Assembly: GCA_002067795.1 (NCBI GenBank)
Contig: MVQI01000046.1
Span: 1-64,000, forward strand
Direction: 5' to 3'
Origin: Methanosaeta sp. PtaB.Bin039
GTDB taxonomy: Archaea > Halobacteriota > Methanosarcinia > Methanotrichales > Methanotrichaceae
Length of the DNA: 64,000 nucleotides
The position numbers and the translations under genes were made by a program. Below, piece by piece: positions 1-64,000 of the stretch. The first letter of the stretch is position 1. Each line of letters starts with the position of its first letter. Below the pieces are notes generated by a model, which saw only the letters and a program-made list of their open reading frames with translations, was not told where the DNA came from and ran no database searches.

Positions 1-1343
1 GTCTTGTCCGAAAGTCTGAGCACTGGTACAGGATCCCGCTGGGACTGGTTGCAGGCGTCCTTGTGTTTCTGGTCGCATCCTCGTTGCTTGCCAGCTCCTA
101 TCCAGAGCTGGGCTCGATGCTGGGCCTGATCGGACATGGATTTGGCTATCTAGTCGGCGGCGACCTGACCGGCATGGTCCAGGAGGCCTATCCCCTGTTC
201 ATGATCATGGAGCTGACATCCTCCCTGGGCTTAACATTCCTGTTATCCCTCCTCGCCCTGGCCATGATCACCGTTCAGACGCTGCGTCGCGGGGCAGACC
301 CCAAGAGGCTTCTCTTCCTGGTCTGGACCTTCTTCGTGCTCATGCTGACCCTCAGCCAGTTCCGGTTCATCTACCTCTACACCTTCAACATCTCTGTGCT
401 CTTCGCCCTCCTCTACCGGCAGGCCCGCCTGATGACAGAGGGCCGTCAGATGAACCCGCAGCAGTCCCGGTTGATCTCGGCAGCTTTTCTGCTGGTGATC
501 CTCCTGCCAACGCTCAGCATGAGCTGGGGATATCTCAACTTCCCACCCCAGCCCGCTGACGGCGACTGGCCAGTCAGCATGAAGCGGCTAAGTGCGATCT
601 CAGAGCCCACAAGCTACTTCGACCATCCCAACAGCACTCCGGAGTACGGGGTGGTCAGCGCCTGGGACTACGGCAACTGGATCTTGTACATGGCAAAGAG
701 GCCGGTGGTTGCCAACAACTTCCAGGTCGGCGTGCAGGACTCAACCAGGCTTCTTTTGGCAGAGAAGGAGTCGGAATGGTCCTCCCTCATGGATAAGAGG
801 AAAGCGCGATATGTGGCGACCGACTGGGACATAATCTACAAGAAGCTGGGCTCGCTCTGCCAGTGGGTCGGTGAGGACATCAGCACCTACATGCAGTTCA
901 GCCGCCAGGGCGACGCCATTACCTTAAAGCCTACCGACCGGCTCAAGAGGACTCTTATTGCCCGCCTCCACCTGACCGACGGCCAGGGCCTCGGCAGGTT
1001 CCGCCTGGTGTACGAGTCCCCATCCATCAGGGGGACCAGCCCTCCGACCAGCCAGGTGAAGATCTTCGAGTACCTTCCAGGAGCCCTGATAACTGGAGCG
1101 GCTCCGGAAGGCGAATCAGTCAGTGCCAGAATCGAGCTCTTGACCAACCAGGGCCGCAGGTTCACCTACAATGGGACAGCCACGTCGAGGCATGGCATAT
1201 ATGAGATCAGGGTCCCCTATTCAGCCGGAAAGCAGGGCGACGTAAAGGCCCTGGGGAACTATACGATCCAGGCTGGGGCAGTCAGAAAGACCGTGATGGT
1301 ATCGGAAAGAGATGTGCTGGAAGGGCGGAAGGTTTTGGTCTGA
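1..1343 (+). CDS. aglB: Oligosaccharyltransferase AglB/STT3 family, C-terminal part (5' truncated by window)
   Basis: The reading frame is open from the first bases, so the gene begins outside the window. The visible part starts with several membrane segments (to about nt 560) and then a soluble domain containing SAWDYGNWI near nt 655-680. This is the WWDYG-type signature of STT3/AglB with one Trp replaced. In this family the protein transfers a lipid-linked glycan to Asn in Asn-X-Ser/Thr of secreted proteins on the outer face of the membrane. The tail after the motif looks like a beta-rich domain. It is convergent with the GT4 gene at 1396-2574. Family call is firm; the exact paralogue cannot be named. 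Confidence 0.85.
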   Translation, partial: LVRKSEHWYRIPLGLVAGVLVFLVASSLLASSYPELGSMLGLIGHGFGYLVGGDLTGMVQEAYPLFMIMELTSSLGLTFLLSLLALAMITVQTLRRGADPKRLLFLVWTFFVLMLTLSQFRFIYLYTFNISVLFALLYRQARLMTEGRQMNPQQSRLISAAFLLVILLPTLSMSWGYLNFPPQPADGDWPVSMKRLSAISEPTSYFDHPNSTPEYGVVSAWDYGNWILYMAKRPVVANNFQVGVQDSTRLLLAEKESEWSSLMDKRKARYVATDWDIIYKKLGSLCQWVGEDISTYMQFSRQGDAITLKPTDRLKRTLIARLHLTDGQGLGRFRLVYESPSIRGTSPPTSQVKIFEYLPGALITGAAPEGESVSARIELLTNQGRRFTYNGTATSRHGIYEIRVPYSAGKQGDVKALGNYTIQAGAVRKTVMVSERDVLEGRKVLV

Positions 1344-1395
1344 GACGGCTGTACTTCTGATCGAAAAAAGGGAGGATAGCTCGGGAAGACCAGGT

Positions 1396-2574
1396 CTAGT
1401 CCGGCCTTTTGCCGCCGGCAGCCATGACCTCCTGATAGACCCCTTCTGTGAGCCTGGCTATGTTGTCCCAGCTGTACTCAGTCTCAACCCTGCGTTGCCC
1501 CTCCTCAGACATTCGCCGCATCTCGTCGGGGTGCTGGAGCAGGTGATTTATGCACCATGCCAGGGACTCAGGCTGGACGTACGCCAGTATCCCGTCCCTG
1601 AAGTTGCGTATTATGCTGATCGCCTCGGTTGCCACCACCGGCTTGCCCACGTCCCAGCCCTCGAGAACCACCACACCGAATGGCTCGTTTCGGCTTGGCA
1701 CGCAGACCATATCGCAGGCGTTCATCAGCTCCTCCTTGGTTGCCCCCGGGAGGTAGCCGGGGAAGCGGCAGGCAAACTCCACTCCAAGGTCGTGTGCAAG
1801 GCGCTGGCAGCTTTCCCGCATATCCCCCTCCCCCACGAAGATGAATCGCACATCGCCTCTCTCCCGCAGGATTCGGGGAATGGCCTCCACCAGGAGGTCA
1901 GGTCCCTTCTGGTAGTTCATGCGGCCGCAGAAGAGCACCACAGGCTCGATCGGCGATATCCCGAACCTCTCCTTGATCCTTCCCGGGTCCAGAGCTCGCC
2001 TGATCTTGCCGGCGATAATGCCGTTGGGTATGGTCCGGATCTTGCTGTCCGGGATGCTGTAGATCTGCCTGATCTCCTCTCTCATCCTCTCCGTGGTGAC
2101 GATTATCAGGGCGGACTCGTAACCGCCCAGCCACTCACGGTGGGATATCTCTGCTGACCCCTCCCACTGGCTCGGGCTGTTTCCGTTCCTTCCCCACTCT
2201 GTGCTGTGGATGGTCCAGATATAGGGCACCTGATACTGGTGCTTTATCTGGTCAAGCGCCCCAACCACGTGCCAGTCGTGTCCGTGGGCAAGGTCGAACT
2301 GCCCGAATATCTTGGATACCCTGCCGAACCGGTCCGCCATCGCCCGGGACATGTTGTCCATCTGGTTCAATATGCCCCCAGATTCCTCGAAGTCAACCCT
2401 CTGGTAGTACACACCGTTTATCCTGTCGAAGGAGTCGAACTCACCCCTCCGGGTGAATATATGCACCTCGTGGCCCCTCCTGGCCAGGGCTTCCGATATC
2501 TCGGAGACGTGAGGAGCCACGCCGCCAACCTTTACTGAATACAGGCTCTCCCAGGAGAGCATTCCAATACGCAT
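1396..2574 (-). CDS. GT4 family glycosyltransferase
   Basis: This 392-residue protein has the GT-B fold pattern of family GT4. The N-terminus (MRIGMLSWESLY, then GGVAPHVSEISEALARRGHEV) matches the acceptor half. The C-terminal half has VVLFCGRMNYQKGPDLL and the E-x7-E signature in EPFGVVVLEG, which binds the nucleotide sugar. A GGTGA ribosome-binding sequence lies just before ATG 2574, with an AT-rich TATA-like stretch about 20 bases upstream. It is separated by about 500 bases from the second GT4 gene and appears to be its own unit. Role in glycogen or surface polysaccharide synthesis is inferred from the neighbours; the substrate is unknown. Confidence 0.85.
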   Translation of the reverse strand: MRIGMLSWESLYSVKVGGVAPHVSEISEALARRGHEVHIFTRRGEFDSFDRINGVYYQRVDFEESGGILNQMDNMSRAMADRFGRVSKIFGQFDLAHGHDWHVVGALDQIKHQYQVPYIWTIHSTEWGRNGNSPSQWEGSAEISHREWLGGYESALIIVTTERMREEIRQIYSIPDSKIRTIPNGIIAGKIRRALDPGRIKERFGISPIEPVVLFCGRMNYQKGPDLLVEAIPRILRERGDVRFIFVGEGDMRESCQRLAHDLGVEFACRFPGYLPGATKEELMNACDMVCVPSRNEPFGVVVLEGWDVGKPVVATEAISIIRNFRDGILAYVQPESLAWCINHLLQHPDEMRRMSEEGQRRVETEYSWDNIARLTEGVYQEVMAAGGKRPD

Positions 2575-3078
2575 CGATTCACCAGCTCGTATTTATTCTA
2601 AAACTCCGCTGCCCACTAAATCTGCACTGCACCCACCAAGAGTCCGGGCAGGAATACCGCCTGCCAGCCCGGCCTTACCCGGCCGGGATCCTCCTTGGGC
2701 GTGCGTATGGTCAAATCCAATGAACCTAACCATCTTCTATTTTCACTGTAATCGATATAACGTTAACTGAAATAAGTGGTAATTTTCTTCTGTTTCGTCG
2801 CCAATATCCAATGCACCGGGGCCCTGGCCGAAAAAAAACGCAAAGCCCCATCGGATGTCGGTCTGATAAGGCGCCTTTTGCAGATATGCCCAGCTGGACT
2901 TGGGTTTCTCCGTGCTCGTATGTTATGGGCTGGCCGACCTGTCCGCGATCTTTAGCACAATTGCAAATCAGTCGAAAATAGGCCGCGTCTCCAGCGCGGT
3001 TCGGTTGAAATCCGAGGATTATGTGGACTCTTCCGCCCTGAAAAACCCGTGTGAAGGCGAAAGACGGATCAGAACAGA
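2575..3078. other. Intergenic region with two hairpins
   Basis: No convincing gene. Two hairpins sit side by side: 2647-2665 (GGCAGG/CCTGCC, 7-base loop) and 2668-2687 (CCCGGCC/GGCCGGG, 6-base loop). They could end the transcript of the upstream GT4 gene (3079-4317). An open frame on the minus strand (2726-3184) overlaps the end of that GT4 gene and has no recognisable content. Confidence 0.4.
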
Positions 3079-4317
3079 TCAGGCCCTGGAGGAGACCGTC
3101 TCCTCGTACACTTCCAGGGTCTTCTTTGCTGCTGCCTGCCAGGTGAAGCTCTCTGACGCTCTTTGTCTTGCGTTTTTTCCCCAACGCTTAAGCCTCTCCG
3201 AGTCATCCAGCGCCATGTTGATCCCCCAGGCTATATCCGATGGGTCTTTAGGGTTGACGTGTACCCCGGTGGGTTTTGGGGCGGAGGGATTCTCCACGAT
3301 CTCCCGCAGCCCGCTGATTCCCGCGGCCCCAACTACGGCTGGCCTGGCCATTGCAGCCGCCTCCAGAGCGACTATGCCAAACGGCTCGTACAGGCTCGGA
3401 AATACGCACAGATCTGCCAGGAAGTACAGGTCGATCTTCTCCTGCTGGGATATGAACCTGTCAACCAGGCTGACCCCACCAAGCCTCGCCGCCTCGCTCG
3501 CGGCCCAGTCGCGCATCGTCCCCTGGCCGACCATTATCAGCTTGGCCCCTGGATGCCTGTCCCGTACTGCAGGAACCGCCTCCAGGAGCTGCCGAACGCC
3601 CTTGACAGGCTCCATGCGGCCAAGGAAGAGCACGACCTGGTCGTCAGAACCTATGCCAAACTGCCGACGCAGCTGCTCGACCCTCTTGGGCCTGGCGTTT
3701 TTTGGCGCGAACTTTTGGCTGTCAACACCATGATGGCAGACCCGTATCTTATTTTCATCCACCCCCAGCCCAACCAGCTCGCATTTCATCGCATGAGAGA
3801 CGGTGAGTACGGCATCGGCCAAAGCTGCCCCTCTGACCTCAAGCTCCACCAGCTGGGGATTTGGCTGCTCTGAGCGCCCCACCTCAGTCCCGTGGACGTG
3901 GTAGATCAGCGGGACCTTTCCCCTCACTGCGAGCCCGCCAGGCAGCCCCAGCCAGTCGTGGGCCACGCACAGACAGAACTGGCCGCTCTCAAGGATGCGG
4001 GCTGCAGACTGCTGGTTGTAGCTGATCAGGTCGCAAAGCAGGTTCAACCCGTCTCCCCATGCCAGGGTCTGAGATGAGAAGAATACCTCCAGGGCGTCCC
4101 TCATCGATGCCGGGACCTCCCTGACCACCTCCACTCCTCCGCAGCTCTCCCTTCTCTTCAGGTCGGGCTGCCCGAGGGAAAATACGGTCACCCGGTTGCC
4201 CAGAGCGGCCAGCTCCCGGCTGATGTTCTCCACGTAGACGCCAAGCCCGCCGAATACCTGCGGGGGAAACTCAGTGCTGAGATAAGCTACATCCAGGCCA
4301 CTGTCCTCTCCTGCCAC
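3079..4317 (-). CDS. GT4 family glycosyltransferase (glycogen-operon member)
   Basis: This 412-residue GT-B enzyme has the N-terminal motif LSTEFPPQVFGGLGVYVENI, the donor-domain start VVLFLGRMEPVKGVRQLL and E-x7-E in EPFGIVALEA. These are typical of GT4 and of archaeal glycogen-synthase-like transferases. The predicted GTG start at 4317 directly follows the TAG stop of the glycogen synthase gene, and no better in-frame start is visible, so the two are translationally linked. With the KaiC-like gene they form a three-gene minus-strand operon. The likely role is alpha-glucan synthesis; the acceptor is unknown. Confidence 0.85.
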   Translation of the reverse strand: MAGEDSGLDVAYLSTEFPPQVFGGLGVYVENISRELAALGNRVTVFSLGQPDLKRRESCGGVEVVREVPASMRDALEVFFSSQTLAWGDGLNLLCDLISYNQQSAARILESGQFCLCVAHDWLGLPGGLAVRGKVPLIYHVHGTEVGRSEQPNPQLVELEVRGAALADAVLTVSHAMKCELVGLGVDENKIRVCHHGVDSQKFAPKNARPKRVEQLRRQFGIGSDDQVVLFLGRMEPVKGVRQLLEAVPAVRDRHPGAKLIMVGQGTMRDWAASEAARLGGVSLVDRFISQQEKIDLYFLADLCVFPSLYEPFGIVALEAAAMARPAVVGAAGISGLREIVENPSAPKPTGVHVNPKDPSDIAWGINMALDDSERLKRWGKNARQRASESFTWQAAAKKTLEVYEETVSSRA

Positions 4318-6102
4318 CTACATCACCAGGTTCTTGTAGTATTCCATGACCGGCTCCTTCCAGTCCATCATCCGGGCAAGGGCCATGGACTCCTCGCAGA
4401 GCAGGCGGTACTTCACCTGGTCGTCGAGGTAGGTCCAGGTGAAGTAGTCCATCGCCAGCGCGTAATCGATTATGGTCTCCATGTAGGTTGAGTCGATGTT
4501 GTCGACAACCACAACGCCGCCCATCCCGGTGACCAGCCTCTTGATCTTGCCAAGCGCGTCTGAGAATCCGCAGGCACGGCTGACAATGCTGGGAGTGCCC
4601 TCCCTTCCGGCTTCAAGACCCGTCAGGAGGAACGGCTCGTACTGGGAGGGAAATACCCCGGCGATGCACCCGGCCATGATCTCCTCGGCCGTCATATTCA
4701 GCCCGCCGTCGTCTGGTCCCACCCACTGTGGATAGAGCGCTGCGGCAGCCACCCTCTTTCCGGTTACCAGAAGGCTTGGTTCCAGCTTCCTCTCCAGGAT
4801 CATCTGGTAGAGGCGGCCCTCTTCCCAGACCAGGAGCTCGGGGGTGAGTCGGAGGGGAAAGCCATTCGGCAGACGGTCCCGGTCCTTGTGGCCGTGAGAG
4901 GTGATCAGGAAGCATACGACCCTCGTCTTCTCGGCGAAGCGCTGGCCCGACATGCGGTGCTTCAGTATGTGATCGTGCATTATCAGGGCGTCGAGGAGCT
5001 GGGGATAGCCCTTGTTCTCTATCTCGATCCTGGAGATGGTGAATATGGGCAGTATGCTCTCGGGGTCGATCGTCTCGCCGTCGTACAGCCGTCCGAGGTG
5101 GGTGGCCAAGAACTTCTGGATCTTGGATAGGCAGGCCGCCTTCCTGGCCCAATTGATCCCCTCTGCCCCCATCTCGATGCCGTTTCTGATCACTATTCCT
5201 TTTATATCGTAAAAGAGCATGGCCTCCTTCATTGTCGAGTCCCCAACGAAGGTTGCCACATCGGCATAGCGTGCCAGGCTCTCGAGGGTCGCGAAGTTCA
5301 CCGGGACGTTTGGCTCCCATTCCTTCTCGCCGCGGGCGATCTTCTCCAGGGTGCGGTAACCGGCTGACCTTCCCGGAACCGTGGCATGGAAGGTTGCCAT
5401 GGTGCGCACGGGGCTTCCCAGGGCCTTCAGCCTGGCAGCAGCATAGAACACCCCGAACTCGTGGCAGTGCAGGGAGACCTGCACCTTGGGCAGCACCGAC
5501 CTTGCGAACTCCGAGATGGCCTGATCGGCGAAACGTTCCGCCGGCTCCTCGCCTGCACGTAAAAGAGCGCGGACGAACTCGGATATGGCGTAGCTGAGGC
5601 CGAGATAGTGGGTGAACTCCGGCCCGTTGGGCAGCCTCTCGAAGTGCATGGAGTCCAGGCCTACCAGCTCCCAGGCCTCGCTCTTTATGGCGTTGTTCAG
5701 CGTTATCTTCTGCCCGTTTCGCATGATTGTGGCAGTCTCGTAATAATGAGTATCGAACAGCAGATACCCGATCGGCACGCCATCTGCGCTCAGCTGCCCT
5801 GTGACAGCTGAGATACCCTGTCTCTTCAGCATATCGAGTGCGAATTCCAGATCCGGGCCCATTGCAAGGGGCTCAAAGGAGCTTGCATCGGTCACCCGGC
5901 GTTTGCCCCGGTTCCAGTCTGAGCCGTCATTTGGATAGTGTGGACCTACCACCAGGATGCGAAGGTCTTCGTCTACCTTCCCCTGCGCTTTTAGCTGGGC
6001 CAGGGTTCGGGCTTCGGCATCCATCACGTTCCATATCCCGCCCATCTTGTTTGATTTTGGCCCGCCTTCCTCGCCGGCAATCACCAGCCATCTCTGGATC
6101 AT
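4318..6102 (-). CDS. Glycogen synthase (GT3/GYS-like)
   Basis: A 594-residue glycosyltransferase beginning MIQRWLVIAGEEGG, with NKMGGIWNV as the sugar-nucleotide loop near the N-terminus and FPSQYEPFLLTGLEAG near the C-terminus, which contains the E-x7-E pair. Length and motifs resemble the eukaryote-like GT3 glycogen synthases more than bacterial GlgA. The longer open frame adds 31 residues; I place the start at ATG 6102 because the family N-terminus begins there and a GAGGCG sequence precedes it. It begins 7 bases after the KaiC-like gene. Together with the GH57 amylase and debranching enzyme across the TnpB element this indicates a glycogen cycle. Confidence 0.85.
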   Translation of the reverse strand: MIQRWLVIAGEEGGPKSNKMGGIWNVMDAEARTLAQLKAQGKVDEDLRILVVGPHYPNDGSDWNRGKRRVTDASSFEPLAMGPDLEFALDMLKRQGISAVTGQLSADGVPIGYLLFDTHYYETATIMRNGQKITLNNAIKSEAWELVGLDSMHFERLPNGPEFTHYLGLSYAISEFVRALLRAGEEPAERFADQAISEFARSVLPKVQVSLHCHEFGVFYAAARLKALGSPVRTMATFHATVPGRSAGYRTLEKIARGEKEWEPNVPVNFATLESLARYADVATFVGDSTMKEAMLFYDIKGIVIRNGIEMGAEGINWARKAACLSKIQKFLATHLGRLYDGETIDPESILPIFTISRIEIENKGYPQLLDALIMHDHILKHRMSGQRFAEKTRVVCFLITSHGHKDRDRLPNGFPLRLTPELLVWEEGRLYQMILERKLEPSLLVTGKRVAAAALYPQWVGPDDGGLNMTAEEIMAGCIAGVFPSQYEPFLLTGLEAGREGTPSIVSRACGFSDALGKIKRLVTGMGGVVVVDNIDSTYMETIIDYALAMDYFTWTYLDDQVKYRLLCEESMALARMMDWKEPVMEYYKNLVM

Positions 6103-6109
6103 GATCGCC

Positions 6110-6847
6110 TCACGGGTAGGGGGACAGCGAGGTGACCGCCAGTCCCTGGTCGGAGATGTCCAGGACCCGGATGGTGTTGGCGATGCGGGACCCACGCATC
6201 TTCATTATGTATATGGACCTGACCAGGTTGTTCCCGATCTTCTCACGGCTGATGATAGTGCAGGAGTCAGCCCCGTATTCCAGGATCTGGTTCATCCCAA
6301 AGGCGGTGCCGATCGTTATGACCGATGTGACCCCGGCCGCCCGCAGAGAGTTGAACAGGTCGTCGGCAATCGACCTCATCTTGAAGGGCGCTTCGACCGC
6401 GTGGAAGAAAGCCATCAGGTCGTCGATGAATACGCGCTTTGGCTTCTCCTCCCCGATCTTCCGGTCCACGAGCTTGCGGAAGTTTATCAGGAAATCCACC
6501 GGGTCCAGGTCGATGGACTTCTGCAGGCGCAGTATGGGATCTGTCACGTCCACGATTACGAGCTTTTTCTCCTCCTCCAGCTTCCACAGATCCCAGTTGA
6601 ACGAGGAGAAGATCTCCTTCTTCAGAGAGCCGGCGCTCTCCGAGGGGGTTATGATCATCCCCTTCTCCCCTGCCAAAACTCCCTGATAGATGAACTGGGT
6701 GGCAAAGACTGTCTTTCCAGTACCCGAACCACCGGTTATGGTGTTGACGGTGCCACGGTTGAATCCGCCGCTGACCAGCTCGTCAAAACCAGGGACCCCA
6801 GACTTTACCCGAACGTAGCGTTTGGGGTCTTCTGCAACTTCTACCAC
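6110..6847 (-). CDS. KaiC/RadA-like RecA-superfamily ATPase
   Basis: 245 residues with one RecA/KaiC-type domain: GVPGFDELVSGGF, Walker A GGSGTGKT near residue 40, and Walker B VFIDDL near residue 140. Single-domain KaiC-like proteins are abundant in archaea and are mostly uncharacterised. It lacks a second KaiC domain. It is the first gene of the operon with glycogen synthase (7-base gap) and a GT4 enzyme, which suggests a regulatory or assembly role in alpha-glucan metabolism; that is inference. The start is a GTG with AGAGG directly upstream, so spacing is poor and a slightly internal start is possible. Confidence 0.85.
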   Translation of the reverse strand: MVEVAEDPKRYVRVKSGVPGFDELVSGGFNRGTVNTITGGSGTGKTVFATQFIYQGVLAGEKGMIITPSESAGSLKKEIFSSFNWDLWKLEEEKKLVIVDVTDPILRLQKSIDLDPVDFLINFRKLVDRKIGEEKPKRVFIDDLMAFFHAVEAPFKMRSIADDLFNSLRAAGVTSVITIGTAFGMNQILEYGADSCTIISREKIGNNLVRSIYIMKMRGSRIANTIRVLDISDQGLAVTSLSPYP

Positions 6848-7157
6848 CTCTTAGGACCTCCCGATATCATCAGGTGGCGGTAAGTAGTTAGGTCTTTCGG
6901 TGAGGTCTATTATTCATTGGCTGTGCATCTATCGATTTTCAAGGGAATGGGGCCAATCTGCGGCGCGCTGAAAATATGGGCCGCTGTGGATCAAGGCAGC
7001 TGAAGATCTTGACCGGCACGGCCAGGCAACTCTTATGCCAGTATTCATAGCGTCGTGGCGCATGGGCAGAGAACGCTCCTTTCTTCATGCCGTATATGAA
7101 TCGCGCCCAGCCATTATGCCGCGAACTTATTTATACAATAATTGCACAAATAATATT
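6848..7157. promoter_or_regulatory. Divergent intergenic region between KaiC-like gene and TnpB element
   Basis: About 310 bases with no gene. The distal part (about 7120-7157) is clearly AT-rich compared with its surroundings and contains an imperfect palindrome at 7133-7157 (outer arms ACAATA/TATTGT, inner TTG/CAA), ending at the TnpB start. This could be the left-end structure of the element. A TATA-like ATTTATAC lies just before it. Confidence 0.35.
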
Positions 7158-8299
7158 GTGCTCAAGGCTTACAGGTTTCGGCTCTATCCCACGAAGTCTC
7201 AGATAACAACGATGGAGCGAACGCTGGACTTGTGCCGCTGGACATACAACCAGACTCTATCATACCGAAAGAACGCCTGGGAAAAAGAAGGCAGATCGAT
7301 ATCCAAATATGAGATGCACAACTTTCTGCCCAGATGGAAAGAGGAATACCCAGAGCTTAACGAGGTTTTTTCTCAGACTCTTCAAAGCGTCCAGGAACGA
7401 GTAGATTTGGCCTTTAAAGCTTTCTTCAGAAGAGTCAAGGCTGGCGAGAAACCTGGCTATCCCAGATTCCGGGGACGAGGATGGTATGACTCTTTCACAT
7501 ATCCTCAGATGGGATTTAAAATCAATACTGGTAAGCTTTATCTCTCAAAGATAGGCGATATCAAGATCAAGCTCCATCGATCAATTGAGGGCAAAATCAA
7601 GCGTCTGACTGTCAGAAGATCCGCAACAGGCAAATGGTTTGCTTGCTTCTCAGTCGAGACCGAAGACGCTGCCCTTCCCCCCTGGAAAGACGGCTCTGTA
7701 GTAGGCATAGACGTTGGACTTGATAGCTTTGCCACCCTCTCAAATGGCGAAAAGATAGCAAATCCTCGATTCTTCCGAGAAGAAGAACATGAGTTGGCCA
7801 GGGTTCAGAGAAGACTATCCAGGGCTTCGAAGGGCACTCTTGAAAGGAGATCTGCCCTTAAGATAGTTCATAGAGTCCATGAGAGGATTGCCAACAAGCG
7901 ATACGAATTTGCTCATCAAGTCAGTCATAGTCTGGTTGACCGATTTGGTCTAATAGCTCTTGAGGATCTTAACATCAAATGCATGGTACATAACCACAAC
8001 CTGGCAAGAAGCATCTCAGACGTTGCCTGGAACATGCTTGTAACCATAACATCGTACAAGGCTGCAAGTGCCGGTTCGGTGGTGGTACTGGTGGATCCAA
8101 GAAATACGTCCAAGATGTGTTCCAGGTGTGGCATCCTGGCTGAAAAATCGATTTCAGATCGGGTCCACAACTGCCCTAAATGCGGGCTGTCAATGGATCG
8201 AGATTGGAACGCGGCAATAAACATACTCAGATTGGGACTACAATCTGTCGGCGAAGCAAGCCGTAAAAGCTCCGTCCTTTTGGGCGGGGAGTGGTCACC
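7120..8299 (+). mobile_element. IS200/IS605-group element of the tnpB-only (IS1341) type
   Basis: A single tnpB gene, with no Y1 transposase TnpA beside it, flanked by an AT-rich palindromic left region and by a short hairpin at the right end (8272-8287; CCGTCC, loop TTTT, GGGCGG with one G-U pair) followed by GGAGTGGTCAC. Such hairpins are usual at the right end of these elements. They lack terminal inverted repeats and target duplications, so the exact boundaries are approximate. The gene is visibly less GC-rich than its neighbours, in keeping with transfer. Mobility would need a TnpA elsewhere in the genome. Confidence 0.7.
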
Positions 8300-8303
8300 A
8301 TGA
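7158..8303 (+). CDS. tnpB: RNA-guided nuclease TnpB (OrfB)
   Basis: 381 residues from GTG 7158 (start of the LKAYRFRLYPT segment typical of TnpB N-termini; the open frame runs 41 codons further upstream without homology). The N-terminal helix-turn-helix-like part is followed by the RuvC core. The three acidic residues are all present: D in GIDVGLDS, E in LIALEDLN and D in MDRDWNAAINIL. The zinc ribbon is CSRCG followed by CPKCG. Nothing looks truncated, so nuclease activity is plausible. TnpB proteins use an RNA from the element's right end to cut DNA. The stop codon overlaps the ATG of the GH57 gene as ATGA. Confidence 0.9.
   Translation: MLKAYRFRLYPTKSQITTMERTLDLCRWTYNQTLSYRKNAWEKEGRSISKYEMHNFLPRWKEEYPELNEVFSQTLQSVQERVDLAFKAFFRRVKAGEKPGYPRFRGRGWYDSFTYPQMGFKINTGKLYLSKIGDIKIKLHRSIEGKIKRLTVRRSATGKWFACFSVETEDAALPPWKDGSVVGIDVGLDSFATLSNGEKIANPRFFREEEHELARVQRRLSRASKGTLERRSALKIVHRVHERIANKRYEFAHQVSHSLVDRFGLIALEDLNIKCMVHNHNLARSISDVAWNMLVTITSYKAASAGSVVVLVDPRNTSKMCSRCGILAEKSISDRVHNCPKCGLSMDRDWNAAINILRLGLQSVGEASRKSSVLLGGEWSP
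8180..8299 (+). ncRNA. Candidate omega RNA (TnpB guide RNA scaffold)
   Basis: In characterised IS200/IS605 elements the guide RNA overlaps the 3' end of tnpB and ends at the right end of the element, with the guide taken from the flanking DNA. Here the tnpB 3' end contains the hairpin at 8272-8287 and the conserved-looking end GGAGTGGTCAC. The limits are guesses and the family rule is the only evidence for transcription. Any guide would be read from 8300 onward, that is from the first codons of the GH57 gene. Confidence 0.35.
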
Positions 8304-9784
8304 CTCACTTATCCCTCTGTTTCGAGGTCCATCAGCCGCTGAGGCTGAGGAGGGATTTCTTCTGGTCAGGCGATCCCATGCGTGGCGCTGACAGTCTGGA
8401 CCAATTTTACCTGGACGAGCCGGAGAACCGCCGCATATTCGAACGTGTGGCCACCAAGTGCTACCGCCCGGCAAATCAGGTCGTACTTGAGTCCATTCGC
8501 CGCTTCGTGGAGGCAGACCGCCCCTTCAAGGTGGCCTACAGCCTCTCAGGCATATTCCTCGAACAGTGCCAGCGCACCGCCCCAGACGTTGTAAAGTCCT
8601 TCCAGGATCTTGTGGAGACCGGCTTTGTCGAGCTGCTGGAGCAGACCTACTACCATTCCCTTTGCAGCCTGTATCCGGAGGGCGACGAGTTCCGAGAGCA
8701 GGTCCGCATGCACCGGGAGCTTATCTGGGACCTGTTCGCTGTTCGGCCGACCGTATTTGAGAATACCGAGCTTCTCTACGACGATCGGATAGCATCTCTG
8801 GTCGAGGGGATGGGGTACCGGGGGATATTTGCGGAAGGTGTGCTTGCAAATCCCAACTACGTCTACCAGCCGCTTGGCCGTGACATCTCTCTCTTGCTTC
8901 GCAACTTCCAGCTCACCGATGACGTGGGCTTCCGCTTCTCTTCCCGGGACTGGAAAGAGCACCCGCTGACTGCGGATAAGTACGCCTCCTGGCTCGGTGG
9001 CACGCCAGGCCAGGTCATAAACCTCTTCATGGACTACGAGACGTTCGGGGAGCACCAGTGGGAAGATACCGGGATCTTCGAGTTCCTTCGCCACCTGCCT
9101 GCCGAGGTGATGAAGAAGCCCAACCTGCGTTTCGCACTTCCGGCTGAGCTGGCAGCCCTTCCCAGGTCCGGGGTTTTGGCGGTCTCTCACACCCGCTCCT
9201 GGGCAGACCTTGAGCGTGATACCAGCTGCTGGCTCGGAAACGAGCTGCAGCAGGCCTGCTACCTCTATCACTGGCGCCTGCAGAGGCCTGCGGCTGAGGC
9301 CGGAGCGCAGATGCAGAGGATCTGGCGGACGCTTGGCCTAAGCGACCATCTTTATTACATGTTCACGCGTGGTGGCGGCCCGGGCATGGTGCACAGCTAC
9401 TTCAGCCCTTACGGAAACCCCTACGATGCTTCAATCACCTACTTCTCCGTGCTCTCTGACCTGCACCACCGGCTGAAGGTGGAGCTTCCCATGGCCGACC
9501 ACCCATTCCGGCTTGCTGGTGGGATGGAGGTGTGGAGCGCCGCAGGGATGGCACAGGCCCTGGCCAAAATAGACCTCGACGCCCTTGAGGATTATATGGA
9601 GAAGCAGGACCTGGCCAGATGGGCAGGCACAAGCCTTCACCAGCCTGGGATCGAGGCCGAGCTAAACGGGCTCTCCATCAGAAAGGGGGAGCGTCTGAGG
9701 CAGTCGGTGATCAGGATCTTCCGGGGATTTGGCAAGCCGGCCAAAGCGGCAAGAAAACGAGAGAAGAGAGTGCGATTGAAATGA
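8300..9784 (+). CDS. GH57 family alpha-amylase / glucanotransferase-type glycosidase
   Basis: 494 residues. The N-terminus has the GH57 hallmark HxP as FEVHQPLRL. NTELLYDDRI and the downstream GIFAEG correspond to the conserved catalytic region, and FMDYETFGEHQW is the Asp-containing motif of family 57. The enzyme should act on internal alpha-1,4 bonds of glycogen or maltodextrin in the cytoplasm. I choose ATG 8300, which overlaps the tnpB stop and has GGGGAG upstream, supplied by the element's right end; GTG 8291 is an alternative. The next gene starts within its stop codon (ATGA), so the two are translationally coupled. Confidence 0.88.
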   Translation: MTHLSLCFEVHQPLRLRRDFFWSGDPMRGADSLDQFYLDEPENRRIFERVATKCYRPANQVVLESIRRFVEADRPFKVAYSLSGIFLEQCQRTAPDVVKSFQDLVETGFVELLEQTYYHSLCSLYPEGDEFREQVRMHRELIWDLFAVRPTVFENTELLYDDRIASLVEGMGYRGIFAEGVLANPNYVYQPLGRDISLLLRNFQLTDDVGFRFSSRDWKEHPLTADKYASWLGGTPGQVINLFMDYETFGEHQWEDTGIFEFLRHLPAEVMKKPNLRFALPAELAALPRSGVLAVSHTRSWADLERDTSCWLGNELQQACYLYHWRLQRPAAEAGAQMQRIWRTLGLSDHLYYMFTRGGGPGMVHSYFSPYGNPYDASITYFSVLSDLHHRLKVELPMADHPFRLAGGMEVWSAAGMAQALAKIDLDALEDYMEKQDLARWAGTSLHQPGIEAELNGLSIRKGERLRQSVIRIFRGFGKPAKAARKREKRVRLK

Positions 9785-11619
9785 CCATATCGCTTAAGCC
9801 GGATGGTTATCTGGATGGGGTGTCAAGGGAATGGGTCGTAGGAAACGGCATAGGGGGCTATGCCTCCTCCACGTCAATAGGCGCCAATACCAGGTCGTAC
9901 CACGGGCTGCTGGTGGCGGCCCGAGAGCCTCCGTCAGAAAGGTGGCTGCTGCTCTCGTCGCTGGATGAGACGGTGAACGGAATCGAGCTGGCCAACCACC
10001 AGTACCCGGGGGCGGTCCATCCTCAGGGATTTGCGTATCTGCAAGAGTTCACCCTGGGGACATTTCCAGCCTTTCGGTACCGCGTGGGCGACGTGACCCT
10101 TGACAAGCAGGTGGCAATCCTCGGCGGGGAGAACACGGCGGTAGTGCGCTACCGTGCCAGCGGCGATGCCCAGATCAAGATCGTGCCGCTGGTCACATCC
10201 CGCAGCTTTCACAAAGCCGAGGGCCGCCCAGCCCTGACCCAGACTTTGCGGGCCGGCGGCACCATGGTTGAGGGGGACTGCCCGTTCTTCCTGCTATCCG
10301 ACAGGGCCTCCTACCATCCAGGCGACGACTGGTACTACGGCTTTCAGTACCAGGAGGAGCGCTCCCGCGGACTGCTATGGACCGAGGACCTTCAGGCTCC
10401 GGGCCACTTCCAGATCTCGGTCGATCGTGGAGCCGAGTTCTGCATAATGGCATCCACCTGGCGGACGGCCCTGCCTGACACTGAGGTTCTCGATGCGGAG
10501 CAGGCTCGCCGCAGCGCCCTTGAGACCGGCCACCCTCTTCCCCGCCTTGCCCAGGCAGCCGACAGCTTCATAGTAAGAAGGGACGGCGGCAGAACCATCC
10601 TGGCAGGATACCACTGGTTCGACGACTGGGGACGCGACGCAATGATCGCGCTTCCAGGCCTCCTCCTGGTTCCTGGGCGTTATGATCTGGCCAGGGAGGT
10701 CCTGCTCACGTTCGCACGGGCCAGCAGAGGAGGGCTTCTGCCCAACGACCTTGGTGCGGGCTCCTACTACACAGTGGACGCCTCCCTATGGTTCGTCCGC
10801 GCAGTACATCAGTACTACCTGCACACCAAAGACGCATCTTTGGTCAGGGAGATCTGGCCGGCTCTGCAGGGGATAATCGAGGCCTACCAGTCACAGACCC
10901 CGGTCAGCTACATGGACCAGGATGGGCTGATAGTCTCAGCTCCCGGCGCGACCTGGATGGATGCCCGGGTGGACGGGCAGTGCGTGACCCCGAGGTCGGG
11001 AAAGGCGTGCGAGATAAACGCGCTCTGGTACGCCGCCCTGCTCTCGGCACAGGCCCTGGCCAGGACCTGCCGCAGGCGCTGGCGCTCAGACCTGGCAGAA
11101 GAAGTCCGCAGGTCTTTTGGCAGGTTCTGGAACGATGAGGCCGGCTGCCTTTACGACGTGATCGACCCGGTCGATCCGGCGGTGCGGCCAAACCAGGTCA
11201 TTGCAGCCGCCTTTACCGACCTTCTCTCCAGGACCAGGCAGCGACGCATGATGTCCAGTGTGGAGGCACAGCTTCTCACCCCTTATGGACTTCGCACCCT
11301 ATCTCCGCATGATCGGGGCTATATAGGCCGCTACCAGGGAGACGCCAGGCAGCGTGACCTGGCCTATCACCAGGGCACGGTCTGGCCATGGCTGCTGGGC
11401 CCATACGTCACAGCCCTGATAAATTGCGGCGGACCGAAAAAGAGCGTCTCTTTGGCCAGGGCTGCCTTAAGTGCCCTTCTTCAGCAAGATCGGGGCGGCC
11501 TTTGCAGCGTGGCCGAGATATACGACGGCGACGCCCCTCACAGGCCTGGCGGCTGCATATCCCAGGCCTGGTCGGTGGGCGAGCTGATCAGGGCAGACTC
11601 CCAGCTTTCGGTCAGATAA
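9781..11619 (+). CDS. Glycogen debranching enzyme (amylo-alpha-1,6-glucosidase type)
   Basis: 612 residues from ATG 9781. The N-terminal domain begins with GYLDGVSREWVVGNGIGGYA and NTRSYHGLL, as in archaeal/bacterial debranching enzymes. The C-terminal (alpha/alpha)6 domain has HWFDDWGRDAMIALPGL, WMDARVDGQ and YHQGTVWPWL, which hold the catalytic acids in this family. It removes alpha-1,6-linked glucose stubs. It overlaps the GH57 stop codon by four bases, so amylase and debranching enzyme are made together. An upstream in-frame extension from 9619 lies inside the GH57 gene and has no family match. Confidence 0.9.
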   Translation: MTISLKPDGYLDGVSREWVVGNGIGGYASSTSIGANTRSYHGLLVAAREPPSERWLLLSSLDETVNGIELANHQYPGAVHPQGFAYLQEFTLGTFPAFRYRVGDVTLDKQVAILGGENTAVVRYRASGDAQIKIVPLVTSRSFHKAEGRPALTQTLRAGGTMVEGDCPFFLLSDRASYHPGDDWYYGFQYQEERSRGLLWTEDLQAPGHFQISVDRGAEFCIMASTWRTALPDTEVLDAEQARRSALETGHPLPRLAQAADSFIVRRDGGRTILAGYHWFDDWGRDAMIALPGLLLVPGRYDLAREVLLTFARASRGGLLPNDLGAGSYYTVDASLWFVRAVHQYYLHTKDASLVREIWPALQGIIEAYQSQTPVSYMDQDGLIVSAPGATWMDARVDGQCVTPRSGKACEINALWYAALLSAQALARTCRRRWRSDLAEEVRRSFGRFWNDEAGCLYDVIDPVDPAVRPNQVIAAAFTDLLSRTRQRRMMSSVEAQLLTPYGLRTLSPHDRGYIGRYQGDARQRDLAYHQGTVWPWLLGPYVTALINCGGPKKSVSLARAALSALLQQDRGGLCSVAEIYDGDAPHRPGGCISQAWSVGELIRADSQLSVR

Positions 11620-11665
11620 TTGAGCCCGGATGAAATCGTGCTTTTCCATTTCAGGTGATACAAGG

Positions 11666-12328
11666 ATGAAGATTCTGGGAATCAACGGCAGTCCCCGCGG
11701 CAACAGGAGCCAGACCATGCGACTGATGAAGGCGGCCCTCGAAGGGGCAGCCTCTGCCGGGGCAAAGGTCGAGCTGGTTGACATATGCCAGCTGAACATC
11801 AAGTACTGTACTGGGTGCGGCGTCTGCTATGCGCAGGGCGTATGCGTGCACGAGGACGACTTTTCAGCCGTCTACGAGCGGCTTGTGCAGTGCGACGGCT
11901 TCATCTTCGGCTCTCCCAACTACCTGCGTTCGGTAACCGCCCAGCTCAAGGCCTTCTTGGACCGCATGTCTGACGCCATCCACTGCCAGCTTCTGTCCGG
12001 CAAGTACGGCTGCTCGGTGGCGACCGCCGGCAGCCTGGCCAGCGCCGAGGTCACGGATTACCTCAACCAGCAGATACTGGTCTTCGGGGCTTATGCTGTT
12101 GGGAGTGCCGGCGCCTGCCCCAACATTCCGGGCTCCATGGAGAAGGGGCTGGCAGAGGCGGGAGCTTTGGGCCGCTCCATTGCCCTGGCCATCGCCGAGC
12201 GCAGATCTTACCCGGAGCAGGAGGCTGTGCATAAGGAGCTGGAGGGTCGCTTCTGCCATCTGGTGGATATGAACCGGGATGCCTGGCCTCACGAGTACCA
12301 GTACTGGAGGGGCAAGGGGCTGATCTGA
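11666..12328 (+). CDS. Iron-sulfur flavoprotein (NADPH-dependent FMN reductase fold)
   Basis: 220 residues starting MKILGINGSPRGNRS, the FMN-phosphate loop of the flavodoxin-like family. It is followed by a compact cysteine cluster C-x2-C-x2-C-x5-C (near residue 48, CTGCGVC then GVC), the 4Fe-4S pattern of archaeal iron-sulfur flavoprotein Isf. AGGTGA lies 7 bases before ATG 11666, so I use this start rather than the open-frame start 12 codons upstream. These proteins carry electrons between ferredoxin and small oxidants in methanogens. The physiological partner here is unknown; it stands apart from the glycogen genes by a short gap. Confidence 0.8.
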   Translation: MKILGINGSPRGNRSQTMRLMKAALEGAASAGAKVELVDICQLNIKYCTGCGVCYAQGVCVHEDDFSAVYERLVQCDGFIFGSPNYLRSVTAQLKAFLDRMSDAIHCQLLSGKYGCSVATAGSLASAEVTDYLNQQILVFGAYAVGSAGACPNIPGSMEKGLAEAGALGRSIALAIAERRSYPEQEAVHKELEGRFCHLVDMNRDAWPHEYQYWRGKGLI

Positions 12329-12441
12329 TCCGGCTGTCGGGCAAAAAATCGCCATCGCAGGGGTGGGCAGCGGCTCAAAAGAGACGGTTTCTTTCTCTAA
12401 ATGCCCGCGAGATCCCAGTCTGTCCCCGGCCGTATGGGTCT

Positions 12442-13242
12442 TTAGGGCACAGCTGTCCTGCCCAGCCTCTGCAGATCGCTCAGATACCTCTCCCGGCGCC
12501 TGGAGTAAGCCCGGCGGTCGGGGCCGAAGGGGACGTACTCCGAGACCTGCCAGCCGGCGTCTGCCAGGTCGATCATGGTTTCCTCTGCGAGGCCTTTCAG
12601 AAAGCCGATCTCCATGATATCCCGTCTCCCGCTCTCCCGTGCCCAGCTTATAAGCTCGGGATCGTGTGTGGCCAGGCAGAACGGCTTTTCCTCGTGCAGG
12701 CACAGCCTTGCAAGGCCCACAGTCCGCTCCTGTATGCGGGCGAAGTCCGAGATATCGCCCACGTAGGCTCCTTTGGTCAGGCGCGGCGTGATGCCGTGCC
12801 TTAATACAACCCGCAGGTCATCCGCGGTTCGGTCCAGGTAGGCCTGCAGGGCCAGCGTGATGGGGGCCTGACCGACACAGATAACGGCTGCACGAAGCGT
12901 AAATGGCAGCAGGGGCCGTCCCTCCATGTCTATCTCCATAGCCACTCCCAGGTCAGCTGCCTGGCGGTGCAGCCGGCGTATCTGGTCCAGGCCATTTCCC
13001 TCATGCAGGAGGGCTCCGAGGTGGCTTGGCTTGACCGATAATGAAGCTTTCAGGCCCCTGTCCACCACTTCTTGGGCCAGGTTCGCATAGGACTCCGCGG
13101 TCCTCTTCACGTCCTCTGCGCTTCTGCCGTCCTCTCCCAGGATGTCCAGGACACAGCGGATGCCGGAATCGTTGCGGATATCACACCACGCCAAAGCCTG
13201 CTCCATATCTGGCAGACCCCAGCGGTCTATGGACTTGTCCAT
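12442..13242 (-). CDS. Proline dehydrogenase-like flavoenzyme
   Basis: 266 residues with the ProDH/PutA TIM-barrel pattern: MEIDMEG, RLTKGAYVGD (family motif R-x-x-KGAY), FCLATHDPELI, and the C-terminal VPFGPDRRAYSRRRERYL with the Arg pair that binds the substrate carboxylate in the family. The expected reaction is FAD-dependent oxidation of L-proline to pyrroline-5-carboxylate. No P5C dehydrogenase is adjacent, and the role in a methanogen is unclear. It stands alone on the minus strand between the flavoprotein and the heme genes. It is somewhat short but comparable with stand-alone ProDH. Confidence 0.7.
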   Translation of the reverse strand: MDKSIDRWGLPDMEQALAWCDIRNDSGIRCVLDILGEDGRSAEDVKRTAESYANLAQEVVDRGLKASLSVKPSHLGALLHEGNGLDQIRRLHRQAADLGVAMEIDMEGRPLLPFTLRAAVICVGQAPITLALQAYLDRTADDLRVVLRHGITPRLTKGAYVGDISDFARIQERTVGLARLCLHEEKPFCLATHDPELISWARESGRRDIMEIGFLKGLAEETMIDLADAGWQVSEYVPFGPDRRAYSRRRERYLSDLQRLGRTAVP

Positions 13243-13434
13243 GATGCCTCAGCAATTGCAGGTCGGCAGAAAAACGATTCTGAGAACTTAAAATGTCATC
13301 TCATGGGCGTATTGATCGTCGCCCACGCGCCCGACTATCTGATCACGGGTTTTGCCTCTCGGAAACACCCCGAACTAAGGCCCTGATGAATTGGAAAAAC
13401 CTGGGCAGCCCCACAGGGCAGCCCAGCAGGAACC

Positions 13435-13554
13435 TCAAACGCAGCCGTCCAGGAGTTGCTTCTTCTTTCCGCCGCGCTTCTCATGTGGTTTGATGGGCTC
13501 AACCTTCGCGGGCTCTTCCTTCTTCTCCTCTTTCTCCTTGTGGTGCATTTCCAT
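13435..13554 (-). CDS. Small Lys/Glu-rich peptide, 39 residues
   Basis: A short open frame with strongly biased content: the N-terminal half alternates Lys and Glu (HHKEKEEKKEEPAK), then a Pro/Lys stretch and RGGKKKQLLDGCV at the end, with one Cys at the penultimate position. GGTGA precedes the second Met (13548) by five bases, and a TATA-like GTTAATATG lies at about 13583-13591. The preceding gene, read in the same direction, is the AhbD-like radical SAM gene, separated by a hairpin. I recognise no family. It might be a nucleic-acid-binding peptide, or a peptide substrate; both are speculation. Confidence 0.5.
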   Translation of the reverse strand: MEMHHKEKEEKKEEPAKVEPIKPHEKRGGKKKQLLDGCV

Positions 13555-13623
13555 CACCAATTGAATACTATCGCTAACCTGAACATATTAACCTTTCGAT
13601 AGGGACATCCCGTTTCGGTTTAG

Positions 13624-13640
13624 CCCCGGCCATGCCGGGG
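13624..13640 (-). terminator. Hairpin after the heme operon
   Basis: Perfect 7-base stem CCCCGGC/GCCGGGG with a 3-base loop, 25 bases after the stop of the AhbD-like gene. No strong T-run follows, so it is a structure-only candidate. Confidence 0.4.
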
Positions 13641-13664
13641 AACTTCGGCCCTGTCGGCCCAGCC

Positions 13665-14852
13665 TTATTCGCGATGAGATCTCTCTGGCCTCTCCAGGAT
13701 GCAGGTGGGATCCTCCTCCATCAGATCTCCCCTGAAGTACAAGGCCTTCTGCCGGCAACCTCCGCACAGCTCCAGGTACTCGCATCTCCCGCAAGCACCT
13801 TTCAGCTGCGTTCGCATCCCGCGCAGGGATTGCAGCTCGGGGCCGGGATCGTCGATCCATATGTCCTTGAACGACCGCTGCCTCAGGTTGCCGACTGTCA
13901 CCTGGGGCATGAAGTGGCACGGGTGCACGTCTCCCTCGGGCCCTATATTGGCCACCTTGCAGCCGGCGGTGCATCCACCGGCGTTGACGAGCAGCCGCCT
14001 GGCGTAATCCTGGCGCTCTGGCTGGTCCTTCAGCAGCTCGATCAGGTAGGCTCCGTCCATGGGGGAATCGGTCGTCAGGATCTCGATGTCTCTTCCCTTG
14101 AGTTCCACCGCAGCTTCGGCAAGGAAGCGAACGACACTGCGTCGCTGCTCCGGCGTGACATCCCTGTCGGCGATGCCAGCTCCCCTGCCGGTCGGGACCA
14201 GGTGGTACAGGCAGAACCGGGGGATCCCCATCTCAAGAGCCATGTCGAGCAGGGCAGGCACCTGATGCCAGTTGTCCTGGGTCAGCGTTATTCGCAGACC
14301 GGTCTTCAGGCCGGCTGCCATGGAGTTCCTTATGCCGTTTAAGGCCCTGGCATACGCGCCCTCCACTCCGCGGAACCGGTCGTGCTCCGTTGCGATTGCC
14401 GAGTCAAGGCTTATGCCCACATACCTTATGCCTGCCTCGTGCAGCAGCCTGGCCACCTCCGGCGTGATCATGGTGCCGTTGGTGGATATCACGGTAGAAA
14501 GCCCCTTCTTATGGGCGTGGAAAGCATAAGCCCAGAAATGGCGGGACATGAGCGGCTCTCCTCCGGTCAGGATCATCATAGGTATCTGAATCTGGGCCAG
14601 GTGATCGATCAGGCGCAGCCCCTCCTCCAGGGATAGCTCCTCGCCCACCTCCCGGGACCTGGTCCTGGCATCGATATAGCAATGATGGCAGGCAAGGTTG
14701 CAGCTTTTGGTGAGGTTCCACATCACAACCGGCCTGCTCTGGCCTGAGAAGCGGACGAGATCCGCAGGCATTGCCTGGCACGACTCCCGGGCCTCCCTGA
14801 TGTCCTCCCAGACCGTGCCCTGATCTGCCAGGGCTTTTGAGAATATTATCAT
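13665..14852 (-). CDS. ahbD: AhbC/AhbD-family radical SAM heme synthase (AhbD-like)
   Basis: 395 residues. The radical SAM cluster motif is CNLACHHC, followed by TGGEPL, and the C-terminal auxiliary cluster region has CGRCEYLELCGGCR. In the siroheme-dependent heme pathway, AhbC removes acetate side chains from didecarboxysiroheme and AhbD decarboxylates Fe-coproporphyrin III to heme. As I recall, the CGGCR ending favours AhbD, but the two are close. The start ATG 14852 has GGAGG 8 bases upstream and lies two bases after the CobA-HemD stop; a TTG six bases further up is less well placed. It is the last gene of hemL-hemC-cobA/hemD-ahbD, which supports a heme role. Confidence 0.75.
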   Translation of the reverse strand: MIIFSKALADQGTVWEDIREARESCQAMPADLVRFSGQSRPVVMWNLTKSCNLACHHCYIDARTRSREVGEELSLEEGLRLIDHLAQIQIPMMILTGGEPLMSRHFWAYAFHAHKKGLSTVISTNGTMITPEVARLLHEAGIRYVGISLDSAIATEHDRFRGVEGAYARALNGIRNSMAAGLKTGLRITLTQDNWHQVPALLDMALEMGIPRFCLYHLVPTGRGAGIADRDVTPEQRRSVVRFLAEAAVELKGRDIEILTTDSPMDGAYLIELLKDQPERQDYARRLLVNAGGCTAGCKVANIGPEGDVHPCHFMPQVTVGNLRQRSFKDIWIDDPGPELQSLRGMRTQLKGACGRCEYLELCGGCRQKALYFRGDLMEEDPTCILERPERSHRE

Positions 14853-14854
14853 CT

Positions 14855-16321
14855 TCAAAGCCTCCGCCTGTTCAATGCATCCCTGGCGGCCTTCAGCATC
14901 TCCTGGAATGTGTACCTCTCAGGCATAATGTCCACCCGCACACCCAGCCTCTCCAGCTCGGTCCGCGTGGGAGGTCCGATGGCGACAACCATTCCGGCTG
15001 CCAGGGCAGAGCGCAGCTCCTCCTCCTGCCCCATCTCCCTGGCTCTTTTGATCAGGTAGCGAGATGTTGAGCCGCTGGTAAAGGCGAAGACCTCGACCGA
15101 GCGGGCCCGTCGAATAAGCCGGTCGAGCCTGACATCGCCGGACCCGCTTATTTGATAGATCGGCACGTCGTCCACGACGACGCCCTTTTCCTGCAGACCG
15201 CTTGAGAGTGATACCGATCCCTGGGCGCTGCGAAGAAGAAGCACCCTATCAAAGCCGGCCAGCGCCTGCACCAGGCCAAGCGAGCTGTACTCCTCGGGCA
15301 GAACCGACACTGCCACCCCTCTGTCCTCAAGAGCCCTGGCAGTCATCGGCCCGATCGCTGCCACGGTCTTGGATGACAGAGCCCTGGCCAGATCTGGCTT
15401 GGCAAGAGCAGCCTCCACCCCGTTGGAGCTGGTGAAGACGACACAATCTGCCCTGGCTATCCGGTCTGTCAGGTCCTCTGGCAGTGGAAGAGGCTCCAGA
15501 GATATGGCCGGGGCCTGCACCGGTTCAAATCCCAGCGACTCGGCCATTGCCGCCGACTCGGCCATCTGGTTGTCCGTCCGGAATATGGCCAGCCGTCGTG
15601 GCCCCAGATCCTTTTCAAGGCCGACTACGTCCCCGACAACCAGTATTGCAGGGGGCTTTACACCGGCCTCTTTGGCCCTGGCCACTATGTCTCCAAGGGT
15701 GCCCGCAACCGTCCTCTGCTCCGGCCAGCCGCCTCTCTCGACGAGCGCTGCAGGAGTTCCTCTGTCCTTTCCACCCTCCAGGAGGGCGGAGACGTTCTCC
15801 TCCAGCCGCGAGACGCCCATCAGGACGACCAGGGTCCCTCCCAGCCTGGCCAGAGTCGACCAGTCGAGGTTCCTGTCCTTTCCTGGCTCCTCATGGCCGG
15901 TGACAACGGTAAACGAAGCTGATACCCCACGGTGAGTGACCGGAATTCCGGCCAGCTCCGGCACAGCCACAGCCGAGGTCACACCGGGAACAACCTGGAA
16001 GGGTATGCCTGCCTCCAGAAGTGCCAAAGCCTCCTCCCCGCCCCGGCCGAAAACGTACGGATCGCCGCCTTTCAGCCTTACAACCCGATGCTCTCTGCCC
16101 AGCTCCACCAGCAGGCTGTTGATCTCATCCTGGGTCATCTTATGCCTGCCTGCCGATTTGCCGACGTCTATCAGCCTGGCGGATAGCCCCTCCAGCATGC
16201 CGGGATCGAGCAGGCGGTCGTAGAGGACGACTTCCGCCTCCTGCAGCAGCCTGGTAGCTCTCTGTGTCAAGAGATCCGGGGTGCCCGGGCCTGCTCCAAC
16301 GAGGTAGACCTTACCTGGCAC
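14855..16321 (-). CDS. cobA-hemD: Fused uroporphyrinogen-III C-methyltransferase / uroporphyrinogen-III synthase
   Basis: 488 residues in two domains. Residues 1 to about 240 are SUMT/CobA: VYLVGAGPGTPDLLTQRA, RLKGGDPYVFGRGGEE, PVTHRGVS. Residues about 250-488 are HemD-like: VFTSSNGVEAAL, AIGPMTARALEDRG, FTSGSTSRYL. The enzyme would close the tetrapyrrole ring to uroporphyrinogen III and methylate it twice to precorrin-2, the branch point to siroheme, heme, F430 and cobamides. The GTG start overlaps the end of hemC by 11 bases. Such fusions are known in bacteria and some archaea. Confidence 0.9.
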   Translation of the reverse strand: MPGKVYLVGAGPGTPDLLTQRATRLLQEAEVVLYDRLLDPGMLEGLSARLIDVGKSAGRHKMTQDEINSLLVELGREHRVVRLKGGDPYVFGRGGEEALALLEAGIPFQVVPGVTSAVAVPELAGIPVTHRGVSASFTVVTGHEEPGKDRNLDWSTLARLGGTLVVLMGVSRLEENVSALLEGGKDRGTPAALVERGGWPEQRTVAGTLGDIVARAKEAGVKPPAILVVGDVVGLEKDLGPRRLAIFRTDNQMAESAAMAESLGFEPVQAPAISLEPLPLPEDLTDRIARADCVVFTSSNGVEAALAKPDLARALSSKTVAAIGPMTARALEDRGVAVSVLPEEYSSLGLVQALAGFDRVLLLRSAQGSVSLSSGLQEKGVVVDDVPIYQISGSGDVRLDRLIRRARSVEVFAFTSGSTSRYLIKRAREMGQEEELRSALAAGMVVAIGPPTRTELERLGVRVDIMPERYTFQEMLKAARDALNRRRL

Positions 16322-17216
16322 TTCTCACCGCCTCCTCCACCAGCTTTTGGCCTCCCATCTCCACAAGCCTCTGGCCGACGATCTCGGCCTCCTGCACGTC
16401 CCCTGCCGCTATCACCTCATCCACTCTCACATATCTGGTTCCGTCCAGGGAGAGGACCTCTGCAAGGACCCTCATCCCTCCCCTTTTGGCCTGGGCGTGG
16501 ACGGCCATCGGCACCACGCACCCGCCGCCCACCACCTCCATGATCCTCCTCTCCACCATGGTCTCGGCCCTGGTCGCAGGATGATCGATGCGCTTGGCCT
16601 CGAGGTGGCCGGGGCTTTTGTCCACTCCCACGACGACGATAGTGCCCTGATTGGCGGAGGGCACGAAACGCTCCACATCCAGCACCGAGTAGGCAAGTTC
16701 GTATCCCATACGCTGCACGCCGGCCTCGGCAATGACTATCGCCTGGCACTCTTCGGCCGCCAGCTTGCTCAGGCGGGTTTGCAGGTTGCCGCGCAGGCTC
16801 TTTACACGGAGGTCGGGGCGGGCGCGCCTGAGCTGGGCTGCCCGGCGCAGGCTTGACGTCCCCACCACAGCTTCTCCTGGCAGCTCTTCGAGGCTCAGCC
16901 CGTCAGGGGTCACCAGGATGTCGTGAGGTGAGTCCCGCTCGAGTATGGCTGAGATGGCCAGCTGGGGAGGTCGCTTGGTAGGCAGGTCCTTCATGCTGTG
17001 CACTGCCAGGTCAACTTCTCCGGCCAGCATGCGTTCGTCAATCTCCCGCACAAAGAGCCCCTGACCCTTGAGCTGGTGAAGCGGCCGGTCCAGGAACATG
17101 TCACCGCTGGTCTTCACTATCCTGACCTCGGCCTCCACACCCAGCTCGTGCAGCATCAGGGCTGCCTTCTCTGTCTGACGCAGGGCCAGGGGGCTTCCCC
17201 GGCTGCCGATGATCAG
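16311..17216 (-). CDS. hemC: Porphobilinogen deaminase (hydroxymethylbilane synthase), apparent CTG start
   Basis: Four porphobilinogen units are joined to hydroxymethylbilane. Motifs: [32 protein letters not shown], and [10 protein letters not shown] with the Cys that holds the dipyrromethane cofactor. The first ATG (17156) would remove the conserved N-terminus [19 protein letters not shown], which is encoded directly upstream in frame. No ATG, GTG or TTG exists there. A CTG at 17216 overlaps the hemL stop as CTGA, the same geometry as the ATGA junctions nearby, so I place the start there (301 residues). Function is certain; the start codon is inference. Confidence 0.88.
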
Positions 17217-18472
17217 CCTTTCAGGCAGGACGCAAACGCCTCCACCGTAATATCGATGACATCCACGCCGTGGGCGGCGGAGAGGAAGTCGGTCTCGTAC
17301 TGGCTCGGAGTCAGGAAGATGCCCGCCTCAAGCATGCGGCGGAAGAAGCGCAGGTACCCGTCCTTGTCGCAGGCCAGAGCCTCCTGGTAGTTTCGGGGGC
17401 TTGGCCCGAAAAAGACCTTGAACATAGAGGCAATTCCTGTAACGCTGTATCCGAGGCCGAGGTCCTCGACCACCTGGGATAGGGCAGATCTCAGCCGGTC
17501 GCCGGCGGCGTTGAGGTCGGAGAGCTCTCCTGCCTCCAGCACGTCCAGCGTGGCCATACCGGCTGCCAGGGGAATCGGGCTGCCGTTGAACGTCCCTGCC
17601 TGGTACACACCGCCTGAAGGAGAGACCATCTCCATCAGATCGCTGCTCCCTCCGACGACGCCGATGGGAAAACCCCCGCCGATGATCTTGCCAAGGGTGG
17701 TCAGGTCCGGCTCGATCCGATATAGCTGGGAGGCCCCGCCGAGGCTCAGGCGAAATCCGGTTATGACCTCGTCGAAGATCAAAAGCACGTCCCTTTCCCT
17801 GGTGATCTTCCTCACCCCGTCCAGGTATCCCTTATCAGGAAGAATCGGGCCGATATTTCCAAGAACCGGCTCCATGATGACCGCCGCTATGCCGCCCTCT
17901 TTCAGCACGTCGTCCATGGCCTCAAGGTCGTTGTACGGCACCTGCAGTGTGTTCTTGGCGGTGTCAGCCGGGACTCCTCTGGAGTCTGGCACGCCGTGGG
18001 TGGTGGCGCCTGACCCGGCTTTGATCAGCACGCTGTCGTGAGCGCCGTGAAAGCCGCCTTCGATCTTGACTATGCGGTCCTTGCCGGTGCAGCCCCGTGC
18101 GATCCGCAGGGCAGCCATGGTGGCCTCGGAGCCGGTGCTCACGAACCTCATCATCTGCATTGCCGGGTACAGGCCGGATATCCGGGCAGCGGCCTCTACC
18201 TCAATCTCGGTGGGCGTGCCGTAGAGCCATCCCCTCTCCATCTGCTCGGCCACCCTTCTCATGACCTCGGGGTGGCGGTGGCCCAGGATCATGGGGCCGT
18301 AGGCCAGACAGTAATCGATGAACCGGTTTCCGTCAGCGTCCCAGAGGTAGGGGCCCTCTGCCCTGGCGGTGTAAAAGGGGAAAGGCGAAATCGCCCGAAC
18401 AGGGCTGCTGACACCTCCTGGCAGCAGCCTCCTGGCCCGGGCATAGAGCCTCTCCGAGGCATCAAAGCGCAT
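17213..18472 (-). CDS. hemL: Glutamate-1-semialdehyde 2,1-aminomutase
   Basis: 419 residues, normal for the family. The PLP-binding pattern is present: [15 protein letters not shown] with the Asp that contacts the cofactor, and [14 protein letters not shown] with the Schiff-base Lys. It makes 5-aminolevulinate from glutamate semialdehyde, the C5 route used by archaea. It is the first gene of the heme operon; hemA and hemB are not in this window. The upstream sequence gives no strong ribosome-binding site, and the gene is only 25 bases after the end of larC, so the two may share a transcript. Confidence 0.92.
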
Positions 18473-18497
18473 GAAAGTAAGACCGGGTGAAGCTTAA

Positions 18498-19685
18498 TCA
18501 ACCTTGCGATTTGAGGCTGGACCTGGCTGCCTCTGCTGCCTTCTCGGTCACATCTCTAAGGGTCTGGCCGCTCTCCTGGGCGAGGCGTCGGCAGTCCTCG
18601 TACTCCGGCTTTATGCTCACGACCCGCCCTTCCCACCGCCCCACCTTCACCCTCACCTCCCGGGACTGGCCTGCCACCTCCAGCAAAACGGCAAATTCCT
18701 CCCGCTCGGCAACCAGTCGGTGCATCAAGGGCACCAGTCTGACACCCAGCGATCCGGTCTCTCCGATGACGATTCCGGCCATGCGCTCGGCGTCCTCAAG
18801 CCTGCAAAGCACGCTGACGATATGGCCTGGCCTTCCTTTCTTCATCAATGCCGGGACGACGGTTATGTCCAGGGCTCCTTCGGCCATGACGCGCTCCACC
18901 AGGTATCCCAGCGCCTCTCCTGTCACGTCGTCGAGATTTGCCTCTATCCTGGCAACCCGGTCCTGGTGGTGGTGGAGGTGGACCTGGCCGATAAGGGTTC
19001 GCAGCAGGTTGGGGGTGGAGAATTCGCCTGACCCGGCACCATGCCCTGTCCGCAAAGACTCCAGCTCCGGAAAGTGGGGCAGAAACCGGTCCACCGTGCC
19101 TGCCAGTATGGCTGCCCCGGTGGGTGTCAGAAGCTCGCCGTCCTGAGGCCCCCCACGCCAGGGGATGGATCCCTGCCGCAGGATCTCAAGCGTGGCAGGG
19201 GCCGGTACCGGCAGGAGGCCGTGATGCGTGCTGACAACTCCGCCTCCGACCGACGGTGGCAGGCTGAAGACCGTCTCGACCTCAAGGCTATCGAGCGCCG
19301 CACAGCTGCCGGCGATGTCGGCCAGGGCGTCGAGAGCCCCTATCTCGTGGAAGTGAACCTGATCTGAAGGCACTGCGTGAACGGCTGCCTCTGCGGCTGC
19401 CAGGATCTCAAGTATCCGTTCAGCTCTCCTCCTGGCATGAGGCCCGAGGGCAGCCTGCCCCAGGATGGCCCTGGCCTCGGCCGGGGTGTGGAACCGGCGG
19501 TCGGCCCTCACCAGGGCTCTCGTGGCCATCAGCCCACCGCGCCTTTCGTGGGATACCTCCAGGCGGCAGCCGACTGACTCCACTGCTTGGCCGACCTTCT
19601 GAGGATCTGCCCCAATGTCCAGCAGGCTGCTGATGATCATATCTCCTGAGGCTCCGGAGAAGGGGTCGAAGATGAGGATCTTCAT
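18498..19685 (-). CDS. larC: Nickel insertion protein LarC-like (DUF111)
   Basis: 395 residues starting MKILIFDPFSGASGDMI, the signature start of LarC. VHFHEIGALDALADI holds the conserved His/Glu, and the C-terminal half has ANLDDVTGEALGYL and LCRLEDAERMA. In bacteria LarC inserts nickel into the pincer cofactor of lactate racemase, with LarB and LarE. Neither is adjacent here, which is common in methanogens, so the target may be another nickel centre. The open frame begins 7 codons earlier (19706); ATG 19685 fits the family start. Confidence 0.85.
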   Translation of the reverse strand: MKILIFDPFSGASGDMIISSLLDIGADPQKVGQAVESVGCRLEVSHERRGGLMATRALVRADRRFHTPAEARAILGQAALGPHARRRAERILEILAAAEAAVHAVPSDQVHFHEIGALDALADIAGSCAALDSLEVETVFSLPPSVGGGVVSTHHGLLPVPAPATLEILRQGSIPWRGGPQDGELLTPTGAAILAGTVDRFLPHFPELESLRTGHGAGSGEFSTPNLLRTLIGQVHLHHHQDRVARIEANLDDVTGEALGYLVERVMAEGALDITVVPALMKKGRPGHIVSVLCRLEDAERMAGIVIGETGSLGVRLVPLMHRLVAEREEFAVLLEVAGQSREVRVKVGRWEGRVVSIKPEYEDCRRLAQESGQTLRDVTEKAAEAARSSLKSQG

Positions 19686-19849
19686 GGAATGATGATCGCC
19701 TCGCACGGTTAAAAATCAGCCGGCCGTCCTTTGCCCATGCTGCGGTGAAATGTCAGGTCTGGACGGCAGCGATTTGAGATGATTGGGACAGAAGGCCAAA
19801 AACGTCAGGACGATATCGATTGTGCCGATGATGAATCGTCGCTTCACCA

Positions 19850-21532
19850 TCATTTCTTCCAGAACTCGGGCAGCAGCAGCACTAGTGGTGTTATTATCTC
19901 AAGCCGGCCTATCCACATGCACAGGAACAGGAGCATCTTGCCGGCCGGGTGCACCTCGGAAAAGCTCAATGTCGGTCCCACCTGACCAAGCCCGGGTCCG
20001 ACGTTTCCCAGGGTGGTGGCTACGGCGGAGATCAGGGCCTCCATGCTCATCCCGGGATCGCCGGCCGAAACCGCCCCCAATAGCAGGGTGGCCACTGCGA
20101 ATATCAGGATGTAAAGGGCGAAGAATATGATGCTCGGATAGAGCACGTCATCACGAACCGGGGTGCTTCCGAGCTTGACGGTGGAGACGATTTTGGGATG
20201 CAGCGCCCGCAGAAGCTCACGGTGGCCGTACTTGATCACCATAAGGAGCCTGACCACCTTGATGGCCCCTCCGGTCGAGCCGGCGCAGGCGCCCACGAAC
20301 ATGAGCAGGATCAATACGAACCTGGCAGCCGGCGTCCATTGGTCGAAGTCGGCAGTGAAGAAGCCGGTAGTTGTTATGACTGAGACTACCTGGAAGATGG
20401 CGTAGCGGAAGCGCTCGAGAATCCCTCCGGATAGCCCCCCCCAGATCATTATCAGGGCGGTGGACAGCAGTATTATCAGGGCGTAGAAACGGAACTCCGC
20501 GTCCTTTATCAGAGCCGTCCGGTCCTCGTAGAGGGTCTTGTAGTGAAGTGCGAAGTTTGCGCCAGCCAGGAACATGAACAGCACGATTATGCCGTCGATC
20601 AGGGCGCTCTTATAAGCGGCGATGCTGGCTGCCTGGGGGGAAAATCCTCCGGTTGCCATAGCGGCGAACATGTTGCAGAGCGCATCGTAAAGTGGCATGC
20701 CTGCACCAACAAGCAGCACCACCTGAGCAGTGGACAGCAGCAGGTAGATCCACCATAGCAGCTCGGCAGTCTGCCTGATCCTAGGGGTAAGCGCGTCCTT
20801 GTCCGGACCTGGAACTTCTGCCTTGTACAGCTGCCGGCCTGCCACGCCCAGTTTGGGCAGGATAGCTATGAAGAGCAGGATGATGCCCATCCCGCCAAGC
20901 CACTGTGAAAACGACCTCCAGAAGAGCAGGCCGAAGTATGTGGGCTCTTCGGGCAGGGCCATGCGGCCGGCCAGACCCAGGGTGGCATTAAGGCCAATGG
21001 CGCCGCCGCCGGCGATCGGCAGCCCGGGCGTGCCGACAGTGGCGTTGTGGATGCTTTGCAGGAGCGTGCTGTTCAGGAGCATACCCTCAGCGGCGGTCAG
21101 CGAGCGATCAGCCGCCTGGGCCAGATAGCTGGCCAGGCTGACATCGGCCAGGGTCTGGTTGATTATCCAGTATCCCTGGGCGTTGGACTCGGTAAGTATG
21201 GAAGCTCCCGTGGTGGTGAATCCGGACATCGACTCGAAGAGCGCATCGACGAGCCCCATCCCGCAGAACACATAGGGCAGAGCTCCGAAGAAAGCCGCAC
21301 CAAGCCAGCCGAAGGCTACCAGGGCCAGCCCTTCCTTGGTACCCATCTCCTCCGCAACTCCCAGGCGCTCGCATGCAAGAGCTGCCAGAAGCGTTGCTAT
21401 CGAGGTCAGGAAGAAGGCCACGACTCCAGTGGGCTCCCGGTAAAACGCAGCTACTGCTCCTGGCACCAGGAGCAGAACGCCCATGAGCTTCAAGAGCGTT
21501 CCAAAGATCCTCAGAAAAACCCTGGTCTTCAT
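19850..21532 (-). CDS. trkH: Potassium uptake protein TrkH family
   Basis: About 560 residues, almost entirely membrane segments, arranged as four M1-P-M2 repeats. The selectivity-filter-like pieces are SMSGFTTTGAS, MATGGFSPQ, VITTTGFFTADFD and TTLGNVGPGLG. TrkH is the channel-like translocating subunit of the Trk potassium system and normally pairs with the cytosolic TrkA ring; no trkA is next to it. The first start is TTG 21550, but ATG 21532 is as good. It has its own AT-rich leader. Confidence 0.9.
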   Translation of the reverse strand: MKTRVFLRIFGTLLKLMGVLLLVPGAVAAFYREPTGVVAFFLTSIATLLAALACERLGVAEEMGTKEGLALVAFGWLGAAFFGALPYVFCGMGLVDALFESMSGFTTTGASILTESNAQGYWIINQTLADVSLASYLAQAADRSLTAAEGMLLNSTLLQSIHNATVGTPGLPIAGGGAIGLNATLGLAGRMALPEEPTYFGLLFWRSFSQWLGGMGIILLFIAILPKLGVAGRQLYKAEVPGPDKDALTPRIRQTAELLWWIYLLLSTAQVVLLVGAGMPLYDALCNMFAAMATGGFSPQAASIAAYKSALIDGIIVLFMFLAGANFALHYKTLYEDRTALIKDAEFRFYALIILLSTALIMIWGGLSGGILERFRYAIFQVVSVITTTGFFTADFDQWTPAARFVLILLMFVGACAGSTGGAIKVVRLLMVIKYGHRELLRALHPKIVSTVKLGSTPVRDDVLYPSIIFFALYILIFAVATLLLGAVSAGDPGMSMEALISAVATTLGNVGPGLGQVGPTLSFSEVHPAGKMLLFLCMWIGRLEIITPLVLLLPEFWKK

Positions 21533-21702
21533 GCGGCTGGCCTTCGTCAAGGAGAGATGGGCTGGCAGTGTCGGTCTGACGTCTTGCCCGTCAAAATGAC
21601 CTCTCTTCTCCTACATCGCTCCTTCCTAGGATGGTTCCAAGTATTAGGCAGCTTCGGTTGCCGCAGAAATGGGCTGTCGCTGCCCTGATAGCGTCAACGG
21701 AA

Positions 21703-21729
21703 AAAAAGCTTCTCTTCGAGAGGCTTTTT
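21703..21729 (-). terminator. Hairpin terminator after the CofE-Cda gene
   Basis: A 12-base stem (AAAAAGC, one T-G pair, TCTC, loop TTC, then the complementary arm ending GCTTTTT). It carries a T-run on either strand and could act in both directions. A second hairpin (GCAAGGC/GCCTTGC) lies at 21751-21769. Confidence 0.6.
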
Positions 21730-21779
21730 CCCAGAGCTCAAGATGCGCCAGCAAGGCCGCCTGCCTTGCTTGCGCCCCT

Positions 21780-22934
21780 TCAGAGAGCTTCCCTGGAAAA
21801 CGGGCTTGGCAAAAGCTCGGCAGCCGTAGCCAGGACCGCCCGGCCATCCCGGTTGACCATCACTACCTCGATATCTGAGCCGAACTCGACAAGCATCTGC
21901 CTGCAGATTCCGCAGGGGGTGATCGGCTCTTCGGTATCCCCGACGACTGCCAGTGCTGCCATCTCACGCTCTCCAGAGGAGATCGCCTTTATGACAGCCG
22001 CCCTCTCAGCACAGATCCCCGCACCAGAGGATGCGTTCTCCACGTTTCCAGCCGTGTATATGCGGCCGCTGCCTGCCAGAAGCGCTGCTCCGACCCGAAA
22101 ACCAGAGTAAGGGGCATAGGCCTCCTGCAGCGCACCTCGCGCTGCGGAGATCAGCTCGTCGCGGCCGCCCTGGTATGGACGCATCCCTCCTCGCAAGACC
22201 CCTATGTACATGCACTCCTGCGGCGGGATGCTGGGGATGCAGGAGGCCTCCTCGTCGGTCAGCCGGACCGGGGCTCCTCTGATCATCACTGCCGGTATCC
22301 CCTCATCCCCTTCTCCCATCACGATCTGGGCGGCGGAGACCAGGTTGTCTGCCACTGCCTTTCTGGTTATCTTCAGCTCCCGGCCGAAGAGATCTCTCTG
22401 GCCGCGGGCGTCCTCCACCGGTTCGAGACCTGCGCAGGCCAGGGCTACACCAACGCAGCCAAGCCGGAGCGGATGGGTGCGGCTGTCTCCGATTATCACG
22501 GCCACCCGCTTTCCTTTGCTCAGGCGCTCCCGCAGGGCCTGGGCAGAGCGGCAGGGGTTCTTTGGAAGCAGGACCACGCAATCATGGGGGGCGTTGGACC
22601 TGTCGAGACCGGCGTTGGGGAAGAGAAAACCGTCCTTCAATGTCAGGACGACCCCCGGAATTCCCCCGATAAGCTCGTCTGACTCTTGGAGGATCATCTC
22701 CATCTCGGCCGGATCTTTGCAGTAGCGACGGGCAAGCGTCTCTGCCCGCCTTGTGGGGACGACTCCTTTGAGGTCCACCACGCTTCCTTCGGCCGTTGCA
22801 AGCGCGCTCTCCGAGATCACCAGCACATCACCGTCCTGCAGGCACAGGCCAGCCTCGGCAAGCCCCTTCTCAACAACCTCTGCCAGGTCGTCTCCCACTC
22901 TGATAAGACCGGTCTTGATTCCCAGTACCTGCAA
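21780..22934 (-). CDS. Fused F420-0:gamma-glutamyl ligase and cytidine deaminase
   Basis: 384 residues as one uninterrupted frame. Residues 1 to about 245 are CofE, which adds glutamates to coenzyme F420-0: LGIKTGLIRVGDDL, VVISES-type DVLVISESAL, VIIGDSRTHPLRLGCVGVA, GEGDEGIPAVMIRG. Residues about 255-384 are a cytidine deaminase: AYAPYSGFRVGAAL, ICAERAAVIKA with the zinc ligand and catalytic Glu, and TPCGICRQML with the second and third zinc ligands. Both active sites look intact. The start is TTG 22934, with GGGGG upstream, 14 bases after the DHPS homologue, so the pair is an operon. Confidence 0.88.
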   Translation of the reverse strand: MQVLGIKTGLIRVGDDLAEVVEKGLAEAGLCLQDGDVLVISESALATAEGSVVDLKGVVPTRRAETLARRYCKDPAEMEMILQESDELIGGIPGVVLTLKDGFLFPNAGLDRSNAPHDCVVLLPKNPCRSAQALRERLSKGKRVAVIIGDSRTHPLRLGCVGVALACAGLEPVEDARGQRDLFGRELKITRKAVADNLVSAAQIVMGEGDEGIPAVMIRGAPVRLTDEEASCIPSIPPQECMYIGVLRGGMRPYQGGRDELISAARGALQEAYAPYSGFRVGAALLAGSGRIYTAGNVENASSGAGICAERAAVIKAISSGEREMAALAVVGDTEEPITPCGICRQMLVEFGSDIEVVMVNRDGRAVLATAAELLPSPFSREAL

Positions 22935-22948
22935 TTAGCATCTTCCCC

Positions 22949-24187
22949 CTATGCTTCCCTCTCAAGGCAAAATCGCCGCACGTCGTCGTCCCGGCTTAGG
23001 GCAGCCTCTATCTTCTCTGCGACGGATGGCAGCCGGAATGGCTGTCGCTTCAGCTTTCTGATCAGGCCAGCCATCTGGGCGACGGACCCGAATATCAGGG
23101 CGCGGTCGGCTGAAGGGTCGCAGCGAAGCGCCGACCTCGGCACCGCTGCGTCGCCTCCTCTGGCAAGCATCTCCTGCTTGATGACCAGTGCTTCCATCGG
23201 GGTTATGCCCTGAATCAGAAGTACGCGGAAGGCCATCTTGGCGCCAAGGATATCTGCGGCGTCTGAGCCAGCTCCATACCGGCGCAGGGTCTGCATGCTG
23301 TCATTTGGATGGCCGGCTCTTGCCAGCAGCTCAACCTCTATATCACCCTTTCCGGATGTGGCAGGAACGCCTCTGACAGCCTCGGCCATGCGAACTGCAT
23401 GAACAGTGGGCCCGACGTCGTGGGTCCTCACAATGTGGCTGCCATTGTATACGGCCAGAGCGGCGGCGGCCACCGATCCGGCCAGGCGGTCTGCCGGATC
23501 GGCCAGTCCCAGTACGTGTCCGATGAAGGACTTGCGGGAGACGGCTGCTACGACCGGCCGGTTCAGAGAGCGCAGCCTGCAAAGTCCGCTCAAGATGGCC
23601 AGGTCGTGCAGGTGGCTCTTCTCCTCGGTCCAGCGACCAATCCCAGGGTCGACAGATATGCGATGGCGGTCCACGCCAGCCATCTCAGCCTCCTCGATCT
23701 TCTGCCCCAGCCGCGATACTATCTCTCCCATCTCCAGCAGGTCGCCGGGACGCTGCCCAGACGCCATGATGATGAGAGAGCCGCCGGCATCTGCCACAGC
23801 GCCAGCCATCTCCGGGTCTGAGAGGCAGGAGACGTCGTTTATGCCAGCCGCTCCTGCTGCGAGGGCCTCTTTGGCTATCGATGCCCGCTGGGTGTCCACC
23901 GATACGGGCAGGTCTGTGTCGTCGATGAGGCGGACAAGGGCCGGAAAGAGCCTCTTTCTCTCGGTGTCCTCGGATATGGCTGGGGAGCCGGGGGCTGTCG
24001 AGACAGCTCCGACATCCAGCAGGTCTGCTCCCTCCTCTCCCATGCGGCAGGCCAGAGCCAGCAGACGGTCTGGCGTGGCCACCGATCCCTTGTAAAAGGA
24101 CTCCTCGCTCAGGTTTATGACCCCCATCATCCGGACAGGATGAATGTCCCCCAGCCTTAAAATCCCGAAAGAGCCCTCTACCGCCAT
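22949..24187 (-). CDS. Dihydropteroate synthase homologue (methanopterin pathway type)
   Basis: 412 residues. The N-terminal 270 residues follow the DHPS/pterin-binding barrel: MMGVINLSEESFYKGS, EEGADLLDVGAVSTAP, VDTQRASIAKEAL, INDVSCL, SVDPGIGRW, SRKSFIGHVLG, IVRTHDV. The C-terminal 140 residues are an extra helical domain seen in the archaeal DHPS-related family. In methanogens these homologues are candidates for joining the pterin to the ribosylaminobenzene unit of tetrahydromethanopterin. The neighbouring cofE domain (F420) suits a C1-cofactor operon. Start ATG 24187 has AGAGGCG upstream. Confidence 0.8.
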   Translation of the reverse strand: MAVEGSFGILRLGDIHPVRMMGVINLSEESFYKGSVATPDRLLALACRMGEEGADLLDVGAVSTAPGSPAISEDTERKRLFPALVRLIDDTDLPVSVDTQRASIAKEALAAGAAGINDVSCLSDPEMAGAVADAGGSLIIMASGQRPGDLLEMGEIVSRLGQKIEEAEMAGVDRHRISVDPGIGRWTEEKSHLHDLAILSGLCRLRSLNRPVVAAVSRKSFIGHVLGLADPADRLAGSVAAAALAVYNGSHIVRTHDVGPTVHAVRMAEAVRGVPATSGKGDIEVELLARAGHPNDSMQTLRRYGAGSDAADILGAKMAFRVLLIQGITPMEALVIKQEMLARGGDAAVPRSALRCDPSADRALIFGSVAQMAGLIRKLKRQPFRLPSVAEKIEAALSRDDDVRRFCLEREA

Positions 24188-24219
24188 ATAGAAACGCCTC
24201 TGTATTCACCGTCGGGCCG

Positions 24220-24231
24220 GCTTATATCTTT
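24220..24231 (-). promoter_or_regulatory. TATA-like promoter of the DHPS / CofE-Cda operon
   Basis: On the minus strand AAAGATATAAG lies about 35 bases before ATG 24187, a good archaeal TATA match. Transcription would start near 24197. Confidence 0.5.
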
Positions 24232-24287
24232 ACCCCTGTCAGGGGTCCAGCCTCCGTTCGAAAAAGAAGTCGGCTTTCTCTTGCGGG

Positions 24288-25082
24288 CTACTCCGATAGA
24301 CGGAGCAGGTTTCCGTTACGTCTGGCCCGGTCGATCGCCATCTCAAGGGCGACCATGCCGACGAGGAGGTAGAAGACCGCCAGGGCGGCTCCGGTCATCA
24401 CGCTGTGTCCTCCGTAGCCGAAGGACGAGCGGTAGAACTCCAGGAAGTAGGTCAGCGGGACGCAGGCTGCCACGGCCTGCAGAGCCGGTGGAAGCACATC
24501 CACCGGATAGTAGATGCCGCTTACAAGCATTATCACGCCGCTTAAGCTCCAGGCAGCCACGTCCGCCTTCTGGCCGAAGATCAGTATGGATATGCAGACC
24601 ACCATGCCGATCATGGCAGCGGCCGCATACACACCTGCCAGGAAGATCACGACGGTGATAAGCCCGCCGGCCAGGTAATCGAAGCCGAAAGCCAGGCGGC
24701 TGATGACCACAAGCATTGCGAAGGCCACCGATCCCCGAATGATTCCGAAGAGCAGCGCTCCCAGCACCAGGTGGTAACCCCGCACCGGCGTCAGGAAGGT
24801 GTTCTTCAGGCTCTTGGACCACATATCGAACAGGAGCACGTAGGCCACGTCGATCTGGCAGATCTGCAGTATCGTAAGTCCAATGGCTCCGACGAGCAGG
24901 AATGAGAGCGGGGCCTGTCCCACTTCGAGGAAGCGGGTCATAAGGCCGATGGATAGCAGGCTGATCAGGGGCCAGAACACCAGCTCAAACAGTGTGAATA
25001 CGTTTCTCTTTGAGATGATCCAGTTCTTGTAGGCCGCCGCCAGCACCTTGTTCAGCTCACCCTGCCAGCTCAATGAAGACAT
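24288..25082 (-). CDS. ABC-2 type transporter permease
   Basis: 264 residues with six predicted membrane segments and the ABC-2 pattern: an N-terminal cytoplasmic stretch (YKNWIISKRNVFTLFELVFWPLI), then SGIYYPVDVLPPALQAVAACVPLTYFLEFYR near the C-terminus. It overlaps the end of the ATPase gene by 26 bases and should form an exporter with it. Substrate unknown; the co-encoded secreted protein at 26075-27055 may be a partner. Confidence 0.85.
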   Translation of the reverse strand: MSSLSWQGELNKVLAAAYKNWIISKRNVFTLFELVFWPLISLLSIGLMTRFLEVGQAPLSFLLVGAIGLTILQICQIDVAYVLLFDMWSKSLKNTFLTPVRGYHLVLGALLFGIIRGSVAFAMLVVISRLAFGFDYLAGGLITVVIFLAGVYAAAAMIGMVVCISILIFGQKADVAAWSLSGVIMLVSGIYYPVDVLPPALQAVAACVPLTYFLEFYRSSFGYGGHSVMTGAALAVFYLLVGMVALEMAIDRARRNGNLLRLSE

Positions 25083-25992
25083 CCTCCAGGTTTGGCTCCT
25101 CCAGCTTCAGGTCGCAGATCTCAGCCGAAGCGAATATGCGCATGATCTGGCTTAGGCTCTTCTCCTCCCTGTCCAAGACCAGCTCGGACCGGCCGGCCGA
25201 GCATTCAGCGCAGATCACGCCAGGCACCCTGGCGAGGGCTGCTGTGTCCACATCTCCACGGTACCTGATGGTCATCCTCTCCCCGAGCTTGAGCTGCCTC
25301 TTGAGCTGGCGCGGGCTGTCCAGGGCCACGACGCGGCCCTGCCGCAGAAAGGCTATCCGCTCGCAGAGCGACTCGGCCTCCGGCATGTAGTGGGTTGTCA
25401 GGACCACCGATACCCCCTCGCCGTGGATGCGCTTGACCAGCTCGCGGGTGCGAAGCGACATCTGTGGGTCCAGTCCGGCAGTGGGCTCGTCCAAGAAGAG
25501 CAGCTTTGGGTGGTTTAGCATGGCCTTTGCCAGGGAGAGTCGCTGCTTTTGGCCGGTGGAGAGGTTCTCAAAGCGCATCGTCTCATGCTCGAATAGGCTG
25601 AAGCTCTCCATTACCTCATCGACCGAGGCCCGCAGCTCTCGGCCGTGCAGGCCGTAGAGCATGGCGTAATGGGTGAGGTTTTCCCGAACTGTCAGCGACC
25701 AGGGAAAGTTGGGCTTGCCGGTGCTTATGTTGATGAGGCTTCTGACATCGCCCGGCTTCTTGCGGGCGTCGTGACCCAGGATCCACAGCTCTCCGCTGTC
25801 CGGATAGGCCAGGGTGGAGAAGATGGAGAGAAGCGTGGTCTTGCCAGAGCCGTTTGGGCCCAGAACCCCGAAGACCTCCTCCTGTTCTATCTGCAGGCTT
25901 ATGTCGTGCAGGATCTCCTGGCGCTTGCCCCAGAACGTCTTGAAACCCTTGCATATGCATCTTGCGCTGACCGCCAGCGGGTCTTTGGCCAA
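25057..25992 (-). CDS. ABC transporter ATP-binding protein
   Basis: About 311 residues. Walker A is GPNGSGKTT, the signature is LSTGQKQRLSLAKAM, Walker B is LLFLDEPTAGLDP and the switch His is in LTTHYMPEAE. The C-terminal 80 residues are the extension typical of ABC-2 exporters. The open frame runs 70 codons upstream without homology and into the neighbouring gene. I place the start at TTG 25992, which has AGGAGG 8 bases before it. It pairs with the permease through a 26-base overlap. Confidence 0.88.
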   Translation of the reverse strand: MAKDPLAVSARCICKGFKTFWGKRQEILHDISLQIEQEEVFGVLGPNGSGKTTLLSIFSTLAYPDSGELWILGHDARKKPGDVRSLINISTGKPNFPWSLTVRENLTHYAMLYGLHGRELRASVDEVMESFSLFEHETMRFENLSTGQKQRLSLAKAMLNHPKLLFLDEPTAGLDPQMSLRTRELVKRIHGEGVSVVLTTHYMPEAESLCERIAFLRQGRVVALDSPRQLKRQLKLGERMTIRYRGDVDTAALARVPGVICAECSAGRSELVLDREEKSLSQIMRIFASAEICDLKLEEPNLEDVFIELAG

Positions 25993-26074
25993 ATCTAAGC
26001 CCTCCTGGCACAATAATGCGATTCGGCAGGCGGCGCGAGGGGCCGATTCGGCATTCTGCGAACACGGCACCGTA

Positions 26075-27055
26075 TCAGCGGTATCTCCCCCCGAATGCCG
26101 GCCTGGACCTGCGCCTTCTGACCAGCAGGGCGATGGCTGCCAGGGCAACAGCCGGAACTGCCAGCCACCCCAGGTTTGCCGGCAGGCTGCCGGAAGAGCC
26201 AACAGTCACCGGAAACGTCAGTGCGGCAGATCCCCCATCGTAATCTATTGTGCAGGCCATCTGGTACTCAACAGGTGCGACGCCCCTGTCGGTCTGTATC
26301 TGGAAGCTGGCCAAAGCAACCTGGCCCGGCCGCAGGTCGCCCAGAGTCGCCCGGCTTTGTCCGACCAGGAACGGCCCTCCGGATGCAAGGGTTGCGCTGC
26401 AGTTGCGGACCGTGCTTGGCAGGAGGTTTCTGATCACCAGGTCCAGGCTTCCGTTTGCTCCTGGACGCAGGCTGGAGCGGACCCTTTCCGCTCGCATGGA
26501 CTTTCCCAGCGGCATGACCTCGAGAGTTATTGTCTGGGTCGACCGGCCGGGGAGGAGAAGCGGGTAGACAAGGCCGGCAGAGACCTTGACGTCTATCTGT
26601 CTCTCGTAGCGCACCTCAAGCGGCAGATCGTAGCTGCCTCTGGCTGAAGGGCTTGGCCGCACTGCGAACTGAATTGTGGCAGCCTCTCCGGAGGAGAGCT
26701 GGCTTAGGTTGACCTCAGGGGTGAGCACCTCCACCTCAGGGATGGATTTCAGGGAGGCGACCAGATTAAGGGCGTCGATGGCTTTGACCTCCTCCTGTCT
26801 CTCCAGGGCTGCCTCCCCGGCCTGTCCGAATACCCCGGTGGAGATGAGACCGTCGAGTCGGCCCCGGTTGTCGATGGCGATGCGCACCAGATCGTCCTGG
26901 CCTGCCTGAAGCACCGGGCCGACTGGGGCTGCGGCTATCAGTGGTTCTCCCAGGGCTTTGTAGTGGTCGTCCGCAAAGAGGATCATCTCCTGCCCTAGAA
27001 CCACCTGGCATGCCGCCAGACAGACCAGCAGCATCAATGCATCAGCCAGCCTCAT
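26075..27055 (-). CDS. Secreted, membrane-anchored beta-sandwich protein (COG1361-like)
   Basis: 326 residues: N-terminal signal peptide (MRLADALMLLVCLAACQVVLG), an extracellular region with Ig/CARDB-like beta strands (RIAIDNRGR, LVIRNLLPSTV, FQIQTDRGVAPVEYQMAC), and a C-terminal membrane segment (about residues 292-312) followed by an Arg-rich tail. Archaeal genomes often place such S-layer-domain-like proteins beside ABC-2 exporters. It is the first gene of the ABC unit; GAGAGG precedes ATG 27055. Function unknown; it could couple the exporter to the cell surface. Confidence 0.65.
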   Translation of the reverse strand: MRLADALMLLVCLAACQVVLGQEMILFADDHYKALGEPLIAAAPVGPVLQAGQDDLVRIAIDNRGRLDGLISTGVFGQAGEAALERQEEVKAIDALNLVASLKSIPEVEVLTPEVNLSQLSSGEAATIQFAVRPSPSARGSYDLPLEVRYERQIDVKVSAGLVYPLLLPGRSTQTITLEVMPLGKSMRAERVRSSLRPGANGSLDLVIRNLLPSTVRNCSATLASGGPFLVGQSRATLGDLRPGQVALASFQIQTDRGVAPVEYQMACTIDYDGGSAALTFPVTVGSSGSLPANLGWLAVPAVALAAIALLVRRRRSRPAFGGRYR

Positions 27056-27086
27056 CGATCCATCCTCTCCCTGGTACCGTTTAAGG

Positions 27087-27893
27087 CTATCTGGTGGCTG
27101 CTGTGCTCAGGAAGAATGCCGCTGCTGCAACCAGGATTATGGTGGCTCCTGAGGGGGCGTCAAGCATGTAGGATATGACCAGGCCGGAGGTGACGAACGC
27201 CCACCCCAGAAGCACCGATCCTGCCATTATGGTCGGTATCTTCTTGAAGTGCTGGCGGCTGATAGCCCCCGGAATGGTAAGCAGCGCCATCACCATTATT
27301 ATCCCCACTATCTTGATAAGGACGACTATGCTTCCTGCCACAAGTCCCAGGAGGACCAGCCTCAGTGATCTGACAGGAAGCCCCATGGACTCGGCATATA
27401 CAGGGTCGAAGGAGAGGATGAGGAGCTCCTTGTAGAGCAGCGCAACCACGGTCACGGTGAGGCCGGTTAAGGCCATCATGATCCAGACGTCCTGCCAGGT
27501 CACTGCCAGGATGTTTCCGAAGAGGTATCCGAACAGGTCTTTACCGTATCCTTTGCCAAGGCTCATGAAGAGTATTCCGAGAGCCATTCCTGTGGCCATG
27601 AAGACTCCAATTGCCGTATCCTCCGAGATCCGGGACCGGCCGGCGATCACGCCTATCCCGGCTGCGGTTGCAAGCGCTGAGGCCATTGCGAAGAGCAGGG
27701 GGTCGATTCCCAGCAGGTAGCCCAGGCCGATTCCACCGAATGCTGCGTGGGTTATCCCGTCGCTGATGAACACGATCCGGTTGAGTATCACATAAATCCC
27801 GAGGATGCCGCACAGGACTGAGGCGACCAGCCCAGCTGCCAGTGCGCTTCTCATGAATTCGTAGTCCATCATCAGGTCGAGCTGCGGCAGCAC
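27087..27893 (-). CDS. znuB: Metal ABC transporter permease (ZnuB/MntB type)
   Basis: 268 residues with about eight membrane segments and the ABC-3 family pattern: FMRSALAAGLVASVLCGILGIYVILNR, ISDGITHAAFGGIGLGYLLG, FDPVYAESMGLP, LIKIVGIIMVMALLTIPGA. It forms the channel for zinc, manganese or iron brought by the binding protein. It follows the ATPase gene by 16 bases. The start is a GTG and the first Met-rich stretch (LMMDYEFM) offers alternatives. Confidence 0.88.
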   Translation of the reverse strand: MLPQLDLMMDYEFMRSALAAGLVASVLCGILGIYVILNRIVFISDGITHAAFGGIGLGYLLGIDPLLFAMASALATAAGIGVIAGRSRISEDTAIGVFMATGMALGILFMSLGKGYGKDLFGYLFGNILAVTWQDVWIMMALTGLTVTVVALLYKELLILSFDPVYAESMGLPVRSLRLVLLGLVAGSIVVLIKIVGIIMVMALLTIPGAISRQHFKKIPTIMAGSVLLGWAFVTSGLVISYMLDAPSGATIILVAAAAFFLSTAATR

Positions 27894-27909
27894 GGAACTC
27901 TCCCTCCGC

Positions 27910-28698
27910 TCAATGGTCCCTCAGCACCCTGTGAGGCATTCCGTGGGCGATCAGGTCTATCGGGCACTGGTAAGCCTCTTCCAGGTCATGGGCGGTCAGC
28001 TCCTTGGAGCCGTGGTAGTACAGGCGGCGGTTGAGGCAGGCCACCTTCTGGACGTGGCTGGAGACTGCCGATATGTCGTGCGATACCAGTATTATGGCCA
28101 TGTCCCGGTTGAGGTCGGATAGCAGCTCGTAGAACTCGGCACGCTGGGCGGCGTCGATGCCGGCCTCCGGCTCGTCGAGCAGCAGCAGCCGGGGCTGGGA
28201 GACAGCTGCCCTGGCCACGAAGACGCGCTGCTGCTCGCCTCCTGACAGGGCGCCGATAGGCCGGCTGGCCTTGTCAAGCATTGAGACTGATGCAAGCGCT
28301 TCTTCGGCCCGCTTGCGATCATCTTTGCCGAAGCGGTGCATCAGCCCGGCATGGTGAAGCCTGCCCATCATCACCACCTCCAGAGCTGTGACCGGGAAAT
28401 CCCGGTCAAATAGCGTCTTTTGGGGCATGTAGCCGACGTGGTGGCGGGACTGCTCGGGGCTCTTGCCCAGAACCCTCACGCTTCCCCTCGACGGCCTGAC
28501 AAGCCCGAGGATGGCTTTGAGCAGGGTTGACTTACCGCCGCCGTTGGGGCCGATCAGCCCAAGAAAGTCCCTATCCGAGACCGTCAGGTCGATGTCCTCA
28601 AGGACGGTCCGCCCATCTGACTCGACCCAGAGCCCCTCCACCTCCACGACAGGCACCGTGCCTGCACCGGCGTCCCCGCGGGCTGTCTTTTGGATCAC
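27910..28698 (-). CDS. znuC: Metal ABC transporter ATP-binding protein (ZnuC/MntA type)
   Basis: 262 residues. Walker A is GPNGGGKSTLL, the signature is LSGGEQQRVFVARAA, Walker B is LLLLDEPEAGID and the switch His is in LVSHDIS. GTG 28698 has AGGAGG five bases upstream, placed directly behind the stop of the binding-protein gene. It powers the ZnuB-like permease. Confidence 0.9.
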   Translation of the reverse strand: MIQKTARGDAGAGTVPVVEVEGLWVESDGRTVLEDIDLTVSDRDFLGLIGPNGGGKSTLLKAILGLVRPSRGSVRVLGKSPEQSRHHVGYMPQKTLFDRDFPVTALEVVMMGRLHHAGLMHRFGKDDRKRAEEALASVSMLDKASRPIGALSGGEQQRVFVARAAVSQPRLLLLDEPEAGIDAAQRAEFYELLSDLNRDMAIILVSHDISAVSSHVQKVACLNRRLYYHGSKELTAHDLEEAYQCPIDLIAHGMPHRVLRDH

Positions 28699-28707
28699 CC
28701 AATCCTC

Positions 28708-29571
28708 CTATCTCAGGCTCTCGCCTATGCGGCTGCCGACGACGCGAAGGTTGTTCAGGTAGTCTGAAGCCAGCGGATCTATTGTCACGACGCTGGCATT
28801 GAGCTCTCTGGCGATCACTTCAGCAGCTTTGGGGTTGTACTCAGGCTCCACGAATATCGTATCGATGCCAATCGCCTTTGCCTGCTCGATGACGCCGGCC
28901 AGATACCTGGGTCCTGGCTCCCGCTCGTTCTCCATCAGCGGGATCTGCTCGAGACCGTAGTCGCGGGCCAGGTAGGTCCAGGCAGGGTGGTGGACCAGGA
29001 ACGAACGCTTTCTTTGTCCCTTCAGGGTCTCGTTTAGCTGGGCGTCAAGCCGGTCGAGCTCTCTTATGTAGCTGTCCCGGTTTGCCAAATAGACCTCAGC
29101 TCCTTCCGGATCGATCTCCGAGAGGCCCTGGCAGATGTTCTCCACCTGTATTCTGGCGCTCCTCGGCGATAGCCACAGGTGGGGGTCTGGCTCGTCCGAT
29201 CCCTCCTCGGAAATCAGCTTTGCGCCTCTCGACGTGTCCACGACCTTCATCTTGGGATTTACCTGGATCATATGGTCCATCCAGAACTCAAGGCCAGCAC
29301 CGTTCTCTATGAAGATATCGGCCTCCGAGACCTGCCTGATCTGAGAGGGAGCGGGCTCGAACGTATGCGGCTCAACTCCCGGAGGGACGAGGACTGAGAC
29401 GTTGACCCGCTCGCCGCCGACAGCCCTGGTGAACTCGGCCAGGGGAGCGATGCTGGCTACTGCATGGACGTTGCCCTCCTTTGCGCCAGGCTGTTCCTGC
29501 GGGCCTGAGAGGCAGCCGCCGGCCAGGGCTGCTGCGAGCAGCACCAAGATCACGCACGATTTGACCTTCAT
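28708..29571 (-). CDS. znuA: Metal-binding lipoprotein of ABC transporter (ZnuA/TroA cluster A-I)
   Basis: About 287 residues. ATG 29571 begins a signal peptide ending in a lipobox, LAGGC, so the mature protein is lipid-anchored. Metal-ligand candidates of the cluster A-I family are present: GVEPHTFEP, DPHLWLSP, FLVHHPAWTYLA and VEPEYNP. The His-rich loop of many zinc-specific ZnuA proteins is absent, so manganese or iron are possible. The open frame extends 51 codons upstream, but GGTGAGG lies just before ATG 29571, which overlaps the stop of the DUF6788-like gene as ATGA. Confidence 0.88.
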   Translation of the reverse strand: MKVKSCVILVLLAAALAGGCLSGPQEQPGAKEGNVHAVASIAPLAEFTRAVGGERVNVSVLVPPGVEPHTFEPAPSQIRQVSEADIFIENGAGLEFWMDHMIQVNPKMKVVDTSRGAKLISEEGSDEPDPHLWLSPRSARIQVENICQGLSEIDPEGAEVYLANRDSYIRELDRLDAQLNETLKGQRKRSFLVHHPAWTYLARDYGLEQIPLMENEREPGPRYLAGVIEQAKAIGIDTIFVEPEYNPKAAEVIARELNASVVTIDPLASDYLNNLRVVGSRIGESLR

Positions 29572-29921
29572 TTCCTCACCAAGATCCCAGCGTCTCCACT
29601 GATATCGGCGGCTTTCAGTCTCTTGCCTATGTACTTGGATCGGGTGCGCCCTTCCTCCCTCCAGTAGCCGTACCAGTACGGCCCGTGCGGGCAGCCCTTG
29701 CATCCCTTGCCGCAGGAGATCCATTCAAGCTGATAGGTTATTGGTCCCATGTGTCTTGTCTGGGCCACATCTCCGGGCTTTGGGGATGACGCAGAAGGGT
29801 GCTGCTGGTCGGCGGCTCTGTCCATCTGCTCGCGGATCAGGCCGTCTGCAAGATCCCTCAGCTCGCACAGCTCTGCGAGCCCAAGCTTTGAGAGTGACCG
29901 GGTTATCTCTCCTGGTATCAC
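29568..29921 (-). CDS. Small Cys-rich protein (DUF6788-like), first gene of the znu operon
   Basis: 117 residues. The C-terminal half has the pattern CGKGCKGCPHGPYWYGYWRE followed by RSKYIGK, which I recognise from small archaeal proteins of unknown function (DUF6788-like). The three Cys and one His could bind a metal. The N-terminal 50 residues are helical (SLSKLGLAELCELRDLADGL). It starts with GTG 29921 and its stop overlaps the start of znuA. Translational coupling to a metal importer suggests a metal sensor or chaperone role; this is inference. Confidence 0.65.
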   Translation of the reverse strand: MIPGEITRSLSKLGLAELCELRDLADGLIREQMDRAADQQHPSASSPKPGDVAQTRHMGPITYQLEWISCGKGCKGCPHGPYWYGYWREEGRTRSKYIGKRLKAADISGDAGILVRK

Positions 29922-29926
29922 GGGAA

Positions 29927-29970
29927 TTCTTATGTAAGAAGGGGTTGATAAAGCTTGGCAGTTACATAAG
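29927..29970 (-). promoter_or_regulatory. Palindromic operator and promoter candidate of the znu operon
   Basis: TTCTTATGTAAGAA (29927-29940) is a palindrome with 6-base arms. The 9-mer inside it, CTTATGTAA (29929-29937), recurs in inverted orientation as TTACATAAG at 29962-29970. Between them, on the minus strand, lies a TATA-like GCTTTATC (about 29946-29953). A start site about 25 bases downstream would give an almost leaderless transcript from GTG 29921. The two half-sites bracket the promoter as expected for a repressor. Confidence 0.55.
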
Positions 29971-30426
29971 AGCAGGCTTGGGTGACGGCCTCGTCTGGTA
30001 CCTCGCGTATATTCATCTCAACCAGCCTATTGTAGCGGGGAGACATCGTACTTCAGTTACAATCTCCGGTCTTTGGGCCGGAGCAGTTGACCGTAAGCAG
30101 GCGCCGGGCTGGTGGGACAAGTGCCATGTGGGCGGAGCTAGCGCGCATTTCCCTCTCCGCTCATCTATTTGCCAGGCCACGCGGGGGACGTCTGCTGCAT
30201 TCATTTCCATTGAGTCGCCTGGGCCTTGCCATCGATCCGCCCTTGTGCAAACATTTTCAATTAATTAGAATATTTTTATCCCATTTTTGCCTTTTGTTAG
30301 ACGTCTTGTTGTTTAATGATATGATTGCCAAGTAAGTATCTCAAGTACGCTGCAAAAATTCTTATATTACATCAGTAGTAATCTGCCGCGCGTGTAAAGT
30401 CCGAATTATTAACGGGAGATAATCAA
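29971..30426. other. AT-rich intergenic region before the giant gene
   Basis: No recognisable gene. A hairpin CTCCGG/CCGGAG with an 8-base loop lies at 30064-30083. From about 30240 on the base composition becomes distinctly AT-rich, with runs such as TCAATTAATTAGAATATTTTT, as at a boundary of acquired or non-coding DNA. I see no tRNA or integrase scar. Confidence 0.4.
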
Positions 30427-30534
30427 ATGAAAATCCAAGACGTCAGACGTCGCCGACGTCGAAGGCATATTCATGCCGCTAAACTGCCCTCTGGCATAGT
30501 AGGAAGCGCCTATGTTAACACGAATGAATTGTGA
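30427..30534 (+). CDS. Possible Arg-rich 35-residue peptide
   Basis: ATG 30427 is preceded by GGGAG with 8 bases spacing. The frame encodes MKIQDVRRRRRRHIHAAKL and then PSGIVGSAYVNTNEL before TGA. The GACGTC hexamer is repeated in the first codons. No homologue comes to mind. It could be a leader peptide for the giant gene 35 bases downstream, or chance. Confidence 0.25.
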   Translation: MKIQDVRRRRRRRHIHAAKLPSGIVGSAYVNTNEL

Positions 30535-30568
30535 ATATTGGATCATTTAACATTGATATTGTATTTAT

Positions 30569-41929
<11,361 letters not shown>

Positions 41930-41935
41930 GGCCCT

Positions 41936-41991
41936 GGGGCTGGTGCCCCATGGCCCTCTGCTCCCTCCTGGCAAGAGGCCCTGCCAGGTTT
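41936..41991 (+). terminator. Hairpins after the giant gene
   Basis: GGGGC/GCCCC (41936-41949) directly behind the stop, then CTGGCA/TGCCAG (41968-41987) followed by GTTTTC. The second looks like a terminator. Confidence 0.45.
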
Positions 41992-42034
41992 TCGACTGCT
42001 GGCTGCATTGCAGTCCACTGTTCCCGAGGAGAAA

Positions 42035-42154
42035 ATGTCTCTGGAAGAGATCCGGTCCAGCAGCCGTTTCACAGAAAAACAGGGCTTCTCCTCCAGATGG
42101 AGTGCTTGGCACCAAATGAAGATGCCCTGGCAAATCTGCCGGGCGGATAGATGA
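42035..42154 (+). CDS. Possible 39-residue peptide after the giant gene
   Basis: ATG 42035 is preceded by GAGGAG. The frame begins MSLEEIRSSSRFTEKQGFSS and has three Trp in its second half. Nothing recognisable; it may be chance in a 610-base gap that otherwise holds no gene. Confidence 0.2.
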   Translation: MSLEEIRSSSRFTEKQGFSSRWSAWHQMKMPWQICRADR

Positions 42155-42539
42155 GATGTGGCCATGCAGGCCAGCAAAATCCAGGTCGATGATCCACGGG
42201 ACGGATTATTCAGCCCCCGGGAAAGGGCCAAAATTGCGACCCTTCCCTGGAGCTGTCCCTCCCTCCTACTGTATATCTGCCGTTGTTATAATTGATAGGG
42301 CCGGCAATCCCGCGCTTGACACGCAACCGTCGGCCTTCTCCAGTTCTTGCTGCCAGCATATAAACTTTGTTTATATCCCTCCTCAAATCGCCCCATCAAA
42401 TCAGATGCCAGCAATGCCCGCAACCCCCATGCATCCTTTTTTTAGGCAGCTGTTGCGCGACCTCTTCAAATCAGGACGCCATCACCTCTAACAAGCTTCA
42501 CGAATACCTATATGAGGCCGGATCGCCCACCCACACTGC
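42155..42539. promoter_or_regulatory. Intergenic region with perfect palindrome upstream of dph6
   Basis: No gene seen. A palindrome at 42358-42376, ATATAAAC-TTT-GTTTATAT, has perfect 8-base arms and itself contains TATA-like sequence on both strands. It may be the promoter of the dph6 unit (start 42540), with a long leader, or a regulator site. Confidence 0.4.
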
Positions 42540-43286
42540 GTGAGGCTGGGAGTCCTGTTCTCTGGCGGCAAGGATTCGGTATTCGCCTGCTATCGGGCTA
42601 TGCAGACCGACGAGGTGGCTGTCCTTATCACACTCGTCTCCGGCAACGAGGACAGCTACATGTTCCACACCCCAAACATCTCCAGAGCCGGTCTGCTTGC
42701 CCAGGCCATGCGGCTCCCGCTGCTGTCCTGGCCTACACGGGGCGTGGAGGAGGAAGAGCTCGCCGATCTGCGGGACGCGCTTGAAGAGGCCTCACGGCGA
42801 TGGAAGCTGGACGGGGTGGTGACAGGAGCCATCGAGTCGGTCTATCAGGCCTCACGAGTGCAGCGCATCTGCCGGGATCTGGACCTGTGGTGCTTCAATC
42901 CGCTCTGGCAGGTTCACCAGGGCGACTACCTGCGCCTGCTGCTGTCGGCCGGATTTCGGGTCATCGTAACCGGCGTATTCGCCTATCCACTAGACCGATC
43001 CTGGCTCGGGGCGGAGATCACAGAGGAGCGCATCCGCCTCCTTGAGGATCTGCAGCGTCGATATCGCATCAATCCGGCCGGGGAGGGCGGAGAGCTGGAG
43101 ACGCTGGTCATCGACGGCCCGACCTTCTATCAGAGCGTGGAGATCAGACACGCGTCCACAACCTACCATAACTATCGGGGCCATTACCTGATCGAGGAGG
43201 CCGCTCTCGTGGACAGGCCCGGCACAAGAGATGTCGATCACGCCTACCAGTGCGACATCGATGCCCGTCCTGGAGGATCGGCATGA
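42540..43286 (+). CDS. dph6: Diphthine--ammonia ligase (Dph6 family ATP pyrophosphatase)
   Basis: 248 residues starting with GTG. The PP-loop LFSGGKDSVFACYRA is at residues 6-20. Further on are VVTGAIESVYQASRVQRIC and FNPLWQVHQGDYLRLLLSAGFRVIVTGVFAYPL, typical of the archaeal Dph6/MJ0570 family. The family catalyses the last step of diphthamide formation on elongation factor 2, amidation with ammonium and ATP. Its stop overlaps the start of a glutamine amidotransferase (ATGA), which might supply ammonia. Confidence 0.85.
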   Translation: MRLGVLFSGGKDSVFACYRAMQTDEVAVLITLVSGNEDSYMFHTPNISRAGLLAQAMRLPLLSWPTRGVEEEELADLRDALEEASRRWKLDGVVTGAIESVYQASRVQRICRDLDLWCFNPLWQVHQGDYLRLLLSAGFRVIVTGVFAYPLDRSWLGAEITEERIRLLEDLQRRYRINPAGEGGELETLVIDGPTFYQSVEIRHASTTYHNYRGHYLIEEAALVDRPGTRDVDHAYQCDIDARPGGSA

Positions 43287-43843
43287 TACTTCTTGTGGAC
43301 CTCTGCTACCGTGATGCGTCCTTATCCCGCTTCGAGTTCGTAGATCCCCTGGCAGACGCTATCCGCCGGTGCGGCCACACCCCCGAGATCCGCCACTACT
43401 CCCGGCCCCTGGCAAGGGCCGGGCCAAACTGCCAGGGCGCGATCCTCTGCGGAACCGCCCTGAAGGACAGCAGCTACCTGGATCATCTGGAGGCCCTGGA
43501 CTGGGTGAGTCGCTTCGACCGTCCCGTTCTTGGCATATGCGCCGGGATGCAGGTTTTGGCTGCGCTTTTCGGAGGCGAGATCGTGCCAAGCCCTGCCATC
43601 GGCCTGGCAGAGATCGAGATCGTGGAGGAAAGCCCGCTTCTGGGAGAGAGGCGCACAATATCGGGCTACCACCTGCACAACTTCGGAACCACGCTTCCCC
43701 CGGGCTTTCTAAAGCTTGCCGGAAAGCAGCTGCCTGAGGCCTTCAGGCACCCGGAGAAGCCCATCTACGGCATACTCTTCCACCCAGAGGTACGCAACCG
43801 CTGGATAGTCGAGAGGTTCTGCACGCTTGCAGCCGAGATCTGA
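43283..43843 (+). CDS. Class I glutamine amidotransferase
   Basis: 186 residues from ATG 43283, with GGAGG six bases upstream, overlapping the dph6 stop. The nucleophile elbow is PVLGICAGMQVLAALFGG, and the His/Glu of the triad are in YGILFHPEVRN, so it should release ammonia from glutamine. It lacks a synthetase domain and must deliver ammonia to a partner. Coupling to dph6 makes Dph6 the obvious candidate; the family also includes GMP synthase and imidazole glycerol phosphate synthase subunits, so other partners are possible. Confidence 0.82.
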   Translation: MILLVDLCYRDASLSRFEFVDPLADAIRRCGHTPEIRHYSRPLARAGPNCQGAILCGTALKDSSYLDHLEALDWVSRFDRPVLGICAGMQVLAALFGGEIVPSPAIGLAEIEIVEESPLLGERRTISGYHLHNFGTTLPPGFLKLAGKQLPEAFRHPEKPIYGILFHPEVRNRWIVERFCTLAAEI

Positions 43844-43855
43844 CCTGCCTGCACT

Positions 43856-44854
43856 TCAGGGCTTTGCAGCCGCAACATGATGCAGGTACTCGGAGACTGA
43901 GGACGAAAAACCGCTCCTGCGGGCCAGCCTCTGAAGCACCTTCCAGACCCCTGAGCCGTACTGCATTGCTTTCTTATCCGCTTCTGCCACCTGCACAGGA
44001 AGCATGCGAGCCGCCACTGCCCTCAGAGGCCGCTTCCTGATCCCGTCCCTTACCTTCTCCTGTGGCGGAATAGCAATCGCTGCTTCCACCACCCTCAGAT
44101 CGAGGTATGGCATGGAGAACCAGGTATGGTGCAGGGCAGATATCGCCTGGTCACGCGCCAGCTGGACCGGCAGGTCCAGGAAGTCCCGCTCCAGCTCCCT
44201 GCCGAGGTCCGGGCTGCTGAGGTAGCGAGAGTATCCGCCGAATAGCTCGTCTGCGCCCTGACCGCAGAGTATCCGCTCATGCCCGATCTCCGCAGCCGCC
44301 TCGGCCACGAAATACATGGCTGTGCCAACCGAGGCGTCCACCGGGGTTATTCGTGGGATGGCTGCCAGGACGAGGGGCAGAGCCTGCTCGATCTCTCTTT
44401 CCGTCAGCTCACGCCGAAATATCTCAAGGCCCAGGCCCCTGGCCACCCCTGTGGCCGCCGTTATATCGTGGCAGCCCGGCGTCCCAACGACCAGGCAGGG
44501 CAGGGATGCGAGAGCCGCTACCAGGGCCGAGTCCACCCCGCCGGACAGAGCCACAACGCCGTGTCCGCTCCGCAGCAAAACCGCCTCGCCAATCGCCGCC
44601 TCCACGTCCAGCCCGAACGGCCCCGGGCGCACCTCGCCAACCAGCTCGCCATGGCAGACGACCTTGCCTGCAGGGCCCGGAGCTGGCACGATTCCGAAGT
44701 GGTCTCGGGCAGAGCAGCCCTCCCACTCGATGAAGAACTCGCCGCCAAGCTCTCGAACTGCAGCCGGGCCGGCGCAGAGCAGCTGCTGAAGCATTTCCGG
44801 CGTCTGAGGCTGTCCTCGCAGCTCAGCCCAGCCCAGGAGGTTGAGGGAAGGCAT
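43856..44854 (-). CDS. Asparagine synthetase-like protein without glutaminase Cys
   Basis: 332 residues from ATG 44854 (MPSLNLLGWAELRG). The synthetase domain has the PP-loop ALSGGVDSALVAAL, then LCGQGADELFGGYSRY and MPYLDLRVVEAAI, all standard for AsnB. The N-terminal part retains a remnant of the glutaminase fold (GGEFFIEWEGCSARDHFGIVP) but no Cys at position 2, so it likely uses free ammonia or acts on another acid. The open frame begins at a TTG 40 codons earlier. It is convergent with the amidotransferase gene, 12 bases away. Confidence 0.78.
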   Translation of the reverse strand: MPSLNLLGWAELRGQPQTPEMLQQLLCAGPAAVRELGGEFFIEWEGCSARDHFGIVPAPGPAGKVVCHGELVGEVRPGPFGLDVEAAIGEAVLLRSGHGVVALSGGVDSALVAALASLPCLVVGTPGCHDITAATGVARGLGLEIFRRELTEREIEQALPLVLAAIPRITPVDASVGTAMYFVAEAAAEIGHERILCGQGADELFGGYSRYLSSPDLGRELERDFLDLPVQLARDQAISALHHTWFSMPYLDLRVVEAAIAIPPQEKVRDGIRKRPLRAVAARMLPVQVAEADKKAMQYGSGVWKVLQRLARRSGFSSSVSEYLHHVAAAKP

Positions 44855-44986
44855 GAGGTGATATGGGCCCGGGTAATAAATGAGGAGGGCGGCGGAGCAT
44901 GAGGCTGCCAAGACTGCTCTGAAATCCCGGTTCGGCCTGGAAAAATGGAAGCGTTTCCTGATATCCGAAACCAAAAGACCTGCTTG

Positions 44987-45457
44987 TCAGATCCTGCTGG
45001 CTGACGCCCCACCGGCCGAGGCTTTGTCCTGTGCCCGGCAGAATGCCGAGAAATCGTCCAGCCATTGCGGTCGCTCTGGGACTGACTCGATGAACTTGAC
45101 CAGGCTCTTGATCTGCCCGACGGTGCGTACATCCAGCTCGTGCTCAATGACGCAGGCATCCTTGTCAGCTATCTCGGCAGGCACCCCGATGATGGTCAGA
45201 AAGGCGAGGATGGTGCTATGCCTCTCGCTCATGACCCTGCCTATCTCCTCTCCCTTCTCGGTTAGATACACTCCATCGTTCTTCTTGTGGATCAGATATC
45301 CCTGAGTGTTCAGCTTCTTGACCATCTCCACCACAGTAGGCGGTTTGATATGCAGCTCGCTGCAGATGTCCCTGATCCTGACGTGGCCCTTGTCCTGGCT
45401 TACATTGAATATGGCCTCGAGGTAGTCCTCGGCCTTCCTGGATAGCTTCATGGTCAT
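44987..45457 (-). CDS. DtxR/MntR family metal-dependent repressor
   Basis: About 156 residues. The N-terminal winged helix is LSRKAEDYLEAIFNVSQDKGHVRIRDICSELHIKPPTVVEMVKKL, followed by the dimerisation domain with the metal-site pattern ERHSTILAFL and ACVIEHELD. No SH3-like third domain is present, as in MntR. It is encoded downstream of the feo genes with its own AT-rich promoter-like leader (TTTTTAACATATAG on the minus strand near 45490-45505). It probably controls iron or manganese uptake. Three close starts exist (TTG 45463, ATG 45457, ATG 45451). Confidence 0.88.
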   Translation of the reverse strand: MTMKLSRKAEDYLEAIFNVSQDKGHVRIRDICSELHIKPPTVVEMVKKLNTQGYLIHKKNDGVYLTEKGEEIGRVMSERHSTILAFLTIIGVPAEIADKDACVIEHELDVRTVGQIKSLVKFIESVPERPQWLDDFSAFCRAQDKASAGGASASRI

Positions 45458-45515
45458 CTTCAATCGACCCGATCATCGATCAAATAGAACTATATGTTAA
45501 AAAGATCGACGGTTT

Positions 45516-45926
45516 TCACCAAACAACCTGCTTGGTCGCCCTCCAAATTGCCAAAGTCAGCGGCAATGCCAGGATGAGCAGCACGGTCTCAATCCGAATT
45601 CCCATCAGATCCCCTGACCCCTCTCCAAGGGCATGCATCATCAGGTCGGCTCCAGTCATGAGCAGGTAAAGCCCGCCAACTGCTGCGGATATCAGCAGCC
45701 CCGCCAGGACGAAGGACAGCCCTTCGTCCTTTGCCGCAAACAATTCCTTTGCCCCGTTAAGGTACGTCGCCGATATCAACAGGCAGACCGCCATGTCGGG
45801 GATATTGGCTGGAGACATCGGCTCTCCTCCCGCAAATCCAGCCAGGGCTGCAGCGGCGTACGCGGCTCCGAGCGCCAGGGCGTATAAGCCCAGCAGCCTC
45901 TGTGTCCTTGCGCTGTTATAGGTCAA
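45516..45926 (-). CDS. Small four-helix membrane protein of the feo operon
   Basis: 136 residues from TTG 45926, chosen because AGGAGG lies 8 bases upstream; a longer frame (from 45998) would overlap feoB. Four hydrophobic segments are visible (LLGLYALALGAAYAAAALAGF; MAVCLLISATYL; LSFVLAGLLISAAVGGLYLLM; TVLLILALPLTLAIW). No family recognised. Position directly after feoB suggests a role in iron transport. Confidence 0.6.
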   Translation of the reverse strand: MTYNSARTQRLLGLYALALGAAYAAAALAGFAGGEPMSPANIPDMAVCLLISATYLNGAKELFAAKDEGLSFVLAGLLISAAVGGLYLLMTGADLMMHALGEGSGDLMGIRIETVLLILALPLTLAIWRATKQVVW

Positions 45927-45963
45927 TAACGAATCCTCCTGCTTGTGGTTCTCATATCGTTTC

Positions 45964-47268
45964 TCAAGCAAATCCCAAAAGCCTGCCAGCCCCAACAACT
46001 AGGCCGGAGACGGCGAAAGCCAGGGCGGTCTGAAAAACCAGCACAAATGCCGGCCATCGGATCGAGTTCGTCTCCCTGGATATTGCGCCAAGCGTTGCTG
46101 CGCAGGGCACATAGATCAGCACAAAGCACATGAAGGCAAAGCCGCTAAGCGGCGTGAAGATCCCCAGGCTGACCAGGGATTCTCCGAGCGTGGCCTCACC
46201 GGTTCCCAGCAGCACCCCATATGTTCCCACCACCACCTCCTTGGCCAAAAGGCCGAAGAGCAGGGCAACTGCCGTCATCCAGTCCCAGCCGAGGGGGCTG
46301 ACCAGCGGCTGCATGGCATGTCCCAGCTGGGCCAGGTAGGACTCTGCGACCAGCTGGCCGCCGCCGGTAGCCTCCCAGGGATTAACCGATAAGAACCATA
46401 CGATTACCGTCGTGCCGAAGATCAGCGTCCCCGCACGGTGGAGAAATGCCCTGCCCCTGGCCCACATATGCAATAGAGCGCTCCTGGCATTTGGCATGGC
46501 GTATTCAGGCAGCTCCAGGAGGAATGGAGATGTCTCCCCTCGAAACAGTGTCTTTCTGAATGCCAGTGCCGATAGTATGGCCAGGGCTATTCCAATTGCA
46601 TAGACTGAGAATACGGCCGTGCCGGCATAGGCCGGGCCAAAGACCGCTCCGGCTATCAGCACATATACCGGCAGCCTTGCGCTGCAGCTGATGAACGGGC
46701 TGACAAGGATGGTGATCATGCGGTCCCTTTCGTCGTTCATACTGCGGGTGGCCATTATGGCAGGGACGTTGCAGCCAAAGCCTATCATCATGGGGATGAA
46801 GGAATGGCCGCAGAGCCCCAGCCTGGACATGAGGCGGTCCATCAGGAACGCTGCCCTGGCCAGATAGCCGCTGTCTTCCAGGATTGAGAGGGCCAAGAAC
46901 AGTCCGAAGATGGGCGGGATGAAGACCAGGACCGCTCCCAGTCCTCCGAAGACTCCCTGAGCGATGAACGAGGCCAGGTGCGGCTGTGATATCCTCTGCT
47001 CAGCCACGCCTCCAAGGAGCGAAAACGCCTCCTCGATCATCACGGCAAAGGGCTCGGATACGGTGAAAGCGAACTGGAACATGACCCACAGAAAGGTCAG
47101 GAATATCGGGATTCCCAGATATCGGTGCAAAAATGCCCGGTCGAGCATCTCGGTATAGGTTTTCACCGCCCCTTTGTCGCTTGTGACCGTCTGATCCACT
47201 ATGTCCTTTATCCTGTCGTATCTGCTCTTGGCCAGGATTGCGCTGATATCCATCTCAGAGCTACTCAC
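45964..47268 (-). CDS. feoB: Ferrous iron transporter FeoB, membrane subunit (split FeoB)
   Basis: 434 residues. It starts in the linker region of FeoB (AILAKSRYDRIKDIVDQTV), then gives the two Gate domains and core membrane part: LLGGVAEQRIS, GGLGAVLVFIPPIFGLFLALSILEDSGYLARAAFLMDRLM, GHSFIPMMIGFGCNVPAIMATR. No GTPase domain is present; that is the preceding gene. The GTG start overlaps the stop of the GTPase gene by four bases. Confidence 0.92.
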   Translation of the reverse strand: MSSSEMDISAILAKSRYDRIKDIVDQTVTSDKGAVKTYTEMLDRAFLHRYLGIPIFLTFLWVMFQFAFTVSEPFAVMIEEAFSLLGGVAEQRISQPHLASFIAQGVFGGLGAVLVFIPPIFGLFLALSILEDSGYLARAAFLMDRLMSRLGLCGHSFIPMMIGFGCNVPAIMATRSMNDERDRMITILVSPFISCSARLPVYVLIAGAVFGPAYAGTAVFSVYAIGIALAILSALAFRKTLFRGETSPFLLELPEYAMPNARSALLHMWARGRAFLHRAGTLIFGTTVIVWFLSVNPWEATGGGQLVAESYLAQLGHAMQPLVSPLGWDWMTAVALLFGLLAKEVVVGTYGVLLGTGEATLGESLVSLGIFTPLSGFAFMCFVLIYVPCAATLGAISRETNSIRWPAFVLVFQTALAFAVSGLVVGAGRLLGFA

Positions 47269-47975
47269 CGCAAAATCACCTCCTCAATCCTCGATACCTG
47301 ATCCGAAGATAGCGATCCGGCCACAAGCTCCCAAACCAGCCGGTCCTTCTCAATCAGCATTATGGCCAGCCATCTTTTTGGATACCTCTTTGGCAGGCTT
47401 CGATCCTGCGATATTATGCCCTCTAATTCCTTTATCAGGCCCTCCTCCCGGTCGGCGTAGGTCGGCATGATCGGCTTTCTGTCTCTCTTTTTGGCGGCTT
47501 GGATGATCGCCTCCTTGAGCGTCTGCAGGCCGTATCCCGTGGTCGCCACCGTAAAGACCGCCGGGCAGCCCATCAATTCGGAGAGCCCCTCCAGATCTAT
47601 GTGCATATTCCTGGCCTTCACCATATCCCACCGGTTGACAGCGAGAACCAGGTTCGCCTCCATCTCCTGCAGCAGTGATGTGAGGTACAGGTTCCTCTCA
47701 AGACTGGTGCCGTCCACGACGTCCACCACCACCTGCGGCCTCTCCTCGACCAAGTACTGCCTGGCCACAAGCTCGTCCCTGGCATTGCAGGTGAGGCTGT
47801 ATATGCCAGGCAGGTCCACGACCTCCACAACCTCTCCCCGGTGATAGAAACGCCCGGCCTTCTTCTCGACAGTAACTCCGGGGAAATTGCCGACGCGCTG
47901 AGATAGCCCTGTCAGACGGTTGAAGATCTCCGTCTTTCCCACATTGGGATTTCCGATTAGCGCAGCTCTGATCAT
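47265..47975 (-). CDS. feoB: FeoB GTPase subunit (split FeoB)
   Basis: 236 residues. G1 is GNPNVGKTEIFN, the switch region is NFPGVTVEKK, G3 is DLPG and G4 is NRWD; the typical FeoB helical GDI region follows. It ends where the membrane protein begins, with a GTGA overlap, so the normally single FeoB polypeptide is made as two. G1 has Glu where Thr/Ser-Leu is usual after the Thr, while the core Walker residues are intact. Confidence 0.92.
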   Translation of the reverse strand: MIRAALIGNPNVGKTEIFNRLTGLSQRVGNFPGVTVEKKAGRFYHRGEVVEVVDLPGIYSLTCNARDELVARQYLVEERPQVVVDVVDGTSLERNLYLTSLLQEMEANLVLAVNRWDMVKARNMHIDLEGLSELMGCPAVFTVATTGYGLQTLKEAIIQAAKKRDRKPIMPTYADREEGLIKELEGIISQDRSLPKRYPKRWLAIMLIEKDRLVWELVAGSLSSDQVSRIEEVILR

Positions 47976-48235
47976 CTGGCGTCATCTTCTTTTACGATTA
48001 TCTTCATGGCGATCTCCCTGTCCAGGGCTATCCTGGTCTGCTTCACCATGACAAGCAGGTCGCCGGGAGGACGGGATATCAGGATCCTGACCCTGGCAGC
48101 AGGCACCAGGCCGATATCAGCCAGCCTTCCTGAGGCGACGGCATCGGCCGCGACATGCTTTACGATCCCTTCGCTTCCCTGTGGAAGCAGAGCCAGCGGT
48201 GTTCCTGCGCCTCTCACCGATCCGCTGCTGTTCAT
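47972..48235 (-). CDS. feoA: FeoA-domain protein 1
   Basis: 87 residues with the SH3-like FeoA core: GIVKHVAADAVASGRLADIGLVPAARVRILISRPPGDLLVMVKQ and then TRIALDREIAMKIIV. FeoA-type domains bind FeoB and are needed for iron uptake. Both ends overlap the neighbours by four bases. Confidence 0.85.
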   Translation of the reverse strand: MNSSGSVRGAGTPLALLPQGSEGIVKHVAADAVASGRLADIGLVPAARVRILISRPPGDLLVMVKQTRIALDREIAMKIIVKEDDAR

Positions 48236-48498
48236 TCTCCCTCCGCCTCCAGGTTCACCATTCTGGCCTCGCTGCGCCTCAGGGCTAGCCTGCAGCCCCT
48301 GAGGAGGACCTCTATGGGATCTCCGGAGGGGGCAAGCCGTATCATCTCCAGCTCTTCGCCCTCGACAAGTCCCATGGCCATCAGTCTCTGCCCCAGCGAG
48401 CCGCAGGGCGATACGGACTTTATCCTCCCTCTCTGGCCGGCTCTCAGCTCATCCAATCTCCTTGATCTTGACATAATGCCGTTATACTCCTCCTTCAT
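48232..48498 (-). CDS. feoA: FeoA-domain protein 2 (first gene of the feo operon)
   Basis: 88 residues with the FeoA core: RGRIKSVSPCGSLGQRLMAMGLVEGEELEMIRLAPSGDPIEVLLRGCRLALRRSEARMV. Two successive FeoA proteins occur in several archaea. The start is ATG 48498, or ATG 48474 with the AGGAGGAG that lies inside the first codons as its ribosome-binding site, although the spacing is then long. Confidence 0.85.
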   Translation of the reverse strand: MKEEYNGIMSRSRRLDELRAGQRGRIKSVSPCGSLGQRLMAMGLVEGEELEMIRLAPSGDPIEVLLRGCRLALRRSEARMVNLEAEGE

Positions 48499-48529
48499 TC
48501 TGATCGATTGTCGGGGTTGCCGTTATCTC

Positions 48530-48643
48530 TTGTATTTATCCAGTACCTTCCTACTTCAAGGGACTGGGACATGAGTTCATGATGTTGTTAGGTCGATAAA
48601 TCGGTACTCCAAAAAAAGTTAGGATCTGAATGCAAAACCTAAC
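48530..48643. promoter_or_regulatory. Divergent feo / MFS promoter region with DtxR-like half-sites
   Basis: On the minus strand TGGATAAATAC (48530-48543) is a TATA candidate for feo. GTTAGG occurs at 48587-48592 and 48618-48623, and CCTAAC at 48638-48643; the last two form a perfect inverted repeat with 14 bases between. GTTAGG/CCTAAC matches the TTAGG-type half-sites known for DtxR-family repressors. A plus-strand TATA-like GATAAAT at 48594-48600 would place a start site within the inverted repeat. Confidence 0.5.
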
Positions 48644-48751
48644 ATGCAGCGGAAACACATGCCAGTCCTCGCCAGGTCCGTATATCAGGTGGGCACATCC
48701 GAACGACAGGTCATTATAAGGTTGAGGACTAAGGCATCTTTCGATCAGTCC

Positions 48752-49915
48752 ATGCCAGACCCAAAGACCGGCAGAAACGTGGTGATGCTGGGCTTCGTCA
48801 GCCTTCTGAACGACATAAGCAGCGAGATCATCCAGCCTATCCTGCCCCTGTTGATAACATCCCTTGGTGGCGGATCGATTGCGGTCGGACTTATCGGCGG
48901 TATTGGCGAGGGCCTTCCGAGCATCCTCAAGGTATTCTCTGGCTACCTGTCCGACCGACTGGGCAGACGAAAGCCGCTCGTGGTCGGAGGGTACGGCCTC
49001 TCAGCCCTTGCCAAGCTCCTCCTGGCCTTCTCCGCCACATGGCAGCAGGTCTTCGTTTTAAAGACCATGGAGCGTTGCGGCAAGGGCATCCGTTCCGCTC
49101 CCCGGGATGCCATGATCTCCGAGTCCGCCGACCTGGCCAATAGAGGACGGGGGTTTGGGCTGCACCGGGCAATGGACTCGACAGGCGCCGTGATCGGCTC
49201 GATCCTGGCCTATCTCCTCTGGCAGGGAGGGCTGGACATGGGCTCAATCCTCCTGGTCGCTGGAGTGCTGGCAGCCTTGGCCTTGCTTCCGTTTCACAGG
49301 GTTCATGAGACGTTTTCGTCGCCCGGCTGCCAGCTGAACCTCGACATATCCAGCCTGTCGCCCGAGCTCCGCAGGTTCGTTGCCACAGCCTCGCTCTTCG
49401 CCCTTGGAAACATAAGCTATATGTTCTTCATCCTGCGGGCCCAGTCGATATCCACCGGAAGAGATTCGGTGGCTTTGACGCTTCTGCTCTACGTACTGTT
49501 CAACCTCGTCTATGCCATCCTTGCAATGCCTGTTGGCATATGGTCTGACCGGGTGGGTAGAAAGAGGGTTTTGGCCCTGGGCTATTCTCTCTTCGCCCTG
49601 ACCTCCCTGGGCTTTGCCTATGTCACATCCCTGCCAGGACTGATCGTCCTCTTCGCGCTTTACGGCCTTGTATTCGCCCTTGTGGACGCATCGGAGAGGG
49701 CCTTCGTCTCCGATCTGAGCCATTTTGGCATGAGGAGCACCTGCCTGGGAATCTATTACGGCGCTGTCGGCGTCGCAGCCATGGCCTCCGGTCTCTTCGC
49801 CGGTGCGCTCTGGGCCTGGGCCGGGGCGGAAGCGGCCTTCGTCTTCGGTTCTCTTTTGGCCGTGGCTGCTGCCCTCTCGCTGATGACGGTGAGAGAGACC
49901 AGGCCGATGCCCTAG
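48752..49915 (+). CDS. Major facilitator superfamily transporter
   Basis: 387 residues and 12 predicted membrane segments. The first loop has GYLSDRLGRRKPLVVGGYG (the MFS loop 2-3 motif), repeated in the second half as GIWSDRVGRKRVLALGYS, so both halves are intact. Substrate unknown. The open frame starts at ATG 48644, directly behind the CCTAAC operator candidate, but homology begins near the second Met at 48752, with a TATA-like ATTATAAGG 38 bases upstream. It is divergent from feo and could share regulation. Confidence 0.82.
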   Translation: MPDPKTGRNVVMLGFVSLLNDISSEIIQPILPLLITSLGGGSIAVGLIGGIGEGLPSILKVFSGYLSDRLGRRKPLVVGGYGLSALAKLLLAFSATWQQVFVLKTMERCGKGIRSAPRDAMISESADLANRGRGFGLHRAMDSTGAVIGSILAYLLWQGGLDMGSILLVAGVLAALALLPFHRVHETFSSPGCQLNLDISSLSPELRRFVATASLFALGNISYMFFILRAQSISTGRDSVALTLLLYVLFNLVYAILAMPVGIWSDRVGRKRVLALGYSLFALTSLGFAYVTSLPGLIVLFALYGLVFALVDASERAFVSDLSHFGMRSTCLGIYYGAVGVAAMASGLFAGALWAWAGAEAAFVFGSLLAVAAALSLMTVRETRPMP

Positions 49916-50068
49916 TGATGTCAGCCTCTCAGATTCTCCCATTAAAAAGGCCACAACCTGGAGATTTGGGCAGCCGTTTCCAATGAGGATACGAAAAATG
50001 GTCGGTCGGGGAAAAATTGCTGGGGACCGGGCCGAATCTCGGTCCCTCTCCAAAATCCTGTCAAGCGT

Positions 50069-51064
50069 TTACTTCTTGGACAACCAGGGCATCATCGACC
50101 GCAGGTCAGCGCCAACCTGCTCTATCAGATGGTTCGCCTCCTGCTCTTCAAGTGCCTTCTTGACCGGCAGGCCTGCCTGGCTCTCAAGTATCCATTCCCT
50201 GGCGAATCGGCCGCTCTGGATATCGTCGAGGATCTCCCACATCGCCTCCTTGGACTCCTCGTTGATGATCCGGTCGCCCCTGGTCAGGCCTCCGTACTCG
50301 GCTGTATTGGAGACGTTGTTCCACATCCGCATGAAGCCGCCCTCGTGGATCAGATCGACGATCAGCTTCAGCTCGTGGCAGGCCTCGAAGTACGCGATCT
50401 CGGGCTGGTAGCCAGCCTGCACCAGGACCTCGAAGGTGGCCTTGACCATGGCAGTTACACCTCCGCACAGATCGACCTGCTCGCCGAACAGATCGGTCTC
50501 GGTCTCCTCAGCAAACGTGGTCTCAAGAACGCCTGCCCGGGTGCCTCCTATGCCCTTGGCGTAGGCCAGGGCGGACTTGAGGGCGCTCTTGGAATGGTCC
50601 TGCTTGACCGCTACCAGACAGGGCACACCTCTTCCTTCCATATACTGCCGGCGCACCAGGTCGCCTGGACCCTTGGGTGCCACCATGACCACATCGACGT
50701 ATTCGGGTGGTATTATCTGGTGGAAGTGTATGTTGAATCCGTGGGAGAAGCCCAGGACTTTGCCCTCCTCCAGATAGGGGGCTATCTGCTCCCGGTATAT
50801 CCTCGGCTGCAGCTCGTCCGGCAGCAGTATCTGTATATAATCGGCTTCCTTGGCGGCGTCGGCCACGGTCATCACCCGCAGCCCGTCCTGCTCAGCCCTC
50901 TTCCAGGCCAGCGAGTCCTTCAGGTCGGCTGCGACAACGTCCAGCCCGGAGTCCTTCAGGTTGGCTCCCTGGGCATGGCCCTGGTTTCCGTAGCCGATTA
51001 TGGCGATAGTCTTATCCTTCAGTACCCTCAGATCCGCTTCCTTTTCCCTGTATATGGTTGCCAT
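50069..51064 (-). CDS. ilvC: Ketol-acid reductoisomerase
   Basis: 331 residues, class I length. NADPH-binding [21 protein letters not shown] is near residue 20. Catalytic-region motifs are [25 protein letters not shown] (metal ligands) and ISNTAEYGG-type [10 protein letters not shown]. It converts acetolactate to dihydroxyisovalerate and acetohydroxybutyrate to the isoleucine precursor. It is the last gene of the operon, 124 bases after ilvN. Confidence 0.95.
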
Positions 51065-51149
51065 TTCATTCCCTTTCCGTAAAGACCGCTACAGCACTTG
51101 GATTAAATCCGGTCCTCTGTTATACCTTCAATTTATAAAAATGATGCTC

Positions 51150-51181
51150 GGCGGAGGCGCAGGGGCTATTTTTTCCGCCGG
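51150..51181 (-). terminator. Hairpin between ilvN and ilvC
   Basis: CGGCGGA/TCCGCCG, 7-base stem with an 18-base loop containing a run of T on the plus strand. It may reduce read-through into ilvC or protect the ilvN end; weak evidence. Confidence 0.3.
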
Positions 51182-51188
51182 CCCACTC

Positions 51189-51680
51189 TTAAGGCTGGAC
51201 CACCTTTGTTCCGCGCACCATGGATACCTTGCCGGTGCGGGCCAGCTCCTTTATCCCGAACTGGCGCAGCAGCCTCTCTATGGCGTCCACCTTCTCCTCG
51301 TCTCCGGTGACCTCTATGATCACCGAGCGAGGGGATACGTCGATTATCTTTGCGCGGAATATGGAGACAAGCTGCATGATCTCCGGCCTGTTCTCCCGGT
51401 TGGCGCTGACCTTTATTATTGCCAGCTCCCTCTCAACCGACTCCTTCGGCTCCAGCTGGCTGACCCGAATGACGTTGATCAGCTTGCTAAGCTGCTTGAT
51501 CACCTGCTCGAGCGTCTCCTCGTCGCAGTTGACCGTAATGGTCATCCTGGAGTAATCGGGGTTGTCAGTCGCCCCAACCGAGAGGCTGTCGATGTTGAAG
51601 CCCCGGCGGCTGAACAGCCCGGATATGCGGGTCAGCACGCCTGGCTTGTTCTCCACGATGACAGCGATGGTGTGCTTCAT
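51189..51680 (-). CDS. ilvN: Acetolactate synthase small subunit
   Basis: 163 residues with an N-terminal ACT domain (HTIAVIVENKPGVLTRISGLFSRRGFNIDSLSV) and the C-terminal regulatory domain found in IlvN/IlvH (RSVIIEVTGDEEKVDAIERLL). It binds valine and activates the catalytic subunit in this family. It overlaps ilvB by four bases. Confidence 0.95.
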   Translation of the reverse strand: MKHTIAVIVENKPGVLTRISGLFSRRGFNIDSLSVGATDNPDYSRMTITVNCDEETLEQVIKQLSKLINVIRVSQLEPKESVERELAIIKVSANRENRPEIMQLVSIFRAKIIDVSPRSVIIEVTGDEEKVDAIERLLRQFGIKELARTGKVSMVRGTKVVQP

Positions 51681-53347
51681 GATTCCAGCTCCAGGATCTC
51701 GCTTAAGGAAGCCCCGGCAGGCACCATGGGCGAGACCTTCTCGTCCTTGGCCACGATGAAGTCCATGACCGTGGGCTTGTCCGATGCCAGGCCTTCCCTT
51801 ATCACGTCCTCAACCTCCGAGGGCTTGGTTGCCCGCAGCCCGAGCGCTCCGTAAGCCTCTGCAACCTTGACGAAGTCCGGCACCTGGCCAAGCGTCGTAT
51901 GGGAGTACCTCTCCCCGAAGAAGAGGGTCTGCCATTGCCTGACCATGCCGAGGACACCGTTGTTCAGCACGGCAACCTTTACCGGTATGTCGTTTATCAC
52001 CGCAGTGGCCAGCTCCTGGATGTTCATCTGGAAGCTGCCGTCGCCGGCCACGTCTATGACCTGGCAGTCCGGTCTGCCGACCTTGGCGCCGATGGCTGCC
52101 GGAAATCCGTATCCCATGGTGCCAAGTCCGCCTGAGGATATGAAGCGGGACGGGTCCTTGTGGGTGAAGAACTGAGCTGCCCACATCTGGTTCTGTCCAA
52201 CCTCTGTGACGATTATGGCATCGGGACAGACCTCGCACAGCTTCTCGACCACGAGCTGGGGCTTGATCACCGATTCGTCCTTCTGGTAGCACAGCGGGTA
52301 GTCGCACTTCCATGTGGAGACCCGTTCGTTCCAGGCAGACCACGGTTTTTGGGTAACGAATTTGTTCAGTTCGGCAAGCGCGTTTCTCGCATCTCCGACC
52401 ACCGGGATGTCGACCCGGACGTTCTTTCCGATCTCGGCAGGGTCCACGTCTATGTGAATGATCTTTGCCCGGGGGGCAAAGCTTGCGATCTTGCCGGTGA
52501 CCCTGTCGTCGAAGCGGGCGCCGACAGCCAGTATCAGGTCAGCCCCCTGTATAGAGTAGTTGGCGTACTTGGTCCCGTGCATCCCTAGCATGCCCAAGGA
52601 GAGCGGGTGGTCCTCCGGAAAGACCCCAACACCCATCAGGGTGGTGGTCACCGGCGCGTTGAGCTTCAAGGCGAGCTCGAAGAGCTCCTGATGGGCATTG
52701 GCGTAGCGCACCCCGCCGCCTGCATATATGACCGGCCTCTCAGCCGACATCAGGGCCTCGGCCGCCCTCTTGATCTGCAGCTGGTGGACCTTGGTGGACG
52801 GGTTGTACCCTGGCAGGTGCAGCTCGGGGTAGCTGTACTCCAGCTCCTCGACCGTAACGTCCCTTGGCAGGTCTATCAAGACCGGCCCAGGCCGCCCGGT
52901 GCGGGCGATGTGAAATGCCTCCCGAAATACCCGCGGCAGCTCAGAGGCCTTTCTGACCAGGTAATTGTGCTTGGTGATGGGAAGGGTTATCCCGGTTATA
53001 TCCGCCTCCTGAAAGGCGTCGCGTCCGATCAGGTTGGTGTTGACCTGGCCGGTCATTGCCACCATCGGCACCGAATCCATGTAGGCGTTGGCAATCCCGG
53101 TGACCAGGTTTGTGGCGCCGGGTCCGGATGTAGCCAGACAGACCCCGACCTTGCCGGTGGCCCGGGCATAACCGTCTGCTGCATGGGCAGCGGCCTGCTC
53201 GTGCCTTACGAGTATGTGGCGAACTTCTGAGCTGTAAATGGCATCGTATAGGGGCAGCAGTACTCCGCCGGGAAGGCCGAATATTACGTCTACCCCTTCT
53301 CTCTTCAAGCTCTCGAGTATTGCCTGAGCTCCTGTCATCTTAGCCAT
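51677..53347 (-). CDS. ilvB: Acetolactate synthase large subunit
   Basis: 556 residues of the ThDP-dependent family. FGLPGGVLLPLYDA and RHEQAAAHAADGYARATGKVGVCLATSGPGATNLVTG hold the catalytic Glu and N-terminal ThDP contacts. The C-terminal ThDP/Mg motif is GDGSFQMNIQELATAVINDIPVKVAVLNN. It condenses pyruvate to acetolactate. Eight-base overlap with the upstream leuA/cimA gene shows operon coupling. Confidence 0.95.
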   Translation of the reverse strand: MAKMTGAQAILESLKREGVDVIFGLPGGVLLPLYDAIYSSEVRHILVRHEQAAAHAADGYARATGKVGVCLATSGPGATNLVTGIANAYMDSVPMVAMTGQVNTNLIGRDAFQEADITGITLPITKHNYLVRKASELPRVFREAFHIARTGRPGPVLIDLPRDVTVEELEYSYPELHLPGYNPSTKVHQLQIKRAAEALMSAERPVIYAGGGVRYANAHQELFELALKLNAPVTTTLMGVGVFPEDHPLSLGMLGMHGTKYANYSIQGADLILAVGARFDDRVTGKIASFAPRAKIIHIDVDPAEIGKNVRVDIPVVGDARNALAELNKFVTQKPWSAWNERVSTWKCDYPLCYQKDESVIKPQLVVEKLCEVCPDAIIVTEVGQNQMWAAQFFTHKDPSRFISSGGLGTMGYGFPAAIGAKVGRPDCQVIDVAGDGSFQMNIQELATAVINDIPVKVAVLNNGVLGMVRQWQTLFFGERYSHTTLGQVPDFVKVAEAYGALGLRATKPSEVEDVIREGLASDKPTVMDFIVAKDEKVSPMVPAGASLSEILELES

Positions 53348-54848
53348 CTTTTCTCTCCTCCAGCCACATAAGCCGGTTTATGCCTTCCAGCACGGCCTCG
53401 ACCGAGGCCATGATGATGTCTGCCCCCGCCCCGCTGGCGGTTATCTTTCGGTCATCCTTTGCCATCGTTACCCATACCTCTACCAGTGCGTTTGTGCCGC
53501 CTGTTATGGCATCTACGTGGTACTCCTCAAGTCGGACGTCGGCCACCCCCACCATAGATCTGCGTATGGCGTTGATGGCTGCATCCACCGGACCCACCCC
53601 GGCCGCCGCCTCCAGGGTCTCCTTGCCATTTAGAATTATCTTCACGCTGGCCGTCGGAGTCACCCTGTTGCCTGAGATCACCGTGACCTCCTGCAGGCGC
53701 ACCATCGGCTCGTGCTCTCTTGCCAGCACTATATCGCTTATGGCCTGCAAGTCGGCATCGGTTACACGTTTTCCTTTATCACCAAGCTCTTTGACCCTTG
53801 TTACGATCTCGCAGAGCTGGTCGTGGTTCACCGATAGGCCGAACTCCCGCAGCGCCCTCTCAACCGCCGCCTTGCCGGACTTCTTGCCGAGCACTATTCG
53901 CCGCTCCCTGCCAACCTGCTCCGGCTGCATCGCCTCGTATGTGGAGCTGTCCTTGAGAAGGGCGTCCACATGGATGCCTGCCTCATGGGTGAAGGCGTTT
54001 TCGCCCACAATGGCCTTGTTCGGGGCAACCTGAATCCCAGTCAGCCGCGACACCATCCGGGATACCTGGTAAAGCATATCGCACCGAATCCCGGTGCTTA
54101 TGCCGTAGAGGTTTTCCAGGATCATCGTAACCTCCTCAAGGCTCGTGTTGCCGGCCCGCTCTCCGATTCCGTTTATGGTCACGTGAGCTTGGGCTGCGCC
54201 ACCCCGAAGAGCAGCCACCGTGTTGGAGGTGGCCATGCCGAAGTCGTTGTGGCAGTGGATGCTCACCGGGGCGCCGAGGGCAGAGAGCCTGCGGAATACC
54301 TCAAATGTCCTCTCGGGCACCATAAGCCCAACCGTGTCGCAGAAGCAGAGCCGATCCGCGCCAGCCTCAATTCCGGACGAGTAGAGGCGGCATAGGAAGT
54401 CCAGATCGGCGCGGCTGGCGTCCTCGCCTGAGAGCTCCACGACCAGTCCGTGGGACTTGGCGTACTCGGTGACCTCCAAAGCCCGCTGCAGAACAGCTTC
54501 GCGGTTCGACTTCAGCTTTCTCTCGATGTGCAGGTCGGAGACCGGTACCACCAGATGGACACTGTCCACACCGCAGTCGATTGCGGCGTCCAGGTCAGGT
54601 AGATTGGCCCGTGCAAAAGAACAGATCTCTGCCTGCAGCCCGGCGGAGGCGATCGCCCGCAGAGAGCGGCGCTCCCCTTCCGAGGCGATGGCCGAGCCGG
54701 CCTCGATCACAGCGACCCCAAGCGCATCCAGGTTCTGGGCGATGGTCAGCTTGTCCTCCGGTGTCAGAGATACTCCGGGGGTCTGCTCTCCGTCGCGCAG
54801 GGTGGTGTCTAGAAATCGGATCTCCTCAAATAAAGCGATCCCACGCAT
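53340..54848 (-). CDS. 2-isopropylmalate synthase / (R)-citramalate synthase
   Basis: 502 residues. The DRE-TIM barrel has FLDTTLRDGEQTPGVSL, HCHNDFGMATSNT with the metal His pair, and NGIGERAGNTSLEE. The C-terminal 130 residues are the LeuA-type regulatory domain. Archaeal LeuA and CimA are hard to tell apart by eye. With ilvBNC, either leucine (from ketoisovalerate) or isoleucine (from pyruvate via citramalate) is served. It is the first gene of the operon. ATG 54848 is used; a short alternative peptide frame overlaps the start. Confidence 0.88.
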   Translation of the reverse strand: MRGIALFEEIRFLDTTLRDGEQTPGVSLTPEDKLTIAQNLDALGVAVIEAGSAIASEGERRSLRAIASAGLQAEICSFARANLPDLDAAIDCGVDSVHLVVPVSDLHIERKLKSNREAVLQRALEVTEYAKSHGLVVELSGEDASRADLDFLCRLYSSGIEAGADRLCFCDTVGLMVPERTFEVFRRLSALGAPVSIHCHNDFGMATSNTVAALRGGAAQAHVTINGIGERAGNTSLEEVTMILENLYGISTGIRCDMLYQVSRMVSRLTGIQVAPNKAIVGENAFTHEAGIHVDALLKDSSTYEAMQPEQVGRERRIVLGKKSGKAAVERALREFGLSVNHDQLCEIVTRVKELGDKGKRVTDADLQAISDIVLAREHEPMVRLQEVTVISGNRVTPTASVKIILNGKETLEAAAGVGPVDAAINAIRRSMVGVADVRLEEYHVDAITGGTNALVEVWVTMAKDDRKITASGAGADIIMASVEAVLEGINRLMWLEERKDG

Positions 54849-55156
54849 TCATGTCAATCACCATGTCGGCCTTTAGGCCGGATTCGGGGTTGTTAATCTC
54901 TAATGATTGATAAATCTAACGACCAGCCGCCACCGTTCCAGGGTTCCATGATCGTCTGGGCCAGGGAGTGAGACGATCCACACCTCTCCGACCCCCTCCG
55001 GGATTTTCGCGGTCGCAATTGAATGTTCCTTGGGATAGTCTCATCTCCACGTCAGTCGCATATGCCTTTTTGGATGAAACAGCACCAGTTGTGGATATGG
55101 GAAAGATTTATCTCTCCAGTTGAGTCATCTTTTCCTTCCAGTTCCACGGAGCATTG
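54849..55156. promoter_or_regulatory. Divergent intergenic region leuA/cimA - AAA ATPase
   Basis: No gene visible. A short hairpin GGCC-TTTA-GGCC lies around 54868-54881 in the leader of the branched-chain operon, with an AT-rich TTAGATTTATCAATC (minus strand, about 54907-54921) as its TATA candidate. GGAG at 55148 serves the AAA ATPase start. Confidence 0.35.
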
Positions 55157-56440
55157 ATGATGGGTTCGGAAAAATCTGGTTCTACAGAGGTGGCTGAGCT
55201 GCTCCTGACGGCGGAGATATACAACCGCAACGAGAGCCTCAACGAGGACGACTTGCCCCCCAAGATACGCAAGCATTACTTCGATCCGGCGGCCAGGGGA
55301 GTTAAGCGCCCCATCTATGTGACCATCGCCGATGTTGAAAAGATATACGGGCTGGAGGATGTGCGCGGCGTCATCAAAGGCCTGCCGTTCGTCTATCTTG
55401 AGGAGTTTGGGTCCCAGCTCCGCCTTACTGTCTTCGATCTTGGGGCCAAATGGTTCGCCAACCAAAAGAGCCTCGACCTGATCAAGTCAAATCCCACTCT
55501 CTCCCACTTCTACCAGAACTACGACTCTCTTGGAGTGGACTATTCGGAGTCCAAGAAGGCCAACAGGCCGCGTTTCGCCGACCGGGAATGGATCGATGCC
55601 AAGATTTCGGAGCTGACAGCCGAGGTCAAGGACTCCGACGAGGTTCTCAAGCTGGTACAGATCCGCTCTCCTGAGGATATCAGGGACCGAATTGAGGACC
55701 TGGTGCTGACCGAGGAGCAGAAATCGGAGATAGCCAAGGCTGAGAAGGCCATCCAGCACCGGGATTATCTGAGGGAGGTCGGGCTGCGCGAGATCGGAAA
55801 GCTGCTGTTCGTTGGCGGTCCGGGCACCGGTAAGACCTCAACTGCCCGGGCTATATCGCATTGGCTAGGCCTGCCTCTGGTGGAGGTCAGGCTCTCCATG
55901 ATAACCAGCCAGTACCTGGGGGAGACCTCCAAGAACATAGACAAGGTCTTCGACCTGGCCAAGCGCCTATCGCCTTGCATACTGTTCGTCGACGAGTTCG
56001 ACTTCGTTGCCAAGACCAGGACATCGGACGAGCACGGGGCCATAAAGAGGGCGGTCAATACCCTTCTCAAGGCCATCGACGAGGTGAGCCTGGTGCAGGA
56101 CGGCGTGCTGCTGATCGCCGCCACCAATCACCCCCAGCTGCTCGATTATGCCGCATGGAGGCGGTTTGACAAGGTGCTGAGCTTCCCGCTGCCGGACAAG
56201 GATATGCGTCGCCGCATCTTGGACAAGGTCTTAAGCAAGATCGATACCCGCGTGGACACAGACGAGCTGGCAGCCCTGACAGAAGGGTACTCCGGTTCAG
56301 ATCTGCGTCTGGTGGTGAGGGAAGCCGTCTTGAATGCCCTGCTGCAGGATCGCACATCTCTTGATCAGGGCGATCTTCTGCGGGCTGTCGAGGAGTTCGA
56401 GCGACGCATCTCCGAGCATCGCCGGGCGGTTCCTTCGTAG
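55157..56440 (+). CDS. AAA-family ATPase with uncharacterised N-terminal domain
   Basis: About 427 residues. The first 200 residues are a domain I do not recognise (NRNESLNEDDLPPKIRKHYF, LEDVRGVIKGLPFVYLEEFGSQLRL). The AAA module follows: Walker A GGPGTGKTS near residue 212, Walker B CILFVDEFDF, sensor-1 IAATNHP, and the C-terminal lid GYSGSDLRLVVREAV. It resembles archaeal stand-alone AAA proteins related to CDC48/proteasomal ATPases. GGAG is five bases before ATG 55157; TTG 55154 is also possible. It is followed by the metallo-beta-lactamase gene after 11 bases. Confidence 0.82.
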   Translation: MMGSEKSGSTEVAELLLTAEIYNRNESLNEDDLPPKIRKHYFDPAARGVKRPIYVTIADVEKIYGLEDVRGVIKGLPFVYLEEFGSQLRLTVFDLGAKWFANQKSLDLIKSNPTLSHFYQNYDSLGVDYSESKKANRPRFADREWIDAKISELTAEVKDSDEVLKLVQIRSPEDIRDRIEDLVLTEEQKSEIAKAEKAIQHRDYLREVGLREIGKLLFVGGPGTGKTSTARAISHWLGLPLVEVRLSMITSQYLGETSKNIDKVFDLAKRLSPCILFVDEFDFVAKTRTSDEHGAIKRAVNTLLKAIDEVSLVQDGVLLIAATNHPQLLDYAAWRRFDKVLSFPLPDKDMRRRILDKVLSKIDTRVDTDELAALTEGYSGSDLRLVVREAVLNALLQDRTSLDQGDLLRAVEEFERRISEHRRAVPS

Positions 56441-56451
56441 GATGGGAGTTG

Positions 56452-57198
56452 ATGGGAAAGTTGCTGATCACAATGCTTGGGACCGGGGACGCCATCGGCA
56501 CCCCAAAGATCGGCTGCAAATGCCCCACCTGTCTGGATGCCCTGGGCGGAGGCCTCAGCCGCAGGATGCGCTTCTCCGTGCTGCTGGAGTCTGACGATGG
56601 AAGGGTCCTTGTGGACACGAGCCCGGATCTGCGCTGGCAGCTTTTAAAGAGGGACCTCTCCAAGGTGGACGCGGTGATCTGGACCCACGCTCACTACGAC
56701 CATTACGCCGGCTTTGGGGACTTTCACCGGGTTCAGAACCGCGTGCCTGTCTATGGCACGAAGGGCACCATGGATTACATCATGAACTACCTCTACTTCC
56801 TGCGGCCCGAGAGGCACGACGTCTTGGCCGGCGTCCCTTTTGAGCTTGCCGGCATGGATTTCACCCTATTTCCGGTTGACCACCCGCCGGTGGAGACCAT
56901 GGGGGTTCTGGTGGAGGCTGGGGGAAAGCGGGCGGTGATCACCAGCGATACCACTGACGCGCTTTGCGCGCGGAGCATGGAGCTGATGGCAGGAGTCGAT
57001 CTCTTCCTGGCCGACGCCATAATGCCACCCGGATACAACCTGAACAAGCACATGAATGCAGAGCAGGCCATGGCCCTGGCCCGGCGCTTAAACGTGCGAA
57101 AGACCTACCTGACCCATTTAAGCCACCTGTATCCGCCGCATGATCAGGCGGTGCAGCAATGGCCTCTGGCCTACGATATGATGGAGATCGAGCTGTGA
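56452..57198 (+). CDS. Metallo-beta-lactamase fold hydrolase (PhnP-like)
   Basis: 248 residues. Metal-binding HAHYDHYAG near residue 82, further ligands in VDHPP and LADAIM and the C-terminal THLSH. An N-terminal Cys set (GCKCPTC) precedes the fold, as in PhnP-type phosphodiesterases and related archaeal proteins, which hold a structural zinc. The family cleaves cyclic or aryl phosphodiesters. It is probably co-transcribed with the AAA ATPase; a functional link is unproven. Confidence 0.83.
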   Translation: MGKLLITMLGTGDAIGTPKIGCKCPTCLDALGGGLSRRMRFSVLLESDDGRVLVDTSPDLRWQLLKRDLSKVDAVIWTHAHYDHYAGFGDFHRVQNRVPVYGTKGTMDYIMNYLYFLRPERHDVLAGVPFELAGMDFTLFPVDHPPVETMGVLVEAGGKRAVITSDTTDALCARSMELMAGVDLFLADAIMPPGYNLNKHMNAEQAMALARRLNVRKTYLTHLSHLYPPHDQAVQQWPLAYDMMEIEL

Positions 57199-57657
57199 CA
57201 CTCCATTATTGTCCTAACTTCTGAAAGACACGCACTCTTCGATGATTTTGTCTTGAGATATCGCTACCTTTTCGGCGCAAAAGGGCCACCACGGTTCATA
57301 ACGATGGGTGAAATCGCCAGTCCATTTATTATTTTGAATACACCGCAACTCTGCTGCAGGGTGCGCCGCCGCCGTTTGACTCCAGCCTGGAGTTCGATCT
57401 TCATTCGAGGTTTTCAGGTGTCCAAAAGTCCAGTCTATGCTCAAAATACCTATTTTGAGATGCTTTATGATGGGATCTGAATCGTCCTTGAGCCCATGAC
57501 CTTCGTTGATATCCGTTGCCCGCCTTTGTCCCATGGCAGGACGCTCCTCTCTGTTTTTCACGTGAGGTCCTCTTGGGATGTTTAGAAAGGCTTAAGTCCA
57601 ATAAGTTTTAGTTAACTAAAATTATCTTGATCAAAGCAGGCGGGTGATCCTGTGGAT
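57199..57657. promoter_or_regulatory. Intergenic region with two perfect palindromes before the solute-binding gene
   Basis: Hairpin CCTTTT/AAAAGG at 57267-57284, near the end of the upstream transcript. A 20-base palindrome CTCAAAATACCTATTTTGAG at 57440-57459. A 16-base perfect palindrome TTTTAGTTAACTAAAA at 57606-57621, about 37 bases before the ATG of the next gene, placed like an operator over the promoter. A minus-strand frame (57214-57561) has no recognisable content. Confidence 0.5.
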
Positions 57658-58767
57658 ATGAAACCGTTCCATTCAATCGGTATTGGCAGGCTCTTGATGG
57701 CGACTTTCGTGATCTTGGCCATCTGTGGGATTGCGATAGCGGCCAGCTCATCTGGCTATCCCAGGACAATTGTGGACGATGCTGGCAGGCAGGTTACTAT
57801 CCAGATGCCTGTTGAGAAGATCGTTCCTTTGGATTCGTGCGGGGCCAAGATGATATACCTTCTGGGGGCGCAGGACAAGATACTCGCAGTAGGATCTGAT
57901 GTGATATCCAGAAGCGGCTATCTTCCCGGGGTGAAGGAGAGACAATCAGTGGGCAAATGGCACGAATTCGATTACGAGATGATCGGTGAGCTGGCCAAGG
58001 ATGGTGATGGGGCCGCTGCAAATACGATCGTTTTATGTACGGTCACCGGAATGGACCCGGTGAGCGAGATTGCCCCCGCATTAGAGGGCTTTTCGGATAT
58101 CACCGTGATCGGATTGGACACCCATAAGATGGAGAATGTCACATCGGATCTAGAGCGGCTCGGGATTGTTCTGGAGAAGGAGAACCAGGTCGTGGAGAAC
58201 ATGGCCTGGTACAATCAGAAGATCGCTCAGATCGAGGAGGCTGTAGCTGGCAGGCCTGCGCCCAGGGTCTATATCGAGATGGGCACGTCGAGGGGCTTGG
58301 GGGATCTATCCACATACGGTGTCACTTCCAGCACGAACAAGCTGATCAAGATGGCAAACGGATATGATGTTTGCCGGGAGCCAAAGACCTTCTTGAAGGT
58401 GGCCTGGGAATGGGTAATCGATCGAAATCCCGAGGTCATTTTAAAAACCGGCTCTGTGGATACTCTGGGGTGGTCAAGACGTCCCAGCCAAGACGCAACC
58501 GGTCTTGAGAAGACCCGAAACGAGATCTTTAGCCGACCAGGAGCTGATACCGTGAGCGCGGTAAAGAGCGATCGGGTGTATATCATCTGGAATTCTATGC
58601 TTTCAGGATTCGATAATGTTGTAGGTGCAGCTTATCTGGCCAAGATCTTTCATCCCGAGATAGATCTGGATCCGGATGAGATCTCTCAGGAGTACATGTC
58701 GCGGCTCGGACTGGATGCCCAGGAGGATCGGGTTTTGGTTTATCCGCATCCGGGTATCTCGGCATAA
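57658..58767 (+). CDS. Secreted ABC solute-binding protein (BtuF/FepB type)
   Basis: 369 residues. Signal segment LLMATFVILAICGIAIAAS, then the TroA/BtuF-like fold: RTIVDDAGRQVTIQMPVEKIVPLDSCGAKMIYLLGAQDKILAVGSD, VKERQSVGKWHEFDYEMIGEL, and the inter-lobe helix region KENQVVENMAWYNQKI. No lipobox Cys is present, so it is not a typical lipoprotein. Substrates in this family are cobamides, siderophores or metal complexes. No permease or ATPase gene is adjacent. GGTGATCC precedes ATG 57658. The CobN-type gene nearby suggests cobalt, nickel or tetrapyrrole handling. Confidence 0.8.
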   Translation: MKPFHSIGIGRLLMATFVILAICGIAIAASSSGYPRTIVDDAGRQVTIQMPVEKIVPLDSCGAKMIYLLGAQDKILAVGSDVISRSGYLPGVKERQSVGKWHEFDYEMIGELAKDGDGAAANTIVLCTVTGMDPVSEIAPALEGFSDITVIGLDTHKMENVTSDLERLGIVLEKENQVVENMAWYNQKIAQIEEAVAGRPAPRVYIEMGTSRGLGDLSTYGVTSSTNKLIKMANGYDVCREPKTFLKVAWEWVIDRNPEVILKTGSVDTLGWSRRPSQDATGLEKTRNEIFSRPGADTVSAVKSDRVYIIWNSMLSGFDNVVGAAYLAKIFHPEIDLDPDEISQEYMSRLGLDAQEDRVLVYPHPGISA

Positions 58768-58850
58768 TTTTTGGAAATCTTTACTTATTTTTATATATAT
58801 ATATTTTATTTAAGGCTTGCCAGGCTTGCTCAATCGTCTCCTGACATCTC
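58768..58850. terminator. Convergent intergenic region with T-rich and short TA tract
   Basis: Between convergent genes; contains TTATTTTTATATATATATATTTT-type sequence at about 58785-58806, suitable as a bidirectional archaeal (oligo-T) terminator. Confidence 0.5.
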
Positions 58851-59909
58851 TTAAAGGTCTGCATGATCTATCTCTAAATCTCTTCTCGCATGTCTGATGA
58901 ATGCCTTTTTTACGGCGCATTCCACAGAGGGATCAGATCCAATTGCCTGGTGTGCCAGGCACGGCCCTCCGCATAGCCATCGATCGGGGCATGATTCGCA
59001 TTCCTGCCTGCCAGGCACGAGGCGGCGGGCATGGGCCATCCGGTCCGGCAGCCCATCCTTGAAGCTTGGGTCGTCAATTCGTCCCATGATCATCTCCGGA
59101 CCCAGAAGGGATGGGCAGACATATGATCTGCCGTCAGCAAGCACGACAAGCGATCGGCACGAATCGAAGTAGCAGTGATGGCGCCTGGCTCGGCTGCACT
59201 TCACGGTGTGCAGCATCCGCTCAAGCTCGCGAAATTTCACCCTTGGCCCGCCCATCTCAGCCAGACGATCGGCACGCGATACCGCCTCATCGATGCATTT
59301 GGCAGCGGCATATGGGTCAGGCTGCATGGGCTGGGCGGCTCTGCCAACCGGTCTCAGGACGTCGATGGCTATTCCTTCAACGTTTCCCATGTAGCTCAGC
59401 AGGTCAACCAAACCGGCAAGAGCAAAGGCATTTTCCCTGGAAAGAACGCAGGTTGCACCCACACGGATTCCTTCGTCTCGGAGTGCCGCAATCCCACAGA
59501 GGGCCGAAGCAGCCGAGCCCCTGCCATCTGGAAAAGGCCGAAGGGCGTCATTTACTGGCGGAGGGCCGTCCAGGCTGACACCCACTCCGATCCTGAGGCA
59601 GCTCAGCTTGCCAGCGACATCAGGATCGATTAGAGTCGCGTTGCTCTGGACCTGGCAGGGCGATCGAAGTCCGATCTGGTCCAGGTAGTCGACGGCCTCT
59701 TCGATGAGGTCGATTTCTAGCAGCGGCTCGCCGCCGGTGAACTGGATCTTGAATCTCGGGAAGCATTCTGCCATCACATCGATGGCTCGCTCTGCCACTT
59801 CCCAGCGCATGGCCGTCTTCTTCTCACCGCCACAGGCGTAGCAGTAGCGGCAGCGCAGGTTGCAGTCGTCTGTTACTGATAGGGCCAGAAGGGCCATCTC
59901 TTCGGGCAT
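58851..59909 (-). CDS. Radical SAM / SPASM domain protein next to cobN
   Basis: 352 residues. The radical SAM cluster is CNLRCRYC, followed by FTGGEPLLE. The C-terminal SPASM-like Cys set includes HHCYFDSC, SYVCPSLL and CESCPDRWLCGGPC. This architecture occurs in sulfatase-maturing and peptide-modifying enzymes. It follows the CobN-type gene by 27 bases and is probably co-transcribed. I recall peptide-modifying radical SAM enzymes linked to cobN in methanogens, but I could not find an obvious precursor peptide here. The substrate is unknown. Confidence 0.8.
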   Translation of the reverse strand: MPEEMALLALSVTDDCNLRCRYCYACGGEKKTAMRWEVAERAIDVMAECFPRFKIQFTGGEPLLEIDLIEEAVDYLDQIGLRSPCQVQSNATLIDPDVAGKLSCLRIGVGVSLDGPPPVNDALRPFPDGRGSAASALCGIAALRDEGIRVGATCVLSRENAFALAGLVDLLSYMGNVEGIAIDVLRPVGRAAQPMQPDPYAAAKCIDEAVSRADRLAEMGGPRVKFRELERMLHTVKCSRARRHHCYFDSCRSLVVLADGRSYVCPSLLGPEMIMGRIDDPSFKDGLPDRMAHARRLVPGRQECESCPDRWLCGGPCLAHQAIGSDPSVECAVKKAFIRHARRDLEIDHADL

Positions 59910-59936
59910 TCGATCAGGCCTCTTTCAGCTCCCCAA

Positions 59937-62900
59937 CTATTCTCTTGATCTTCTGCCATCCTTCTCGCCCACATCCTCAATCCACCCTTCGATCTCAAGA
60001 TAGACGTCCCGAAGCTCCTCTTTCATCTCGTCTGACGCCTGCCACATCCCCCGTTCTGCTGCCTCAAGCAGCCGCTCGGCGATGTTTTGCAGTGCGTGAG
60101 GGTTTACGTCCTTCAGCCACTCCTGCATCTCCTTGTCAAGGGCGTACTTGCTCGCCAGCTCCTCGTACATCCAGTCCTCAAGAACCTCGGCGGTGGCGTC
60201 CCAGCCAAAAGCGATATCGACCATCCTCGAGATGTCGCCCGCTCCCTTGTAGCCGTGACGCTGCATGCTCTTTATCCACTTGGGATTGAGGATGCGGGCG
60301 CGGAAGATGTGCTTCGTCTCCTCGACCGTGCTTCTGGTCTTCACCCGGTCGGGATCTGAGCTGTCGCCGCAGTAGGAACGGGGAAGCTCTCCTTTCAGGG
60401 CCTTGACGGCTGCGATCATGCCGCCGTGATACGAGTAGAAATCGTCGCCGTCCAGCATGTCGTACTCGCGGGTGTCCTCGTTCTTGACGGTCAGGTCGAG
60501 ACGGCACAGGCGCCTTCGAAACTCGTCTGGAACAGTTGCTCCGAAGTTCTTGCGGCCGTAGGCATATCCGCCCCACTTGACGTAGATCTCTGCCAGGTCT
60601 TTCTCATCCTTCCAGTTCTTGGAGTCGATGGCATCGGAGACGCCTGCGCCGTAGGCTCCTGGGCGGCAGCCGAATATGCGGTAGCATGCTTCGGCCCTGG
60701 CCTGCTCCATCTCGATTCCCGTTGCTATCTTCTCAGAAATGTCTGCAGCTACGTGCTTTGCCAGGAAATTCTGCTCAGGCAGCTCGTTTTGCTGCGCCAC
60801 CAACTCCACTGCACTATCCACGAGATGGACGATATTGGGAAAGGCGTCCCGGAAGAATCCGCTGATGCGCAGCATAACGTCTATCCGAGGACGCTGTAGC
60901 TCCTCCATGGGAATGAGCTCAATACCTGTTACTCTGCCGCTCCTCTCCTCCCAGACCGGCCGAACGCCCATGAGGCAGAGGACCTCGGCAATGTCGTCCC
61001 CCTTGGTCCGCATGGTGGGACTGCCCCAGATGACCATTCCAAGAGACTCAGGATAGCGTCCCTCGTCCTCCAGATAGCGCTCAAGCAGGGCGTCCGCCTG
61101 GGCGACGCCCACCTTCCAGGCTGCCTGGGAGGGTATCGCCTGGGGATCGATCGAATAGAAGTTCCTTCCAGTGGGCAGTATGTCTGCCATTCCTCGAGTG
61201 GGAGCTCCGGAGGGCCCGGGAGAGACAAAACCCCCATCGCAGGCACAAAGGACACTGGACAGCTCGTCGACTGTGGCATTGATGCTGGGCGTAAGTGTGG
61301 CGGCTATGTAATCCAGCACCTTTTCAACATTTTGGCTCCTCTTTCCGAGGATCTCCTCTTCGAGGGACTGGATCTTTTCCCTACCAAAGCCCTGCTCATG
61401 AAGCCCTGCCACCAAACGAAGGGAGAGGGCATTCAGGTCCTCAATCACCTTACCGCAGGTCTGCGATCCTGCCACGATCTTGCCGCGGTTGGCCAGCAGA
61501 TACTCATAATCGTAGCCCATGGCCTCTGCCAGTGACTGCCTGAGGGACGGCACGGAGCCGTTTGCAAGCCTCGTGAGGGAGACCAAGAACTCGTCCAGGC
61601 GCAAGCCATCGGGCGGCTCGCCCAAGATATGGAGCCCGTCCCTGATCTGGGTGTCCGCTATCTCGTGCAGATATTCGTGCAGCCTCTCAAGAAATCCATC
61701 AAAATCAGAGAACGCTGCCACTTCGTCCGTCTCAAGGTCGTATTCCAGCTTGGCCTCACAGACCTTTCCCCAGATCATCTTCTTCTGTGTCGGCAGCTTC
61801 GACGGATCTCCCTGGGCTGCATGATAGTAGTCTTGCAGCATCACCTCGAGCGCTGCTAGCTCGTCGTAGGAATCGGCATTGTGCATCACAGAAACCAGAT
61901 GGTCGATTATGCAGCAGTAGCTCCTCCTCTTGGCCTGAGTTCCCTCCCCTGGATTGTTTATGATGTAGGGATAGATGTTGGGAAGGTCGGATATTGCTAT
62001 GTCGGGGAAGCATGAGCCGGAGAGGCCAACCGACTTTCCCGGAAGCCATTCCAGCGAGCCGTGCTTTCCGATGTGCATGACTGCGTCAGCTTGGAAGACG
62101 TCACGAATCCAGCGGTAGTAGGCGTAGTAATGGTGCGGAATGGGATGGTCCGGGCTGTGGTAGATGGCGGCAGGGTCCTCCAGAAATCCGCGCGGCGGCT
62201 GAAGGCCGATGAAGATGTTGCCGTTTATGATGCCAGGAATTGCCAGGCTATTCTTATGAACGAAAAGCTCTCCCGGGGGCTTTCCCCAGGCGGCGGTCAT
62301 CTTCTCCTGCACATCGTCTGGGAGCTGCCCAAACCATCGCAGATAGTCATCATCAGAGACGCAGTCAATCGCCCTCTTTCCCATATCCTCCGGGCTCCTG
62401 GATCGCCGATCGAGTGTCAGGCGGCTCCTTACATCCTCGATCAGGGCCTGGCCGCTCTCAGGCATCTTCTCAATCACATATCCAGCATCTTCCATGGCCT
62501 TCATTATGTTCAGGACGGAAACCGGTGAGTCCAGCCCGAAGGCAGTGCCGATGCGGTCGTCCCTGGGTGGGTAGTTGTGGAAGATGATTGCCACCTTCTT
62601 TTGGGAGTTGGGGATATGGCGGAGAGCCGCCCAGTTGAGGCTCAGCCGCACGATCTTGGCGATGCGCTCGGCCAGCGGCTCAAATCTGATCATGCTTGCT
62701 CCGGTCAGAGGATCTGTATCCGTTCTCTGCCTGGCCGCCACTGGAACCGTAATCAGCATACCGTCGAACTCCGGCATGGCAATTCCCATGGAGATGTCCA
62801 GTGGGCTGCAGCCCTGCAGGGACATATTCCATTCTGCAGGAGAGTTGTATGTCACGATGGCTTTTAGGACAGGGACATTCAGCCTCTTTAAGAACCACTG

Positions 62901-63791
62901 CTCGGATCTGGCGACCTCTTCCTCCTCGTCCTTATCCGATCCTTCCCAGGGCTTGATGGATAGCGAGAACATGAGGGTGCTGATCAGGACGTCTATAAGT
63001 GGCCGTCCGTCCTTCATGAAGAAATTATCGACCACCCACTCTGCTCCCTTCGTCCCCCGCTCGACGTCTTTTAGGGCGTGAAGGAAGACTGGAATGACAT
63101 TTGCGCCCTGCCCCTCGATCTCCTCAATAAGCCTGTCGATGAAGACCGTGTTTCCCGCACGCCACAGGCTCTGATAGAACCACAGGCCAACCGTCGGCCT
63201 ACCTGCCACGTATTTTCTTTTCAGGTACTCCTCAAGCGTTGGGACGCAATCGAAGTCCGGATGATAGATGCCCTCCCAGATGGGCTTCTCGGGCTCACAG
63301 AATTCATAATCCGCTCCAACGAGCTGATTGGCCAGGTATAAGAGGAGGTTGTAGAAGTTCTCACGCCCGCCAAAGTCGAGATACTGAGATACCTTTTTGT
63401 AGACCTCGCCGTCAACGGTCGACAGCTTCACAAGATCGATCTCTGGCTCATTTGAGGCAGACTGTGCATGGATGGATGCTCTGCTCTCCTTCAGCCTTTT
63501 AATCAGCTCGTCAAAGCATGGGAGGCTCTTCTTTCCTCCGTGCAGATTGAAGATGACCAGGTGGCAGCACCTGGCAGACAGCACGAACCGCTCCCTTTGG
63601 GCGGCGTCCTTGAGGTCCTCGCCGGATCTGACTGCCACCTCTGCAATCTCACCTTTTTGGCGGATCAGCTCTCTTAGTGCGGATATGAGAGGGAAGACGT
63701 CGCTTGCTTCCTGTGTGGTGACGTATGCAATCTTGACCTTCTTCGTAATAATCCATCCCGTTAATTCTTGATCGGACAAGCCCTTTTGCAC
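59937..63791 (-). CDS. cobN: CobN-type cobaltochelatase / magnesium chelatase subunit H family
   Basis: 1284 residues, full length for CobN. MHIGKHGSLEWLPGKSVGLS (about residue 565) is the family hallmark around the metal-binding His/Glu; NNPGEGTQAKRR and GCRPGAYGAGVSDAI are further conserved blocks. CobN inserts cobalt into a corrin ring with CobS/CobT or ChlI/D ATPases, none of which is adjacent. Methanogens usually have several CobN paralogues whose metal and ring partners are uncertain. The start is GTG 63791; a bidirectional AT-rich promoter separates it from the nitrilase gene. Confidence 0.9.
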   Translation of the reverse strand: MQKGLSDQELTGWIITKKVKIAYVTTQEASDVFPLISALRELIRQKGEIAEVAVRSGEDLKDAAQRERFVLSARCCHLVIFNLHGGKKSLPCFDELIKRLKESRASIHAQSASNEPEIDLVKLSTVDGEVYKKVSQYLDFGGRENFYNLLLYLANQLVGADYEFCEPEKPIWEGIYHPDFDCVPTLEEYLKRKYVAGRPTVGLWFYQSLWRAGNTVFIDRLIEEIEGQGANVIPVFLHALKDVERGTKGAEWVVDNFFMKDGRPLIDVLISTLMFSLSIKPWEGSDKDEEEEVARSEQWFLKRLNVPVLKAIVTYNSPAEWNMSLQGCSPLDISMGIAMPEFDGMLITVPVAARQRTDTDPLTGASMIRFEPLAERIAKIVRLSLNWAALRHIPNSQKKVAIIFHNYPPRDDRIGTAFGLDSPVSVLNIMKAMEDAGYVIEKMPESGQALIEDVRSRLTLDRRSRSPEDMGKRAIDCVSDDDYLRWFGQLPDDVQEKMTAAWGKPPGELFVHKNSLAIPGIINGNIFIGLQPPRGFLEDPAAIYHSPDHPIPHHYYAYYRWIRDVFQADAVMHIGKHGSLEWLPGKSVGLSGSCFPDIAISDLPNIYPYIINNPGEGTQAKRRSYCCIIDHLVSVMHNADSYDELAALEVMLQDYYHAAQGDPSKLPTQKKMIWGKVCEAKLEYDLETDEVAAFSDFDGFLERLHEYLHEIADTQIRDGLHILGEPPDGLRLDEFLVSLTRLANGSVPSLRQSLAEAMGYDYEYLLANRGKIVAGSQTCGKVIEDLNALSLRLVAGLHEQGFGREKIQSLEEEILGKRSQNVEKVLDYIAATLTPSINATVDELSSVLCACDGGFVSPGPSGAPTRGMADILPTGRNFYSIDPQAIPSQAAWKVGVAQADALLERYLEDEGRYPESLGMVIWGSPTMRTKGDDIAEVLCLMGVRPVWEERSGRVTGIELIPMEELQRPRIDVMLRISGFFRDAFPNIVHLVDSAVELVAQQNELPEQNFLAKHVAADISEKIATGIEMEQARAEACYRIFGCRPGAYGAGVSDAIDSKNWKDEKDLAEIYVKWGGYAYGRKNFGATVPDEFRRRLCRLDLTVKNEDTREYDMLDGDDFYSYHGGMIAAVKALKGELPRSYCGDSSDPDRVKTRSTVEETKHIFRARILNPKWIKSMQRHGYKGAGDISRMVDIAFGWDATAEVLEDWMYEELASKYALDKEMQEWLKDVNPHALQNIAERLLEAAERGMWQASDEMKEELRDVYLEIEGWIEDVGEKDGRRSRE

Positions 63792-63869
63792 AACGAAACA
63801 TTTTTTAAGTTAAAGCTAGTTTAGTTGATTTAATAAAGCTTTCGAGAGCCCATCGATCATTTGGCGAGC
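63792..63869. promoter_or_regulatory. Divergent promoter of cobN and nitrilase-like gene
   Basis: 78 AT-rich bases. On the minus strand TTTATTAAATC (63827-63837) is a TATA candidate for cobN. TTTAGTT at 63820-63826 matches one arm of the palindrome in front of the solute-binding gene (57606-57621), a possible shared operator half-site. Confidence 0.4.
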
Positions 63870-64000
63870 ATGAATCAAATGAGTTCAAATTATAAAGAAA
63901 TCAGTAATAAAATGTCCCGTGGAGATCTGAGGGTTGCACTTATTCATGCATCAATTTCCTGGAATGACAAGGATAAAAATATCACCAAATTATTGGCCCT
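63870..64000 (+). CDS. Carbon-nitrogen hydrolase (nitrilase superfamily), N-terminal fragment
   Basis: Truncated by the window end. After 14 extra residues from ATG 63870 the frame gives MSRGDLRVALIHASISWNDK and then KNITKLLAL, which matches the first strand and helix of nitrilase-family amidohydrolases (usual form VALIQ...GD...N...A). The catalytic Glu-Lys-Cys residues lie outside the window. ATG 63879 or 63912 are alternative starts. Confidence 0.55.
   Translation, partial: MNQMSSNYKEISNKMSRGDLRVALIHASISWNDKDKNITKLLA

Follow-up and report, generated by a model that had tools for sequence, protein, structure and literature searches.

The Fusion Gene and Its Surroundings

What does a protein do that is half CofE-family ligase and half cytidine deaminase, and why are its two halves joined? 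The question is raised by a 64,000-nt stretch of DNA (positions 1 to 64,000 of contig MVQI01000046.1, assembly GCA_002067795.1; hereafter the window) from Methanosaeta sp. PtaB.Bin039, which belongs to the Methanothrix group of abundant aceticlastic methanogens. A preliminary description of the locus, made from the sequence itself, had named the protein an F420 gamma-glutamyl ligase fused to a cytidine deaminase and had suggested that the deaminase might act on a pterin- or flavin-type amine. We consider another reading quite probable as a whole: the ligase half, which we call LIG2, would be a dihydrofolate synthase that arose by a switch of substrate, and the C-terminal half a normal cytidine deaminase.

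The fusion is a single uninterrupted minus-strand frame at exactly 21780–22934 (384 aa, TTG start, stop included); a plus-strand reading of this interval was ruled out, as stops interrupt the frame. The preliminary description was right that a full CofE-family domain is joined here to a full cytidine deaminase in one frame. Both halves score above their Pfam cut-offs and those of the NCBIfam models TIGR01916 and TIGR01354, with the Pfam matches F420_ligase (PF01996) at residues 5–220 (254 bits) and dCMP_cyt_deam_1 at residues 260–354 (59 bits). The LIG2 domain, a CofE-family gamma-glutamyl ligase paralogue, spans residues 1–249 (22188–22934, minus strand) and ends with an ECMY-type motif that is typical of LIG2 proteins, fused or not; among the matches listed, unfused orthologues mostly align to query residues ~245–253 at most. 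The junction at residues 250–257 (22164–22187, minus strand) differs in length by only a few residues in an alignment of 35 fusion proteins, from which a 36th frame (half of a frame-shifted copy) was left out. It leads into the cytidine deaminase domain at residues 258–384 (21783–22163, minus strand), with NVENA at 297–301, CAE at 308–310, and PCGIC at 340–344. An internal start that would yield a separate deaminase was also considered, at the in-frame ATG of residue 251 that follows GAGGAGGG in the window, and was rejected; this start is unconserved, because no other printed row of the fusion alignment has Met there.

The upstream partner noted in the preliminary description is a folP-like gene for dihydropteroate synthase (DHPS; 22949–24187, minus strand, 412 aa), 14 bp upstream of the fusion on the same strand. 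A possible ribosome-binding site, AGGGGG at 22945–22950 on the minus strand, overlaps the folP stop and lies 10 nt before the TTG. The DHPS domain proper takes up residues ~20–270 and is followed by a C-terminal extension of ~140 residues (22949–23380) that matches no listed Pfam family; DHPS frames of ~400 aa are also found in sister families, and frames of ~270–310 aa in others. Farther along, the window holds a plus-strand open frame of 3786 aa at 30569–41929.

The Ligase Half Belongs to a Paralogue Clade

The fused ligase is a member of a distinct paralogue clade, LIG2, to which the CofE of Archaeoglobus does not belong. The source genome encodes a second, canonical CofE on contig C11, adjoining CofC (TIGR03552, 152 bits; cut-off 105), and this protein scores above the cut-offs of both TIGR01916 (275 bits) and NF009809 (298 bits). 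The fused ligase scores 208.5 bits with TIGR01916 (cofE), above the cut-off of 180.65, and 208.9 bits with NF009809, below the cut-off of 274. With TIGR04132 (“folate metabolism ligase”), whose cut-off is 350, it scores 119.6 bits, four unfused LIG2 proteins score 89–116.5, and two canonical CofE proteins 68–73. All five LIG2 proteins scanned pass TIGR01916, so LIG2 genes are likely labelled as F420 ligases in many genomes. A fold search with Foldseek matched the fused ligase to 2phn (E 3e-21); the predicted structure of the fusion (pLDDT 77.8, pTM 0.69) was used for fold matches only, because its active-site loops are of low confidence.

Among the matches listed from 294 genomes across the phylum, unfused LIG2 orthologues (43–58% identity, usually ~245–285 residues) occur widely, both in sister families within the class and in families beyond these, and many other genomes have a single CofE only, at ~35–45% identity to the query. 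In a tree of 102 rows, built by a quick method with no bootstrap, Archaeoglobus CofE falls among the 31 canonical rows, and 69 of the 70 rows first called LIG2 fall on the opposite side of a branch with SH-aLRT 99. The 70th (G190/L087), a long branch among the canonical rows whose C-terminus is also canonical, was dropped as a LIG2 protein.

Has the substrate pocket changed along with the clade? In structures of the Archaeoglobus enzyme (AfCofE), the F420 ring has F92 behind it and G153–C155 in front, with R234 of the partner subunit above (PMC10861534). The fused ligase is without these ring-pocket residues (R234 being mapped by counting along L103, a close AfCofE relative, and not by structure), and the rest of the clade resembles it. 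At the F92 position, 63 of 68 LIG2 rows have Gly, whereas 30 of 31 canonical rows have F, I, or V; the G153 position is Thr in 65 of 68 and Gly in 31 of 31; and the R154 position, Arg in every canonical row (31/31), is Arg in no LIG2 row (0/68; His or Gln in 63). In canonical C-termini, the residue matching R234 is the Arg of a Y-R or F-R-like pair, and this region carries the ECMY-type motif in 68 of 68 LIG2 and 0 of 31 canonical rows. The acidic core is retained, with D150, D181, D196, and E208 present in all rows (68/68 and 31/31) and D109 in 67/68 LIG2 and 31/31 canonical rows, the exception probably being a frame-shifted copy (G010). Several of these conserved acidic residues we take to bind metal or nucleotide. 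As far as residues can tell, this is the pattern of an enzyme that has kept its chemistry and changed the ring it would bind.

LIG2 Accompanies Folate Genes and Excludes FolC

With which genes does LIG2 travel? Unfused copies accompany glyA, folD, folP, metF, purH, or the gene for a 5-FCL/PurN protein. The order is glyA, folD, folP, LIG2 at one locus (L078); folD, 5-FCL/PurN protein, AICAR transformylase, folP, LIG2 at another (L089); and ThiC-family gene, AICAR transformylase, folP, LIG2 at a third (L080). In L075, from family f2 of the same class, glyA, folD, and folP are followed by a 203-aa gene, a metF-like gene, a thiC-like gene, and LIG2; the counterpart of the 203-aa gene in L071 is a DUF5981 methylene-H4F reductase C-terminal protein. 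In three genomes with no DHPS match above cut-off, LIG2 is preceded by glyA and folD (G157 and G318) or followed by purH (G198), and the divergent LIG2 genes of L082 and L083 have a fumarase/aspartase-family lyase and a GTPase nearby. Across the 46 genomes of our panel (described below) that have both LIG2 and DHPS, the two genes are same-strand neighbors in 32, lie on the same strand within 16 kb in 11, are far apart in 1, and fall on different contigs in 2. LIG2 is thus a COG1478/PF01996 protein inside the folate cluster of genomes that lack FolC, the setting by which a FolC2-like protein is recognized. A 2022 study of Methanosarcinaceae assigned a MetF-MetV-FolP-FolD-GlyA-PurN cluster to tetrahydrofolate anabolism; CofE goes unmentioned in the available text of that study, which also describes ANME-2c genomes without FolP and FolD (PMC9012536).

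Two kinds of gene in these clusters deserve separate mention. ThiC-family genes (L075 6525–7772; L080 6309–7529) lie beside LIG2 or AICAR transformylase and may serve to synthesize a precursor of thiamine or some other ring compound. The 387-aa protein of L089 (6061–7224) combines a 5-formyltetrahydrofolate cyclo-ligase domain with a PurN domain.

The panel comprised 75 hand-chosen genomes, 49 with LIG2 and 26 without. DHPS was found above cut-off in 46 of the 49 LIG2 genomes and in 7 of the 26 others. FolC passed its cut-off in none of the 49 and in 6 of the 26, and these 6 all belong to the 7 genomes that have DHPS but no LIG2. When FolC is tested against LIG2 in the 53 genomes with DHPS, Fisher's test gives p = 3e-7, a value that serves as description rather than proof because related genomes are non-independent and the FolC genomes come mostly from one group. 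FolD follows LIG2 as well, at 33 of 35 genomes with LIG2 vs. 7 of 26 without (in a 61-genome part of the panel); it was not found in G116 and G189, though both have LIG2 and DHPS. Panel genomes without DHPS and FolD are also without LIG2 (e.g., G058, G068, and most of family f6). The three genomes with LIG2 and no DHPS above cut-off (3/49; G157, G198, and G318) are drafts of 81–92% completeness. In G258 (L088 and contig C7), DHPS is present and neither FolC nor LIG2 was found, and another dihydrofolate synthase may remain to be found there. G027 and G042 are without DHPS, LIG2, and cytidine deaminase and keep FolD; either a single-locus gap or uptake of folate would explain this.

In methanogens that use folate, DHPS and FolD are present, as is GlyA in the clusters that were read, but FolC is absent; therefore, their dihydrofolate step lacked a gene. 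Because the F420 pocket is lost, and because LIG2 lies in folate clusters, follows DHPS, and never occurs with FolC in the panel, it most likely serves these methanogens as dihydrofolate synthase, working, by analogy, like chlamydial FolC2. The likeness is one of working and not of model assignment, because LIG2 falls below the TIGR04132 cut-off. Chlamydial CT611, of the CofE family, is reported to complement an Escherichia coli folC mutant (PMC1971073), and a Lactobacillus FolC2 is likewise placed in COG1478 (PMC5061717). LIG2 would then be an NTP-dependent gamma-glutamyl ligase of the CofE family with a switched substrate, most likely attaching L-glutamate to the dihydropteroate made by the neighboring folP product and possibly adding further glutamates. 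Non-orthologous replacement of the absent FolC would be the simplest account. AfCofE is described as forming an NTP-dependent acyl phosphate that glutamate attacks (PMC10861534), and by analogy LIG2 would convert the carboxylate to an acyl phosphate, which L-glutamate would then attack. If the proposed role is true, LIG2 fills the dihydrofolate gap of folate-using methanogens, and in many other methanogens the unfused form may supply the step so far missing from folate synthesis.

The Deaminase Half Is Predicted to Be an Ordinary Cytidine Deaminase

The C-terminal half scores 133.7 bits with TIGR01354 (cytidine deaminase, tetrameric type), above the cut-off of 113.65; we preferred this model to PF00383, which also catches dCMP-deaminase-type proteins. 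All zinc-site residues are present, as the preliminary description had stated: Cys308, Glu310, Cys341, and Cys344 are invariant in 35 of 35 aligned fusions, as are F279, N297, E299, and N300. The NxENA and PYSxFxVGA motifs, which presumably have a role in substrate binding, are retained in the same 35. The closest PDB relatives by sequence are the mouse, Burkholderia, and Bacillus cytidine deaminases, and the same group is recovered by fold (Foldseek). Structural alignment to the tetrameric enzymes (mouse 1ZAB/2FR5, Bacillus subtilis 1JTK) gives ~47–50% identity, with all site residues shared; the tetrameric cytidine deaminase is a separate protein, whereas the fused deaminase is the C-terminal domain of a longer chain.

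In the source genome, no other cytidine deaminase was found at the TIGR01354 cut-off. Among the panel genomes, a cytidine deaminase above cut-off is present in 12 of the 14 from the family, each time in the fusion, and outside the family in 5 haloarchaea only. Since the fused copy is the family's only recognizable cytidine deaminase and its site is intact, it is expected to be an ordinary zinc enzyme acting on cytidine or deoxycytidine, which it would convert to uridine or deoxyuridine.

The same genome has a second deaminase fusion (L003 1489–2643; G000:C16:22997–24151), in which a cytidine-deaminase-like domain that has lost the zinc motifs (CAE, PCxxC) follows a family-3 extracellular solute-binding domain. 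Matches in similar-sized frames occur in other family genomes, and the protein is perhaps a ligand-sensing relic.

Conservation of the Fusion and the Meaning of the Joining

How far is the fusion conserved? Conservation among relatives, which the preliminary description had singled out as support for a function, is extensive: the fusion is present in 44 of 50 genomes of the Methanothrix family (which is also the order) and in 11 of 11 genera searched. It is full length or nearly so in 42 of these genomes, cut by a contig end in 1 (G038), and split by a frameshift in 1 (G010; L050, ~1504), where the genome is nearly finished and the split, which lies in a homopolymer of C, is probably a sequencing error. 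The six family genomes without it are G019, G021, G027, G034, G036 (fragments only), and G042, and no unfused LIG2 was seen in any of the 50. folP lies directly upstream in 47 of the 48 fusion loci fetched (some of which are pairs of records from one genome); the 48th (L026) starts too close to a contig end. Outside the family, none of the matches listed from the 294 genomes across the phylum extends past query residue 267, and all 13 loci of a species-level scan (13/13) come from close relatives only, labelled Methanothrix, Methanosaeta, Methanotrichaceae, Methanosarcinales, or uncultured archaeon. The folP–LIG2 pair would be the older unit, to whose 3′ end the deaminase was joined in the ancestor of the Methanothrix family.

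Why, then, are the halves joined? No metabolite shared by the ligase and the deaminase is evident. Thymidylate synthesis draws on folate, and dUMP can be supplied by way of deamination. The source genome has a ThyA-family match and no ThyX, and a PF00265 search found no thymidine kinase in 14 family genomes, so a simple deoxyuridine-to-dTMP link is unsupported. A deaminase serving thymidylate supply is weakened as an explanation by these results, PF00265 being the only nucleoside-kinase search.

The chances are only slightly below even that both activities are as proposed and that their joining is meaningless, a stop codon having been lost between operon neighbors and the resulting fusion having persisted by drift. 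The lack of a shared metabolite and of a thymidine kinase points this way, as does oligomeric state: canonical CofE is described as a dimer (PMC10861534) and the deaminase type is a tetramer by the name of its model, so there is no obvious channel. A meaningless joining sits less easily with a fusion that recurs in all genera searched, with no unfused LIG2 in the family, and with a junction whose length is kept within a few residues. Chance fusion kept by descent and functional coupling appear about equally likely. The fuller claim, that LIG2, as the second CofE of Methanosarcinia and Methanomicrobia-type families, is the long-missing archaeal dihydrofolate synthase under a mistaken F420 label, and also that the Methanothrix fusion is a true bifunctional enzyme coupling cytidine deamination and folate synthesis both physically and through regulation, is rather unlikely in its entirety, and we advance it tentatively; if true, the coupling ties pyrimidine supply to one-carbon supply. 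The fusion itself would be a conserved bond of folate synthesis and pyrimidine deamination.

Other Explanations of the Locus

Could LIG2 instead serve as an additional F420 gamma-glutamyl ligase, extending the F420 tail, with the deaminase as a passenger? Both the Pfam F420_ligase and the TIGR01916 cut-offs are passed, and an extra ligase is conceivable because tail lengths vary with cytochromes, at four to five glutamates in methanogens that have them and two to three in those without, as given in PMC8498797. We nevertheless judge this improbable, and with it the preliminary naming of the fused ligase as an F420 ligase. The ring-pocket residues are replaced clade-wide; LIG2 sits in folate and not cof clusters, follows DHPS, and excludes FolC; and the canonical enzyme, which in the source genome adjoins CofC, is already there beside LIG2 in 24 of the 25 LIG2 genomes searched (the 25th, G157, has fragments at contig ends).

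It is decidedly improbable that LIG2 glutamylates another archaeal C1 carrier or cofactor, such as tetrahydromethanopterin/sarcinapterin or methanofuran. Methanofuran does carry gamma-glutamates. These organisms are also described as using tetrahydromethanopterin-type carriers (PMC9012536), but LIG2 tracks DHPS and FolD rather than methanogenesis genes, and the tetrahydrosarcinapterin alpha-ligase belongs to another family, the glutathione-synthetase homologues, according to a title cited in PMC8498797.

A pterin, flavin, or deazaflavin amine as the substrate of the deaminase half, as the preliminary description had proposed, is very improbable. The suggestion came from the neighborhood, with DHPS upstream and a ligase in the same chain; the DHPS partner does matter as a functional clue, but its link is to folate. 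The half passes TIGR01354, its zinc residues and both motifs are invariant, its best solved relatives are cytidine deaminases, with blasticidin S deaminases matching far less well, and the genome has no second cytidine deaminase above cut-off. Lastly, although the window comes from a draft genome of 82 contigs, the chance that the fusion is an assembly or sequencing artefact is negligible, since its recurrence across 44 genomes, among them G046 and G013 (one contig each) and G015 (two contigs), excludes an error of one assembly and the other doubt raised at the outset, occurrence in this assembly only.

Relation to Known Systems

The recruitment of CofE-family ligases is a known pattern; what is new is the domain fusion and the probable recruitment in a new clade. 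A literature search returned no report of the fusion or of a role for LIG2 in methanogens, and an earlier published prediction for archaea is possible. It returned no paper linking Methanothrix with cytidine deaminase and, for FolC2/COG1478 with Methanosarcina, bacterial work only. The one paper pairing CofE, F420, and cytidine deaminase was set aside, as the deaminase there is a base-editing tool in Mycetohabitans.

A close parallel is chlamydial FolC2 (CT611, COG1478), described as a CofE-family ligase that was recruited to folate synthesis and whose gene lies among folate genes in genomes without FolC (PMC1971073). Unlike it, LIG2 forms an archaeal clade, coexists with a true CofE, scores below the TIGR04132 cut-off, and is fused to a deaminase in one family; the two are likened by description and not by sequence. 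With Archaeoglobus CofE (AF_2256; 2G9I, 2PHN, 7ULD), LIG2 shares fold, family, and the acidic core D109/D150/D181/D196/E208, but differs in the replaced F92, G153, R154, and R234 region, in its separate clade, and in its gene context. Mycobacterial FbiB also carries a second enzyme, of the nitroreductase family, at the C-terminus of a CofE domain (PMC8498797); its partner acts on the same cofactor, whereas here the partner is a cytidine deaminase and the ligase is putatively of folate type. Haloarchaea offer a further archaeal case in which these two folate steps are fused, as FolC-FolP frames made, unlike in Methanothrix, with a true FolC and without LIG2: in 5 of 5 panel haloarchaea (labelled from genome pattern and a Haloferax control), the FolC and DHPS matches share one frame of 866–981 aa.
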